Assembly: GCA_018971415.1 (NCBI GenBank)
Contig: JAGXAW010000008.1
Location: 1 to 55,017 of the forward strand
Length of the DNA stretch: 55,017 nucleotides
Direction of reading: 5' to 3'
DNA from: Betaproteobacteria bacterium
Lineage (GTDB): Bacteria > Pseudomonadota > Gammaproteobacteria > Burkholderiales > Ferrovaceae
This document shows, one piece after another, positions 1 through 55,017 of this stretch (its first letter is position 1; every line of letters begins with the position of its first letter). The position numbers were made by a program, and so were the translations under genes. The notes below the pieces were generated by a model, which saw only the letters and a list, made by a program, of their open reading frames with translations, made no database searches and was not told the DNA's origin.

Positions 1-435
1 CAAATGATTGGAGCAGGATTTGCCGTGTTAGGCATGATCGCCTCAGGGGTTATCGCTGATCATTTTGGTCGTCGTCATACCTTGGCTGGGGTGGCTGTGT
101 TAATCGGCGTATTCAGCGTCACTACGCCATTGTTAATTGGCAGCGGACAGTGGGGACAAAACTTGTATATTTTTGTTGGTTTTATCTTGGTTGGTTTATC
201 TTACGGACAGGCCTCCGGTGCTACTGCCAGTAACTTCCCTTCAGTGTACCGTTACATGGGAGCGGCCTTAAGTGCGGACTTATCCTGGTTGTTAGGAGCT
301 GCTTTTGCACCGCTTATTGTATTGTGGTTAACCACGCACTATGGCTTGGCCTTTGTAGGCCTGTATTTACTCTCTGGAGTTGTAACCACACTATTAGCCT
401 TGGTTCTCAATCACAGGTTAGAGAAGCAGGATTGA
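1..435 (+). CDS. MFS transporter, C-terminal part (cut by window edge)
   Basis: This is the C-terminal part of a major facilitator superfamily permease; the reading frame is open from the first base, so the N-terminus lies outside the window. The visible 144 residues hold about four hydrophobic segments. Near the start is the MFS loop motif GVIADHFGRR, a variant of GxxxDRxGRR. The run SGATASNFPSVYRYMGAALS resembles the metabolite:H+ symporter subgroup (ShiA/ProP-like), which takes up small organic acids or osmolytes, but the substrate cannot be told from this part. The protein should sit in the inner membrane. It is the last gene before a likely terminator and is separate from recA. Confidence 0.8.
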   Translation, partial: QMIGAGFAVLGMIASGVIADHFGRRHTLAGVAVLIGVFSVTTPLLIGSGQWGQNLYIFVGFILVGLSYGQASGATASNFPSVYRYMGAALSADLSWLLGAAFAPLIVLWLTTHYGLAFVGLYLLSGVVTTLLALVLNHRLEKQD

Positions 436-441
436 TGATCC

Positions 442-484
442 AACCCCTCTCTTAATTATTGAAAGTAACAAGAGAGGGGGTATT
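442..484 (+). terminator. Likely terminator after the MFS gene
   Basis: An inverted repeat, ACCCCTCTCTT (443-453) and AAGAGAGGGGGT (470-481), flanks an AT-rich loop. It begins seven bases after the MFS stop codon. The T-run behind it is weak (TATTTA), so termination may be partial. Confidence 0.55.
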
Positions 485-571
485 TAGCAGTAAAAAATGC
501 TTTTTTCCCCATAAAAATAGACCGTAATTCGGTATATTTTGTCAGAATAATGCCCTTAGCTCACTTAAGTA

Positions 572-605
572 TTGCAAAAGCACGATAACTGGATATAATT
601 ACAGT
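572..605 (+). promoter_or_regulatory. recA promoter with LexA (SOS) box
   Basis: TTGCAA (572-577) and TATAAT (594-599) form a sigma70 promoter with a 16-base spacer. CTG (589-591), ten bases, then CAG (602-604) is a LexA box, and it covers the -10 element. Bound LexA would block RNA polymerase directly. The leader to the recA ATG is about 95 bases. Confidence 0.8.
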
Positions 606-700
606 ACTTGGTCGGCTAGGGCTAAGTCCGTCACTGTCACTCAATGCGTTGGTGTATGTGGCGCCTTTAATATAAAGAATATTTTCAGGATAAGAAGATT

Positions 701-1726
701 ATGGACGATAACAAAAGCAAAGCCCTGTCGGCGGCTCTCTCGCAAATTGAAAAGCAATTTGGTAAAGGGGCAGTCATGCGCCTTGGTGAGACCGAAATTG
801 AGCGTGATTTTGATGTGGTTTCAACAGGTTCTTTAGGACTAGACTTAGCGCTAGGTGTTGGGGGTTTGCCACGCGGACGGATTGTAGAGATTTATGGTCC
901 AGAGTCCTCAGGAAAAACCACCCTAACATTACAAGTGATTGCAGAAATGCAAAAAAAGGGCGGGGTAGCTGCTTTTATTGATGCTGAGCACGCCTTGGAT
1001 CCCGTTTATGCGCAAAAATTAGGTGTTAATGTCAGTGATCTATTGATTTCTCAGCCAGATACTGGCGAACAAGCCCTTGAAATAGCCGATATGTTGGTAC
1101 GTTCAGGCTCAGTGGACATTGTTGTGGTTGACTCTGTGGCGGCGTTAACTCCCCGTGCAGAAATTGAAGGTGAGATGGGTGACTCCCATGTGGGGCTTCA
1201 TGCCAGGTTAATGTCTCAAGCACTGAGAAAACTCACGGGTAATATTAAACGTTCAAACTGCCTGGTCATATTTATTAACCAAATCAGGTTAAAAATTGGT
1301 GTTATGTTTGGTAACCCAGAAACCACAACCGGTGGTAATGCGCTTAAATTCTATGCTTCAGTTCGTCTTGATATTCGTAGAATTGGTTCTATTAAACGAG
1401 GGGATGAAGTAGTCGGTAGTGAAACTCGAGTGAAGGTGGTAAAGAATAAAGTGTCTCCACCCTTTAAAGTCGCCGATTTTGACATTATGTATGGTGAGGG
1501 AATTTCTCGTGAAGGGGAGATTATCGAGCTTGGTGTACTGGGTAAAATCGTTGAAAAAGCTGGAGCGTGGTATTCCTACCAAGGCGAGAAAATTGGTCAA
1601 GGAAAAGACAATGCTCGTGAGTATCTTAAAGAGCATCCGGAAATCGCCAATGAGATCGAAAACAAGATTCGTGAATCTAACGGTGTTAAGTTGGCTGTGG
1701 CCATGCCCACTGGAGATGAAGAATAA
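701..1726 (+). CDS. recA: Recombinase RecA
   Basis: RecA forms filaments on single-stranded DNA, drives strand exchange in homologous recombination, and triggers LexA self-cleavage in the SOS response. The 341 residues match the usual length. Visible motifs are the P-loop [10 protein letters not shown] (about residues 67-76), the Walker B stretch [10 protein letters not shown] (about 140-149), loop L1 [10 protein letters not shown], and loop L2 [18 protein letters not shown]. The acidic C-terminus (PTGDEE) is typical. No intein is present. An SOS box sits on its promoter, and recX follows with almost no gap, the standard pairing. Confidence 0.98.
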
Positions 1727-1731
1727 GCACT

Positions 1732-2169
1732 GTGGCTGATATTTCTTTAAGACAAAAAGCACTACAATATTTAGCACGCCGGGAGCATTCTCGGCGTGAA
1801 CTTTTTAAAAAACTCCTTCCTTTGGCTGTATCAGAAGATGAAGTGAACATGACCTTAGATGAGCTTGAGAAAGAGGGCTTACAATCAGATTTGAGAACTG
1901 CTCAAGCTCTTGTTAGAGCAAGACAGGCCAAGCATGGATCACTTCGTATCAGACAGGATTTACAACAATACGGTATCCCAGATAGCATCATTCAAGAGAT
2001 TTTGGTTGATGTGAAAGAAGACGAGCTCACCCAGGCAAAAGCGGTGTGGGCTAAGCGTTTTAAGGAGTTACCCGTGAATGCTGAAGAGCGGGGAAAGCAG
2101 GGTAGGTACTTACAAAATAGAGGCTTTAGTATGGCCACTATTCAATCTTTGTTTCGTGGAGATGAGTAA
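1732..2169 (+). CDS. recX: Regulatory protein RecX
   Basis: RecX binds RecA filaments and limits their growth, so it acts as a brake on RecA. The 145-residue protein starts at a GTG five bases after recA stops. It is helical throughout, with the repeated three-helix RecX pattern: an N-terminal ALQYLARREHSRRELFKKL, a central DELEKEGLQSD, and RIRQDLQQYGI near the middle. Because it lies so close to recA and has no promoter of its own, it is probably made by read-through of the LexA-controlled recA transcript. Confidence 0.93.
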   Translation: MADISLRQKALQYLARREHSRRELFKKLLPLAVSEDEVNMTLDELEKEGLQSDLRTAQALVRARQAKHGSLRIRQDLQQYGIPDSIIQEILVDVKEDELTQAKAVWAKRFKELPVNAEERGKQGRYLQNRGFSMATIQSLFRGDE

Positions 2170-2259
2170 TCTCACTTAAAAAGATTCTTTCTCTTTGATT
2201 TACTTGGTTTTTGGTAGAATATTGAATTACTTTTATTTTACTAAGACCAGATAACCACC

Positions 2260-4851
2260 ATGAAATCCGCAGAGATTCGAGACCGTTTTTTGAAATTCTT
2301 TGAACGTCACGGCCATACCATTGTGCCCTCAAGCCCTTTGGTGCCCGCTAACGATCCGACTTTACTCTTTACCAATTCGGGTATGGTTCAGTTTAAAGAT
2401 GTTTTTTTGGGTGTGGATAAACGTGCTTACACTCGGGCCACTAGCAGTCAGCGCAGTGTACGTGCAGGCGGTAAACACAATGATCTGGAAAATGTTGGGT
2501 ATACGGCACGTCACCATACTTTCTTTGAGATGCTTGGTAATTTTAGTTTTGGTGATTACTTTAAGCGTGATGCGATTCACTTTGCTTGGCAGTTTTTAAC
2601 GGAAGAGTTGAAACTGCCTAAAGAGAAATTATGGGTGACGGTTTATCACGATGATGAGGAAGCAGCAAATATTTGGCTGAATGAAATCGGTATTCCTGAA
2701 GCGCGTTTCACAAGAATTAGTACCTCTGACAACTTCTGGCAGATGGGTGACACCGGTCCCTGTGGTCCTTGTAGTGAAATTTTTTATGACCACGGACCTG
2801 ATGTAGCAGGCGGTCCTCCTGGAACACCAGAGGCTGATGGCGATCGCTACATAGAAATTTGGAACTTGGTTTTCATGCAATTTAACCGTGATGAGAAAGG
2901 GGTGTTGCATCCTCTGCCCAAACCATCGGTGGACACAGGCATGGGGCTTGAGAGAATTTCAGCAATTATGCAGCACGTGCACAGTAATTATGAAATTGAT
3001 CTGTTCCAGGAATTAATTAAAGCCGCTGCCCGTGAAACCCACACCTCTGATTTAACTCATAACTCACTTAAGGTTATTGCCGATCATATTCGCGCTTGCT
3101 CTTTTCTCATTGTTGACGGTGTGATTCCCAGTAATGAGGGGCGAGGTTATGTGTTGCGTCGTATTATTCGGCGTGCCATTCGTCATGGCTATAAATTAGG
3201 ACAAAAGCAACCCTTCTTTCATTCTTTGGTCAAGGATTTAAGTCGTCTGATGGGGGAAGCTTATCCTGAACTTCAGACGAAACAAGAGCAGGTGAGTGCA
3301 GTGTTGTTGCAAGAGGAAGAGCGCTTTGCTGAAACACTTGAAAACGGCATGGCTGTGCTTGAGGAAGCCCTTCATCAAGAGGATAAGATGCTCAATGGTG
3401 AAACCGTATTTAAGTTATATGATACCTATGGGTTCCCCATGGATTTGACTGCAGACATCGCCCGTGAGAGGGGTATTTCCTTAGATATCGCGGGTTTTGA
3501 GCAGGCCATGGAAGCGCAGCGAGAGCGCGCTAGAGCCGCCTCAAAATTCACCTCTCAGCATCAGATTGATTACGCCGGTTCCGGTACGGATTTTGTGGGT
3601 TATGATGATCTTCATTGTGAGGCAGAAATTGTTGCCCTCTATCATGAAGGATCTGCTGTAAAAGAGTTACACCATGGGCAGCAAGGTTTGGTGGTGCTCA
3701 ATCAAACCCCATTTTATGCAGAATCAGGGGGGCAAGTGGGTGATCAAGGACAACTGATCAGCTCCCATGGAACCTTCAATGTAACTGACACACGTAAAAT
3801 TCAAGCACAAGTGTTTGGCCACGTTGGCCATGTACTTACCGGCAAAATACAGGTGGGCGATAAGTTACGCGCTGAGGTCAATGTCTCATTACGCCGTGCG
3901 GCTCAGTGGAATCACTCAGCCACGCACTTACTGCATGCCGCACTCAGACAGGTATTGGGTGAACATGTTCATCAACGCGGTTCCTTAGTGGATCCTTATA
4001 AAACACGTTTTGATTTCTCTCACGATAAGCCAGTGACGCAAGCACAAAAACGCCATATTGAAGAATTGGTTAACCAGCAGATAAGAGATAATCATTCTGT
4101 GGCAGTGTGCATTATGTCTTACGACAATGCGATCAAACAGGGTGCCATGGCGTTGTTTGATGAAAAATACGGTGACGAAGTGAGAGTGGTCGGTATGGGT
4201 GAATTCTCAACGGAGTTATGCGGTGGAACGCATGTGGAGAGAACGGGGGATATTGGCTTATTTAGAATTGTCAGTGAATCGGGAGTAGCCTCTGGCATAC
4301 GTCGAATTGAAGCGGTGACAGGACAGTTAGCTCTTAATTATACCCATCAAGAGCAAGACCAATTAATTGAAGCCGCCTTAAAGCTAAAAGCCCCACCACA
4401 GGAGTTGGTACAAAAGCTCACGCAAACCCTCGATAATGTAAAACTGCTTGAGCGTGAACTAGAGAAGCTTAAAGCAAAGCTTGCACAATCTGAAGGTGTT
4501 GAGTTGGTTCAGCAGGCTAAAACAATTAAAGATATTAAGGTGCTCAGCGCTGAAATACCTGATGCAGACAGTAAGACCTTAAGAGACACCCTGGATGTAC
4601 TGAAAGCCAATTTGTCTTCAGCGGTTATTGTGCTGGGTGCTAAGGAGCAGGGAAAAGTGTCTTTAATCGCTGGGGTGAGTGCTGATTTGGTGAGTCGAGT
4701 AAAAGCTGGGGAATTGGTCAATTTTGTGGCCCAGCTTGTGGGCGGCAAAGGCGGAGGAAGAGCGGATATGGCTCAAGCGGGCGGTACCCAGCCTGAGCAC
4801 TTAAAGCGAGCGTTAGAATCCGTTTATGCTTGGTGTGAAGATAAACTTTAG
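2260..4851 (+). CDS. alaS: Alanyl-tRNA synthetase
   Basis: AlaS charges tRNA-Ala with alanine and clears mischarged Ser and Gly. The 863 residues give the full bacterial architecture: class II catalytic core from residue 1 ([25 protein letters not shown]), tRNA-binding region, editing domain with the zinc ligands HSATHLLH (about residues 552-559) and [13 protein letters not shown] (about 653-665), then a coiled coil (about 705-750) and the C-Ala domain ending in [15 protein letters not shown]. The order recA-recX-alaS is common in beta- and gammaproteobacteria. Its stop overlaps the 3' end of the convergent next gene by four bases. Confidence 0.98.
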
Positions 4852-5450
4852 GTGTTAAATTCACTTAGGGGCAGTCGTATAAAGTCTGCCTCTAAGCCTT
4901 CAAGTTCTTTGGCGGTTGTTTTTACTGATAATCCTGCCATTAAATCCGCTTCGTGCATCAGCTCTATCCATCTTTGTAGTGTACTAAGTAATGGAGCGTC
5001 AATATCCCCTTCAACTTCGATACAGATACCCATCCAGTGGCATCCACCAATGGTGGCAATGACTGTCTCCATATCCATCTCTGAGGGAAGTTGCTGAGGA
5101 TTAACTAAAGCACAAATAGGATACAAATCGGTTAAATGACGGGTTTCATTTAATACATGAATAAGATTCCCTGGTGGGCGAATAGGTAACAGCATGATAT
5201 CCACCGCCGCAGCAGAAAGGGTTTCTATGGCATCGATCCAGCGTTGACTCTCAAGAGGCATCTCGCCACAAAAAGCCCCCACTGGGCAGACATCTTCAAA
5301 GGCCTTTGTGATCAATCGCAATTCATTTAAAGGCATGATGGATTCTGTGTGAGTGGGATGAACAGCCTCAATTAATTGTGCGCCTTTCTCTCGCGCGAGT
5401 TTGGCGTCATCAAGATGATGAACGCGAATCATGAAAGTACTTTGTGACAT
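4848..5450 (-). CDS. TIM-barrel protein resembling MfnB (DUF556), active-site lysines absent
   Basis: The function is uncertain. By eye, and from memory of the archaeal enzyme, the 200 residues follow the layout of (5-formylfuran-3-yl)methyl phosphate synthase (MfnB), which makes the furan part of methanofuran. The shared blocks are an N-terminal strand followed by [12 protein letters not shown], a middle VGAFCGEMP, and a C-terminal [24 protein letters not shown]. The lysines expected near these blocks are not seen: IDVKNP in MfnB corresponds to IEAVHP here. It may be a repurposed or non-catalytic relative, or another TIM barrel. It lies just upstream of DUF465 and panC on the same strand but need not share their function. 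Confidence 0.4.
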
Positions 5451-5462
5451 AATCGTTAACCC

Positions 5463-5651
5463 TTAAGCTGGAATATCAGGAGTTTGAGAGCGTTCTAACT
5501 GTTCAATTTGATCTTTGAGTTTTAATTTAATTTTTTTTAAACGGCGTATTTCAAACTCATGGTTATCCTGTTGGCGGATGAGTGCTTGGATTTGCAAGTC
5601 TAGTTGTTTATGCTGATCTTTGAGTGTCGTTATATAGTCTTCAATCAGCAT
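5463..5651 (-). CDS. DUF465 (YdcH-like) small coiled-coil protein
   Basis: A 62-residue, highly charged, helical protein. The stretches HKQLDLQIQAL and FEIRRLKKIKLKLKDQIEQLE match DUF465, a family of small cytoplasmic proteins of unknown function that are common in proteobacteria. Two short heptad-like helices suggest a helical hairpin. It sits 11 bases downstream of panC on the same strand and 12 bases upstream of the TIM-barrel gene, so the three are probably co-transcribed. No enzymatic residues are visible. Confidence 0.8.
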   Translation of the reverse strand: MLIEDYITTLKDQHKQLDLQIQALIRQQDNHEFEIRRLKKIKLKLKDQIEQLERSQTPDIPA

Positions 5652-5662
5652 AGATTAACTCC

Positions 5663-6496
5663 TTAACTTAACTCAATTTCTAGATTATCAATAAGTCGGG
5701 TTTTACCCAGTTTGGAGGCTCCCAACACCACCAACCGGGTATCCTTAGCAGTGGCTTCGCGCAAATGGTCTTGGGCACGAATCGCGATATAATCTGTCTG
5801 CCAACCACGTGAATTGAGAAATACTGTAGCCATTTTCTCTAAATGGGCATAATCTCTGTTTCCACTTAAGATGGCATTTTTAATGGTGGAGAGTTGCTGA
5901 TACAGTTGTATTGCTTCCTCTCTCTCGCTCGCGGTGAGATAACCATTTCTCGAGCTTAAAGCTAAACCATCGTTGGCCCTTACTGTTTCAGCCGATACAA
6001 TTTCAATGGGAAGCGCTAACTGAGCCACCATGTCTTTTAAAACCAAATATTGTTGATAGTCTTTTTTACCAAAAATGGCTATTTGTGGTTGCACCATATT
6101 AAACAGTTTTAATACCACAGTTGCCACCCCACGAAAATGGCCAGGACGAAACGCTCCTTCCAATATATGTTGTAATTCAGAGGGGTCAACTGTGTATTCT
6201 TGAACAGTAGGATAGATTTCTTGCTCATTGGGTGCAAACACCACATCGCATCCTGCATCCAGTAAATATTGGCAGTCTGACTCTAAAGTTCGAGGGTAGC
6301 GATTAAAATCCTCGCTTGGACCAAACTGCAAACGATTAACAAAAATACTGGTTACCAAACACGCAGTGCGTGGCTTCACTTCTTTGATCAGTTGAATATG
6401 TCCTGCATGAAGGTTACCCATGGTAGGAACCAGAGCAACACTCTTCTCATAACTTAATCGTTTACGTAATTCACTGACAGTGGTAATAACATCCAT
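5663..6496 (-). CDS. panC: Pantothenate synthetase
   Basis: PanC joins pantoate and beta-alanine with ATP to give pantothenate, the precursor of CoA. The 277-residue length is typical. Visible motifs are the nucleotide-binding VPTMGNLHAGHIQLI (HxGH type, about residues 24-38), FVNRLQFGPSEDFNRYPR, the substrate region FRPGHFRGVATVV (about 137-149), FGKKDYQQYLVLK, and ALSSRNGYL. It is the last recognisable biosynthetic gene of the folK/pcnB/hda cluster. CoaBC, which acts later on the same path, is encoded 20 kb away in this window. panB is not next to it. Confidence 0.96.
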   Translation of the reverse strand: MDVITTVSELRKRLSYEKSVALVPTMGNLHAGHIQLIKEVKPRTACLVTSIFVNRLQFGPSEDFNRYPRTLESDCQYLLDAGCDVVFAPNEQEIYPTVQEYTVDPSELQHILEGAFRPGHFRGVATVVLKLFNMVQPQIAIFGKKDYQQYLVLKDMVAQLALPIEIVSAETVRANDGLALSSRNGYLTASEREEAIQLYQQLSTIKNAILSGNRDYAHLEKMATVFLNSRGWQTDYIAIRAQDHLREATAKDTRLVVLGASKLGKTRLIDNLEIELS

Positions 6497-6538
6497 GGTT
6501 TATTTATTCAATTAAATGACTAATATTGTCTCACGCCT

Positions 6539-7183
6539 TTAGGCACGATTAAAGAATTCCCGACGACTTCGTATTTGTTGTATGCGGGATAACAACAGTT
6601 GATAGTCCTCTGGGTCATCAGCAAAGTTAAGATTATCACTGTTAACAATTAACAATGGCGAAGCATCATAGTCGTGAAAAAATTGAGTATAACTCTCAGC
6701 GATAGTACGCAGGTATTTCTCCGAAATGGGTTTTTCCACAAACCAACCGCGACGGTCAAGTCGCTCAATGAGAACATCAGCGGAAGCTTGCAGATAAATT
6801 ACCAAATCGGGGGTTGGCGTTGTCGGTCTTAAATGCTGATACATATGCTGATAGAGCTCGAACTCGTCATTGGCAAGATTAAGCTTGGCAAAGAGAAGGT
6901 CTTTATCCAATAAAAAATCTGAAATAGTGGGGGATTCAAATAAATCCCGTTGTTTTAAAGAGGAAGCCTGTAAAGTGCGTTGAAACAAAAAGAACATTTG
7001 TGTGACAAATGCATAACGATCAGGTTGACGGTAGAAGCGTTCTAAAAAAGGATTGGCTTCCGCATCCTCAAGCATGATCTCAGCATTGAATGTGGTCGCG
7101 AGGAGTTTGGTGAGTGTGGTTTTGCCAACAGCGATGGGTCCTTCTACTGCGATATAACGATAACGCTCGACGATTGTGTTCAT
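6539..7183 (-). CDS. Deoxynucleoside kinase (deoxyadenosine/deoxyguanosine kinase type)
   Basis: This kinase phosphorylates deoxynucleosides for dNTP salvage. The 214 residues begin with the P-loop VEGPIAVGKTTL (about 14-25). A FLFQRTLQ helix (about 64-71) follows, then the LERLDRRGW-type lid segment RLDRRGWFVEKPIS (about 142-155). This pattern matches the dCK/dGK family. Its start overlaps folK by four bases, so translation is coupled. The folK-dNK-pan order is seen in several betaproteobacteria. Which base it prefers cannot be told from sequence. Confidence 0.88.
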   Translation of the reverse strand: MNTIVERYRYIAVEGPIAVGKTTLTKLLATTFNAEIMLEDAEANPFLERFYRQPDRYAFVTQMFFLFQRTLQASSLKQRDLFESPTISDFLLDKDLLFAKLNLANDEFELYQHMYQHLRPTTPTPDLVIYLQASADVLIERLDRRGWFVEKPISEKYLRTIAESYTQFFHDYDASPLLIVNSDNLNFADDPEDYQLLLSRIQQIRSRREFFNRA

Positions 7184-7671
7184 CCATGGACCCCGTTGAT
7201 TTTAACCATACCATCACCTTGACATTGTAATGCAAGATCATTCACTTTACCGAGACCTGGCAATTCAAAATCCCCTGCAATATCGTTAAAAGGAATAAGT
7301 ACAAAAGCTCGGTTGTGCATACGTGGATGGGGAATGGTCAGTTCATCATCCTGGTAACGTAGCTGATCAAAGGCCAGAATATCTAAATCAAGCGTTCTGG
7401 GTGCATTCTGGAAAGTTCTCACACGCCCATGTTGTTGCTCAATATGTTGTATCTCTTTGAGTAATTCTTTAGGACTGAGTGAAGTATCGATTTCCACCAC
7501 CGCATTAATAAAGTCAGGTTGGTTAAGGTAGCCCACTGGTTTGGTTAAATAAAAAGGAGAGGTATGGATTAACTTACAGTTTTTGGTATTGGCCAGAGCA
7601 TGAATGGCCTGTTTAAGTTGTTGCTCAGGCTCCTCAAGATTACTGCCTAATCCAATGAATACCTGACTCAT
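7180..7671 (-). CDS. folK: HPPK, 6-hydroxymethyl-7,8-dihydropterin pyrophosphokinase
   Basis: FolK transfers pyrophosphate from ATP to the pterin precursor of folate. The 163 residues carry FIGLGSNL at the N-terminus, the signature GRVRTFQNAPRTLDLDIL (about 86-104) with the catalytic Arg and metal-binding Asp residues, and TIPHPRMHNRAFVLIP (about 113-128), which includes the pterin-site residues. It overlaps pcnB and the kinase gene by four bases on each side, so the three form one translationally coupled unit. Folate matters elsewhere in this window through folC, fhs and glyA. Confidence 0.96.
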   Translation of the reverse strand: MSQVFIGLGSNLEEPEQQLKQAIHALANTKNCKLIHTSPFYLTKPVGYLNQPDFINAVVEIDTSLSPKELLKEIQHIEQQHGRVRTFQNAPRTLDLDILAFDQLRYQDDELTIPHPRMHNRAFVLIPFNDIAGDFELPGLGKVNDLALQCQGDGMVKINGVHG

Positions 7672-8978
7672 GCCTTTGATTTCCTGCGTTTTCGTGATTG
7701 CGGCTTATCAGTTTTAATCAACATGTCTTCTCGTTTTTCTGGGGAGGCTTGAAACTCTGTCCACCATTGACCCAAGGCGTTATCAATTTCTCCTGATTGG
7801 GCGCGCAATAACAGGAAATCATAGCCTGCACGAAAACGAGGATGCTGTAATAATTTAAAAGGACGTTGACCAGAGCGTTGCTCAAAGCGTGGTTGTAATC
7901 CCCAAATTTCTTTCATCGTTCCTTCAAAGCGTTTAGGGATCATCAGCACTTCATCTTGTTCAGTCAATACGTCATGCATTGCAGCAAACAAAGCGGGAAG
8001 ATTTTTTTCTCCTAAATGAAGATGATGCTGCCAACGCTCCTGTAATTTTGGCCAGAGCAAGGTTGCCATTAAAAAGCTGGGGGAGACCCCCATGTCCTCT
8101 TTAATGCGTAAGTCAGTGTTGGTTAATGCTTGCTTGATAAATATTGCGCCTTGTTCTTTATCAAGAGAGTTTTCTAAAGAGGGGATAAGGTAATTGCCAA
8201 GATGTAAGGCGCTCAGCTGTTCTAAACTTCTTAGTGCATGACCTGATAAAAGAATTTTGAGCAGCTCATCAAATAGACGCGACTCAGGAACATTTAACAA
8301 TAATTCGTTGAGCTCTTCAATGGGCGTTTTACAAGAGGCATCAAGAGTAAAATTTAACTTAGCGCAGAATCTTGCTGCTCTTAACATTCTCACAGGATCC
8401 TCACGATAGCGTTGGGTAGGATCCCCAATCATGGTGATATGTTTTTGTTTGAGATGTTTTACACCATTAAAATAATCTAACACTTCATTTTTTTGTGGAT
8501 CATAAAATAAAGCATTGATAGTAAAGTCTCGTCTCTCAGCATCTTCCTCAAGCGTTCCAAATACATTGTCTCGCGTTAAGCGTCCATGTTCATCTGTCTG
8601 TTGGTGCTGAGAATCAAGACTGGCTTTGGCCCTAAAAGTGGATACTTCAACAATTTCATGGCCACACTGTACATGAACTATTTGAAAGCGCCGACCAATG
8701 ATGCGTGAACGCCGAATGATTCTTTTTACTTGTTCGGGGGTTGCATTGGTGGCCACATCAAAGTCTTTAGGTGTTTGTTGGAGGAGTAAGTCACGCACGG
8801 CTCCCCCTACTATATAAGCTTGATGTCCTGCCTCTTGCAATTGTTTAATCACAGACAAAGCACACTGACTGATATGTGACTTATCAATGTGATGAGAAGA
8901 GGCACCGATAACAGTGGCTTTAACGGAAGAATGGCTTTTAGGACGTTTAAAAACTTTTTTTATTAATTTATTAATCAT
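7668..8978 (-). CDS. pcnB: Poly(A) polymerase I
   Basis: PcnB adds 3' adenosines to RNAs and so promotes their decay. The 436-residue protein has the nucleotidyltransferase core IVGGAVRDLLLQQTPKDFDVATNATP (about 56-81) with its paired Asp residues, then RIIGRRFQIVHV, ERRDFTINALFYDP and RYREDPVRMLRAARF. The C-terminus is strongly basic (KPQSRKRRKSKA), as in PcnB rather than CCA-adding enzymes; the tRNA in this window also has an encoded CCA. It is packed tightly between the HAD gene and folK. Confidence 0.93.
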   Translation of the reverse strand: MINKLIKKVFKRPKSHSSVKATVIGASSHHIDKSHISQCALSVIKQLQEAGHQAYIVGGAVRDLLLQQTPKDFDVATNATPEQVKRIIRRSRIIGRRFQIVHVQCGHEIVEVSTFRAKASLDSQHQQTDEHGRLTRDNVFGTLEEDAERRDFTINALFYDPQKNEVLDYFNGVKHLKQKHITMIGDPTQRYREDPVRMLRAARFCAKLNFTLDASCKTPIEELNELLLNVPESRLFDELLKILLSGHALRSLEQLSALHLGNYLIPSLENSLDKEQGAIFIKQALTNTDLRIKEDMGVSPSFLMATLLWPKLQERWQHHLHLGEKNLPALFAAMHDVLTEQDEVLMIPKRFEGTMKEIWGLQPRFEQRSGQRPFKLLQHPRFRAGYDFLLLRAQSGEIDNALGQWWTEFQASPEKREDMLIKTDKPQSRKRRKSKA

Positions 8979-8981
8979 AAT

Positions 8982-9656
8982 TTAGCGTAACGATATGACT
9001 TGCCATCCTCGATGTTGCGCGTGGGCTAGAAGCGTGTCATCAGGGTCCACCGCAATGGGACAGTTGACCCGTTCCAATAAGGGAAGATCATTTAAGGAGT
9101 CCGAATAAAAAACAGTTTCACCAAACTCATCCCAGTGACGGTTTAAGGAGGCAAGCCAGTTCATCACTTTGGTTATTTTTCCCGCTTGAAAACAAGGTAC
9201 ACCTGATACTTTACCTGAATACTCCCCGTTTTCTAATACGTCAGGTTCGGTTGCCACCAAATGATCAATGGTGAGTAGTCGTGCAATGGGTTTAGTGACG
9301 AAGCTATTGGTGGCGGTCACGATGGCCATTAAATGGGCTTGCTCTTTTTCTTTGGCGATTAAAGCTTTAGCCTTCTCGGTAATCAAGGGTTTGATGTGAG
9401 TGGCGAGAAATTCTTGATGCCACAGATCAAGTTGTTGGCGACTGTGGCGAGCCAAAGGACCTAATTGAAAGTCTAAAAAAACATCAATATCAAGGCGTCC
9501 AGCACGGTAATCTTCGTAAAAAGCAAGGTTTTTGGCTTCGTAGGTGGTGCGATCGTGAACCCCTTTACTGGCAAGAAACAGTCCCCACTCAAAATCACTG
9601 TCACCGCTCAGAAGGGTATTGTCTAAATCAAATAATACTAATCGTTTGTTACTCAT
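8982..9656 (-). CDS. HAD-IB phosphatase (SerB/CicA-like)
   Basis: This is a haloacid-dehalogenase-type phosphatase of the IB subgroup. The 224 residues show motif I FDLDNTLL (nucleophile Asp, about residue 10), a helical cap, motif II in IVTATN (about 112-117), Lys of motif III, and motif IV YSDSLNDLPLL (about 184-194). The family includes phosphoserine phosphatase and proteins often labelled histidinol phosphatase, but the substrate cannot be decided here. The gene overlaps hda by four bases and is three bases from pcnB, so it belongs to the same operon. Confidence 0.85.
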   Translation of the reverse strand: MSNKRLVLFDLDNTLLSGDSDFEWGLFLASKGVHDRTTYEAKNLAFYEDYRAGRLDIDVFLDFQLGPLARHSRQQLDLWHQEFLATHIKPLITEKAKALIAKEKEQAHLMAIVTATNSFVTKPIARLLTIDHLVATEPDVLENGEYSGKVSGVPCFQAGKITKVMNWLASLNRHWDEFGETVFYSDSLNDLPLLERVNCPIAVDPDDTLLAHAQHRGWQVISLR

Positions 9657-10333
9657 ACAGATGGCTCTTTTAAATTATTTAAGGCGTCTCGCACTAAGGG
9701 CATTGTAATCGGTTTATGTAAAGACAGCGACCATCGATTTAACTCTTCAAGTACCTGCAGTAAGGACCGAATATCTCTATGCCAACGCTGCAACAGATAG
9801 TGGGCAAGTTCACTGGATAAATCAAAGCCAAGGTTCTGTGCATGTTTTTGTAAAGCGTCGATTTTATTGTCATCACTTAAGGGTTGTAAACGCAATACCA
9901 AGCCCCAACTAAGTCGGGTCGTTAGGTCAGGCAACAAAGGGAGTTGATGGGGTGGGGCATCACCGCTGACCAACAGGTAAAGAGCTTGCTCTCGTCTTTC
10001 GTTAAAGCGGTTAAATAAACTTACCGCTCCCTGACGGGAAAGTTGTTGAACGTCATCGATCAGTAAATAGGTATCTTGAGATTCCTCAATCTGGGTCTCT
10101 GGTGTGGCAACGATATATTGTGAGCTTTGTTGATGAGCAACCAATAAGGCTTGGATGGCTTGTAACAAATGGCTTTTCCCGCTTCCACTCTCTCCCCACA
10201 GATAGATAAATGGATCTCCATGTCCTTGAATCCAATGGTTAAGCAGTGCGATGGTTTCACTGTTTTTACCAATCACAAAATTATCAAAGCTGGGTTGATG
10301 CAGTGGGGGAATCTCAAGGACCAATTGACGCAT
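9653..10333 (-). CDS. hda: DnaA regulatory inactivator Hda
   Basis: Hda is a DnaA-like AAA+ protein that, with the loaded beta clamp, stimulates hydrolysis of DnaA-bound ATP and prevents over-initiation of replication. The 226 residues begin with MRQLVLEIP, whose hydrophobic stretch fits the N-terminal clamp-binding site. They continue with FDNFVIGKN, Walker A WGESGSGKSHLLQA (about 46-59) and Walker B TYLLIDDVQQLS. The DnaA DNA-binding domain IV is absent, as expected for Hda. It sits between an AI-2E permease and a HAD phosphatase, an arrangement seen in other betaproteobacteria. Confidence 0.93.
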   Translation of the reverse strand: MRQLVLEIPPLHQPSFDNFVIGKNSETIALLNHWIQGHGDPFIYLWGESGSGKSHLLQAIQALLVAHQQSSQYIVATPETQIEESQDTYLLIDDVQQLSRQGAVSLFNRFNERREQALYLLVSGDAPPHQLPLLPDLTTRLSWGLVLRLQPLSDDNKIDALQKHAQNLGFDLSSELAHYLLQRWHRDIRSLLQVLEELNRWSLSLHKPITMPLVRDALNNLKEPSV

Positions 10334-10345
10334 TATAAATAAGGG

Positions 10346-11383
10346 TTATTCTGATCTAAGATGTTTAAGGATAATTTTAACGCTAGCTGCCATGGGCAGA
10401 GCGATCAAAATACCGAAGAAACCGAGGAGCTTTCCAAAAGCCAGCAAAGAAAAAATGACCATCACAGGATGTAAGCCAATTCTCTCTCCCACCACTCTTG
10501 GTGTAATCAGCCAAGCTTCTATCAAATGACCAATCAGGAAAACAATACCGACAGATAAGGTAAGTGAAAAACCAGGATCTTGTGCAACACTTGCAATTAA
10601 AGCCAGAAGAAACCCAGTAAAAACCCCAAGATAGGGGATAAACACCAGTGTACCGGTTAATAAACCCAGTGCGTAGCCTGCCTTTAGGTGAATAACAGAC
10701 AGGCCAATACTGTAGAAACCGGCCATGATGAGCATCACCAACAACTGGCCGCGCAGATATTGGCCGAGAATTGTATCGATTTCTTTTGCTATGACGCTCA
10801 CCCTATCGCGTTGCTGCATCGGAAAAAGCGCGAGCAAAAAACCAACCACTTTTTCCCAGTCTTTGGAGAGATAAAAAAAGACCACAGGAATTAGCAAGAT
10901 ACTCAGCAGTGATTCGATAATAACAGCGCTACCATGCGTGGCAGATTGTACTAATTTATCAACATGGCTATTTGATGAATGAAGGTAGTCAATAACATTG
11001 CTTTTGATTTTACTGATATCAAGCCAAGGATTGTCTGAACTCAATGTTGGGATACCCGGTAAGGGTCCTTCTCTTAATCTGTCTAAAATAGAAGGCAATT
11101 GCACTATGAGTTGGTTGATTTCATGAAATAATAACGGCAACACCACAAGAAAGATCAAGGCCAATACACCTAACAGCAGGCATAAAACAATAAATGTGCT
11201 GATCACCCTAGGTAGTGCTAATCGCTGTAAAAATTGAATAACTGGAAAGCATAAGTAAGCCAATAAGATGGCGGCAGCAAAGGGCATCAGTACGGCTGAC
11301 AGTGAATAAATCAGCCATAAGATAAGTAACGTTGCCACCAGTCCCCAAGGGGTAGATGCAGAAAAAGGGTTATTTCGTGACAT
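10346..11383 (-). CDS. AI-2E family transporter (PerM-like permease)
   Basis: A 345-residue inner-membrane protein with about seven to eight hydrophobic segments. They group as two at the N-terminus (LVATLLILWLIYSLSAVLMPF and an adjacent one), one near residues 65-85, and a C-terminal set. The C-terminal region holds FIPYLGVFTGFLLALI and the family hallmark GHLIEAWLITPRVVGERIGLHPV (about 284-306). The family was named for autoinducer-2 export, but other members move ions or have unknown substrates, so function is not assigned. It is 12 bases upstream of hda and is transcribed away from purM, whose start is about 90 bases off. Confidence 0.88.
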   Translation of the reverse strand: MSRNNPFSASTPWGLVATLLILWLIYSLSAVLMPFAAAILLAYLCFPVIQFLQRLALPRVISTFIVLCLLLGVLALIFLVVLPLLFHEINQLIVQLPSILDRLREGPLPGIPTLSSDNPWLDISKIKSNVIDYLHSSNSHVDKLVQSATHGSAVIIESLLSILLIPVVFFYLSKDWEKVVGFLLALFPMQQRDRVSVIAKEIDTILGQYLRGQLLVMLIMAGFYSIGLSVIHLKAGYALGLLTGTLVFIPYLGVFTGFLLALIASVAQDPGFSLTLSVGIVFLIGHLIEAWLITPRVVGERIGLHPVMVIFSLLAFGKLLGFFGILIALPMAASVKIILKHLRSE

Positions 11384-11476
11384 TTAGGTTAAAATAATCG
11401 ATCGAATCATGATTGGCCTATTCTAACAGGTCAAACAGTGATGTCACTCAGTCTGACTATAAATTTGGAGAGTTTT

Positions 11477-12535
11477 GTGTCTGAAAGTTTGAATTCCCCC
11501 TTATCTTACCGAGATGCTGGCGTTGATATTGATGCAGGAGATGCACTGGTTGAGAGAATTAAGCCTCTTGCTAAGCGTACACTTCGCCCTGAGGTTATCA
11601 GCGGTATTGGTGGCTTTGCTGCTCTTGTTGAAATTGGACAACGCTATACTGAGCCAGTCCTTGTCTCAGGTACAGATGGCGTGGGAACAAAGTTAAAGTT
11701 GGCCTTTGAACTCAATCGCCATGACACCGTTGGTATTGATTTAGTGGCGATGAGTGTCAATGACATTTTGGTTCAAGGTGCTGAACCCTTATTCTTTTTA
11801 GACTATTTTGCTTGTGGTCATTTGGATGTGGATATTGCCAGCAGTGTGATTGGTGGGATTGCCAAAGGTTGTGAAGAATCAGGTTGTGCGTTAATCGGTG
11901 GTGAAACCGCTGAAATGCCCGGTATGTATCCTGCAGGGGAGTATGATCTCGCAGGATTTGCGGTTGGTGTGGCTGAAAAAAGCCAACTCATTAACGGGAA
12001 AAATATTTCAGCAGGTGATGTGGTGATTGGCCTTGCTTCCAGCGGACCCCATTCCAATGGTTATTCTTTAATCCGTAAAATTGTTGAACGCTCTGGTCTG
12101 TCATGGGATAGTCCTTTCCCCGGCAATGACTATCCCGGTAAAACACTGGGTGATGTATTAATGTGTCCTACGGCTCTGTACGTAAAACCTATTTTATCTC
12201 TAATGAAAGGTGTTACAGTGAAGGGAATGGCACATATCACTGGGGGGGGATTGGTGGATAATATTCCGCGTGTACTACCCGAAGCATTACAAGCTGAGAT
12301 TCATTCAAGTCTGTGGCAACGTCCTACAGTATTTAATTGGTTACAAAAAACAGGACAGGTTAGCGAAGATGAAATGCACCGTGTGTTTAACTGCGGGATA
12401 GGGTTTGTCGTTATCGTTGCAGCCAACGATCAACAAGCGGCTCTTGATCACCTTGCCTCACAGCATGTTAGTGCAACACCCATAGGAGTGATTAAAGCCC
12501 GCCATTCAGATCAACCCGCGACCATTGTGGTTTAA
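11477..12535 (+). CDS. purM: AIR synthase (phosphoribosylformylglycinamidine cyclo-ligase)
   Basis: PurM closes the imidazole ring of AIR in purine synthesis. The GTG at 11477 is preferred as start because GGAGAG lies five bases upstream and it gives the usual 352 residues beginning [18 protein letters not shown]. An in-frame ATG at 11438 would add 13 residues. Motifs seen are [40 protein letters not shown] and [16 protein letters not shown]. purN follows with one base between them, so the two successive purine-pathway enzymes are co-translated. Confidence 0.96.
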
Positions 12536-12536
12536 C

Positions 12537-13181
12537 GTGTCAGCACAAGCGTCGATTGTTATTCTCATTTCTGGTCGTGGCTCAAATATGCAAGCCATCA
12601 TTGAGGCCGATTTGCCCATTTCAATTGCGGCTGTCATCAGTAATGAGCCCGAGGCGCCAGGTTTAACCATTGCTCAATCCAGAGGGATTGCAACTAGGGT
12701 GTTAGATCATCGCCTGTTTCAAACGCGCACGCAATATGATGAAAAGCTGATTGAGTTAATTGAGGAATATAGGCCAGGCTTGGTGGTATTGGCTGGTTTT
12801 ATGCGTATTTTAAGCCCCTTGTTTGTTCATCACTTCAAGCGAAAATTAATTAACATCCATCCTTCTTTATTGCCCGCATTTACCGGTTTACATACTCATC
12901 AGCGAGCTATTGATGCAGGCGTCAAGGTACATGGCTGTACCGTTCATTTTGTTACAGAGGAATTAGACAGTGGGCCCATCGTCGCGCAAGCAGTGGTGCC
13001 CGTTTTAGCAGATGATAATGAAAACACGTTGGCGCAACGTGTGTTAAAGGAAGAACATATTATTTACCCTAAGGTAATAGATTGGTGGGCTCAAGGACGT
13101 TTACATTGGAGAGATGATCGAATTGTCGTAGTACCTTCAGACCACCCACAGCAGGCCTTAATTGTGCCTTGCGTGTCATAA
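12537..13181 (+). CDS. purN: Phosphoribosylglycinamide (GAR) formyltransferase
   Basis: PurN formylates GAR with 10-formyl-THF, the third step of purine synthesis. Starting at the GTG one base after the purM stop gives 214 residues. The ORF could also open at a TTG at 12525 inside purM. Signature parts are ISGRGSNMQAII (about 10-21), VLAGFMRILSP, the catalytic INIHPSLLPAF (Asn and His) and HGCTVHFVTEELDSGPIVAQ with the catalytic Asp. The 10-formyl-THF it uses can be made by Fhs, encoded 20 kb downstream. Confidence 0.95.
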   Translation: MSAQASIVILISGRGSNMQAIIEADLPISIAAVISNEPEAPGLTIAQSRGIATRVLDHRLFQTRTQYDEKLIELIEEYRPGLVVLAGFMRILSPLFVHHFKRKLINIHPSLLPAFTGLHTHQRAIDAGVKVHGCTVHFVTEELDSGPIVAQAVVPVLADDNENTLAQRVLKEEHIIYPKVIDWWAQGRLHWRDDRIVVVPSDHPQQALIVPCVS

Positions 13182-14431
13182 TGACAACGCCCATTCATTT
13201 GAATCAATTTCAATCACTGATTGAAGCCTTAAATGAGGTTCTCACTTTTGTTCGTCCAGCGGATGCGGTACTGAGGCAGTTTTTTCGGGAACAATCTAAA
13301 ATTGGCGGTCATGATCGACGCTACATTGTGGAAACGGTTTATGGTGTTTTACGTCATGCCGAGAGTTTAATCCCTTTCGCTCCTTTACATGCATCGCGTC
13401 GCTTGGCCTTATTGTTTCATATGAAAATTGAGGGTCGCAGTCTTCGCGACCTAGAGAGGCTTTGCTCTGAAGAAGAATTGCGATGGTTAAAAGAGGTCAA
13501 GGCCGCCAACTCAGCTCCCTCGCTTTGTGTGCAGACGGGTTTACCTGAATGGATTATTGCAAAGCTCAAAAAGGTTTATGCAGAGCCAGATCTTCTCACC
13601 CTAGGGCGCTCAATGATGCATGAAGCTCCTCTTGATATTCGTGTTAATACTTTCCTTGTTAGCCGTGAGGACGTATTAAATGAATTAAATAGCATGGGTT
13701 TAAAAGTTAGTGTTACACCCCACTCACCCATGGGGATAAGAATTGAAGGAAGACCCTCCCTGCAGGATTTAATGTTATTTAAAAAAGGGTATTTTGAAAT
13801 TCAGGATGAGGGCAGCCAGTTATTGGGGATGATGTTGGCCCCAAAGAGGCGTGATCTGGTGATTGATTTTTGTGCCGGCGCTGGAGGCAAGACGCTTTTA
13901 ATTGCAACACTGATGCAAAATTTAGGTAGAGTCTATGCCTTTGATGTCTCATCCAAGCGATTAGATCAATTAAAGCCGCGTTTAAAGCGCTCTGGACTGT
14001 CAAATATTATGCCAGTCCTCATTGAAAACGAGCGGGATCAGCGGGTTAAGCGCTTACGCGGTAAAGCCGATAGAGTCCTGGTGGATGCGCCCTGTAGTGG
14101 GCTTGGTACCTTAAGACGTAATCCGGACCTTAAATACCGACAGAGTCCGCAGGGTATTGAAGAACTAGTGGCGAAGCAACGGGCGATTTTAGATTCTGCC
14201 GCTCAATGTGTGAAGCCTGGTGGTATGTTAATGTATGCTACCTGTAGTATTTTGCCTGAGGAAAATGAAGAGCAGGTCAGTTGGTTTTCTGAGAAACACC
14301 CCGATTTTGAATTAACTGAAGTCAACCTTGAGGATGTGGGTATGACCAAGGGTCCTTATTTAAAGTGTTTTCCTTACCAACATGGTACTGATGGCTTTTT
14401 TGCTGCCATGTGGCAACGTAAATTAAGTTAG
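13181..14431 (+). CDS. RsmB/NOP2-type RNA m5C methyltransferase
   Basis: This is a SAM-dependent cytosine-5 RNA methyltransferase of the NOL1/NOP2/Sun family. The ATG at 13181 overlaps the purN stop by one base and gives 416 residues. Seen in order are a helical N-terminal region, the SAM-binding DFCAGAGGKTLLIA (about 228-241), VDAPCSGLGTLRRNPD (about 300-315) and MYATCSILPEENEEQV (about 350-365). The cysteines of PCSG and ATCS are the two family cysteines, release and nucleophile. It resembles RsmB, but the NusB-like domain is only weakly evident, so the exact RNA target is open. It is probably the third gene of the purM operon. Confidence 0.87.
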   Translation: MTTPIHLNQFQSLIEALNEVLTFVRPADAVLRQFFREQSKIGGHDRRYIVETVYGVLRHAESLIPFAPLHASRRLALLFHMKIEGRSLRDLERLCSEEELRWLKEVKAANSAPSLCVQTGLPEWIIAKLKKVYAEPDLLTLGRSMMHEAPLDIRVNTFLVSREDVLNELNSMGLKVSVTPHSPMGIRIEGRPSLQDLMLFKKGYFEIQDEGSQLLGMMLAPKRRDLVIDFCAGAGGKTLLIATLMQNLGRVYAFDVSSKRLDQLKPRLKRSGLSNIMPVLIENERDQRVKRLRGKADRVLVDAPCSGLGTLRRNPDLKYRQSPQGIEELVAKQRAILDSAAQCVKPGGMLMYATCSILPEENEEQVSWFSEKHPDFELTEVNLEDVGMTKGPYLKCFPYQHGTDGFFAAMWQRKLS

Positions 14432-14441
14432 GAGTTATTGC

Positions 14442-15701
14442 ATGAGCGATGTCAGTGATTATGGCATTACTTTAGTTGAGTTTTTTCAAGCGTTATTTCA
14501 AACCAAACATCTTTGGCAGATGCCTGTTATTTTTGCTTCGTTAATTATTGCCTTTGGGGCTTCTGCCGTCATGGCAAAGCAAACTTTTGGTAATCGTTTT
14601 CAAGAGGATTTAAGAGGGATTGTGTTTGCTCTCGTGGCAACTGTCACGTTAGATCTCTTTTCACGTTTTTTCTCTCAAGGTCGCCCAGCACCCATTGTGC
14701 ATATGGCCCTTGCCTTAACGCTTACCTTGGGGCTTGCCCGCATCGGTGTTTACGTACTCAAGCATTTGTTCACCATGTCGCAACGTATGCTCAGTTTGCA
14801 AACAGTCTTTGTACGTCTTGTCTGGCTGGGTTTTGCTTTGCATATTACGGGGTTATTGCTTCCTTTATTGGATATCCTTCGAGATCTCACCTTTCCTGTC
14901 GCCGGCAATACGGTCTCGTTACTACAAGTTTTACAAGCCATCTTGGTTTTTTCTATCATGATTGCTCTTGCCCTGTGGTTGGGGACAGCCATAGAACGTA
15001 AGGTCATGCGTACAGAAACGTTAGATGGTAATGCCAAAGCCATAGCTGTTAAGTTACTTAGAGGCCTGGTTTTATTTTTTGCGGTGATTGTGACCTTACC
15101 CATGGTGGGTATTGATTCCACCTTTCTCTCCGTATTGGGTGGTACGCTCGGTGTGGGTTTAGGATTTGGCTTACAAAAAATTGCCAGTAACTACGTTAGT
15201 GGATTTATTATTTTAGCGGACCGTTCAGTGCGTCTTGGAGATACCATTACCATCGACGGAAAGCAAGGCGAGGTATTAAAGCTTGAAGCGCGTTGTACAA
15301 CTCTTAAAGGAGGGGACGGGACGCTTTACGTTCTACCTAACGAGACCTTTATGACGCAGTCGCTGATTAATCACACCCAAGGCGGGGTAGGGTTATACAG
15401 ATCGACTAAACTTCAGGTCATTTATGGTTCAGATTTCACTCAAGTGAAGTCCCTAATTGAAGAAGTTGCTAAACGACAACCACAAATCATGCAAAAACCC
15501 GAACCGACCTTGCATCTCACCCAGTTAGGCAGTCATGGTCTTGAGTTAATGCTGGAGTATTGGATTAGTGATGCGAAAGCGCCTGAGAATGTGATTCGCA
15601 GTCAATTGCTCAGTGAAATCTATAGCGCCTTAAGGGAGGCGGGTATTGAGATGGCCGTGATTGACCCTGTTCGTGGCAGTGCGTCAATCAAGGGGCTATG
15701 A
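14442..15701 (+). CDS. MscS-type mechanosensitive channel
   Basis: A 419-residue inner-membrane protein with five or so hydrophobic segments before residue 240, followed by the MscS core. The pore-lining and beta-domain region reads FLSVLGGTLGVGLGFGLQKIASNYVSGFIILADRSVRLGDTI in sense, with the Gly/Ala-rich TM3 around residues 228-247. It continues to the beta domain KQGEVLKLEARCTTLKGGDG and LPNETFMTQSLINH. Such channels open on membrane tension after hypo-osmotic shock. It starts ten bases after the methyltransferase stop, with GGAG in between. The opg genes in this window serve the same osmotic theme but are not linked. Confidence 0.9.
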   Translation: MSDVSDYGITLVEFFQALFQTKHLWQMPVIFASLIIAFGASAVMAKQTFGNRFQEDLRGIVFALVATVTLDLFSRFFSQGRPAPIVHMALALTLTLGLARIGVYVLKHLFTMSQRMLSLQTVFVRLVWLGFALHITGLLLPLLDILRDLTFPVAGNTVSLLQVLQAILVFSIMIALALWLGTAIERKVMRTETLDGNAKAIAVKLLRGLVLFFAVIVTLPMVGIDSTFLSVLGGTLGVGLGFGLQKIASNYVSGFIILADRSVRLGDTITIDGKQGEVLKLEARCTTLKGGDGTLYVLPNETFMTQSLINHTQGGVGLYRSTKLQVIYGSDFTQVKSLIEEVAKRQPQIMQKPEPTLHLTQLGSHGLELMLEYWISDAKAPENVIRSQLLSEIYSALREAGIEMAVIDPVRGSASIKGL

Positions 15702-15711
15702 TCGTAACTCA

Positions 15712-15740
15712 TTGAGTAAAATGTATTTTTTTGCTATAAT
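15712..15740 (+). promoter_or_regulatory. Sigma70 promoter for the desaturase gene
   Basis: TTGAGT (15712-15717) and TATAAT (15735-15740) are 17 bases apart, with TGC in front of the -10, making an extended -10 element. The short leader holds AAAAGT/ACTTTT, which could form a small hairpin ahead of the AAAGG ribosome site. Confidence 0.8.
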
Positions 15741-15772
15741 AAAAGTGTAAAACTTTTAAAGGTAGCAAATCT

Positions 15773-16954
15773 ATGTGGTTCTCTGGATTCTCACATTTCT
15801 CATGGTGGCAAGATATTATTGTGGCGTTGGTATTAACCCATATCACAATCGTTTGCGTCACTGTTTTTCTACATCGCCACCAAGCTCATCGTGCGCTTGA
15901 GTTAGGACCTGTTGCCAGCCATTTCTTCCGCTTTTGGTTGTGGATGACCACGGGTATGGTCACTAAAGAATGGGCGGCAATTCACCGTAAACATCATGCT
16001 AAATGTGAAACCGTTGAAGATCCTCACAGCCCTCAGATTTTAGGTTTAAACAAAGTGTTATGGGGTGGGGTTGTTTTGTATGTGAAAGAGAGCCGCAATA
16101 AAGTCACCATGGAGCGTTATGGCCATGGCACGCCTGATGATTGGATGGAGCGTAATGTTTACGCCAAACACAGTCGCTTAGGCGTTACCATTATGGCTTT
16201 ATTGAATATGGCCCTTTTTGGTGTAATTCCTGGGATGTTAATTTGGCTGGTACAAATGCTTTGGATTCCTTTCTGGGCGGCAGGCGTGGTGAATGGCTTG
16301 GGCCACTTCTGGGGTTATCGCAATTTTGAGTGCCGTGATTCTAGCACCAACATTTTTCCGTGGGGGATTATTATTGGTGGTGAAGAATTGCATAATAACC
16401 ATCATACCTTTGCCACCTCTGCGAAATTGTCTAATCGTTGGTATGAGTTTGATATAGGCTGGATGTATATTCGCATCCTTGAAATGCTAGGTCAGGCAAA
16501 AGTCAAAAATGTTGCACCAACTGTAAGTTTAGATCGTAGAAAATCAAGCTGCGACGAGGCTACCCTGCAGGCCATTATTCGTAATCGATATGATGTCATT
16601 GCTCGCTATGCTGCTGAGTTATCTAAAACCTGTTCTCAAGAACTGGGGCATTTAACCCAAGGTCATGGTTTACCGAAACGCAGTGAAATGCTAGCCATGG
16701 TAAACCGCTGGTTACATCGTGATAGTGATAAACTTAAAGAGCTAGAGCGTCAGGTATTGTCTAAGGTCATGGCAGAGAGTAAATGTCTACAAACAGTCAT
16801 TACCATGCGTGATGAGCTTTCTGCTTTGTGGACTAAAACCAATGCAACAAGAGAGCAGTTGGTCCATGATTTAACAGCATGGTGTGAGAAAGCTGAGGGG
16901 AGTGGTATTACGGCCCTAGAGCGTTTCTCTCGTACACTCAAAGCCTACGTATAA
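15773..16954 (+). CDS. Membrane fatty-acid (acyl-CoA type) desaturase
   Basis: A di-iron membrane enzyme that introduces a double bond into acyl chains and so tunes membrane fluidity. The 393 residues carry the three histidine boxes: HRHQAH (about 34-39), HRKHH (about 71-75) and HNNHH (about 207-211). Hydrophobic segments lie between them. After about residue 240 comes a 150-residue hydrophilic helical tail, longer than a minimal desaturase and rich in Arg, Lys and Glu; its role is unknown. The gene has its own strong promoter and is monocistronic by context. Confidence 0.9.
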   Translation: MWFSGFSHFSWWQDIIVALVLTHITIVCVTVFLHRHQAHRALELGPVASHFFRFWLWMTTGMVTKEWAAIHRKHHAKCETVEDPHSPQILGLNKVLWGGVVLYVKESRNKVTMERYGHGTPDDWMERNVYAKHSRLGVTIMALLNMALFGVIPGMLIWLVQMLWIPFWAAGVVNGLGHFWGYRNFECRDSSTNIFPWGIIIGGEELHNNHHTFATSAKLSNRWYEFDIGWMYIRILEMLGQAKVKNVAPTVSLDRRKSSCDEATLQAIIRNRYDVIARYAAELSKTCSQELGHLTQGHGLPKRSEMLAMVNRWLHRDSDKLKELERQVLSKVMAESKCLQTVITMRDELSALWTKTNATREQLVHDLTAWCEKAEGSGITALERFSRTLKAYV

Positions 16955-17019
16955 TTTTTTATAACGAAAAGTTATTACTACGTAATTTTTTAGTTTAATT
17001 AAGTATATAAGTTTCGTCT

Positions 17020-17059
17020 AAAATAGGTAGATCTAATTCATGGGTCTGCCTATTTTTTT
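17020..17059 (+). promoter_or_regulatory. Hairpin abutting the cysI start codon (terminator-like leader)
   Basis: AAAATAGGTAGATC (17020-17033) pairs with GGTCTGCCTATTTT (17043-17056), with two G-U pairs and a nine-base loop. TTT and the cysI ATG at 17060 follow at once. A -10-like TATATA lies at 17004-17009. There is no ribosome-binding site between hairpin and start. It may end the desaturase transcript, act as a cysI attenuator, or both. Confidence 0.5.
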
Positions 17060-18742
17060 ATGTATATATACGACGAAATTGATCAACAAATTGTCAACGA
17101 ACGAGTCGCACAATTCCGCGATCAAACCTTACGTTTTTTAGAGGGCAAGTTAACGGAAGAGGAATTTAGACCTCTACGTTTACAAAATGGTCTATATATT
17201 CAACGCCATGCTCCTATGCTACGTATCGCCATTCCTTATGGTGTCCTGTCAAGCAAACAATTAAGGCAGTTGGCTTATATTGCGCGCACCTATGACCGCG
17301 GCACAGGGCATTTCACCACCCGTCAGAACATACAATTTAATTGGCCTAAGCTTGCTGATGTCCCCAATATTCTTTCTGATTTAGCGGATGTACAAATGCA
17401 TGCCATTCAAACCAGTGGCAATTGCGTACGCAATACAACCACTGATCATTTTGCAGGTGTGGCGTTTGATGAAATTATTGACCCTCGAGTTTATTGCGAA
17501 CTTATTCGACAGTGGTCTACCTTTCATCCGGAGTTCGCTTTTTTACCCAGAAAATTTAAAATTGCCGTTAACGGTTCGAGGGAAGACCGTGCAGCCACCT
17601 TGGTGCATGATATTGGCCTTCATGCCCTATTGAATGATCGAGGTGAATTAGGCTTTCGAGTGATGGTGGGAGGTGGACTTGGTAGAACGCCAATGATTGG
17701 TGTTGTTATCCGTGAATTCTTACCGGAAAAACATTTACTAAGTTATCTTGATGCCATTTTACGGATTTATAACCGTTATGGTAGACGTGATAACAAATAC
17801 AAAGCCAGAATTAAAATCTTAGTGAAAGCCATGACAGCCGAAAAATTTGCGGCTGCAGTGGAAGAAGAGTGGTCAAGGATCAAAGATGGTCCAACCACTT
17901 TAATTGACGAGGAAGTCAAACGGATTAAAGCCCGGTTTCCAGAAAAACCCTATCAAACTCTGGCTGCTGAGTTACCCGAGGAAGTTAAACACTTTGTTAA
18001 TCAGCCCCATGTAAAAGCCTGGTATGAACGTAATGTATTTGCGCATAAACAGCCAGGATATAAAGCTATCACGGTGTCTCTAAAAGCCTTGGGACACGCA
18101 CCAGGGGACATGAGCGCAGAACAAATGGAGGTGGTGGCCCGCCTAGCTGAAGAGGTGGGTTTTGGCGACATTCGAGTGAGTCACGAGCAAAACTTGATTT
18201 TGCCAGATGTTCCCAATACCGCCATTCCTCAAGTCTATGAGGCATTACGCCAATGGGGTTTGGTGACAGCCAATATTGGTTTACTGTCAAATATTATCTC
18301 CTGCCCGGGGGGAGACTATTGCTCGCTCGCTAATGCGCGCTCAATTCCTGTAGCGCAGGCCATACAACAACAATTCTCTGATTTGGACTATTTGTACGAT
18401 ATTGGTGAATTAGATCTCAACATATCAGGTTGCATGAATGCGTGTGGACACCATCATATTGGCCATATTGGTATTTTAGGTGTTGATAAACACGGTGAAG
18501 AATTTTATCAAATCACTATTGGTGGCTCGCAAGCACCAGCTAGACTCGGTAAGGTTATTGGTCCATCCTTAAAACAAGAGGATGTTCCGCAGGCCATTGA
18601 AGCATTAATTACTGTTTATCTAGAGACGCGCGAGAGCACAGAAGAGCGTTTTGTTGATGTGGTGGAGCGCTTAGGGCTCGATCCTTTTAAAGTCGCTGTT
18701 TACGGACAAAAGGATGCACACACTGAGGTAAATCATGACTAA
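17060..18742 (+). CDS. cysI: Sulfite reductase hemoprotein (CysI/NirA type)
   Basis: This enzyme reduces sulfite to sulfide by six electrons using siroheme coupled to a 4Fe-4S cluster. The 560 residues show the duplicated ferredoxin-like/siroheme layout: RLQNGLYIQRHAPMLRIAIP (about 40-60), an early TTRQNIQFNW (about 93-102), and the cluster ligands in ISCPGGDYCSLA (about 412-423) and ISGCMNACGHHHIGHIG (about 456-472). The start is supported because the N-terminal residues look conserved, although it lacks a clear ribosome site. No flavoprotein subunit (CysJ) is nearby, so the electron donor is unknown. It heads the sulfate-assimilation operon. Confidence 0.93.
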   Translation: MYIYDEIDQQIVNERVAQFRDQTLRFLEGKLTEEEFRPLRLQNGLYIQRHAPMLRIAIPYGVLSSKQLRQLAYIARTYDRGTGHFTTRQNIQFNWPKLADVPNILSDLADVQMHAIQTSGNCVRNTTTDHFAGVAFDEIIDPRVYCELIRQWSTFHPEFAFLPRKFKIAVNGSREDRAATLVHDIGLHALLNDRGELGFRVMVGGGLGRTPMIGVVIREFLPEKHLLSYLDAILRIYNRYGRRDNKYKARIKILVKAMTAEKFAAAVEEEWSRIKDGPTTLIDEEVKRIKARFPEKPYQTLAAELPEEVKHFVNQPHVKAWYERNVFAHKQPGYKAITVSLKALGHAPGDMSAEQMEVVARLAEEVGFGDIRVSHEQNLILPDVPNTAIPQVYEALRQWGLVTANIGLLSNIISCPGGDYCSLANARSIPVAQAIQQQFSDLDYLYDIGELDLNISGCMNACGHHHIGHIGILGVDKHGEEFYQITIGGSQAPARLGKVIGPSLKQEDVPQAIEALITVYLETRESTEERFVDVVERLGLDPFKVAVYGQKDAHTEVNHD

Positions 18743-19235
18743 GCAAATATTAAACGAAGTGATTGTGGAGAATCCCTTTCAGGAAGTAGCTGACCTTAAT
18801 ACGTTGTCATCTTACTCTCACGTGATTATACCGATTGAGTTGTATCTCGAGCACAGTAGTGCCTTTGAGCAATTTCAAGGCGAGCTTGGGATTCGTATCG
18901 GTACCGACCAAGATTTGGCTTTATTGGTGCCTATTTTAAGTAAGATTAGTTTAATTGAAGTGCGCTATGACAGTTTTACAGATGGACGGGGTCATTCACT
19001 GGCTCGTTTGTTAAGAGAGGCTTATCACTACAAAGGCATCTTAAGAGCCAGCGGTGATGTATTTAAAGATACGCTTTATTATTTAAAACGCTGCGGTTTT
19101 AATGCGTTTTTAGTAAAAGAAAGTGAAACCCTTGATCATGCATTGCAGGGATTAAACGTATTTACAGAGAGCTATCAGGCAGCGGTTGATCAGATTCCTT
19201 TGTTTCGTCGACGGGTAGAGTTATTAAGGATTTAA
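18735..19235 (+). CDS. DUF934 protein of the sulfate-assimilation operon
   Basis: A 166-residue protein of the DUF934 family, which in beta- and alphaproteobacteria regularly sits between sulfite reductase and APS reductase genes. The typical core is seen in the run IEVRYDSFTDGRGHSLARLLRE (about 75-95), followed by GDVFKDTLYYLKRCGFNAF. The family has no established biochemical activity. Proximity suggests a role in sulfite reduction, perhaps as an accessory or electron-transfer partner of CysI. It overlaps cysI by eight bases and is one base from cysH. Confidence 0.9.
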   Translation: MTKQILNEVIVENPFQEVADLNTLSSYSHVIIPIELYLEHSSAFEQFQGELGIRIGTDQDLALLVPILSKISLIEVRYDSFTDGRGHSLARLLREAYHYKGILRASGDVFKDTLYYLKRCGFNAFLVKESETLDHALQGLNVFTESYQAAVDQIPLFRRRVELLRI

Positions 19236-19236
19236 C

Positions 19237-19917
19237 ATGACAACAGCGCAACGTGAACAACAGTTGATTGATGAGTTAAGAGATATTTGTCAAAAACATC
19301 ACAAAGTGGTTTTAGCCAGTAGTCTTGGGGTTGAGGATATGTTGCTCACTCATGTGATTGCCAAGGAGAAATTGCCCGTCGGTATTTTTACTTTAGATAC
19401 CGGTCGTCTACCTGAAGCCACTCACCGCTTATTATCTCGCGTAGTTGAACAGTATCAACTGCACATTAAAGTCTACTTTCCTGAGGCGCAGGACGTGGAG
19501 CAATTAATTGAACAGCAGGGCACTAATGGTTTTTATCACAGTATCGAAGCCCGTAAATCCTGTTGCAAAGTACGCAAAGTGTTGCCCTTAGCCAGAGCCC
19601 TTAAGGGCCAGCAAGCGTGGTTAACTGGTCTGAGGCGTGAGCAGTCGATGACGCGCCAACAGCTTGAGAAAAGCCTGTGGGACAGTGACCATGGTTTGGT
19701 CAAATACAATCCTTTACTTGATTGGTCACAGGAAGAGGTTTGGCAATATGTGCGTGAGCATCACGTCCCTTATAATGCGTTACATGATCAAGGTTACCCG
19801 AGTATTGGTTGTGAGCCTTGTACGAGAGCGGTAGCTGAGGGTGAGTCTGAACGTTCCGGCCGTTGGTGGTGGGAGCATCCTGAAACCAAAGAGTGTGGCT
19901 TACATATAGCACAGTAA
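19237..19917 (+). CDS. cysH: Adenylyl-sulfate (APS) reductase, 4Fe-4S type
   Basis: CysH reduces activated sulfate to sulfite with thioredoxin. The 226 residues have the PAPS-reductase core (SSLGVEDMLLTHV and FTLDTGRLPEATH) and, importantly, the cysteine pairs SCCKVRK (about 108-114) and GCEPCTRAV (about 190-198). These ligate a 4Fe-4S cluster, so the enzyme should use APS rather than PAPS. That fits the lack of an APS kinase domain in the CysN encoded downstream. The Cys of the usual C-terminal ECGLH motif is present in KECGLHIAQ. Confidence 0.95.
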   Translation: MTTAQREQQLIDELRDICQKHHKVVLASSLGVEDMLLTHVIAKEKLPVGIFTLDTGRLPEATHRLLSRVVEQYQLHIKVYFPEAQDVEQLIEQQGTNGFYHSIEARKSCCKVRKVLPLARALKGQQAWLTGLRREQSMTRQQLEKSLWDSDHGLVKYNPLLDWSQEEVWQYVREHHVPYNALHDQGYPSIGCEPCTRAVAEGESERSGRWWWEHPETKECGLHIAQ

Positions 19918-19949
19918 TAATTTAATTTAAGTAGTTTAGTGAGGTTAAT

Positions 19950-20849
19950 GTGTCAGCGTTAAATCATTTAGATAGGTTAGAGAGTGAAGCGATTCACATT
20001 ATGCGTGAAGTGGCTGCACAATCTAAAAATCCTGCCTTGTTGTTTTCAGGGGGGAAAGATTCTATTGTGTTGCTCCGCTTAGCAGAAAAAGCATTTCGGC
20101 CCTTGGCTTTTCCATTTCCATTGGTGCATATCGATACGGGACACAATTTTGCTGAGGTGATTGCCTTTCGTGATCGACGAGTTAGTGAGCTCAAAGAAAA
20201 GCTGATTGTTCGTCGTGTTGAGGACACCATTAAACAGGGTCGAGCCAGAGTGAAGTCGGAAAACGATAGCCGTAACGCTCTGCAGGCTATCACGTTGGTT
20301 GACACCATTAATGAATTTCAATTTGATGCCTGTATCGGTGGCGCTCGTCGTGATGAAGAAAAAGCGCGGGCCAAGGAGAGAATTTTTTCTTTTAGAGATG
20401 AGTTTGGGGCGTGGGACCCTAAAAACCAACGTCCTGAAATTTGGAGTTTGTACAATGCTCGGGTTCATCCAGGTGAGAATATGCGTGTTTTTCCGATCAG
20501 TAACTGGACCGAACTTGATGTCTGGAGTTACATCGCTCGAGAGCGTTTGGCGGTGCCTGAGATTTATTATGCTCACAAACGTCCAGTTGTAAGACGGGGT
20601 ATTCAACTCGTTCCAGTGACCGAGCTAACGCCCCCTCGCCCTGAGGAAGTGGTGGAGGAGTTATGGGTTCGCTTTAGAACGGTGGGGGATATCACCTGTA
20701 CCTGTCCCGTTGCCTCAGAGGCCAAAGATGTGGAGGCCATTATTGCTGAGACGGCGGTGACCTCAGTGACTGAAAGAGGGGCCACCAGAATGGATGATCA
20801 AACCTCTGAGGCCTCCATGGAGCTCAGAAAAAAACAGGGATATTTTTAA
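19950..20849 (+). CDS. cysD: Sulfate adenylyltransferase subunit 2
   Basis: CysD is the catalytic ATP-pyrophosphatase-type subunit of ATP sulfurylase and makes APS from sulfate and ATP. The GTG at 19950, with GAGG just upstream, gives 299 residues. Motifs are the PP-loop LLFSGGKDSIVLLRLA (about 29-44), HIDTGHNF (about 59-66), IGGARRDEEKARAKERIFS (about 128-146) and ISNWTELDVW. The C-terminus EASMELRKKQGYF is the family ending. Its stop is directly followed by the cysN ATG. Confidence 0.97.
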   Translation: MSALNHLDRLESEAIHIMREVAAQSKNPALLFSGGKDSIVLLRLAEKAFRPLAFPFPLVHIDTGHNFAEVIAFRDRRVSELKEKLIVRRVEDTIKQGRARVKSENDSRNALQAITLVDTINEFQFDACIGGARRDEEKARAKERIFSFRDEFGAWDPKNQRPEIWSLYNARVHPGENMRVFPISNWTELDVWSYIARERLAVPEIYYAHKRPVVRRGIQLVPVTELTPPRPEEVVEELWVRFRTVGDITCTCPVASEAKDVEAIIAETAVTSVTERGATRMDDQTSEASMELRKKQGYF

Positions 20850-22127
20850 ATGGATCAACATTTACCAACACAACAACACACTGAGTTATTAAGATTTATC
20901 ACTTGCGGTTCAGTGGATGATGGCAAGAGCACTTTAATCGGACGCCTACTCTTTGACAGTAAGGCTATTTTTGAAGACCAGTTGGCCGCAATTAGTGCTA
21001 CTTCACAGCGCCGTGGCATGTCTGAAACAGATTTGGCACTGCTCACCGATGGGTTACAAGCTGAGCGTGAGCAAGGTATCACCATTGATGTGGCTTACCG
21101 TTATTTTAGTACTCCAAAACGTCGTTTTATCATTGCTGATACGCCAGGACATGAACAATACACACGCAATATGGTGACCGGGGCGAGTACTGCTGATGTG
21201 GCTATTATCTTAATGGATGTGCGTAAGGGGGTACTAACACAAACCCGTCGACACACCCATATTGTGCGTTTATTGGGAATACGCCAAATTATCCTCGCCA
21301 TTAACAAAATGGATTTAGTGGATTTTGATGAACAGACTTTTAATCAAGTTCATCAAGAGTTTCTAACTTTTGCCAATGCTTTAGGCTTTGATGACATTAT
21401 TGCGGTACCCATGAGTGCGCTACAAGGCGATATGGTGGTAGATCGTGGTACCTCCATGCCTTGGTATCAGGGCCATACTTTAATTGACGTACTTGAAAGC
21501 GTTAAGGTGGATGAAAATATTCAGCATGCGCCCTTTCGCTTTCCGGTGCAGTTGGTGCATCGCGTAAGAAACAGCGGTGAGCTTAACGAAAGACGCTTAT
21601 ATCTTGGGCGTGTTGAGTCAGGTCATGTGTCTGTTGGTGATGAGGTAGTGGTTCTTCCTGCCGGGGTAAATACCACGGTGGCCAGTATTGATACTTATGA
21701 TGGAGCCTTAAAGAGTGCTACAGCAGGGCAATCAGTAACGATTACCTTAAGTGAGCAAGTGGATATCTCACGCGGAGACATGATTGCCCAAAAAAGTCAT
21801 CCTCCGCGTACAGAAAAGAGCTTTTCTGCACTGATTTGCTGGTTATCAAACGCTGAATTAGATGTGAGTAAGCGACTTCTTCTGCGTCATGGTACACAAA
21901 CGGTGGCTGCCAAAATTGCTGCACTTGAATATAAATTGGATATTAATCATTCAATTCATGTTCCAACAGAAAAAATGGCCATGAACGATATCGTAAAAGT
22001 TTTAGTTCGCGTACAACAACCCATCAATATTGATAATTATGAGAGCAACCGACCTAATGGCTCGTTTATCATCATTGATGAGTTAACTAATGATACTGTT
22101 GCGGCTGGAATGGTGGTAGAGAATTAA
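20850..22127 (+). CDS. cysN: Sulfate adenylyltransferase subunit 1 (GTPase)
   Basis: CysN is the EF-Tu-like GTPase that drives APS formation by CysD. The 425 residues contain G1 CGSVDDGKSTL (about 18-28), the G2 region QGITIDVAYRYF, G3 DTPGHEQY (about 95-102) and G4 NKMDLVD (about 151-157), followed by two beta-barrel domains. There is no C-terminal CysC kinase domain, so the organism probably reduces APS directly with the CysH encoded upstream. It is the last gene of the operon; the AbiE-carrying element is inserted 91 bases downstream. Confidence 0.97.
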   Translation: MDQHLPTQQHTELLRFITCGSVDDGKSTLIGRLLFDSKAIFEDQLAAISATSQRRGMSETDLALLTDGLQAEREQGITIDVAYRYFSTPKRRFIIADTPGHEQYTRNMVTGASTADVAIILMDVRKGVLTQTRRHTHIVRLLGIRQIILAINKMDLVDFDEQTFNQVHQEFLTFANALGFDDIIAVPMSALQGDMVVDRGTSMPWYQGHTLIDVLESVKVDENIQHAPFRFPVQLVHRVRNSGELNERRLYLGRVESGHVSVGDEVVVLPAGVNTTVASIDTYDGALKSATAGQSVTITLSEQVDISRGDMIAQKSHPPRTEKSFSALICWLSNAELDVSKRLLLRHGTQTVAAKIAALEYKLDINHSIHVPTEKMAMNDIVKVLVRVQQPINIDNYESNRPNGSFIIIDELTNDTVAAGMVVEN

Positions 22128-22218
22128 TATTAAGGGTAACGTCAATGTGAGGTGGACGCGTTGGCTTACCGATTAACATTATTAATGGACAATTAACAAA
22201 CAAAAAAACCGCTCAAAG

Positions 22219-22251
22219 CGAATCGTTTCCTTAAAGTGTTGAAATTTAGGG
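22219..22251 (+). repeat. Left terminal inverted repeat of the mobile element
   Basis: It starts CGAATCGTTTCCTTAAAG and continues TGTTGAAATTTAGGG. It matches the reverse complement of 24921-24957 with a few mismatches and one gap. It adjoins the left copy of GCTCAAAG. Confidence 0.78.
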
Positions 22252-22269
22252 TCGGCTGATTGACCTGAT

Positions 22270-22297
22270 TGGGCCTCTTCGGAGGCCCAGTCTTTTT
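22270..22297 (+). terminator. Hairpin terminator just inside the left end
   Basis: TGGGCCTC, a TTCG tetraloop and GAGGCCCA form an 8-bp stem followed by GTCTTTTT. The stem can work on the plus strand and would stop read-through from the cys operon into the element. Confidence 0.75.
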
Positions 22298-22311
22298 GGC
22301 GCGCGAGCCGC

Positions 22312-22560
22312 CTACGTGTCGCTTTCCTCGGCCTCCTTGGCCCTGCGGTTGGTTTCATCTCGTGCCTCGCAGAGCTGCTCGAACTGCCTCGATAGAAGCG
22401 TGTCGATTGCGCATCAGACGCGCGCGCTGCGTTTGATGGTATCGTTGGGGCCGCCTGCGCGCAGTGGCTTCGCGGGTTTCATCGCCGGCCCGAGCTTGTA
22501 GGTGAAATGGCCCACGTCGGTCGAGCACCATGTGGGGTTTACCGTCAAATAGGGCTTGCA
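22312..22560 (-). pseudogene. Degraded coding remnant in the left part of the element, not recognised
   Basis: One minus-strand frame reads as protein across this stretch: it includes WCSTDVGHFTYKLGPAMKP, then AKPLRAGGPNDTIKRSARV. An in-frame TGA follows, and the frame then resumes as CAIDTLLSRQFEQLCEARDE and a charged tail to a stop at 22312-22314. It has no start codon because the abiE promoter region abuts it. I do not recognise the family. It could be the tail of another passenger gene or a displaced piece of transposase. Confidence 0.4.
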
Positions 22561-22608
22561 AACATAGGACATTTGTGCAAACATAGGACATTGATGTCCT
22601 ATGTTTGC
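22558..22608 (+). promoter_or_regulatory. Triple operator of the abiE pair
   Basis: GCAAACATAGGACAT occurs twice in direct orientation (22558-22572 and 22577-22591) and once inverted (22594-22608). The last two form a palindrome with a two-base centre. It ends at the antitoxin ribosome site. AbiEi antitoxins are known to bind inverted repeats and repress their own promoter, so this is the likely operator. Confidence 0.75.
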
Positions 22609-22619
22609 AGGAGCCTGCT

Positions 22620-23027
22620 ATGCCCACAACAGTCAAAGAAAGGATTGCCGCTGACCTTAAGGCGTCGAAGGATGGTGTGTTCTTGCGCAAAGAGTTCGAT
22701 CGTTTCGGCGACTATCGACAAGTAAGCCGCGCAGTAAGCGAACTCGTAAACGATGGATTGATAGTCCGAGTTGGATATGGCGTTTATGCCCGTGGCAGAA
22801 AGTCATCTCTGTCGGATAAAGTCGTTCCAGACGGCACGCTCGTGGCAATCGGGTTGGAAGCCATGCGCAAGCTAGGCATCAAGGCCGATGTAAGCAAGGA
22901 AGCAAGGGCATTGCGCGACGGAACTAGCACGCAAGTCCCAATGCTACCCATTATTTCTGTCGGAAAAGCAAGAGTTCGTCGCAAGATTGGATTCGGAAAA
23001 AGAGCGGTGGTGTATGAGGTAGATTGA
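22620..23027 (+). CDS. AbiEi-type antitoxin (winged-helix, DUF6088-like)
   Basis: The product is the likely antitoxin and autorepressor of a type IV AbiE system. The ATG at 22620 is chosen because CAGGAG lies six bases upstream; it gives 135 residues. The N-terminal 70 residues form a winged-helix-like domain (VFLRKEFDRFGDYRQVSRAVSELVNDGLIVRVGYGVYAR). The C-terminal half is shorter than in classical AbiEi, resembling the DUF6088 group. In AbiE systems the antitoxin counteracts the nucleotidyltransferase toxin without binding it and represses the operon. The toxin gene follows at once, and repeats suitable as operators lie just upstream. Confidence 0.82.
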   Translation: MPTTVKERIAADLKASKDGVFLRKEFDRFGDYRQVSRAVSELVNDGLIVRVGYGVYARGRKSSLSDKVVPDGTLVAIGLEAMRKLGIKADVSKEARALRDGTSTQVPMLPIISVGKARVRRKIGFGKRAVVYEVD

Positions 23028-24063
23028 AAAAAATGAAGCGACTCAGATTGTCGACCTGATTAACGAAGAGGGGTAGTCGGTCGACGCATTCGCGCTTGAA
23101 AAAGACTTCCATGTGGCCGCTGCTCTTACTGCGTTGTCCAAAATCAAAGACCCGACATTCGATCTGGTTTTCTGCGGGGGCACCTGCCTTTCCAAGGCCT
23201 ATGGGTTGCTGGAAAGACTTTCTGAGGATATAGATATCAAAGTCGTCCTCAAGAAAGGTGTAGTTATGCCAGAAAACAAGCTCAGACCCACTCTCAGCAA
23301 GTTGAGGCAGACGGTGGTGAATGCGTTGATCGCGGAGGGATTTGATCCAGAACAGTTCGAAGAGACGTATGTCGTTGACGGCAGGACGACGAAGGTTGCG
23401 ATCGACGCCAGAGACAATAATACATACATCACGTTCAACGTCAGATACTCCTCGCATTTCGATAAGCCAGGAGATATGCGGAGCCGCTTACAGATTGAGC
23501 TCAATCACACAAGCCTGTCCATGCCCAAGGTCAGCCGCAGCGCCGAGTCGTTGTTTGACCGATTGCGCGGAGTCGATCCCAAGTCAGCCGTAAAGATGGA
23601 TTGCGTTGATTTGACCGAGGCGGCGATCGAAAAGTTGATCTCATTTCCGCGAAGGCTTGCGATGCATATGCGATCCATCGAAAAGAATTCGGTAGACACC
23701 ACAAAGCATCGTTTATTGGATCCAACACTGGTTAGACATATCTATGATATTCACGAAATAAATCGGCTGGCCCCAGAGGCGTTCGCGAACCATGGGTTGC
23801 TATCGAACTTGATGCGTGACGCCATCAAGAAGGATGCCTACGATTTCATGGCGCAACATCCCGAGTTAGCCGATAAGCCAGTGCAGGAGTTGAAAATGGC
23901 GATGGAAGAGGCCTCATCCAATCCTGCCATCGAAGCGGCTTACCTACGATTCATCAGTGTCATGGTGTATGGAGATCAAAGACCCGACTTCAGAGCCGCC
24001 CTCGCTGATTTTGACCGCCTTCTTTCAATCGCCTGCGCCCCTCATTCTGAGTTGAGTTTCTAG
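23023..24063 (+). pseudogene. AbiEii-type nucleotidyltransferase toxin, early stop codon
   Basis: AbiEii toxins are DNA-polymerase-beta-fold nucleotidyltransferases that modify a cellular RNA, for example tRNA 3' ends, and arrest growth. The core LVFCGGTCLSKAYGLLERLSEDIDIKV is intact, with the GG-S motif and paired Asp. Further on are EAAIEKLISFPRRLAMHMRS and DPTLVRHIYDIHEI, as in the family. However, the protein-like frame begins upstream at 23023 (KNEATQIVDLINEEG) and hits TAG at 23074-23076 before SVDAFALEKDFHVAAALTAL. Only a shortened form from GTG 23113 (316 residues) can be read without suppression. It may be inactive, or made from the internal start. Confidence 0.75.
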
Positions 24064-24173
24064 AATGAAAGAGAGGAGCGGGAGTAGCCCCTTTAATCGA
24101 AGCGACAAGTCCCGCGCGGACCTGGACTGAGCATGTGAGCTGAGACGAAGCTAAACGAAAAGCTCCCGATTGG

Positions 24174-24774
24174 CTATGTACCCATGAAGTAGAGGACGTT
24201 CTCATAGCGCACCGGGCCTCTTACGAGCCCCAGCCGTATCGCCGGCGTCTTCTTGCCATCACCCTCGATTAGGAAGTTGCAGCAGGCCCCAGAAGATCGC
24301 CAGCATCTCGAATAACCGCTTGTTCTTTTGGCTCTTGCGTTGGCGCAGCGTGCTGGACTTGGCCGCTGAGAAAGTCTTGGAGAAGGTCATGTACTTCCAG
24401 CGGGGCGAGGCCGCCATGGTACTGCCGAATGTCGACTTGAACGGCTTGCCGGCGGAGACGTCCAGGCCGTGGCAATCGCAGTCCTCGTCGGGACATGACG
24501 GCTCGGCCAAGGCGACCTCGGCGACCGCCTGTATGCGTTAGAGCCCTTCTTGGATTCCGAGGTTGCTCATGATGAGAAAGGGTGTGCCGCAGGACCTGCA
24601 AATCAGGTGCGGGTAGGCCTTGGTGGCGCTGGACACCTTGTAGCGAGCTTGGCCCTTCTTGGACCACTTGGCGATGTCCCCCTCTTCGGGCTTGCCGAAG
24701 TGGTTGCAGGTCGGGTTCTTACAGAAATTGATCTGGATGCCGCCGCTATCAGGCGGGATGCGGGCAGCCTTGAT
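24174..24774 (-). pseudogene. Collapsed zinc-ribbon transposase (IS1/IS1595-like)
   Basis: On the minus strand the frame from 24774 reads INFCKNPTCNHFGKPEEGD, then LICRSCGTPFLIMSNLGIQEGL, a stop (24538-24540), then PSCPDEDCDCHG and SPRWKYMTFSKTFSAAKSST with LRQRKSQKNKRLFEML. This is two cysteine-rich zinc-ribbon segments and a basic helix, as at the N-terminus of zinc-ribbon transposases. Near 24263 the signal jumps frame to GDGKKTPAIRLGLVRGPVRY and a stop at 24174, which looks like a transposase C-terminus. The catalytic middle is missing. The element therefore cannot move by itself. Confidence 0.7.
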
Positions 24775-24920
24775 CTAGGGTGGTCCTTCTTATGGGCCTT
24801 GATCGTCGCATCGAAAGGATTAATTTCCGGAGAGTCAGCCTCCGCAGGGGCTGACGAAGATTTCTACGTCAATAAAGTAACTAGAAAAACGTTGAGCCCA
24901 CGAAGTATTTTTACCACTTA

Positions 24921-24957
24921 GGCCCTATTTCTTCAACGCTTTAAGGAAACGGCTCGT
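24921..24957 (-). repeat. Right terminal inverted repeat of the mobile element
   Basis: Its reverse complement starts ACGAGCCGTTTCCTTAAAG and runs on as CGTTGAAGAAATAGGGCC. It pairs with the left end at 22219-22251 and is followed by the second copy of GCTCAAAG. Confidence 0.78.
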
Positions 24958-24998
24958 GCTCAAAGGGGATTTTTAATGTGTTAACTACAACTTGCTAA

Positions 24999-25154
24999 TT
25001 ATTTGATCTTGGCTTCTTTATAGGGTACATGTTTACGAGCAACAGGATCAAATTTCATGATTTCCATTTTTTCAGGGGTGGTCTTTTTATTTTTTGTCGT
25101 AGTATAAAAATGGCCAGTTCCTGCTGTTGACTCAAGTTTGATTTTATCACGCAT
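24999..25154 (-). CDS. rpmG: 50S ribosomal protein L33
   Basis: L33 is a small protein of the large ribosomal subunit near the E site. The 51-residue sequence begins [20 protein letters not shown] and contains [20 protein letters not shown], ending [10 protein letters not shown], as in proteobacteria. It lacks the CxxC pairs, so it is the zinc-independent form. It lies 18 bases downstream of rpmB on the same strand, the standard rpmB-rpmG pair. The AbiE element is inserted just 34 bases past its stop, probably removing or displacing the original terminator. Confidence 0.97.
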
Positions 25155-25172
25155 GATTAATATCCTTTTGTA

Positions 25173-25409
25173 TTAGGCCTGAAGACCTTTTTCGCCTAAT
25201 TCAGCCAAGACAACGTCAATGCCTTTTTTGTCGATTAAACGAAGACCAGCGTTGGATACACGTAAACGGATCCAGCGATTCTGACTTTCAACCCAGAAAC
25301 GACGATACTGCAAATTTGGCAGAAAACGGCGTTTGGTTTTATTGTTGGCGTGTGAAACGTTATTGCCAACCATTGGTTTTTTTCCTGTCACTGCACATAC
25401 GCGTGCCAT
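25173..25409 (-). CDS. rpmB: 50S ribosomal protein L28
   Basis: L28 is a large-subunit ribosomal protein. The ATG at 25409 is preferred to an in-frame start 18 bases upstream because GGAG sits seven bases before it and it gives the normal 78 residues beginning [20 protein letters not shown]. The motif [17 protein letters not shown] is typical. A single Cys at position 5 and no CxxC indicate the zinc-free form, as with the L33 encoded next. It is first of the rpmB-rpmG operon. Confidence 0.97.
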
Positions 25410-25581
25410 GGCTATCTCCAAGAACAACTAAAATTAAACCGAAATTATGGCATAAAGGCGCATTTCATTCAAGTTTTGTTGCGTTTTCTACCAATATTTA
25501 ACATCCGATTTGTTAATTTGCTGATTTTAATGACTTTTTTAAGCAAAAGAGGTAATGTATTTTATAACTATTGGAGAGACA

Positions 25582-26235
25582 GTGACGCGCATTTTTGTGG
25601 GGTCGATTACAGCTATCCGTCAAACAGGCACTCCCTCGGGTATTAATAAAGAGGAAGTCAGGGAGCCTGTGTATTGTTCGGTCAAAGGTTTTACCGGCGA
25701 TATGCAAGCGGATTTATCCGTACACGGTGGTCCTGATAAAGCCGTGCACTATTATCCCAATGCCCATTATAGAGAGCTTCAGCAATTCTTCCCTGAAATC
25801 AGTAATCGTCTTCAGCCAGGCTCTCTGGGTGAGAATTTATCCCATCATTTGTTCAATGAAACCAATGTGCACATTGGCGATGTATGGAAAATCGGTCAGG
25901 CCTATCTGCAAATTACGCAACCTCGTCATCCTTGCTGGAAAATCGATGCTAAATTTGAAACCAAAGGATTAACGGCTTTTATCGTCGAGCAACTGTTAAC
26001 CGGCTGGTATTTTAAGGTTGTAGAGCCTGGGTTGATTTGCCCTGATGATGAATGGGTGCCCGTATCAATAAGTCAATGTCGCTATAATGTGAGACAAGTA
26101 CAAGAGATTTGTCGTCAACACAGGCCGAAAGTAGAAGACTTAGATCATATCTGTACCACTGAAGGGATTGCCAAGCGCTGGTCACAAACCTTAACTGAAC
26201 GATTAAAATGGATAGAAGCACATCCGCATGTTTGA
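25582..26235 (+). CDS. MOSC domain protein, YiiM-like
   Basis: MOSC proteins handle sulfur or molybdenum cofactor chemistry. YiiM-type members protect against N-hydroxylated base analogues such as 6-hydroxylaminopurine. The GTG at 25582, with GGAGAG three bases upstream, gives 217 residues; an ATG at 25555 has a poorly spaced site. Motifs are VHGGPDKAVHYYPNAHY (about 46-62), GSLGENLS (about 82-89), NVHIGDVWKIG, the cysteine-bearing ITQPRHPCWKID (about 112-123) and a C-terminal helical 3-alpha domain. It stands alone, transcribed away from rpmB. Confidence 0.85.
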   Translation: MTRIFVGSITAIRQTGTPSGINKEEVREPVYCSVKGFTGDMQADLSVHGGPDKAVHYYPNAHYRELQQFFPEISNRLQPGSLGENLSHHLFNETNVHIGDVWKIGQAYLQITQPRHPCWKIDAKFETKGLTAFIVEQLLTGWYFKVVEPGLICPDDEWVPVSISQCRYNVRQVQEICRQHRPKVEDLDHICTTEGIAKRWSQTLTERLKWIEAHPHV

Positions 26236-26283
26236 TTAATTTTGTTAGAATGCAAATTACGCAATAATTAAAAGAGCGCTAAT

Positions 26284-26361
26284 ATGTGGATGGAAATGGT
26301 ACAGACCCTGGTGGTGGTCATTATAGTATTGGCCGTGATTTTGTATGCCGTGGGCATTTAA
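26284..26361 (+). CDS. Tiny single-helix membrane protein (25 residues)
   Basis: An ATG at 26284 opens a 25-residue frame that begins MWMEMVQTL and then is almost entirely Val, Ile, Leu and Ala up to LYAVGI. This is one transmembrane helix and nothing else. AGAGCG upstream may serve as a weak ribosome site. It lies alone between the MOSC gene and coaBC, in the same direction. Proteins of this size often act as small subunits or regulators of membrane complexes, but I do not recognise this one, and it could be a chance frame. Confidence 0.5.
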   Translation: MWMEMVQTLVVVIIVLAVILYAVGI

Positions 26362-26415
26362 AGTCTCTTTTTTCCATTAATCTCTTGATTCAACAGACGC
26401 TTCATACCTATTCTC

Positions 26416-27597
26416 ATGACAACTCCTCAGCAAAAACACATTCTATTGGGTATTACCGGGGGAATTGCAGCTTATAAATCTGCCTACTTGGTGCGCTTAT
26501 TGCAAGAGAGAAGCTATCTTGTTCAGGTTATGATGAGTGAGGCGGCCACCCACTTTATCACGCCAGTAACCTTCCAAGCTCTCACGGGTCAGGTGGTGCT
26601 AACTGATATTTGGGATCCAAGAATACCAAACCGTATGGCCCATATTGAGGCCACAAGAAAGGCCGAGGCCATGCTCATCGCTCCTGCAACAGCCAATGTG
26701 CTTGCCAAATTGGCAAGCGGTGTAGCCGATGATCTTTTAACTACCACCGCCATGGCGCGCAATTGCCCTCTATTGGTAGCGCCTGCCATGAACCGTGAAA
26801 TGTGGGCACAGCCCTCCACGCAGCGCAATATCGAACAGCTGAAACAGGACGGAGTTCTTATTGTTGGGCCAGCCAGTGGCAATCAAGCCTGTGGTGAAGT
26901 GGGTGAGGGCAGAATGGAAGAGCCTGAGACTATTATGTTGATGATAGAACGCGCTCTAACTCACAAAACCTGGGCAGGAAAACGCGTCCTGGTCACAGCG
27001 GGACCCACCATGGAGAGTATTGATCCTGTGAGAGCCATTACCAATCACAGCTCAGGCAAGATGGGTTACGCCATTGTGGAGGCGCTGTTAGCTCGGGGAG
27101 CGGAGGTGACTCTTATCAGCGGTCCTGTGGCACTTACTCCTCCTCTTGGCGCACAACTGATTTCCGTTGTCAGTGCTGAGCAAATGTTTAATGCCGTGAC
27201 AGAGCATATTGAGGATCAAGAGGTGTTTTTCTCAGTGGCGGCCGTGGCAGATTACACACCGCAACAATCAGCCATGCAGAAAATAAAAAAGTCCGCAGGC
27301 TCCTTTACTCTTGAGTTGGCCCCTACGGTGGATATTTTGGCCAGTGTGGCTCAACGATCAGCCCCTCCTTTTTGTGTGGGCTTTGCCGCTGAAACCAATC
27401 ATATCGATGAGTATGCCTCCCAGAAACGTCTAGCGAAAAACATTCCCGTCATTGTTGCCAATAATGCCCATCATGCATTAGGCCATGATGACAATGAGGT
27501 GGTCATTATTGATCAACATGGACAACATCCTTTAGCAAGAGCCAATAAAAAATGTATCGCTGAAGGTATCGTTGAGCATGTATTCACTTTACTTTAA
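26416..27597 (+). CDS. coaBC: Bifunctional phosphopantothenoylcysteine decarboxylase/synthetase
   Basis: CoaBC performs two CoA steps: it joins cysteine to 4'-phosphopantothenate (CoaB) and decarboxylates the product (CoaC, FMN-dependent). The 393 residues begin with the flavoprotein motif LLGITGGIAAYKSAYLVR. The CoaC domain also shows LVAPAMNREMW (PxMNxxMW) and the lid ACGEVGEGRMEEP with the active Cys. CoaB begins about residue 190 with VTAGPTMESIDPVRAITNHSSGKMG in two parts, and KIKKS holds a likely substrate Lys. dut follows 15 bases downstream, a widespread arrangement. Confidence 0.97.
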   Translation: MTTPQQKHILLGITGGIAAYKSAYLVRLLQERSYLVQVMMSEAATHFITPVTFQALTGQVVLTDIWDPRIPNRMAHIEATRKAEAMLIAPATANVLAKLASGVADDLLTTTAMARNCPLLVAPAMNREMWAQPSTQRNIEQLKQDGVLIVGPASGNQACGEVGEGRMEEPETIMLMIERALTHKTWAGKRVLVTAGPTMESIDPVRAITNHSSGKMGYAIVEALLARGAEVTLISGPVALTPPLGAQLISVVSAEQMFNAVTEHIEDQEVFFSVAAVADYTPQQSAMQKIKKSAGSFTLELAPTVDILASVAQRSAPPFCVGFAAETNHIDEYASQKRLAKNIPVIVANNAHHALGHDDNEVVIIDQHGQHPLARANKKCIAEGIVEHVFTLL

Positions 27598-27612
27598 TCA
27601 GGATAAGGAACA

Positions 27613-28065
27613 ATGAACGAATTACAGTTGAAGATTTTGGATCAACGTTTAACGCAAGACTTGCTCCCAAGCTATGGCACTTCAGGGGCTGCTGGATTAG
27701 ATTTAAGAGCCTGTATCCATGAGACGATGATCATTCAACCAAGTGCAAGCGAACTTATTGCAACGGGGATTGCTATTCATATAGAAAATCCACACTATGC
27801 AGGAATGATCCTGCCACGCTCTGGGTTAGGACATAAGCACGGCATTGTGCTTGGTAACTTGGTGGGACTCATTGACTCTGATTACCAAGGGCAATTAATG
27901 GTCTCTCTGTGGAACCGCAGTCAAACTGCCTTTGAATTAAAACCTCTGGAGAGAATTGCCCAATTGGTTATTGTGCCAGTGATGCAAGTTCAGCTTAAGG
28001 TAGTTGAAGAATTCACAGACAGTCACCGTGGTAGCGGGGGTTTTGGCAGTACGGGAAGATCATGA
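27613..28065 (+). CDS. dut: Deoxyuridine triphosphatase
   Basis: Dut hydrolyses dUTP to dUMP, keeping uracil out of DNA and feeding thymidylate synthesis. The 150 residues show all five trimeric-dUTPase motifs: [48 protein letters not shown] and the C-terminal [12 protein letters not shown] arm that closes over the nucleotide. It follows coaBC and overlaps the CbiX-type gene by four bases (ATGA), so the three are probably co-transcribed. Confidence 0.97.
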
Positions 28066-28433
28066 AGCGTGCCATTGTGTTATTCGCTCACGGCGCACGT
28101 GACCCTCGTTGGGCTCAGCCCTTTCAACTGATCACCCAAAGACTGAATCAGGCCTTACCTCATGAAGAAATTCGTTTATCTTTTCTTGAGTTAATGGAAC
28201 CCAGCTTAACGCATACGGTAAATGAATTGGCGGGACAAGGCTTTGATCGCATTTCAATTGTTCCTCTGTTTATGGCTCAAGGTGGGCACTTAAGAGAGGA
28301 TTTACCCAAAATCATGATGCAATTAAAAGAAGCGCATCCCCATGTTCACTTCCATCAAACCAGCGCCATTGGCGATGCTCCTGAACTGTTGGATGCTATC
28401 GCTCAATGGGTGGTTGAGGTGACACGAGTTTAG
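28062..28433 (+). CDS. CbiX/SirB-like sirohydrochlorin chelatase
   Basis: A single-domain class II chelatase of 123 residues. The N-terminal strand [13 protein letters not shown] holds the conserved metal-binding His, and the second motif [16 protein letters not shown] carries the other His. Such short CbiX proteins insert iron or cobalt into sirohydrochlorin, presumably as homodimers. The sulfite reductase encoded at 17 kb needs siroheme, so siroheme synthesis is a sensible role, though nickel or cobalt use cannot be excluded. Its stop region meets the convergent hydroxypyruvate reductase gene, which overlaps it by four bases. Confidence 0.85.
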
Positions 28434-29383
28434 GTCACAAGATGCTGTGGGGACCCTTTAAACCACAGTTCAATATTATCAATCAGTTGATCAGCCAAAA
28501 ACTGCATGGCCCCATCCGATGCCCAAGCAACGTGAGGAGTTAAAATAAAGTTAGGGCGTCGGATATCCAGTAAAGGATGACCGTTAGTGGGTGGCTCGCT
28601 GGTCAATACGTCAAAGCCTGCTCCCGCAATCCAACCTTCCTCTAAGGCTTTAATTAAGGCCTGTTCATCCACTAAACCGCCACGTGATGTGTTAATGAGA
28701 ATGGCGGTAGGTTTCATCATTTTGAGTTCCTTTTCTCCAATCACATTGCGTGTTTCAGGGGTTAAGGGGCAATGAATGGAGATAACATCAGAGTCTCGAA
28801 TAACTTGTTCAAAGGGAGTAAAGTCAATGTTCGGTTTTTTTGGTGGAGCATGATCTGCAAATAACACTTTCATACCAAAACCGTGCTGGCCTATTTTGGC
28901 GGTGGCTTCTCCCAATACGCCCTCTCCAATAATCCCTAAGGTGGCACCGTGTAGATCGCCTATGGGATGGTTGAAAAAACAAAATTGTTCTGAGCGTTGC
29001 CAAACTCCAGCTTCCACATCCTGACGGTAAGCCAGGATGTTGCGTCTTAAGGCTAAAATTAAAGCAAAAGCGTGTTCAGGAACGGTATGCACTGCGTAAT
29101 TACGGATATTGGCGACCGCAATACCATGCTCCTTGCAATAGGGTATATCCACAACATCATAGCCCGTTGCCGCAACAGCAATCATTTTCAAATCAGGTAA
29201 CGCTTTGAGCGTCTCAGCGCGAAGTGGCACTTTATTGGTGATCGCTACACTGGCCCCTTTTAGTCTTTCAACAATGGACTGACTATCGGTTTTTTCAAAC
29301 TCAACGTAATCCTCTGCAAAAAATGGTTTTCTGACTGTAGCCTTAAGAGAGGCCCTATCTAAAAATACAACACGATGACTCAC
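28430..29383 (-). CDS. hprA: D-2-hydroxyacid dehydrogenase, probable hydroxypyruvate reductase
   Basis: The likely reaction is NAD(P)H-dependent reduction of hydroxypyruvate to D-glycerate. The 317 residues have the family layout: N-terminal substrate domain with VAATGYDVVDIPYC, the Rossmann motif LGIIGEGVLGEA (about 150-161), the catalytic Arg in INTSRGGLVDE (about 232-242), a Glu near residue 265, and the catalytic His in LTPHVAWAS (about 284-292). It is third in a minus-strand operon behind glyA and sga, and the gene for glycerate kinase diverges from that operon. This context makes hydroxypyruvate the best substrate guess. Confidence 0.88.
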   Translation of the reverse strand: MSHRVVFLDRASLKATVRKPFFAEDYVEFEKTDSQSIVERLKGASVAITNKVPLRAETLKALPDLKMIAVAATGYDVVDIPYCKEHGIAVANIRNYAVHTVPEHAFALILALRRNILAYRQDVEAGVWQRSEQFCFFNHPIGDLHGATLGIIGEGVLGEATAKIGQHGFGMKVLFADHAPPKKPNIDFTPFEQVIRDSDVISIHCPLTPETRNVIGEKELKMMKPTAILINTSRGGLVDEQALIKALEEGWIAGAGFDVLTSEPPTNGHPLLDIRRPNFILTPHVAWASDGAMQFLADQLIDNIELWFKGSPQHLVT

Positions 29384-29413
29384 GATTAAATAACTCCTTA
29401 ATTAACTACTATT

Positions 29414-30577
29414 TTATGACTGCCAAACTTTCATGGCAGCTGCAACACCGCTGCCTCTTTCCACTTTTACTCCCTCATCAATCATCGCCATTTCTGCTCC
29501 CGCAATCGCTCCCATCAGCATTAATTCGTTTAAATCGCCTAAATGGCCAATACGAAAGACTTTACCAGATAGGCGAGCAAGCCCAGCGCCAAGGGAGAGT
29601 TGGTATTTCTGGTAAGCACGTGCAATAACTTTAACGGCATCAACACCCTCAGGAACCCTAATCGCCGAGACGGAGTTTGAGTACCATTTGGCCTCAGCTG
29701 CACATAAAGACAACTTCCACCCTTCAGTGACGGCGGCGCGAACGCCTTTGGCTAAGCGCTCATGGCGACTTAAAATATTGTCTAGTCCCTCTTCCTCGAT
29801 CATGCGCAATGATTCTCGTAAACCATAGAGCATGGGAATCGATGGTGTATAAGGAAAATAGCCTTTGGCGTTATTGTTAAGCATATCTTGATAATCAAAA
29901 TAGCAGCGGGGATATCGACTGTGTTTACTGGCCTCAATGGCTTTTTCGCTAACACAGGTTACGCCCATTCCGGCGGGTAACATCAGTCCTTTTTGTGAAC
30001 CTGACACGCAAACATCTACACCCCAGGCATCCATTTGAAAATCAATACTGCCAAGGCTACTCACTGCATCAACCATGAGTAGGGCAGGATGCTTTAAATC
30101 ATCCATTACTTGGCGAATCGCTTTAATATTGCTGACCACCCCCGTGGCGGTCTCGTTGTGACAAACAAGCACTGCCTTGATAAGGTGATTCTTATCTTGA
30201 CTGAGTCGATGACGATACTCCTCAACGGGAGCACCAACACCCCATTCCACTTCGATGATGTCGGTATCAAACCCCAAACGCACACACATGTCTGCCCACA
30301 GGTGGCTGAACTGACCGAAGCGGGAAACCAATACCTTGTCACCTGGATTTAAGGTATTGCTAAGCGCCGCTTCCCAACAACCCGTGCCAGAGGAAGGGAA
30401 GAGAATGGGGTAAGCTTTCTCTGTTTTAAATACCTTTTTAAGACCATTTAATACTTCCAAAGTCAGCTTAGGAAAGGTGGGTGAGCGATGGTCCTCCATG
30501 GGCACTGCCATGGCTCTGAGTACACGAGTTGGCACGTTACTGGGTCCTGGGACAAACAAAAAGTGTTGACCTGCCAT
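29414..30577 (-). CDS. sga: Serine-glyoxylate aminotransferase
   Basis: This PLP enzyme moves the amino group of serine to glyoxylate, giving hydroxypyruvate and glycine. The 387 residues start LFVPGPSNVPTRVLRAM and contain LFPSSGTGCWEAALSN, the PLP-contacting VDAVSSLGSIDFQMD, and the Schiff-base lysine in CVSGSQKGLMLPAG (about residues 190-203). It closely follows the serine-cycle and plant photorespiratory enzyme pattern. The GGAGGA ribosome site is strong. It lies between glyA and hprA, the enzymes just before and after it in the pathway. Confidence 0.93.
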   Translation of the reverse strand: MAGQHFLFVPGPSNVPTRVLRAMAVPMEDHRSPTFPKLTLEVLNGLKKVFKTEKAYPILFPSSGTGCWEAALSNTLNPGDKVLVSRFGQFSHLWADMCVRLGFDTDIIEVEWGVGAPVEEYRHRLSQDKNHLIKAVLVCHNETATGVVSNIKAIRQVMDDLKHPALLMVDAVSSLGSIDFQMDAWGVDVCVSGSQKGLMLPAGMGVTCVSEKAIEASKHSRYPRCYFDYQDMLNNNAKGYFPYTPSIPMLYGLRESLRMIEEEGLDNILSRHERLAKGVRAAVTEGWKLSLCAAEAKWYSNSVSAIRVPEGVDAVKVIARAYQKYQLSLGAGLARLSGKVFRIGHLGDLNELMLMGAIAGAEMAMIDEGVKVERGSGVAAAMKVWQS

Positions 30578-30658
30578 AATTATCTCCTCCTACTTTATTC
30601 TAGGAATATGTGGTTTTTTTTATTGTTGTATTATTTTAAAAATTATCGTTATGGTGAC

Positions 30659-31906
30659 TTATCGGTAAACCGGGAAGCGGTGACATAACTGACCAACTTG
30701 ACTAATCACTTTATCAATCACGGCTTGGTCCTCTGGTGCTTCCAAAACGTCAGACACCCAGTTAGCCACCTCTTTAATTTCATCAACACCAAAACCACGA
30801 GTGGTGGCTGCAGGGGTACCAATACGGATACCAGAGGTGACAAAGGGTTTTTCTGGATCATTGGGAATGGCATTTTTGTTAACCGTGATATGGGCTTTAC
30901 CTAAGGCAGCTTCAGCGGCTTTACCCGTAATCGATTTAGCGCGCAAGTCCATGAGAAACACGTGGCTTTGCGTTCCGCCTGAGACAATCCTTAATCCTCT
31001 TTCAATAAAAGCCTCTGCCATGGCTTTGGCGTTGGCTTTCACTTGTTGTTGGTAGGTTTTAAACTCAGGGCGAGAGGCCTCTAAAAACGCCGTAGCTTTA
31101 GCGGCAATCACATGCATTAATGGTCCACCCTGAATGCCAGGGAAAATGAGCGAGTTAAGCGGTTTTTCAAATTCGCTTGAGGACAGAATAATGCCGCCAC
31201 GTGGACCTCTGAGCGTCTTATGGGTGGTCGAAGTCACAAAATGAGCGATACCGACGGGGCTGGGATACTCTCCTGCAGCCACCAATCCAGCATAGTGCGC
31301 CATATCAACCAATAAATACGCGCCCACGCTGTCTGCGATTTCTCTGAAGCGTTGCCAATTGATTTCCATGGAATAGGCAGAGGCACCGGCGATGATCATT
31401 TTGGGTTTATGTTCTTCAGCAAGTCTTGCCACTTCATCGTAATCCAGTAATTCTGTTTCTGGGTTTAACCCATAGCTAACCGCTTTGTAGAGTTTGCCAC
31501 TAAAGTTAACGCTGGCACCATGGGTTAGGTGACCACCATGGGCAAGTGACATCCCTAAAATCGTGTCCCCGGGTTGCAGTACGGCCATATAAACAGCCGC
31601 ATTGGCCTGTGAGCCTGAATGAGGTTGTACATTTGCGTATTCCGCGCCAAAGAGTTTTTTAACACGCTCAATCGCTAAGGCTTCAGCAATATCCACAAAT
31701 TCACAGCCACCGTAATAGCGTTTGCCAGGATAGCCTTCTGCGTATTTATTGGTTAAAACAGATCCCTGTGCTTGAAGTACAGCAGGACTGGCGTAATTCT
31801 CAGAGGCAATCAACTCAATATGGTCCTCTTGACGTCGATACTCTTTTTGCATCGCGCTCCATAATTCAGCGTCCGTATCGGCGAGTAATTTTCTTGAATC
31901 AAACAC
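30659..31906 (-). CDS. glyA: Serine hydroxymethyltransferase
   Basis: GlyA interconverts glycine plus methylene-THF with serine. The GTG at 31906 is chosen because AGGAG lies nine bases upstream and the 415 residues then match family length; an ATG 24 bases upstream would place that ribosome site inside the gene. Motifs are [39 protein letters not shown], the PLP lysine in [15 protein letters not shown] (about 220-234) and [15 protein letters not shown]. It leads the glyA-sga-hprA operon, and its upstream region is shared with the divergent glycerate kinase operon. Confidence 0.97.
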
Positions 31907-32095
31907 AGTATTTATCTCCTCATGTTGCATTGCAATGTAAAACGTTTAAAAACAGAAGCTTATGACTTACTCAATTAACGCATAACTGAGAGTATAAAGA
32001 AATTAAGATTTGTTTAGAATTGTTATAAGTCAAATTGTTGGTCAGATTTTACTTAAAACTCTACAATACAGGATTACAGTAAACATCTCATTTCA
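31907..32095. promoter_or_regulatory. Divergent promoter region between glyA and gck
   Basis: The 189 bases separate the two halves of the glyoxylate/serine cluster and must hold promoters for both. The region is AT-rich. An inverted GACTTA...TAAGTC pair (TATGACTTACT near 31960, TTATAAGTCAA near 32025) could be a regulator site, but it is short. No regulator gene lies next to it and no riboswitch is evident. Confidence 0.45.
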
Positions 32096-33376
32096 TTGGA
32101 ACAGCTCGTGGTTAATGCTAATAATGCCAGAGAATGGCTCATACAGTTAATGCAACAGGCTATTAATGCGGCAGATCCCAAGCGCTCATTGCCTCATTAT
32201 CTCCCACCAGCGCCACGGGGAAGAACAATTGTGGTGGGTGCCGGTAAGGCTGCTGCCTCTATGGTACAGGCTTTTGAGGACCATTGGCCTCATCCTTTAA
32301 CGGGCCTTGTGGTTACGCGCTATGGTCATAAGGTGCCAACGCGTTTTGTGGAGGTGGTCGAAGCCAGTCATCCAGTCCCTGATCAAAGTGGTCTTGAGGC
32401 TGCAGAGCGCATTTTACAGCTAGTGACAGGATTAACCGAAGAGGATTTGGTGGTGTGTTTAATCTCGGGAGGAGGTTCTGCACTGTTAACCGCTCCGGCA
32501 CCGGGTTTGAGTTTAAAGGATAAACAGGCCATCAATGCAGCCTTACTGAAAAGTGGGGCGACCATTGATGAAATGAATTGTGTGCGTAAACATCTCTCCG
32601 CCATTAAAGGAGGCCAGTTAGCCTTGGCCTGTGCCCCAGCAAAAGTATGGACCTTACTGATTTCCGATGTACCAGGAGATGATCCCTCAGTCATTGCCTC
32701 TGGTCCCACGGTGGCTGATCCGACAACCTTTAAAGATGCCCTTGCCATCATTGAGAAATACCGCATAACCGAGCCTTTGGCTGTTATTGAACACTTGAGA
32801 GCAGCTAAAAAGGAAACCCCTAAACCTGGGGACACACGCTTAGCGTCTAATCAATATCATCTAATTGCCACGCCGCAAATGTCTCTAGAGGCGGCTGCAA
32901 AGTTTGCTCTAGAGCAGGGGATTACGCCTTTAATATTAGGTGACTCCCTTGAGGGAGAAGCCCGAGATATGGCTCTCATTCATGCTGGAATCACCAAGCA
33001 AGTATTGCGTCACGCTCAACCCATTGCCCGGCCTTGTTTACTTCTATCAGGAGGGGAAAGCACGGTGACGGTTCGTGGCTCAGGACGAGGCGGGCGCAAC
33101 ACAGAATTTTTATTGGCCTTAAGTGTAGCCCTAGGCGGTATGGATAACGTCTTTGCGCTCGCCTGCGATACCGATGGTGTCGATGGTACAGAGGACAATG
33201 CTGGGGCGCTGATCACGCCAGACACCTTAACGCGCGCTGAACGTTTGGGATTGTCCGCAAAAGCGTTTCTTGCCAATAATGATGGGTACAGTTTTTTTCA
33301 GCAGCTAAATGATTTGGTCATCACTGGACCCACATTAACCAATGTGAACGACTTTAGAGCTATTTTAATTTTATAA
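32096..33376 (+). CDS. gck: Glycerate 2-kinase (MOFRL family)
   Basis: This kinase turns D-glycerate into 2-phosphoglycerate, returning carbon to central metabolism. The 426 residues show the DUF4147 N-domain with [17 protein letters not shown], the Gly-rich [15 protein letters not shown] (about 120-134) and [17 protein letters not shown], then the C-terminal MOFRL part [31 protein letters not shown] and NDFRAILI. The start is uncertain: TTG at 32096 lacks a ribosome site, and GTG at 32108 has GGAAC upstream. Old annotations call the family hydroxypyruvate reductase (TtuD), but the kinase role fits the neighbours. Confidence 0.9.
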
Positions 33377-33399
33377 ATGTGAACAGGGAGAGAGGGATA

Positions 33400-35076
33400 A
33401 TGCAATCTGATATCGCCATTGCACAACAGGCTAAGCTTGAAAGAATTACAACCATTGCAAAGAATCGTTTGGGGATCGCAGATGAATATCTAGAGCCCTA
33501 TGGACACTACAAGGCCAAAATTTCCTTAGAGTATTTAAAGACCCTCGAGAATCAACCAGATGGTAAGTTGGTGTTGGTGACCGCCATTAGTCCCACCCCT
33601 GCAGGGGAAGGCAAGACCACCACCACGGTGGGATTAGGTGATGCCCTCAATCGCATTGGTAAGAAAACCATGATTTGTTTGCGTGAACCTTCTCTGGGGC
33701 CAGTGTTTGGTGTTAAAGGGGGAGCTGCTGGCGGCGGCTATGCACAGATTGTGCCTATGGAAGATATTAACTTGCATTTTACTGGGGATTTTCATGCGAT
33801 TGCGGCGGCGCATAATCTTCTTTCAGCCTTGATCGATAACCATATTAACCATGGTAATGACTTAAAAATTGATCCTCGCTTGATTCAGTGGAAACGAGTA
33901 GTGGATATGAATGACCGTGCTTTACGCAAAATTGTTGTGGGTCTGGGTGGCACAGCCAATGGTTTTGTTCGTGAGGATGGTTATGACATTGTTGTGGCCT
34001 CTGAGGTGATGGCTATTTTGTGTTTAGCCAGTTCTCTGCAGGATCTCAAAGAAAGACTGGGCAGAATTATTATTGGTTACCGTCAAGGTGATCGTACTCC
34101 TATTTATGCCAGTGACTTAAAAGCTCACGGTGCTATGGCCACTCTCCTTAAGGACGCCATAAAACCTAATCTGGTACAGACCCTTGAGAATAATCCGGCC
34201 ATTATTCATGGCGGACCCTTTGCCAATATTGCCCATGGCTGCAATTCTGTGATCGCAACCAAAGCGGGTCTTAAAATGGCAGATTACGTGGTCACTGAAG
34301 CAGGCTTTGGTGCTGATTTGGGCGCTGAAAAGTTTATTGATATCAAATGCCGTATGGCAGGGCTTAACCCGGCGGCAGTGGTGTTAGTGGCCACCATTCG
34401 CGCCCTTAAATTTCATGGGGGAGTGGCCAAGGACGATTTAAATAAAGAGAACGTTGAAGCGCTTAAAAAAGGCTTGGTCAATTTAGAGCGGCATATGGAC
34501 AATATTCGCACACATTTGGGACTCCCCTGTGTTGTGTCGGTTAATCACTTTACCTTTGACACTGAGGCTGAAATCGCCGTGTTGCGTGAGCGTGTAGAGG
34601 CTTTAGGTGGTCATTTTGTGTTGGCTAAACACTGGGCTGAGGGTGGGAAGGGAGCTGAGGCAGTGGCTAAGGCTGTTGTAGAGATTTGCGAGAAGTCCAA
34701 TCCCTCTCACCAGTTTGTTTATCCCAGCGAGATGACGCTGGAGAACAAAATTAAGGCGGTGGCCACTAAAATCTATCGGGCAGGGCAAGTGACTTTCGCT
34801 GAGAGCGCGCTAAAACAATTACGGGAATGGGATAAACACTACGGGTCTTTCCCAGTGTGTATGGCCAAAACCCAAATGTCTTTTTCCACGGATCCTGCTC
34901 TAAAAGGGGCTCCAGAGGGACATACCGTTCATGTAAGAGAAGTCCGCATCGCTAATGGCGCTGGCTTTGTGGTGGCGATTTGTGGCGATATGATGACCAT
35001 GCCAGGTTTACCTAAGGTGCCTGCAGCAGAGAAAATTGATATTGATGCCAATGGTCAAGTTGTGGGTTTATTTTAG
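33400..35076 (+). CDS. fhs: Formate-tetrahydrofolate ligase
   Basis: Fhs makes 10-formyl-THF from formate, THF and ATP. The ATG at 33400 follows GGGAGAGAGGG and gives 558 residues, the usual length; a GTG at 33379 is less likely. Visible motifs are the ATP-binding [20 protein letters not shown] (about 59-78), [20 protein letters not shown] (about 94-113) and [18 protein letters not shown]. It directly follows gck and precedes folC. Supplying C1 units to GlyA and purine synthesis, or capturing free formate, are the likely jobs. Confidence 0.97.
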
Positions 35077-35078
35077 GC

Positions 35079-36347
35079 GTGTCAACACAACCGACGTCCA
35101 CGTTTTCTTTACAACAATGGCTGAGTTATCAGCAGGCACTTCACCAACAGGTCATTGAGCTTGGTTTAGAGCGAGTGAAACGGGTGGCAAGAAAGATGGG
35201 GCTGACGCCCCATTGCCCGGTGATCACCGTTGCCGGTACCAATGGAAAGGGTTCTACTTGTGCTTTTTTAAATACCATATTGATGGAGGCTGGTTATTCA
35301 ACGGGTGTTTATACCTCTCCCCATTTAGTGCGTTATAACGAACGCATCAAACTGGGTAATCAGTGGATCAGTGATGAGTTACTCTGTCAGCATTTTCAGA
35401 CAATCGAAGAGGCGAGGGGAGAGATTACACTCACTCCTTTTGAGTTTGGTACGCTCGCTGCGGTGTCTATTTTTATTGAGCAGCGTGTCGATGTCATGAT
35501 TCTGGAAGTCGGGCTTGGTGGGCGTTTAGATGCCGTGAATATTTTTACTCCCTCAGTGTCTGTTGTGACCAGTATTGGTATTGATCATGTTGAATATCTG
35601 GGGGATAACCGCGAGGACATTGGTCGCGAGAAGGCAGGGATTTTTCGGGCTGGCGTTCCTGCCCTTTGTGCTGATCCTGATCCGCCGTACAGTCTTATTC
35701 GCCATGCCCAAGACATTGGCGCTCCCTTAAGTTTATGGGGAAGAGATTTTTCTTTGATTGAAGAGGATGGACATTATGCATTCTCTGGCTTTGGCTTAGC
35801 CTTAGCGCCGCTTCCTCCTCCTGCACTAGAGGGTGATTTTCAGCGACGTAATGCTGCGGCAGCCATAGCTGCCTTGGTGTTATTGAAGGAGCAATTGTCC
35901 ATCACCTTGCCCGATTACCAACAGGCATTGAAATCAGTTTTTATTTCAGGACGCTATCAAGTCATTAAACGGCACTGTTTGATTGTGTTGGATGTTGCTC
36001 ATAATCCTCATGGTGCTTTGGAATTACGAAAAAACTTAATAGCTCATCCTGTATCGGGTCGAACATGGATGGTGTTTGGTATGTTAAAAGACAAGGATAT
36101 GAAAGGGGTGGTGGAATGCCTAAAAGAGGTGGTGGATGAATGGCACGTGGCGAGTGTGCCTGACCCGAGAGGCGCTACGGACCAGCAATTGAGTGAAATC
36201 ATTATTGAACAGGGTGGACAAGTTTTCCAGCATCCCTCATTTGTTGAGGCCTTAGAGACGTTATTCAAAAAGGCGCGGCCGACAGATCGTATTGTGGTGA
36301 CCGGCTCTTTCGTGACGGTGGGACTGATCGCTGAGTATTTAGCTTAG
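35079..36347 (+). CDS. folC: Folylpolyglutamate synthase / dihydrofolate synthase
   Basis: FolC adds glutamates to folates and, in its other activity, makes dihydrofolate from dihydropteroate. The GTG start at 35079 lies two bases behind fhs. The 422 residues have the Mur-ligase-type P-loop VAGTNGKGSTCAFL (about 50-63), YTSPHLVRYNERIKLG, VGLGGRLDAVN, SIGIDHVEYLGD and DVAHNPHGALELR. In many betaproteobacteria folC neighbours accD; here it sits in the C1/glyoxylate operon instead, tying folate supply to Fhs and GlyA. Its 3' end overlaps the convergent regulator gene by nine bases. Confidence 0.94.
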   Translation: MSTQPTSTFSLQQWLSYQQALHQQVIELGLERVKRVARKMGLTPHCPVITVAGTNGKGSTCAFLNTILMEAGYSTGVYTSPHLVRYNERIKLGNQWISDELLCQHFQTIEEARGEITLTPFEFGTLAAVSIFIEQRVDVMILEVGLGGRLDAVNIFTPSVSVVTSIGIDHVEYLGDNREDIGREKAGIFRAGVPALCADPDPPYSLIRHAQDIGAPLSLWGRDFSLIEEDGHYAFSGFGLALAPLPPPALEGDFQRRNAAAAIAALVLLKEQLSITLPDYQQALKSVFISGRYQVIKRHCLIVLDVAHNPHGALELRKNLIAHPVSGRTWMVFGMLKDKDMKGVVECLKEVVDEWHVASVPDPRGATDQQLSEIIIEQGGQVFQHPSFVEALETLFKKARPTDRIVVTGSFVTVGLIAEYLA

Positions 36348-36674
36348 CTGCGCTGATTTTTTGAGAAATTTTGAAAGTTGATGAAAGTAATCCAATGCCA
36401 GCGCAGAGGGTTTTAAATATTTAAAACGATTGTCTTCGCCTGGCAAAATTTCGATAAATCCTTTGTCTCGCAATTGTTTCAAACGTGCATGTAAAGTGGC
36501 GGGGGAAGCCAATTCTTGTTGCCTTAAAATATCGCTCACGCCAATTAACTGATTGTGGAGCCTAGCATTACCAACCATAAACAAAATCTCTTTTCCCACA
36601 CTATCAATATCTTGATAGGGTGATTGCGCATCAAGCTCTTTGGTCATGGTGTAGAAACGAAACAGTGATTTCAT
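36339..36674 (-). CDS. Winged-helix DNA-binding regulator (MarR-like)
   Basis: A 111-residue protein whose middle reads as a winged helix-turn-helix. ILFMVGNARLHNQLIGVSDIL is followed by the recognition-helix region SPATLHARLKQLRDKGFIEIL and a wing LPGEDNRFKYLKPS; the C-terminus is a helix. No ligand-binding or cysteine sensor is evident. It resembles small MarR-type or phenylacetate-regulator-type proteins, with no exact family recognised. It is divergent from the A24 peptidase gene with 60 bases between, and that gap holds a palindrome that could be its operator. Confidence 0.65.
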   Translation of the reverse strand: MKSLFRFYTMTKELDAQSPYQDIDSVGKEILFMVGNARLHNQLIGVSDILRQQELASPATLHARLKQLRDKGFIEILPGEDNRFKYLKPSALALDYFHQLSKFLKKSAQLS

Positions 36675-36688
36675 GGAGCTGTTCCTTT

Positions 36689-36705
36689 TGTAATATATTG
36701 TTACA
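36689..36705. promoter_or_regulatory. Palindromic operator candidate
   Basis: TGTAA, seven bases, TTACA forms a 17-base palindrome in the gap between the divergent regulator and peptidase genes. A wider pair, TTTTGT and ACAACAAAA, surrounds it. The position fits autoregulation by the winged-helix protein. Confidence 0.45.
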
Positions 36706-36734
36706 TTTTACAACAAAATTACGCATTAAAAATA

Positions 36735-37226
36735 GTGTTTTTTATCATCCTTAACTATTTTTTACTTCTCATAATTGTTTTAACTACTGTAAAGGATGAG
36801 CACCTATTTTTTAATATGTACTATAACCTAACGTTATTACCTCTTTTGTTTTTAGCTACTATATGTGATATCAGACACCGTCTCATCCCCAATCAACTTA
36901 TTTTTATCGGCAGCTTCATTGCTTTGGTATTGATCGCTCAAGAGGGTATCACTCACCTGACACACAGCTTAATGACCGTGTTAATTGTGTGGCTCATTGG
37001 TTTTACGCTATTTAAACGGGCTTGGTGTGGTGCTGGGGATATCAAATTATTGATGATGGTTTCTTTATTTTTTTCTCGAACCGATTTCTTTTTGGTTGTT
37101 CTTTATTCACTCATCATGGGCGGGGTTATTAGTCTTTGGTACCAATACCAAAGACCAAGACGCGGTGTTCCCTATGCGCTACCCATCACCCTGGGCGTTA
37201 TTTTGATGATGCTCAATAATGCCTAG
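36735..37226 (+). CDS. A24-type prepilin peptidase (CpaA/TadV-like)
   Basis: This membrane aspartyl protease cleaves the leader of type IV pilin-like proteins. The 163 residues hold about five hydrophobic segments and both catalytic Asp motifs: CDIRHRLIPN (about 52-61) and the GxGD signature GAGDIKLL (about 98-105). It lacks the N-terminal methyltransferase domain of PilD, so it belongs to the short CpaA/TadV group. The start is uncertain: GTG at 36735 or ATG at 36816, the latter giving 136 residues. No pilin or tad genes are in the window, so its substrate is unknown. Confidence 0.8.
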   Translation: MFFIILNYFLLLIIVLTTVKDEHLFFNMYYNLTLLPLLFLATICDIRHRLIPNQLIFIGSFIALVLIAQEGITHLTHSLMTVLIVWLIGFTLFKRAWCGAGDIKLLMMVSLFFSRTDFFLVVLYSLIMGGVISLWYQYQRPRRGVPYALPITLGVILMMLNNA

Positions 37227-38023
37227 GGTGTTGTAGGTGGGTATACACGACTTGGTATTAACAGCATGTTTAAAACAGTAAAGTGATTACAGTTGGGGAT
37301 AATGCTTAAAGTCCCGTTAGGAGAATTAACCGTTGAGTAATCAATGGATTGACGTTGTAACTCAGGTAATTCCTCTTGCCCTACCCATAAATGGGTGTTG
37401 GGTTTTATCGATCTATGCTGGGGTGAGAGGGTTAACAATTCTTCTTCACTCACTTGAAGCGCGGGAAAAAAGCGGGTTTTGACTAAAGGAGCAAGATCAT
37501 AGATGCCACTGATCAACAGTCGTTGATTAATCCAAGCATTACTCTCGCTCATCAGGGCAAGATGTGCTCCTGCAGACCAACCACATAAAGTTTGATGTTT
37601 AAATAAATGACCATACTGGTCTTGTAGCTTTCTTAATCCGTGATCCACACTTTGGACAATAGCCCTAAGAGGATATTCAGGGGCTAAGGGATAGCCTATA
37701 TAGGCCATGGCAATACCCCGTGAAAGATAGGGCTTACTCAGAAAATAAAAATCCTCCTTAGCCCTCATCTGCCAATAGCCACCATGGATAAATATCATCA
37801 GCGTATCGGTCACTTGGGATGGCAGAAAAAGTTGAATATGTTCCCTGGAGTGCGTGCCATAACTAATCGTCTCCTGGTGTGGCCACTGACTTGCCAATGC
37901 ATCACTGTCTGTACTCCATTGATGTGTGATCTCCAAAACATTGGCTACCGCCCTACTGTTATCATAGGCTAGGTTAGCCTCATCATGGCTCCAGTCTGGT
38001 CGATAAAGTTTCGCTTCGCTCAT
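37223..38023 (-). CDS. Alpha/beta hydrolase, kynurenine-formamidase/esterase-like
   Basis: A 266-residue serine hydrolase. The oxyanion motif IHGGYWQ (about 79-85), the nucleophile elbow CGWSAGAHLA (about 148-157), an acid near LWVGQEELPELQ and the His in NCNHFTVLN (about 244-252) give a complete triad. The HGGYW form is characteristic of arylformamidase (KynB/BNA7-like) and related carboxylesterases. Tryptophan degradation genes are not nearby, so the real substrate is open. It overlaps the end of the convergent peptidase gene by four bases and is divergent from the lipoprotein gene. Confidence 0.75.
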   Translation of the reverse strand: MSEAKLYRPDWSHDEANLAYDNSRAVANVLEITHQWSTDSDALASQWPHQETISYGTHSREHIQLFLPSQVTDTLMIFIHGGYWQMRAKEDFYFLSKPYLSRGIAMAYIGYPLAPEYPLRAIVQSVDHGLRKLQDQYGHLFKHQTLCGWSAGAHLALMSESNAWINQRLLISGIYDLAPLVKTRFFPALQVSEEELLTLSPQHRSIKPNTHLWVGQEELPELQRQSIDYSTVNSPNGTLSIIPNCNHFTVLNMLLIPSRVYPPTTP

Positions 38024-38081
38024 GGCTATTCCTTGTCCAAAAGTGATAAGCTAATGGTACTTTATTGGTTAGAGGTTTTAT

Positions 38082-38879
38082 ATGTTTGCATGCCACAAAA
38101 AAAATCTTATACAGTCTATTTTACTATTGGGATTGGTTGCGCTAGTCAGTTCCTGTGCTATTCCCCACAGTCCAACAGTTCAAGCACCTCCCATTGACTT
38201 AAAGGAGTTGGATCCTTTTTATTTGTCCTTTTTGAAAGAGCAATGTCGTGGGTATTCCCTAAAGCAAGGGACAGCAGAGTTTGATCAATGTTTATTAAAA
38301 TTGGCCGATCAAAATCGTGATGTCACAATGTATAAATATTCTGATCAGTATAGAAAAAGAGTTGCTAAGGCGCTGAGCAATGTTGAAACCCAAGAGAGTC
38401 AGTCAACTCACGCTCAATCTCAAAATGGCACTGATCAAGCTCACCCGAGTACTCTCACCCAAGGCTCCGTAGCGACTGTGGCAAGTAACCATAGAAAATC
38501 CTTAATGCAGGCCGTTAAGGATTGTGATCAACTCACAGCAGACCCACAAGTTAAACAAGAGGTGATTGGTCCATTATTGGTAGCCAATGAACAAAGCGAT
38601 AACAAATTGGATCTGCTGGCAAACCACAATAAGATTACGCCTAACCAAAAACCGTTGGTTAAAGCCTTTGCTAAAGCGCATTACCTGTGTTTTCAGCAAC
38701 TGGAAAAACAGATCACCGGTGTGGCTGAAGCTGATGCTGTCAGTAATTACATGAATACAACAGATCAAATTCTTGCTGAGTTTTACTCAGGCGATACCAC
38801 GGTTGCGCAAACTAACAGTGCTTTTTTAAAAGCCAAAGCCATGCGTGACAATGCTCTCGAAAGAGCCCCTGGTCATTAA
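38082..38879 (+). CDS. Predicted lipoprotein of unknown function
   Basis: A 265-residue protein with a lipoprotein signal: basic MFACHKKN, a hydrophobic stretch, and the lipobox LVSSC with the modified Cys at about residue 25. The mature part is hydrophilic and mostly helical, with a low-complexity Gln/Ser/Thr linker (about 105-130). Two Cys remain in the mature N-terminal part (EQCRGYS and DQCLLK), and one each in VKDCDQ and HYLCFQQ. I do not recognise a domain. A good terminator follows, so it is separate from glrR. Confidence 0.7.
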   Translation: MFACHKKNLIQSILLLGLVALVSSCAIPHSPTVQAPPIDLKELDPFYLSFLKEQCRGYSLKQGTAEFDQCLLKLADQNRDVTMYKYSDQYRKRVAKALSNVETQESQSTHAQSQNGTDQAHPSTLTQGSVATVASNHRKSLMQAVKDCDQLTADPQVKQEVIGPLLVANEQSDNKLDLLANHNKITPNQKPLVKAFAKAHYLCFQQLEKQITGVAEADAVSNYMNTTDQILAEFYSGDTTVAQTNSAFLKAKAMRDNALERAPGH

Positions 38880-38904
38880 TGAGAAAGGCTAGACTGAACC
38901 ACTC

Positions 38905-38934
38905 AAGGAGGCCCCTTAGGGACCTCCTTTTTTT
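38905..38934 (+). terminator. Rho-independent terminator after the lipoprotein gene
   Basis: AAGGAGG (38905-38911) pairs with CCTCCTT (38923-38929), with CCC/GGG inside the stem, followed by a run of seven T. It isolates the glrR transcript from the gene upstream. Confidence 0.85.
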
Positions 38935-38978
38935 CTGGTAATACCTGATTCATGAAGTATTAAGGTATTATTTGACTT

Positions 38979-40364
38979 ATGAGTGCGCACATATTAATTG
39001 TTGATGATGATACCGATTTATTGCGGCTTCTAACTATGCGGTTGGAGGCTGCCGGTTATCGGATTTCTGCTGCCACCACGGCCGAGGAAGCCTTGGCTAA
39101 GATTGCCATGGAGCGCCCGCAACTCGTGGTTAGTGATGTGCAATTACCAGGTATTGATGGACTGCGTCTGTTTGATGAAATTCGTCAGCGCCATCCGCTA
39201 CTTCCGGTGATTTTGATTACCGCCCATGGCACCATACCCGATGCAGTTGAAGCGACCACGAGAGGCGTCTTTGGTTACTTAACCAAACCCTTTGAAGGCA
39301 AGGTGTTACTCGACAAGATCGCTGAAGCGCTCTCTATTTATCGAGTAAGCTCAGAGCAAAAGAATGAGGTCAAGGAAGATTGGCGTGCTCATATTATCAG
39401 TCGATCGGATCGCCTTGCAGAATTACTCAATGAGGCCAAAATGGTGGCTCAGTCTGACGCCAGTGTTTTAATCCGTGGTGAGAGCGGCACGGGTAAAGAA
39501 CTGTTAGCGCAAGCGATTCATCGCGCCAGTTCCCGCGCGCAACACGCCTTTATCGCTTTAAACTGTAGTGCAATTCCAGAGCATTTACTTGAGTCTGAAC
39601 TCTTTGGTCATGTGAAGGGAGCGTTTACTGGCGCAACCAGCTCCTATGACGGTCTGTTAAGGGCGGCTCAGGGAGGAACGCTTTTTTTAGATGAAATTGG
39701 TGATATGCCAGTTAATCTTCAAGCCAAGTTATTGCGCGTTTTGCAGGAGCGTAAAATTCGCCCTGTGGGTTCGAGTCACAGTATTGATGTGGATGTCCGT
39801 ATTCTCTCTTCCACCCACCAGGATCTTGAGGCTGCTATTCGCGAGGATCAGTTTAGAGAGGATTTATATTATCGGTTGAATGTGGTGGAACTGACCCTGC
39901 CACCCTTAAGAGAGCGCCGAGAGGATATTTTGCTTCTTGCCAATCATTTTCTGAATCGACTGTCGCAAAAGTACCATAAAACACTTAACGGTTTTACTCC
40001 TGATGCCATTGAAGCGTTAACCACTTATTCATGGCCAGGCAATATTCGTCAGCTCTTTAACGTTATTGAACAGGTCTCCGCTCTGTCCACCAGTGCTTTG
40101 ATTTCCCACACCTTAATACAACGAGCCTTAAAAGTCCCCTCCGTACAAATTTTAAGTTTGGCTGACGCCAGAGAGCGCTTTGAGAGGGACTATCTTATCG
40201 GACTGTTAAAAGTGACTGGCGGTAACGTTGCTGATGCCGCGCGTCTTGCTGAACGCAATCGAACAGAGTTTTATCGCTTGTTACAAAAACATGGACTCAC
40301 CCCTGATACTTTTAAGAAGCTAGAGAGTCAAGCTGACGTTGTCACTATTGAGCGACAACCCTAA
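38979..40364 (+). CDS. glrR: Sigma54-dependent response regulator (GlrR/QseF type)
   Basis: An NtrC-class activator. The 461 residues comprise a receiver domain (phosphoryl-accepting Asp in VVSDVQLPGIDG, about residue 54), then the sigma54-interacting AAA+ domain with Walker A GESGTGKELLAQAI (about 167-180), the sigma54-contact loop GAFTGA (about 215-220), Walker B TLFLDEIGDMP and WPGNIRQL. A Fis-type helix-turn-helix follows (NVADAARLAERNRTEFYRLLQKHG, about 420-443). The match to GlrR (QseF) rests on this architecture, on the glrK-qseG neighbours, and on two TGTC-N10-GACA sites at and after the gene end. Confidence 0.9.
   Translation: MSAHILIVDDDTDLLRLLTMRLEAAGYRISAATTAEEALAKIAMERPQLVVSDVQLPGIDGLRLFDEIRQRHPLLPVILITAHGTIPDAVEATTRGVFGYLTKPFEGKVLLDKIAEALSIYRVSSEQKNEVKEDWRAHIISRSDRLAELLNEAKMVAQSDASVLIRGESGTGKELLAQAIHRASSRAQHAFIALNCSAIPEHLLESELFGHVKGAFTGATSSYDGLLRAAQGGTLFLDEIGDMPVNLQAKLLRVLQERKIRPVGSSHSIDVDVRILSSTHQDLEAAIREDQFREDLYYRLNVVELTLPPLRERREDILLLANHFLNRLSQKYHKTLNGFTPDAIEALTTYSWPGNIRQLFNVIEQVSALSTSALISHTLIQRALKVPSVQILSLADARERFERDYLIGLLKVTGGNVADAARLAERNRTEFYRLLQKHGLTPDTFKKLESQADVVTIERQP
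40338..40359 (+). promoter_or_regulatory. GlrR-type activator site 1
   Basis: GTTGTC, ten bases, GACAAC: a perfect TGTC-N10-GACA motif at 40340-40357, inside the last codons of glrR. Its centre is about 187 bases upstream of the predicted opgH transcription start, a normal enhancer distance. Confidence 0.72.
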
Positions 40365-40404
40365 CTCATTGTTTTACATTACCTTTATTCTGAAACGCCA
40401 ATTA

Positions 40405-40424
40405 TTGTCGCGAATTAGCGACAA
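40405..40424 (+). promoter_or_regulatory. GlrR-type activator site 2
   Basis: TTGTCGCGAATTAGCGACAA is a perfect 7-bp inverted repeat with a 6-base centre and contains TGTC-N10-GACA at 40406-40423. Its centre lies 66 bases from that of site 1, about six helical turns, so two activator dimers could sit on one face of the DNA. Confidence 0.8.
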
Positions 40425-40507
40425 ACCACGGTGATTCTTTTTAGGATGCTGTTAAAGCCAAGCAAAAAAAATCATTTTAAAACAACGGGTTAGCAGGTTT
40501 AAATGAG

Positions 40508-40525
40508 TTGGCATGGATTCTGCTT
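40508..40525 (+). promoter_or_regulatory. Sigma54 (-24/-12) promoter of opgH
   Basis: TTGGCATGGATTCTGCTT carries GG and GC exactly ten bases apart, close to the sigma54 consensus TTGGCACG-N4-TTGCT. The predicted start is near 40535, only about two bases before the annotated opgH ATG. Confidence 0.78.
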
Positions 40526-40536
40526 ATGTTTAAGGC

Positions 40537-42504
40537 ATGAACCCTAATGAACATACACAGATTATCCAATCCGCGCAACTTGCGCCCCCCATTAACCGTG
40601 GCTCTATGGTTGCTCAACCATGGACAAGTTTTAAGCACGGCTTAGCCTTGATGAGGCAAGCTCTGCGAGAGCCAAAACTAAGACCCACTCCAACATGGCT
40701 GCAAATCGCCACAGAAAGACGACGCGTTTTGATGGCTTTGGTCGCGCTGACTACCGCTACCGTTGCCTACCTGTGGATCGCTAACCAAAGCAGTTGGGAC
40801 TTTTTGCCCTTAAGAGTGCTGCAGTTAGTGCTTTTTCTGCTCTTAACAGCTTGGGTGTCTGCGGGTTTTTTTACTGCCATCATGGGCTTTTGGGTTGAGC
40901 TCTTTGCTGATGGTTTTGCCTTAAGTAGTCGGGGAGTTGCCAATCACACCCTCTCTCAACAAACCAAAACCGCTGTCATCATGCCTATTTGTAATGAGTC
41001 AGTTGATACGGTTTTTGCTGGTTTACGGGCCACCTGTGAGTCCTTGGCGCAGCGTCCTGAGGCAAAACAATTTGATGTGTTTATCCTATCAGACTCTTTT
41101 GACCCTGCGATTAGAGCGGAGGAGTTGAGTGCTTGGTCCACCTTAAGAGATGAGTTAAAGGGGCAAGTTAATCTTTTTTATCGAGTGCGTCAGCGCAGAA
41201 CTCGCCGTAAGGCTGGCAATGTAGCAGACTTTTGTCGCCGTTGGGGTAAAAACTATCACTACATGGTGGTTTTTGATGCGGACAGTGTGATGAGTGGTGA
41301 TGCTTTGGTCACGCTAGCTAAGTTGATGGACCATAATCCCCATGCCGGTATCATTCAGACCGTTCCTCAACCTTGTGGTGTGGATACGCTTCATGCGCGT
41401 GTTCAACAATTTGCGGCAAGAGTGGCCGGACGACTCTTCACCAAGGGGATGCTTTACTGGCAACTTGGTGAATCCCATTATTGGGGACACAATGCCATTA
41501 TTCGCATTGAGCCATTTATGCGTCACTGCGCCTTGGCTGATCTTCCTGGTACGGGTGGCTTAAGTGGTCACATTATGTCTCATGATTTTGTTGAGGCTGC
41601 CATGATGAGACGGGCTGGCTATGAAGTTTGGTTAGTCACCGATGTGGTAGGCAGCTATGAGCAACAACCTGCCAATTTACCTGAAGAGCTACAGCGTGAT
41701 CGACGTTGGTGCCAGGGTAATATTAAAAATATCCGTTTAATTGCTGAACCTGGTTTTGCAACAGTGCATCGCTTTATGTTGCTAACAGGGGTGTTAGCCT
41801 ATGCCTCGTCCCCTCTGTGGTTACTATTGATTTTAACCAGTACGCTGATTTATTCCTTGGATTACTTTTTTGGTCATACAGTGAATGAGGATTTACTGTT
41901 AAATCACCATACAGATCTGTGGTTAATCACCTTAGTATTATTATTCTTACCTCGCTTAATGTCTTTACTGGTTGTTCTTTATAAGCGAGAACAGAAGCAA
42001 TATGGTGGTGTGGTAAATGTATTGATGAGTACTGTCTTAGAAACACTCTACTCAGGTATGGTCGCTCCCTTAAGAATGATGTCTCATACCTATTATGTGG
42101 TTTCTGCGCTAACAGGACTTAATTTAGAATGGAAGTCACCACTTCGTGAAGCCAAAACACTGCAGTGGAAAACCACCTATCAGTATTTTATTCCCTACAT
42201 GTGGCCCATTGTCGTCATTGCGCTGGTTACTTTGATCGTCTCCCCAAGTAACCTGGTGTGGATCTTACCAATTTTGGTTCCAGTTCTACTCGCAACCCCG
42301 TTTGCTGTGATTACCAGCAGCAGTTATGTGGGTCTGTGGTTACGTGTTAGAAATGTGTTGATTACGCCGGAGGAAGCGCTGGCTCCTGCCGTTATGCAGC
42401 AAGCATGGTACTATAGTGGTCGCTATTTGAAATTGAATAGGATTTTGCGTTGGTTAAGACAACCTAAATCTCGTTCAGGCGCCACCGCTTACCATTTACG
42501 CTAA
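40537..42504 (+). CDS. opgH: Periplasmic glucan glucosyltransferase OpgH
   Basis: OpgH (MdoH) polymerises UDP-glucose into the backbone of osmoregulated periplasmic glucans and passes it across the inner membrane. The 655 residues have a cytoplasmic N-terminus, two membrane helices (about 68-130), a GT2 catalytic domain with AVIMPICNES, VVFDADSVMSGDAL (DxD-like) and the processive-enzyme motif RRWCQGN (about 389-395), then about five to six C-terminal helices. The start is ambiguous: the promoter lies so close to ATG 40537 that the mRNA may be leaderless or start at a later Met such as 40606. Confidence 0.93.
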   Translation: MNPNEHTQIIQSAQLAPPINRGSMVAQPWTSFKHGLALMRQALREPKLRPTPTWLQIATERRRVLMALVALTTATVAYLWIANQSSWDFLPLRVLQLVLFLLLTAWVSAGFFTAIMGFWVELFADGFALSSRGVANHTLSQQTKTAVIMPICNESVDTVFAGLRATCESLAQRPEAKQFDVFILSDSFDPAIRAEELSAWSTLRDELKGQVNLFYRVRQRRTRRKAGNVADFCRRWGKNYHYMVVFDADSVMSGDALVTLAKLMDHNPHAGIIQTVPQPCGVDTLHARVQQFAARVAGRLFTKGMLYWQLGESHYWGHNAIIRIEPFMRHCALADLPGTGGLSGHIMSHDFVEAAMMRRAGYEVWLVTDVVGSYEQQPANLPEELQRDRRWCQGNIKNIRLIAEPGFATVHRFMLLTGVLAYASSPLWLLLILTSTLIYSLDYFFGHTVNEDLLLNHHTDLWLITLVLLFLPRLMSLLVVLYKREQKQYGGVVNVLMSTVLETLYSGMVAPLRMMSHTYYVVSALTGLNLEWKSPLREAKTLQWKTTYQYFIPYMWPIVVIALVTLIVSPSNLVWILPILVPVLLATPFAVITSSSYVGLWLRVRNVLITPEEALAPAVMQQAWYYSGRYLKLNRILRWLRQPKSRSGATAYHLR

Positions 42505-42507
42505 TGC

Positions 42508-43992
42508 ATGATTGAATCAACACAGTCACATGTTACTGTAAAAAAAACTGACAGCATTATTTGGGGGCAACACTTTCCTTTATCCTTTAGGCAATTGTTG
42601 CTCTTGGCTTTTATTAGTATCATCCTTTTGCTAGGTGGTGCACTGATTCGCACTCTCGTCTCTTTACAAAACCTATCCCAAGAGAACGTCGATTACCCAA
42701 ACAAAATGCTCTTTGTGCTTGAGCAAATCCATGAACTGCAAGACACCACCGTTTCCCTTGAGAGAAAATCACGCCAGTACATGGTTCTAAACGACCCCAG
42801 TATGGTCACTGATATTAAAAAGAATTTCTCGCACGGTATCGATGTAACCAACGCCTTAAAACAAGTCCCAGCCATTGGTTTACAGCCTCTTCTGGATCAA
42901 TGGTTAGAGCTCTCTCGCTTTGCCACGGATTCATTGGTCAGCGAAAACACGCTCACCTTTAATCGACAGCAGGATATTTTGAATACCTACGCTAAGCTTG
43001 GTGAAATTATTCAGCAGATAGACCTGACATCGCGTGATTACCTAAAAAAATACAATCAAACTTTAATGATTGAGTTAAAGCGTCAACGTGATGCATTAAT
43101 CACCTTTGGTATTTTTGCTTCTTTATTTGCAGTAATGCTGGCGCTAATTCTGGGGATGTGGTTATCACAATCCCTAAGAGAAGTGGAAATGGCCATTGAC
43201 CAACTGGGAACTCAAGACAAGGAGCAACCTGTTTTTATAAGTGGCCCCTCTGACATGAGGCGTTTAGGCGAGCGCATTGAAATATTGCGTCAACGGTTAA
43301 ATGCTCTAGAGGCTGATAAATTACTGTTTATGCGTCATATCTCCCACGAGCTTAAAACCCCCTTGGCCAATTTACGCGAAGGCATTGCTTTACTGGAAGA
43401 TCAGGTGATGGGGCAAATGAATACTCAGCAAACAGAGATTATTCACATTCTTCGCGATAATGCCCTGTCCTTACAGCAACAAATTGAAAGTCTATTGCAA
43501 TATAATGCGTTCTCTAATGACACAAGACGCTTACATTTACAGTGTGTTGACTGTTATGAGTTGTTAAAACAACTGATTTCTCGTTATCGACTTCAGTTAC
43601 AATCACGCTTTTTAAGTGTCGATGTGATTGGGCAATCTCTGAGAAGTTTACTGGATTCAGATAAAATAGAAATTATTGTGAATAATCTTCTCTCTAACGC
43701 TGTTCGTTTTAGTCCCGAACACGGATTGATTAAATTAACCCTATCGCAACACAATGGTGTTGTGCAGATCGATTGTGAAGATCAGGGGCCAGGGGTGGCT
43801 GTGGAAGACCGTGAAAAAATCTTTAATCCCTTTTATCAGGGAGCCAAACAGCCCACTGGCTCACGTAAAGGCAGTGGAATTGGTTTATCCATTGTAAAAG
43901 AACTGGTGTCCGCGCATGGCGGACAGGTGTCACTCATTGCCTCTGAACAAGGGGCACACTTTAGAGTAGAGATTCCCTATGAAGCTTGTTAA
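42508..43992 (+). CDS. glrK: Sensor histidine kinase (GlrK/QseE type)
   Basis: The likely partner of GlrR. The 494 residues have a membrane helix near 30-50, a mostly helical periplasmic region (about 55-190), a second helix near 195-217, and a HAMP-like linker. The phosphoacceptor is in FMRHISHELKTPLANLREG (about 274-292), followed by the N box IEIIVNNLLSNAVRFSP, G1 DQGPGVAVEDRE and G2 GSGIGLSIVKEL. The phosphoacceptor segment matches GlrK-like kinases. It is three bases from opgH and therefore should be made from the same sigma54 transcript that its own partner controls. Confidence 0.88.
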   Translation: MIESTQSHVTVKKTDSIIWGQHFPLSFRQLLLLAFISIILLLGGALIRTLVSLQNLSQENVDYPNKMLFVLEQIHELQDTTVSLERKSRQYMVLNDPSMVTDIKKNFSHGIDVTNALKQVPAIGLQPLLDQWLELSRFATDSLVSENTLTFNRQQDILNTYAKLGEIIQQIDLTSRDYLKKYNQTLMIELKRQRDALITFGIFASLFAVMLALILGMWLSQSLREVEMAIDQLGTQDKEQPVFISGPSDMRRLGERIEILRQRLNALEADKLLFMRHISHELKTPLANLREGIALLEDQVMGQMNTQQTEIIHILRDNALSLQQQIESLLQYNAFSNDTRRLHLQCVDCYELLKQLISRYRLQLQSRFLSVDVIGQSLRSLLDSDKIEIIVNNLLSNAVRFSPEHGLIKLTLSQHNGVVQIDCEDQGPGVAVEDREKIFNPFYQGAKQPTGSRKGSGIGLSIVKELVSAHGGQVSLIASEQGAHFRVEIPYEAC

Positions 43993-44515
43993 TACAGCAC
44001 TGTTATTGGCCATCCTGTTACTCACTGGTTGCGCTCTCAATCAAGAAAGTAAAATGAATAGGGAAGGGCCAGATGTAAGTATGAACAAATATAACGATAA
44101 TGTTCATGTGAGTGAGATTGGCGCCACTTGGCTGCAAATTAACCAAGACTTGAAGAGTACCAAACCCGTTAAAGAGGCACTTATCACTCAGTGGTTGAAC
44201 AATGATGCTAACTTAACCGGTACAGAGCGATTGCGCTGCGTGGCACTGTTACTGGTTAAGGATGACCCACAGTCGCATCTTAATGCCTTAAGACTACTTA
44301 TTACCTTAACCGATCAACAAAAAATTGAATTACTGCCCATTATCGACTGGCTAACCGTCATGGCGAAGAATGAAATTATTGAAGACAGTCAAATGCGAGA
44401 TGTGAATCAGCAGTTGTCAGAGGCACAATTTAAAATTAATGCCCTACAAAATAAGATTAAAGAGCTCAAGACCTTAGAAAGTAATTTGCTCTCCAAACCC
44501 TCAGAAAACCATTAG
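43979..44515 (+). CDS. qseG: QseG-like outer-membrane lipoprotein
   Basis: A 178-residue lipoprotein with signal and lipobox LLLTGC (Cys about 18). The mature part has a middle domain rich in Leu (LLVKDDPQSHLNALRLLITL) and a C-terminal coiled coil (QLSEAQFKINALQNKIKELKTLE). In enterobacteria QseG is an outer-membrane lipoprotein that activates the kinase QseE/GlrK, and its gene lies between kinase and regulator. Here the gene overlaps glrK by 14 bases, so the same role is likely; direct similarity is modest and position is the main argument. Confidence 0.72.
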   Translation: MKLVNTALLLAILLLTGCALNQESKMNREGPDVSMNKYNDNVHVSEIGATWLQINQDLKSTKPVKEALITQWLNNDANLTGTERLRCVALLLVKDDPQSHLNALRLLITLTDQQKIELLPIIDWLTVMAKNEIIEDSQMRDVNQQLSEAQFKINALQNKIKELKTLESNLLSKPSENH

Positions 44516-44530
44516 TCATGGACCGAAAAG

Positions 44531-46141
44531 ATGAGTATTTCACGTCGACAGTTTTTATCTTGGGTAAGCGTCTTTGCTACCAGTACAGGAATTTCATTTA
44601 GTCAAAAAACCTTGGCGGGTTTACTTGATCCCTTAACGGGACAGGCCTTTGATTTTTCTTTTGAGGCGTTAATAGAGCATGCCAAAGCCTTATCTCGTCG
44701 TGCCTACGTGGCGCCACCCAGACCGGATGCTTCAGTACTCGATGAAATCGACTGGGAGCGTCACGGCCAGATTCAATTTGATACCGATCACGCGTTATTC
44801 GCCAATGGGCCAGGATCTTTTCCTATTTCTTTTTTTCATCAGGGACGTTTTTTTAGAGTGCCCGTGAGAATGTTTGTCTTAGAGGGGGAAGACAATACCA
44901 CTAAGGCAAAAGAGATTATGTACAACTCTAATCTTTTTAAAATGCCGGAGAATAATCCCGCTCACCGATTAGGTCCCCCTGCAGCCTTCGCTGGTTTCAG
45001 GATCCAAGAGAGCCGAGAAGGAGATCAAGCGCATCTTAATTGGCGTAATAACGATTGGGCAGCGTTTCTAGGCGCCTCTTATTTTAGAGCCATTGGTGAT
45101 GAATACCAGTATGGTCTATCAGCAAGGGGGGTTAGTGTGAATGTGGTGGTCGATGGGGTACAAGAAGAGTTTCCTGATTTCACCCATTTTTATTTTGTGC
45201 CGCCCAAAGAGGGCAGCAATACGATGATCATCTACGCGCTTTTAGATGGACCAAGTATTACTGGCGCCTATCGCTTTACCTTAACGCGTACCCACGAAGT
45301 GATTATGGACATTGAGTGCCATCTCTTTTTAAGAAAAGATATTGTGCGTTTAGGTTTAGCCCCCATGACCTCGATGTACTGGTACTCAGAAAAAGACAAA
45401 AAAACAGCTGAGGACTGGCGTCCTGCTGTACACGATTCAGACGGCTTGATGCTGTGGACGGGGAAGGATGAACATCTGTGGCGGCCACTTAATAATCCCA
45501 CGGGTATTCAAATCTCCTCTTTTCATGATAACCATCCCAAGGGTTATGGCTTTATGCAACGGGAGCGTCACTTTAGTGAATATCAAGATGCAGTGCACTA
45601 CGAGAAGCGTCCCAGTTTATGGATTGAGCCCTTAGGGGATTGGCAGAAAGGGGCGGTGGAACTTGTTGAGCTTCATACTTCGGAGGAGCTTTATGACAAC
45701 ATGGTGGCCATGTGGGTACCTGAAGCTAAAGCCCTAGCAGGACAATCCTACCATTTGAATTACCGTTTATATTGGCAGGCCAATTTCCCGTTTCCTTTGG
45801 CTTTGGCACAAGTATATCGGACCAGTATTGGTCGTGGAGGGGAGCCTGGTGTTAAGCGTCCTCCTGAAGCACATAAATTCATGGTGGAATTTCATGGTGA
45901 TATTTTTAATACGCTACCTGCCAACACGGATCCTTTTGCTGATCTATGGACATCTAAGGGTCGTTTTGATCTTATCTATGTGGAAAGAGTCCCTAATGGG
46001 GAGGCTAATCAATGGCGAATTATCTTTGATTTAATATTACCCACAGAGACCATTAAGGATCCCGTTGAACTTCGGTTAACCTTGAAGTCTCAAGGTCAAG
46101 TGATCTCAGAGACTTGGATGTATCAATATTTAGTTGCTTAG
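44531..46141 (+). CDS. opgD: Periplasmic glucan biosynthesis protein OpgG/OpgD
   Basis: MdoG-family periplasmic protein that shapes or branches osmoregulated glucans. The 536 residues start MSISRRQFLSWVSV, a twin-arginine signal. That points to the Tat-exported OpgD rather than Sec-exported OpgG, although one protein may do both jobs here. The mature part has the family pattern: FDFSFEALIEHAKALSRRAY, LFKMPENNPAHRLGPPAAF, APMTSMYWYSEKD, HDNHPKGYGFMQRERHFSEYQD and RPSLWIEPLGDW. It closes the operon with opgH, glrK and qseG. Confidence 0.88.
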   Translation: MSISRRQFLSWVSVFATSTGISFSQKTLAGLLDPLTGQAFDFSFEALIEHAKALSRRAYVAPPRPDASVLDEIDWERHGQIQFDTDHALFANGPGSFPISFFHQGRFFRVPVRMFVLEGEDNTTKAKEIMYNSNLFKMPENNPAHRLGPPAAFAGFRIQESREGDQAHLNWRNNDWAAFLGASYFRAIGDEYQYGLSARGVSVNVVVDGVQEEFPDFTHFYFVPPKEGSNTMIIYALLDGPSITGAYRFTLTRTHEVIMDIECHLFLRKDIVRLGLAPMTSMYWYSEKDKKTAEDWRPAVHDSDGLMLWTGKDEHLWRPLNNPTGIQISSFHDNHPKGYGFMQRERHFSEYQDAVHYEKRPSLWIEPLGDWQKGAVELVELHTSEELYDNMVAMWVPEAKALAGQSYHLNYRLYWQANFPFPLALAQVYRTSIGRGGEPGVKRPPEAHKFMVEFHGDIFNTLPANTDPFADLWTSKGRFDLIYVERVPNGEANQWRIIFDLILPTETIKDPVELRLTLKSQGQVISETWMYQYLVA

Positions 46142-47443
46142 CTATTTCTTCTGTTGTTTGAGATGTGCTTCGTCCAGAGCTTTAAGATGGCTTAATTTTT
46201 CTTTGATTTTCTGCTCAAGGCCACGATCGGTGGGTTGATACCAGTGAGGTTTATTAAGACCCTCTGGTAAATAGTTTTCTCCGGCAGCATAGGCTTCAGG
46301 CTCGTCATGAGCATAACGATAGGTTTTGCCATAACCCAATTGTTTCATTAATGCTGTAGGAGCATTACGTAAATGAAGTGGGACGTCACGGGTTTTGTCC
46401 TGGCTAACAAAAGCTTTTGCTTGATTGTAGGCCACGTAAGCAGCATTGGATTTGGGGGCGATTGCAAGATAGATAACGGCCTCAGCCAGGGCAAGTTCGC
46501 CCTCAGGAGAACCTAAGCGCTCAAAAGTTTGTGCCGCGTCATTAGCGAGCTGAATGGCTCTAGGATCAGCAAGACCGATATCCTCCCATGCCATACGAAC
46601 TATTCGGCGCATCAGATACTGTAGATCCGCTCCGCCATCCACCATCCGACAAAACCAATACAACGCAGCATCAGGGTCAGAGCCTCTAACCGATTTATGA
46701 AGCGCTGAGATTTGATCATAGAATTGCTCTCCTCCCTTATCAAAGCGTCTTAAGGCATTTAGAAGAAGTGCTTTGAGATCGGAGAGTGTTATAACGGTTT
46801 GCTGTTGATGCTGTGCAAACTGATGAATTTGTTCAATGAGATTAATGAGTCGACGTCCATCACCATCTGCGCTTTCAAACAAAACGGTTTTGGCATCCTC
46901 GTCTAAAGTAAAAGAAAAACTTAAGTTTAAGAGTGCTCGATCAAGTAATTGAGAGAGCTCTTCACTACTCAGTGAATGAAGAACATAGACCCGGGCCCGC
47001 GATAACAGAGCAGCATTGACTTCAAAGGAGGGGTTTTCTGTGGTGGCACCAATAAAGGTAATCAGTCCTGATTCCACATGGGGCAAAAGTGCATCCTGTT
47101 GGGATTTGTTAAAGCGGTGAATTTCATCGATAAATAACAGCGTTCGTCGACCATCTAATGCTTGATGTTGTTGTGCTTGAACAACGGCATCGCGAATATC
47201 TTTGACGCCAGCTAGAACGGCAGACAAGGCGATGAACTGACCACCTAAATGCTGCGCATAAAGTTGCGCAAGGGTAGTTTTACCAACTCCAGGCGGTCCC
47301 CATAAAATCATTGAATGAAGTTGTTGGGTGTCAAAGGCAAGGCGAAGAGGGCCCTGTGGACCCAAAAGATGACGTTGACCAATCACCTCATCAATATGGT
47401 GGGGTCGTAATGCTTCAGCGAGGGGCATCGGGGTGTTTTTCAT
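46142..47443 (-). CDS. rarA: Replication-associated recombination protein A
   Basis: RarA (MgsA) is a clamp-loader-like AAA+ ATPase acting at stalled replication forks. The 433 residues have [23 protein letters not shown], Walker [17 protein letters not shown] (about 49-64), Walker [21 protein letters not shown] (about 104-123), sensor 1 [12 protein letters not shown] and the C-terminal tetramerisation region with [16 protein letters not shown]. It is divergent from gltX and its 3' end meets opgD with no gap, so the two transcripts converge. Confidence 0.95.
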
Positions 47444-47525
47444 AATAAGATTATCTCATGACTGACGAAACCCATCAGCCTCCGTTACAATAGTGTTTTA
47501 TTTTATTCCATGGGTAAACATTGTC

Positions 47526-48905
47526 ATGATTCGTACTCGTTTTGCACCCAGCCCTACAGGTTATCTGCACATAGGTGGTGCTCGCACTGCACTGTTTTCC
47601 TGGGCGTTCGCTCGCCATCATGGTGGTCAATTTATTCTTCGTATTGAGGACACCGATCTTGAGCGCTCCACTGAGGCGTCCACCCAGGCAATATTAGATG
47701 GCCTTAACTGGCTAGGTATTGATTATGACGAAGGCCCTTTTTACCAAATGCAGCGCTTATCACGTTACCAAGAGGTAGTAGATCAACTGTTAGCCACAGG
47801 CCATGCGTATTATTGTTATGCCTCTAAGGAAGAGTTGGAGGCTTTAAGAACAGCGCAGCGTGAGAGAGGAGAGAAGCCTCGCTATGATGGACGTTGGCGT
47901 GATAGTCAAGAGACACCACCAAGTGGAGTGAAGCCCGTGATTCGCTTTAAAACTCCGCTCACTGGCGAAGTGACTTTTAATGACCTGGTAAAAGGTCCGA
48001 TTACGGTAGCCAATAGTGAACTTGATGATTTGGTCATCATGCGCTCAGATGGCGTACCAACTTATAACTTTGGTGTGGTGGTGGATGATCTAGACATGGC
48101 CATAACCCATGTTATTCGAGGGGACGATCACGTCAACAACACACCTCGGCAAATTAATATCATAAAAGCGCTGGGTGCAACGATTCCTCAATTTGCCCAT
48201 GTTCCTATGATTTTAGGATCCGATGGGGAGCGTTTATCCAAACGCCATGGTGCAGTCAGTGTGACGCAATATCGTGATGAAGGCTATTTGCCACAAGCAC
48301 TCATGAATTATCTAGCACGTCTAGGGTGGTCTCATGGCGATGAGGAAATGTTTAACCAAGAGCAATTTATTGAATGGTTTGATTTAGGGCATATTAGCCG
48401 CTCCCCAGCTCGCTTTAACCCAGAAAAATTAGATTGGCTTAATCAGCAATATTTAAAGCAAGCTGATGATAAAGACATTGCCTTATTATTAAAACAAGTA
48501 CTTGACCAACGTGGTGTATCCATTCATCAAGGACCTGAAATCAATGCAGTGGTCGCGCTATTAAAATCAAGGGTTACCCTTATTCCAGAAATGGCAGATG
48601 CGGCGCTTTATTTCTATCAGCGCATTGAAATCAGTGATGAATTAAAGGAACAACATTTAACAGAGTCAAATCTATTGGCGGTGAAACGTTTCAAGGAGCT
48701 CATTCAGTTTGTTGAATGGACGGTGAGTGATATCAGTGAATGCTTAAAACAAACCACTAAAGAGCTCTCAATTAAAATGCCGCAAATAGGTATCCCACTG
48801 CGTGTTATTGTCTGCGGTCAAACACAAACCCCATCCATTGACCAAACCTTGTATTTAATTGGTCGTGAAGAGGTTCTGGCGCGTCTTGCACTGGCAGGGG
48901 TTTGA
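47526..48905 (+). CDS. gltX: Glutamyl-tRNA synthetase
   Basis: GltX charges tRNA-Glu. The ATG at 47526 is preferred because the family begins MIRTRFAPSPTG; an upstream in-frame start would add 11 residues. The 459 residues include the HIGH-type motif SPTGYLHIGGARTAL, LRIEDTDLERST, and the KMSKS-type ERLSKRHGAVSV (about 234-245). Position and length fit a standard bacterial enzyme. A tRNA-Ala gene follows 63 bases downstream with its own promoter. Confidence 0.97.
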   Translation: MIRTRFAPSPTGYLHIGGARTALFSWAFARHHGGQFILRIEDTDLERSTEASTQAILDGLNWLGIDYDEGPFYQMQRLSRYQEVVDQLLATGHAYYCYASKEELEALRTAQRERGEKPRYDGRWRDSQETPPSGVKPVIRFKTPLTGEVTFNDLVKGPITVANSELDDLVIMRSDGVPTYNFGVVVDDLDMAITHVIRGDDHVNNTPRQINIIKALGATIPQFAHVPMILGSDGERLSKRHGAVSVTQYRDEGYLPQALMNYLARLGWSHGDEEMFNQEQFIEWFDLGHISRSPARFNPEKLDWLNQQYLKQADDKDIALLLKQVLDQRGVSIHQGPEINAVVALLKSRVTLIPEMADAALYFYQRIEISDELKEQHLTESNLLAVKRFKELIQFVEWTVSDISECLKQTTKELSIKMPQIGIPLRVIVCGQTQTPSIDQTLYLIGREEVLARLALAGV

Positions 48906-48922
48906 CAGTGGCAAAATAATAT

Positions 48923-48951
48923 TTGTATTAGGCGGCTGATCATTTTATAAT
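48923..48951 (+). promoter_or_regulatory. Sigma70 promoter of the tRNA-Ala gene
   Basis: TTGTAT (48923-48928) and TATAAT (48946-48951) with a 17-base spacer. Transcription would start near 48958, about ten bases before the mature tRNA. Confidence 0.7.
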
Positions 48952-48968
48952 GTAAAACTTGATTGATC

Positions 48969-49044
<76 letters not shown>

Positions 49045-49651
49045 TCTTCTATTTTTCACCTTTTCCAATTCAATCTAAAATATCTCATTATTCTCCAAGC
49101 AACTTAACGATTCATTGTTTTTAAACGGTTTTTTTAATGAAGCGTTCTTCTCTTCCGAAGAATTTTCTCTGACGAAATCCAGTTTTATTCTTTGACAGCC
49201 AAGAAATTTAGGGGTAAAAATGGGGGCAAGTCAACTTATCCCTTATTTTTCCTTTTAAACTAAATTGGTTCGGTTTTTTTTAGTTTGCCTCGCTTTTATC
49301 TACCCATGTGGTAAAAGTGGGCTTCCCTCAATAAAACGGATACTTTCATTAAGGGCGTTAATATGAAAGAAGTTTGTATTGATGTTGCAACAGAACATGA
49401 TTTGATAAGTATAAATCATCAAACTTTCATACTTCATTGCATTCTACTCAACTTATATAAAAGGAATTACCTACACCTAATTTTTGGTGTTTTAAGGTAA
49501 ATCTTGTAAAGTTCATTTATGAATAACAAAAATATAACTTGTATTTTTTATTAAACTAGAGGATAGTTGTATTTGCGATATTCAAGTTATGTCTTAGCTG
49601 TTCGGTTTTTACCTAGTTCTTTCGGTACACTTTCCTAATTGTTTTGCTGTC
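49045..49651. other. AT-rich gap without clear genes
   Basis: About 600 bases between the tRNA and the cold-shock gene show no convincing coding signal. The first 20 bases are T-rich and may end the tRNA transcript. A 45-codon frame at 49363 lacks a ribosome site. The cold-shock promoter proposed at 49652 leaves most of this stretch unexplained; an upstream start with a long thermosensing leader is possible. Confidence 0.5.
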
Positions 49652-49679
49652 TTGACCTTCGCCCTAAGGGGGCAATAAT
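49652..49679 (+). promoter_or_regulatory. Candidate promoter of the cold-shock gene
   Basis: TTGACC (49652-49657) and AATAAT (49674-49679) with a 16-base spacer. It would give a leader of about 27 bases with GGAG at 49700-49703. A GCCC/GGGC hairpin overlaps the spacer. Confidence 0.42.
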
Positions 49680-49712
49680 CCCTATTTTTATCTTTATTTG
49701 GAGTTTCAAGAA

Positions 49713-49916
49713 ATGGCATTAGGTACTGTAAAGTGGTTTAACGATTCTAAAGGTTTTGGTTTTATTACACCGGAAGATGGCGGTGAAGATTTGTTCGCTC
49801 ATTTTTCCGCAATTCAAAGCTCAGGCTTTAAGACATTAACTGAAGGGCAACGTGTTTCATTTGATGTGGTTGCTGGAGCGAAAGGCCAACAAGCATCAAA
49901 CATCCGTAGCGCCTAA
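49713..49916 (+). CDS. Cold-shock protein (CspA family)
   Basis: A 67-residue single cold-shock domain that binds RNA and single-stranded DNA and melts secondary structure. The ATG at 49713 is chosen because GGAG lies nine bases upstream and the family begins [14 protein letters not shown]1 is KGFGFITP and RNP2 is DLFAHFSAI; the C-terminus [11 protein letters not shown] is usual. It is followed by a strong terminator and is monocistronic. Whether it is cold-induced or constitutive cannot be read from the sequence. Confidence 0.95.
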
Positions 49917-49960
49917 TTATTTAAGTAAGGAGTTAAATACTCCTCTTAAGTAATTAAACA

Positions 49961-49998
49961 AAAAACAATCTGGCCAAAAACCAGATTGTTTTTTTTAT
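49961..49998 (+). terminator. Rho-independent terminator of the cold-shock gene
   Basis: AACAATCTGG (49964-49973) pairs perfectly with CCAGATTGTT (49981-49990) around a seven-base loop, followed by a run of T. The A-run in front lets it work in the opposite direction too, for the convergent CHRD gene. Confidence 0.92.
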
Positions 49999-50051
49999 TT
50001 GAGAACCACTTAATAACCCTTAATGTGTCATTGTGGTTTAACCGCTTTTAA

Positions 50052-50471
50052 CTACGGTTGTAGTTGACCTCTGATTTCCCCTGATTTTTTAGCTTCGCTA
50101 TGTACGTTAGCGTAAAGGTTACCCTTTTTAAAGCTCTCCATTTGCTCTTTAGTGAGTTTTGTTCCTGCGGGTACAGACCAAACATGATCACCGGTTTTTT
50201 CAAGTTTAATGATGACTGGACCGTTTTTTCCTTTGGCAGCTTCATGGATATGTGCCATGGTGCCATTAATGTTACTTGTGGTGACGCTACCTGAAATGGC
50301 GCCATCGTCATTAACCGTAAAATCACCCATACCAGTGGCTTTGGTGGTGACTGCGGGGACTTCTTGAGTTCCAGATAAATTTACTTTTAATGCTTGTGCG
50401 CTAGCGGTGAGAACGACAAAACCAAGACCTAATCCTGCCAGTAATTTTGCTACGGAAAAATGGATTTTCAT
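50052..50471 (-). CDS. Secreted CHRD-domain protein
   Basis: A 139-residue protein with a Sec signal (MKIHFSVAKLLAGLGLGF, cleavage likely after SAQA, about residue 27) and a single CHRD domain. The domain shows LSGTQEVPAVTTKATGMGDFTV, NGTMAHIHEAAKGKNGPVII and the closing NVHSEAKKSGEIRGQL with its conserved His and Gly residues. CHRD domains occur in chordin and many bacterial exported proteins; their function in bacteria is unknown. It has its own ribosome site (AAAGGAAAT) and no operon partners. Confidence 0.88.
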   Translation of the reverse strand: MKIHFSVAKLLAGLGLGFVVLTASAQALKVNLSGTQEVPAVTTKATGMGDFTVNDDGAISGSVTTSNINGTMAHIHEAAKGKNGPVIIKLEKTGDHVWSVPAGTKLTKEQMESFKKGNLYANVHSEAKKSGEIRGQLQP

Positions 50472-50633
50472 GTCATTTCCTTTTAGGTTATTAAAAAAGT
50501 CTAAAACTAAATAGGTTAAAGTACAGTTTAATACTTACTGAATGTATAAAGTACTAAATCAATGTATTTTGACTACAATTTTTGTAACAAGTTTAGTCGT
50601 TTTTTTGTGGACAGATAAACAGCGAAAAAGTAA

Positions 50634-50885
50634 TCACTTAGGTTTATATTGGGTTGGACAGTAAGCACGATTTACATCTGGGTCTCTTAAACTTTTATGT
50701 TTGGTTTTTCTTCCACTAACACGTTCTCGCCACATTTTGTAAGAACTGGATTTTAAGTGCTGGCGCATAAGCGCTTTAACTTGATCCTCCTTGAGACCAA
50801 ATTGTTTTTCAATAGCTTCAAAGGGAGTACGGTCCTCCCAAGCCATTTCGATAATTCTTGAGATGTCTTCTTCTGATAAAAGCAT
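50634..50885 (-). CDS. TIGR03643-type small basic protein
   Basis: An 83-residue protein from the ATG at 50885 (an in-frame TTG 30 bases upstream is less likely). It starts MLLSEEDISRIIEMAWEDRTPFEAIEKQFGL, a helix-turn-helix-like segment, and continues LMRQHLKSSSYKMWRERVSGRKTKHKSLR. This matches a conserved family of unknown function found in proteobacteria and cyanobacteria. Its basic C-terminal half suggests nucleic-acid binding. It is divergent from an SDR gene with only 38 bases between the starts. Confidence 0.82.
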   Translation of the reverse strand: MLLSEEDISRIIEMAWEDRTPFEAIEKQFGLKEDQVKALMRQHLKSSSYKMWRERVSGRKTKHKSLRDPDVNRAYCPTQYKPK

Positions 50886-50923
50886 TACGTTATGATGTGT
50901 TGATCTATTAAACAAATTTTTCT

Positions 50924-51628
50924 ATGCAAACTATGACAACTTTTACAAAACCATTTTGTGCCCTGGTAATCGGTGCATCAGGGACCATAGGGCAGAGTTT
51001 GGTTAAAGCCTTAGATGCTCATCCTAATTGTACTCAAGTTTTACAGCTAAGTCGCCACACTCAACCTGCCATTGATTATCATGATTTGGCTACGATTCAG
51101 ACTGCCTTTGATAACTTAAAAGAACAAGCTCCCTTTCAACTCATCATTAATACCATTGGGGTGTTACACACGCAACAGTGGATGCCTGAGAAAAGACTCA
51201 AAGACTTAAATGAAGTTCAATTAAAAGATCAGTTTTTAATTAATGCAATAGGTCCTGCGCTGACGATTCAACAATTTAGTCAGTTGATCGATTCTCAGGG
51301 TGGAGTATTTGCGACCTTATCAGCTAAGGTGGGGAGTATCGAGGACAACCGATTAGGTGGATGGTACAGTTACCGATCTTCAAAAGCAGCATTAAACATG
51401 TTGATTAAAACAGCTGCCATTGAGTTAAAAAGAACTAAACCAAATATGGCATTGGTGGCCATTCATCCAGGGACGGTTAAATCAACTTTGTCACAACCTT
51501 TTCGCGGCGATGAGATAGGGCGAGATCCTGATCAAGCGGCCAATGAAATATTGTCAGTGGTTTTGTCATTAACGAGTGCTGATACGGGGACCTTTAAAAC
51601 CTATAACGGTGAAAACCTACCTTGGTAG
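50924..51628 (+). CDS. Short-chain dehydrogenase/reductase (C-factor-like)
   Basis: A 234-residue Rossmann oxidoreductase. The NAD(P) motif is CALVIGASGTIGQSL (about 12-26). IINTIGVLH stands in for the usual NNAG stretch, and the catalytic YxxxK is in GWYSYRSSKAALNML (about 146-160). Downstream IHPGTVKSTLSQPF is typical of the CsgA/C-factor-like SDR group. The substrate is unknown. A start three codons later (50933) is possible. Confidence 0.85.
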   Translation: MQTMTTFTKPFCALVIGASGTIGQSLVKALDAHPNCTQVLQLSRHTQPAIDYHDLATIQTAFDNLKEQAPFQLIINTIGVLHTQQWMPEKRLKDLNEVQLKDQFLINAIGPALTIQQFSQLIDSQGGVFATLSAKVGSIEDNRLGGWYSYRSSKAALNMLIKTAAIELKRTKPNMALVAIHPGTVKSTLSQPFRGDEIGRDPDQAANEILSVVLSLTSADTGTFKTYNGENLPW

Positions 51629-51697
51629 GTTTATGGGAATTAGTAAGGATGCCGATTAATTATTGAAAATAAATCTGATTCTTTTATTTTTTAGGAG

Positions 51698-51791
51698 TAT
51701 AGTGGGTTTCATCTAACCTCGGGAAGCGAAATCGGGAAGTCAACTCCCTCTTCCCGTTTGAGAGAACTGTCTCCTTGGTTCTCTTTTTTTT
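51698..51791 (+). ncRNA. Candidate small RNA with terminator
   Basis: In the gap after the SDR gene, a TATAGT (51698-51703) resembles a -10 element, though the -35 is poor. Downstream are a 7-bp hairpin CGGGAAG/CTTCCCG (51733-51756) and a terminator hairpin GAGAAC/GTTCTC (51762-51783) followed by eight T. The two hairpins plus terminator look like a short RNA of about 85 bases. It could also be the trailer of the SDR mRNA. Confidence 0.35.
51760..51791 (+). terminator. Rho-independent terminator after the SDR gene
   Basis: GAGAAC and GTTCTC form a stem of six to eight pairs around a ten-base loop, directly followed by TTTTTTTT. Confidence 0.8.
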
Positions 51792-51843
51792 GTTAAAAAA
51801 TCAACTTCTGCTTTTTTAAAATCCCACCAAATAACGCCATGAA

Positions 51844-52512
51844 TTAATTAGGTTTTTCAATTTCAATGAGAATCTCATTGCGTTTAAACATTGGTAGTGT
51901 CCAAGGTGGGTTGTATCTTGCAAGCTGAGGTTTGCCGATCATACGGTAATGGTGGCTATTACTCCACTGAATGGTCTCTTCAATTTTACTTTTAATCGTT
52001 GATTGGCCATTAAAACCAGAGTAACGATGAGCAATAAAACAACGTTGCGGAATGACTTTGAGTGTCACCGCAGAATTATTGGGTTGAGGAATAGTCTCCA
52101 TCGTATAGTGCTGGGGCATCACAAAACTAATAGACCATGATTGGCGATCAGCAAAGCTATCACTATCATTGCTAGGGATTATGGTGACAGGGGCGGTCAT
52201 AGCAATCTTAGCTGATTGAGGAGTCACAATCACAGGAGCGGTCATGGTAATCTTGGCTGACTCCTTTGAGCGGGGCAGATGATTATTACCAAAAATAAAA
52301 TCAGCAATGGTTCTAAAACCTTTACTTGATGCCTCATCCATGGTGCCTGTAATCATCGTCTCAGCAATAATCATAGGAGCATATTCCCGTACTTCAAAGG
52401 AATTATCGCTAGATAATACTTTATAGGTAGGCTCTTCAGTGGCCATGGCAACCTCTAACCCCATCAACAAGATAGAAAAGAAAATAACCGTTAAAAAAAC
52501 AAATCTATTCAC
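51844..52512 (-). CDS. Exported SOUL heme-binding family protein
   Basis: A 222-residue protein with an N-terminal signal (MNRFVFLTVIFFSILLMGL, cleavage likely after VAMA) and one SOUL/HBP domain. The family features are YKVLSSDNSFEVREYAPMIIAET, the double SAKIxMTAPV (at about 96 and 106), SFVMPQHYTMETIPQP and VIPQRCFIAHRYSGF. SOUL proteins can bind heme or tetrapyrroles, but many bacterial ones are uncharacterised. It is probably periplasmic. The KITMTAPV/KIAMTAPV duplication is usual for the family rather than a local repeat. Confidence 0.88.
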   Translation of the reverse strand: MNRFVFLTVIFFSILLMGLEVAMATEEPTYKVLSSDNSFEVREYAPMIIAETMITGTMDEASSKGFRTIADFIFGNNHLPRSKESAKITMTAPVIVTPQSAKIAMTAPVTIIPSNDSDSFADRQSWSISFVMPQHYTMETIPQPNNSAVTLKVIPQRCFIAHRYSGFNGQSTIKSKIEETIQWSNSHHYRMIGKPQLARYNPPWTLPMFKRNEILIEIEKPN

Positions 52513-52769
52513 AAAGTACCTATTTTTAACTATTTTCTATTTTGACTGTCTTAACTATCGAATAGTTGCTCACTCCTGTTTTGGCTAACTGGATTGAGTT
52601 TAGTCAGTAGATTGCGATAAATAATAAAGTCTTATTTGAGTCTATTTCTATCATCAAATTAAACTCACTATGACTGCCAGTAAATAGGTATTCATGCCTA
52701 AGGTACTTTTTGAACGGCTTTTAACACTGTCTTAAAACTGACAGTGATCCCCCCTAATAAGTTTTTGCC

Positions 52770-54077
52770 TTAACTGCCGCTACTAAGTAAATTTTCAAGA
52801 GCGTGGGCATAGCTTAATAAACGTTTGTCATCATGGAGTGCGCCTACCACCGTGATGCCCAGGGGTAATTTTTTTAAACTGTAACCAATGGGTAGATGGC
52901 AGGTGGGGTTACCGAGTAACGTCCATAAACGACTCATGATGGGGTTTCCTGTACTCTCAAGTCCCTCAGGTGCTTCACCCAATGTGCTTGGGGCGATAAG
53001 AATATCCACCTCACCAAAAAGCTCTTTTATTCTCTCTTGGCCGCTTCGTTGAATATCAAAGGCTTTTTGAAGTTCCTCTTCGGATACTGCCCGACCTTTC
53101 TTGAGGTACTGAACAAGTTGTGGGCTTAAGCTATTCTCTGCCTGCTGCCATTCTGACGCCAATGATGTCGCCATCTCACTATACATAATCGTCTCTTGAG
53201 CCCATGATAACTCTTGGCCCAACTCTGCCAAATGAATTGGTTTAATGGTTAAACCACGTTTTACCAGTATTTGTTTAGCCAGTTCAAGTACACGCTTGGC
53301 ATCATAAGTGATGTCCGCCCATAATGGCTCCTCCACAAAACCAATCACTGGAGGATTAATAGCTTCATCAATTAACTCTTGACCAATGAGTGAGCCCACT
53401 GCATAGGCCACATCATCCACTCTCAAGCCCATCATGCCTAAAGTATCAAGGCTAGGACTTAAGGGTTTTATGCCATCCATACTCAGTGTGCCATAGCTCG
53501 GTTTATAACCCACCACCCCACAAAATGCAGCGGGGCGAGTGATAGAGGCTGCCGTTTGAGTAGCAAATGCCAGGGGTGTCATGGCGCAGGCCACTGCAGC
53601 TGCTGAACCGCTTGAGGAACCTCCAGGAGTCACAGTAACGCCCACGTTTAAAGAGACTGGGTTAATGGTTGGTCCCGGATTGAGGAAAGCAAATTCTGTG
53701 GTCACAGTTTTACCTAAAATAATCCCGCCCAATTCCTCATAACGATTAACAATAGCCGCATTTTCCTGAGGTTGGTAGCCTTCATAAAGGGTGGAGCCAT
53801 AGCCTGTGGGTAAATGTTTGGTATTAATGAGATCCTTTACGCCAATTGGAATACCGGCAAGAGGAAGAGACTGCAAGTCGATGTCCTGTTCAAAGCGCTG
53901 CAATTGTCTTTTAATATCATCAGGATCTAAGGTTTTCCAAGCATGAATTTTAGGCTCAAGATATTCAATGCCTGAATAGTAAGCTTGAATAATTTCATGG
54001 GGAGTGATTTCACCTGCCTGGACTTTAGCAACCAATTGACGAAGAGACAACGGGACAATATCTTGCAGTGTTTTCAT
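52770..54077 (-). CDS. Amidase-signature-family hydrolase
   Basis: A 435-residue amidase with a Ser-cisSer-Lys triad. The ATG at 54077 (MKTLQDIVPLSL) is preferred; an ATG at 54146 would add 23 basic residues and overlap the upstream gene. Triad segments are IPIGVKDLINT (Lys, about 75-85), VTPGGSSSGSAAAVACAM (cis-Ser, about 147-164) and QTAASITRPAAFCG (nucleophile Ser, about 170-183). The usual GSI before the nucleophile reads ASI. This family hydrolyses many amides, including Glu-tRNA(Gln) in GatA, but no gatB or gatC is near. The substrate is unknown. Confidence 0.85.
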   Translation of the reverse strand: MKTLQDIVPLSLRQLVAKVQAGEITPHEIIQAYYSGIEYLEPKIHAWKTLDPDDIKRQLQRFEQDIDLQSLPLAGIPIGVKDLINTKHLPTGYGSTLYEGYQPQENAAIVNRYEELGGIILGKTVTTEFAFLNPGPTINPVSLNVGVTVTPGGSSSGSAAAVACAMTPLAFATQTAASITRPAAFCGVVGYKPSYGTLSMDGIKPLSPSLDTLGMMGLRVDDVAYAVGSLIGQELIDEAINPPVIGFVEEPLWADITYDAKRVLELAKQILVKRGLTIKPIHLAELGQELSWAQETIMYSEMATSLASEWQQAENSLSPQLVQYLKKGRAVSEEELQKAFDIQRSGQERIKELFGEVDILIAPSTLGEAPEGLESTGNPIMSRLWTLLGNPTCHLPIGYSLKKLPLGITVVGALHDDKRLLSYAHALENLLSSGS

Positions 54078-54121
54078 GATTAAACTTGAGGGATTATTAA
54101 AACGTCGATTATAACGAGTTT

Positions 54122-54688
54122 TTAATTTAAAGACCCATTTTTGCATTGGGCAAGATGAATCTTTTTAATTAAATTATGTTGTTTATAGCGTATAGCCCGA
54201 GGGGTGAGTGTGAAAAGATTGGCCAATTCGTTAATATCTAATGCCAAAGATAACGATAAAAAATTTTTGTCTTGTTCGTTTAATGTGGATTGAATCAATT
54301 CCTTCATCTGACTTTGATGCTGTTCAGTATCTCGTGTTTCCTCATGGTGAACCAGTTGAGTAAGAGGGTCTTCTACCCATTCGTTATTTTTTAGAAATAG
54401 ACGATCTATTTTACTTGACTGCAAAGAATCATCACTGTTGTCTGCGTCATCCTGTCCTGGAATAAATATTTTGGCATAGCGATAGGAGAGTCCCCATAGT
54501 TTACCCATAATGTAGGACTGAACACTGCCTTGTTGGCTATCATAGTTACTTTTACCGCTACATATTTGCCAACACAGTAAGCGTGCTTCTTGTTCAATAT
54601 CTGACAAGGTGAGAGTAGATTGATGTTCGACTCGTTTAAAGTCCGCTTTATTTAGGCTATTAAAAAGCTCTTGCCATAGAGTGTTCAT
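54122..54688 (-). CDS. Sigma-factor-like DNA-binding protein
   Basis: A 188-residue protein I cannot name exactly. The N-terminal part (LSDIEQEARLLCWQICSGKSNYDSQQGSVQSYIMGKLWGL in sense, about 28-67) looks like sigma-70 region 2. The C-terminal part (LNEQDKNFLSLSLALDINELANLFTLTPRAIRYKQHNL, about 138-175) looks like a region 4 helix-turn-helix. A variable acidic linker joins them. It overlaps the partial gene upstream by four bases. It may be an alternative sigma factor or a regulator with a similar fold. No anti-sigma gene is recognised. Confidence 0.55.
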   Translation of the reverse strand: MNTLWQELFNSLNKADFKRVEHQSTLTLSDIEQEARLLCWQICSGKSNYDSQQGSVQSYIMGKLWGLSYRYAKIFIPGQDDADNSDDSLQSSKIDRLFLKNNEWVEDPLTQLVHHEETRDTEQHQSQMKELIQSTLNEQDKNFLSLSLALDINELANLFTLTPRAIRYKQHNLIKKIHLAQCKNGSLN

Positions 54689-55017
54689 GCTTGTCGGGTA
54701 TTGAGAATAAGGTGGTCATTAACGATTTTTTCTATGGCACAAATGAGTGATTTTTTGGTCAAAAAACCTCTAAGCCATAAAGGATTGAGCGGAATGGTAA
54801 TGGTAGAACGCACAGTCAGGTGGTCAGTGGTTTTGGGAAGAGCTGCAGTGATCTCAGAGAGGATTGGAATTTCTTTTTGGGTACTTTTTTGTTGATATTG
54901 CTGTCTTATTTTTTGACATAAGGTGGAAGTGATAGGACAAGAGTCTGTCAGTAAATGACGTTGTGCATCAAGCGGTAAGCTTTTAAAAATCAGTAATACC
55001 GCTACACTTTTTAATCG
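54685..55017 (-). CDS. Unidentified protein, C-terminal part (cut by window edge)
   Basis: The minus-strand frame is open from the window end to a TGA at 54685-54687 and gives 110 residues. Visible features are a hydrophobic SVAVLLIFKSLPLDAQRHLL, a Gln/Lys-rich segment QKIRQQYQQKSTQKEIP, and a hydrophobic tail including LWLRGFLTKKSLICAIEKIV. I do not recognise the family. It overlaps the sigma-like gene by ATGA, so the two are translationally coupled and probably function together. Confidence 0.65.
   Translation of the reverse strand, partial: RLKSVAVLLIFKSLPLDAQRHLLTDSCPITSTLCQKIRQQYQQKSTQKEIPILSEITAALPKTTDHLTVRSTITIPLNPLWLRGFLTKKSLICAIEKIVNDHLILNTRQA

Follow-up and report, generated by a model that had tools for sequence, protein, structure and literature searches.

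In the 55,017-nucleotide stretch of DNA analyzed here (the window), the interval 22219-24956 most probably derives from a passenger-carrying unit transposon, as a decayed copy that has lost its autonomy (probability about 0.9). This reading draws on what the DNA itself displays: the ends, the target duplication, the gene content, the deletions relative to a sister element (L036, from another bacterium) and the recurrence of AbiE genes with one transposase clade. The initial annotation had described an IS-like element carrying AbiE. Its passenger-carrying nature is upheld, but the copy is decayed, as the transposase core is missing and AbiEii is interrupted. The features are listed with strand where one applies.

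22210..22218, left target-site duplication, CGCTCAAAG; 9-bp register taken from relatives
22219..22243, + strand, TIR at the transposase-distal end, CGAATCGTTTCCTTAAAGTGTTGAA; similar ends in relatives
22318..22545, − strand, what is left of a second passenger ORF (333 aa in L036), its C-terminal part, stop inside
22557..22609, + strand, repeats resembling an operator, ahead of abiEi; TGCAAACATAGGACATT twice and once inverted
22620..23027, + strand, abiEi antitoxin, 135 aa from ATG, open (Pfam, PADLOC)
23014..24063, + strand, abiEii toxin (nucleotidyltransferase) frame, interrupted (Pfam, PADLOC)
24180..24287, − strand, transposase remnant, C-terminal tail (residues 553-588 of 589 in the relative), E 4.0e-9
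24288..24297, junction, transposase residues 168-552 absent
24298..24777, − strand, transposase remnant, N-terminal zinc-finger part (residues 8-167 in the relative), E 2.2e-76, 73% identity
24932..24956, − strand, TIR on the side of the transposase start, CGAGCCGTTTCCTTAAAGCGTTGAA when read inward
24957..24965, right target-site duplication, TGCTCAAAG
24966..24998, − strand, rpmG 3' flank, forming together with the A-tract on the left an interrupted weak terminator-like target

Ends and target duplication

The inverted ends (TIRs) reported beside duplicated bases are present, with 22 of 25 terminal bases identical between 22219-22243 and 24932-24956. They are bordered by CGCTCAAAG and TGCTCAAAG (8/9 identical). 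The duplication had been put at 8 bp; the eight unchanged bases are real, but the full duplication is 9 bp with one changed base. An exact 9/9 duplication in the same register was found at 23 of 40 relatives' sites. A search found no duplication at a relic in the same-genus genome G001 or at L049, L054, L058, L086 and L101. The octamer GCTCAAAG lies at 22211-22218 and 24958-24965, where its two copies directly abut the TIR pair. Its count by itself, 7 copies in the window compared with 2.19 expected by shuffling, says little, but two copies abutting an inverted repeat are not chance. The interior is GC-richer, as had been noted, with 49-59% inside the element and about 39-44% just outside (500-bp windows). 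Full-length copies elsewhere in the genome, which the initial annotation suggested looking for, did not turn up, as a genome search found the ends as a single pair.

Transposase remnant and its family

The transposase remnant recognized earlier was confirmed by comparison with an open relative, its identity being obtained by tblastn to plasmid records. The window fragments gave nothing usable against Pfam and NCBIfam. About 1.14 kb of the gene is missing relative to L036, including the candidate catalytic residues, and the N-terminal remnant holds one TAG and one TAA. Numbered by the first sequence of an alignment, the DDE candidates are D258, D414 and E557. The transposase is thus incomplete in the window, while that of L036 is open. 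Related transposases are about 590-610 aa long. A structure model of the L036 transposase (mean pLDDT 88.4) has as its best fold matches the transposases ISCth4 (Z 12.1) and Tn5 (Z 11.5), so the predicted fold is DDE/RNase H; IS1 is absent among the fold matches listed, which excludes nothing. We infer that the complete protein is an active recombinase. The family is thin near the window: of 369 genomes of the class, 4 contain the transposase fragment, and of 100 relatives searched with the L036 transposase, 2 gave a match, the genome that holds the window being counted in both figures.

AbiE genes and second passenger

Both AbiE genes are present inside the element, as first proposed, and lie adjacent to each other. 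In its 140-aa TTG-start version AbiEi matches Pfam DUF6088 (8.3e-10) and PADLOC AbiEi (7.8e-43), and it is 94% identical to AbiEi of L036. AbiEii matches the Pfam and PADLOC models of that name (3.1e-24 and 5.1e-80). Its reading frame is not intact, with in-frame TAG codons near the start at 23020 and 23074. Repeat arrays similar to those upstream of abiEi were read in L036 and the G001 relic, and a shorter one in L038, a related locus; AbiEi may still repress its own promoter. The second-passenger remnant shares 68/76 identities with the L036 ORF (tblastn) and is without its N-terminal part. The single-sequence fold of the 333-aa protein was useless (pLDDT 36.5), so it is read as a putative nuclease from motifs picked out by eye.

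Sister element and survey of relatives

In L036, matching ends enclose an open transposase, AbiE and the further ORF, flanked by the exact 9-bp duplication CACTTAGGT. TIRs and a target duplication thus surround transposase and passengers in both elements, whose DNA is 81.6, 81.0, 86.8 and 66.7% identical in four blocks. The window, L036 and L038 form one transposase clade (SH-aLRT 100), and AbiE lies within or next to each of the three elements; a search for the right end of L038 found none. The G001 relic, at a different site, has both ends and AbiEii fragments. Since L036, this same-genus relic and the related locus also carry AbiE, we regard the pair as cargo of the lineage. The proposal of a passenger-carrying IS-like element is therefore borne out by the joint recurrence of ends, duplication, transposase and AbiE in L036 at another site, and that of AbiE as passenger by its company with the same transposase clade in L038 and with the same kind of ends in the relic.

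TIR pairs were found at 49 of 83 loci. Ends were located by a weight-matrix scan, as a 500-bp inverted-repeat search around the transposases missed most far ends; 10 of the 49 elements were added by hand. The threshold let through 8 matches in 1 Mb of random sequence of uniform composition. Among the 17 training ends of the matrix were both ends from the window, whose scores are therefore given by construction. Of the 49 elements, 38 hold 0.6-5.2 kb of extra DNA, and in at least 18 of these the element encodes restriction, methylase, toxin-antitoxin or abortive-infection domains. Cargo appears to have been exchanged often: by a rough four-way label, unshuffled, the fewest changes on the transposase tree number 18 over 42 labelled rows.

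Target sites

Many family members sit in predicted terminator hairpins. A palindrome score of 6 is reached by 25 of 40 relatives' sites compared with 1.1% of 7,800 control positions, and the mean score is 7.67 (42 sites) against 3.13 with flanks re-paired at random; 14 of the 40 sites score below 5. The window element lies downstream of rpmG in a weak predicted hairpin: the palindrome score is 5.0, and the MFE of −8.7 kcal/mol indicates less stable pairing than random 51-mers show on average (−10.7). An uninterrupted terminator-like hairpin downstream of rpmG was read by eye in the genomes G001, G002 and G003. A homologous empty site was sought in these three and not found because the gene neighborhood differs: cysN and rpmG are spaced about 9.5 kb apart in G001 and 7.3 kb in G002 and lie on separate contigs in G003. 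We infer that it is the enzyme that chooses terminators.

Proposed origin and alternatives

From one end to the other, the whole unit would have comprised a TIR, a large DDE-type transposase carrying zinc fingers at its N-terminus, the AbiEii/AbiEi pair, one more ORF and the second TIR. Cleavage by the transposase would take place at TIRs of roughly 25-27 bp, and the unit would go in through a 9-bp staggered cut, with a preference for intrinsic terminator loops; the target here would be the terminator-like region downstream of rpmG. AbiE would be a passenger that brought along operator-like repeats of its own. Once inserted, the copy would have lost the transposase core together with most of the second passenger, and stops would have arisen in the toxin frame.

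That the AbiE pair landed by chance in an unrelated IS remnant, nested rather than carried, is very improbable. Its orientation relative to the transposase does vary, opposite in the window and L036 and the same in L038, and G003 has an AbiE pair without element ends in the 10 kb examined. However, L036 has AbiE between its TIRs at another site, as does the G001 relic in fragmentary form; all three transposases of the clade are accompanied by it, and in 35 further TIR-bounded elements the transposase shares the interior with an ORF of 100 aa or more. L036 in particular largely refutes nesting. An integrated plasmid, prophage or genomic island reduced to a relic would fit the GC content above that of the flanks, but the recognized genes between the ends are AbiE, transposase pieces and one more ORF remnant; no integrase or replication gene was recognized, small ORFs having been searched in part. 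As the ends and duplication explain the whole interval, such a relic can be practically dismissed, in line with the original preference for a small passenger element.

Membership of the IS1 or IS1595 family, making the element a transporter IS, is unlikely. IS1 typically makes 9-bp duplications, as seen here, and IS1595 members have an ISXO2-like DDE transposase domain. The N-terminal zinc-binding and HTH region of three relatives weakly matches the NCBIfam IS1 model (1.1e-7 to 4.1e-5), but with 23.6-32 bits compared with a cut-off of 100 the curated score is not reached, and the match spans at most model positions 9-115 of 199, leaving the catalytic part unmatched. The NCBIfam IS1/IS1595 zinc domain is below cut-off in two of the three. 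The transposase is about 600 aa long with a further N-terminal cysteine cluster, and its TIRs presumably differ from IS1 ends. A different question is whether the AbiE pair still works as an addiction or defense module that retains the relic in the chromosome. AbiEi is open with operator-like repeats, and the nucleotidyltransferase part of AbiEii is open, though only from a possible GTG start at 23113. We consider this doubtful, given the two in-frame stops early in AbiEii; the gene is also damaged in L036, which lacks 526 bp of it, and is present as fragments in the G001 relic. The decayed transposon remains our preferred reading. Somewhat less surely, we favor placing it in an undescribed family with a large zinc-finger DDE transposase, distantly akin to IS1, that would be specialized in ferrying defense modules between bacteria and would insert them into intrinsic terminator loops. 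The modules named for this family are restriction-modification, AbiE, HipA, Fic and ApeA-like.

Relation to known systems

The pair resembles type IV AbiE systems in that both genes match, are adjacent and have operator-like repeats upstream, but differs in the toxin frame interrupted near its start. A protein search of viral contigs with AbiEii found no relative. We take the transposase and ends of the Tn3 family to differ from those of the window element. Tn3-family transposons are similar in that toxin-antitoxin pairs lie within a unit transposon, as the title of PMC7157771 indicates; a term search found no occurrence of AbiE in the text of PMC7157771. The available part of PMC12915292 lists AbiE among the systems of a Rhodococcus strain and does not mention such elements. 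Transporter IS (tIS) are, in the portion of PMC9330008 at hand, IS derivatives with passenger genes. They share with the present elements a single transposase, TIRs, a target duplication and passengers beside the transposase, and differ in that here 38 of 49 TIR-bounded elements have extra DNA, often defense genes, and many target sites are terminator-like hairpins. According to the sections of PMC4923244 available, IS1272 and TnSha1 (IS1182 family) insert into hairpins, several of which have been verified as transcriptional terminators; TnSha1 brings a passenger gene, and IS1272 removes part of the hairpin without duplicating the target. Compared by description only, hairpin insertion and a passenger are common to both, while insertion of the present family usually duplicates 9-10 bp.

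Significance

Outside phages and plasmids, the routes by which compact defense and toxin-antitoxin genes pass from one chromosome to another are understood only in part. Here the vehicle can be read directly, with its ends, duplication, recombinase and cargo slot. Such elements may escape routine annotation because the transposase has no Pfam family above cut-off (three related transposases) and is annotated as a hypothetical protein in the three plasmid records examined. The family looks unnamed, seems often to carry anti-virus defense genes and tends to insert into predicted transcription terminators. A recombinase preferring terminator hairpins would be an insertion tool of little harm to the host. 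If this is true, cargo in terminator loops would disturb the host little and might be protected from its transcription.

Borders and gene content of the window element

The initial annotation had placed an AbiE toxin-antitoxin pair inside an insertion-sequence-like element with an 8-bp target duplication. Both the element, with its terminal inverted repeats (TIRs), and its AbiE cargo were recognized correctly. The octamer GCTCAAAG is indeed present on both sides, at 22211-22218 and 24958-24965, and both copies adjoin inverted-repeat arms, but it is little proof alone because the window contains 7 copies (2.19 expected). In the register of the relatives the target-site duplication is instead 9 bp, CGCTCAAAG/TGCTCAAAG, with 8 of 9 bases identical. 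The inverted-repeat ends, which share 22 of their first 25 bases, and this 9-bp register thus define an element of 2,738 bp at 22219-24956. It is flanked by genes read as cysN and rpmG and has a higher GC content than its flanks. The initial annotation proposed looking for full-length copies elsewhere in the genome; the ends occur there as one pair only. Apart from AbiEii, the genes of the element are:

22620-23027: abiEi (Pfam DUF6088, 8.3e-10; PADLOC AbiEi, 7.8e-43)
Minus strand: two transposase pieces, corresponding to residues 8-167 and 553-588 of a 589-aa relative
Minus strand, near the left end: remnant of a further open reading frame (ORF)

AbiEii was identified by PADLOC (5.1e-80). Its frame begins within the 3' end of abiEi, contains in-frame TAG codons at 23020 and 23074 and is open from a GTG at 23113. 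Elsewhere in the window, a tRNA gene at 48969-49041 is the sole Rfam match at gathering score.

A transposase with a candidate DDE triad

None of three full-length transposase relatives yielded a Pfam match above cut-off, and matches to the NCBIfam IS1 transposase N-terminus were weak (1.1e-7 to 4.1e-5, 23.6-32 bits vs 100). We modeled the transposase of one relative, L036, with AlphaFold2 from 53 aligned sequences (mean pLDDT 88.4). The top Foldseek match is the ISCth4 transposase (9.4e-4), and VIA-align gave Z scores of 12.1 for ISCth4 and 11.5 for Tn5, followed by retroviral integrases, Hermes, TnsB and Mu. D258 is invariant in the alignment and D414 and E557 are nearly so, making them candidates for the catalytic DDE triad. 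All three fall within the transposase portion that is missing from the window copy.

AbiE accompanies the closest relatives

Relatives of the transposase are present in plasmids, genomes and 79 genome-collection loci (best 80 of 94). The closest among those found is L036, from the MAG Burkholderiales bacterium REEB401, where a transposase open in a single frame is followed by AbiEii/AbiEi and a 333-aa ORF, all between TIRs and an exact 9-bp duplication, CACTTAGGT. The window element aligns with L036 in three blocks of 81.6, 81.0 and 86.8% and a fourth of 66.7%, and AbiEi is 94% identical. Relative to L036, the window element is shorter by about 1.14 kb in the transposase and by 0.97 kb in the 333-aa ORF, and 526 bp of AbiEii are absent from L036.

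A second AbiE-bearing relative, L038 from an uncultured beta proteobacterium, encodes a transposase 75% identical to that of L036 and, after it, an AbiE pair; its AbiEii can be aligned across all 316 residues of the open part of the window AbiEii. Since the right end of L038 was searched for and not found, this pair lies beside, but is not proven to lie inside, the element. In G001, a genome of the same genus as the window, genes read as icd and a cold-shock gene flank a 737-bp relic that retains both ends and pieces of AbiEii; a search for a surrounding duplication found none. By reading, L036 and G001 have similar operator-like repeats 5' of abiEi, and those of L038 are shorter. A quick tree built from 57 transposases groups the window copy with L036 and L038 in one clade (SH-aLRT 100), with the window row filling only 28% of the columns. 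On the evidence of L036, L038, the G001 relic and this clade, AbiE is cargo of the lineage and no accident of the window locus.

The 333-aa ORF (L036:9058-10056) has no Pfam or PADLOC match; a PD-(D/E)XK-like nuclease motif was seen by eye. A fragment resembling its C-terminus occurs in the same-genus genome G001, at G001:C1:915259-915369 (L004, L026); the 10 kb examined there contain no element ends. Another same-genus genome carries an AbiE pair with 62% and 42% identity to that of the window (G003:C9, L024:4698-6057), likewise lacking element ends within the 10 kb examined.

Defense genes among the family cargo

Of 83 loci examined, comprising the 79 collection loci (best 80 of 94) and L014, L018, L019 and L020, 49 yielded a TIR pair; ten of these were added by hand, and two of them, L047 and L048, are duplicates. 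In the remaining 34, an end is missing, diverged or off contig. Eleven elements measure 1.93-2.05 kb and 38 measure 2.6-7.0 kb, the extra DNA lying mostly downstream of the transposase. ORFs of at least 100 aa other than the transposase occur in 36 of the 38 larger elements (58 ORFs, 40 of them analyzed with Pfam), and at least 18 of the 38 encode recognized domains.

Recognized cargo of the larger elements

Restriction-modification parts: L031, L032, L033, L034, L037, L039, L043, L044, L057, L066, L078, L104
Fic: L069, L079
HipA: L085
AbiE or AbiEii: L036 (by tblastn), L082
ApeA N-terminal domain: L084

The other 20, some of which were not tested singly (e.g. L055, which resembles L043), include unknown or unrelated ORFs (DnaJ, cold-shock, BRCT, SEC-C, prepilin-like) and weak matches only; L049 and L096 have no ORF of at least 100 aa. 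With PADLOC, 57 ORFs inside elements matched 160 models, of which the two most frequent, a type I methyltransferase and mads_2, each occurred in 7 members. A random draw of 110 from the 348 ORFs outside elements matched 47 models, the most frequent in 2 members. These tallies, with 25 models listed for each set, do not count proteins; they point the same way as Pfam on defense cargo. A four-way cargo label on the transposase tree takes at least 18 changes over 42 labeled rows (no shuffled control), using rough classes in which L064 is a toxin on a weak HEPN match and L038 is included without its right end.

Some hosts contain more than one element. The isolate Mariprofundus micogutta ET2 has two (L034, L039) whose type II restriction cargo differs, being NotI-like in one and BsuBI/PstI-like in the other, and Geobacteraceae MAG bin-085 has three (L059, L072, L085), with transposase only, DnaJ-domain cargo and HipA cargo. 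L047 and L048, from an Alphaproteobacteria MAG and Thiocapsa roseopersicina, share one element, and the 30 bases compared on each side of it are identical, reflecting either transfer or bin contamination. Prepilin-like ORFs take the place of defense genes in two sister elements (L058:7864-8415, L071:2740-2937), the N-terminal methylation motif being detected by Pfam in L058 and by reading in L071.

Many target sites resemble terminators

Of 40 sites for which both flanks were available, 23 have an exact, in-register 9-bp repeat. Four others have a 10-bp repeat (L044, L072, L084, L092), and no duplication was found at L049, L054, L058, L086 or L101. Across 42 sites the mean palindrome score is 7.67, compared with 3.13 when flanks were re-paired at random (200 shuffles, highest mean 3.63), and the MFE is -19.0 vs -10.3. 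Among random 51-mers from these loci, 6.7% fold at least as stably as the median site. Scores of at least 6 occur at 25 of 40 sites vs 1.1% of 7,800 positions taken from those flanks; 14 of the 40 score below 5. A-tracts or T-tracts are found at 36 of 42 sites (no control run). The family target sites are predicted terminators.

The target of the window element itself is weak, with a score of 5.0 and an MFE of -8.7. Downstream of rpmG, the relatives' genomes G001-G003 have an uninterrupted terminator-like hairpin. No true empty site was found in the three, because cysN is separated from rpmG by 9.5 kb in G001 and by 7.3 kb in G002 and is on a different contig in G003.

The open-access literature, judged by titles and abstract starts and with most subscription papers and all preprints outside this scope, yielded no paper describing a family of this kind. 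IS1272/TnSha1 is described as inserting into terminator hairpins, deleting sequence and producing no duplication (PMC4923244), and PMC9330008 covers transporter IS as a concept and toxin-antitoxin pairs carried on Tn3 elements. PMC12915292 is not related to such elements, and the term AbiE does not occur in PMC7157771. Overall, the window copy is a dead end, and the surprise is the transposon family behind it.
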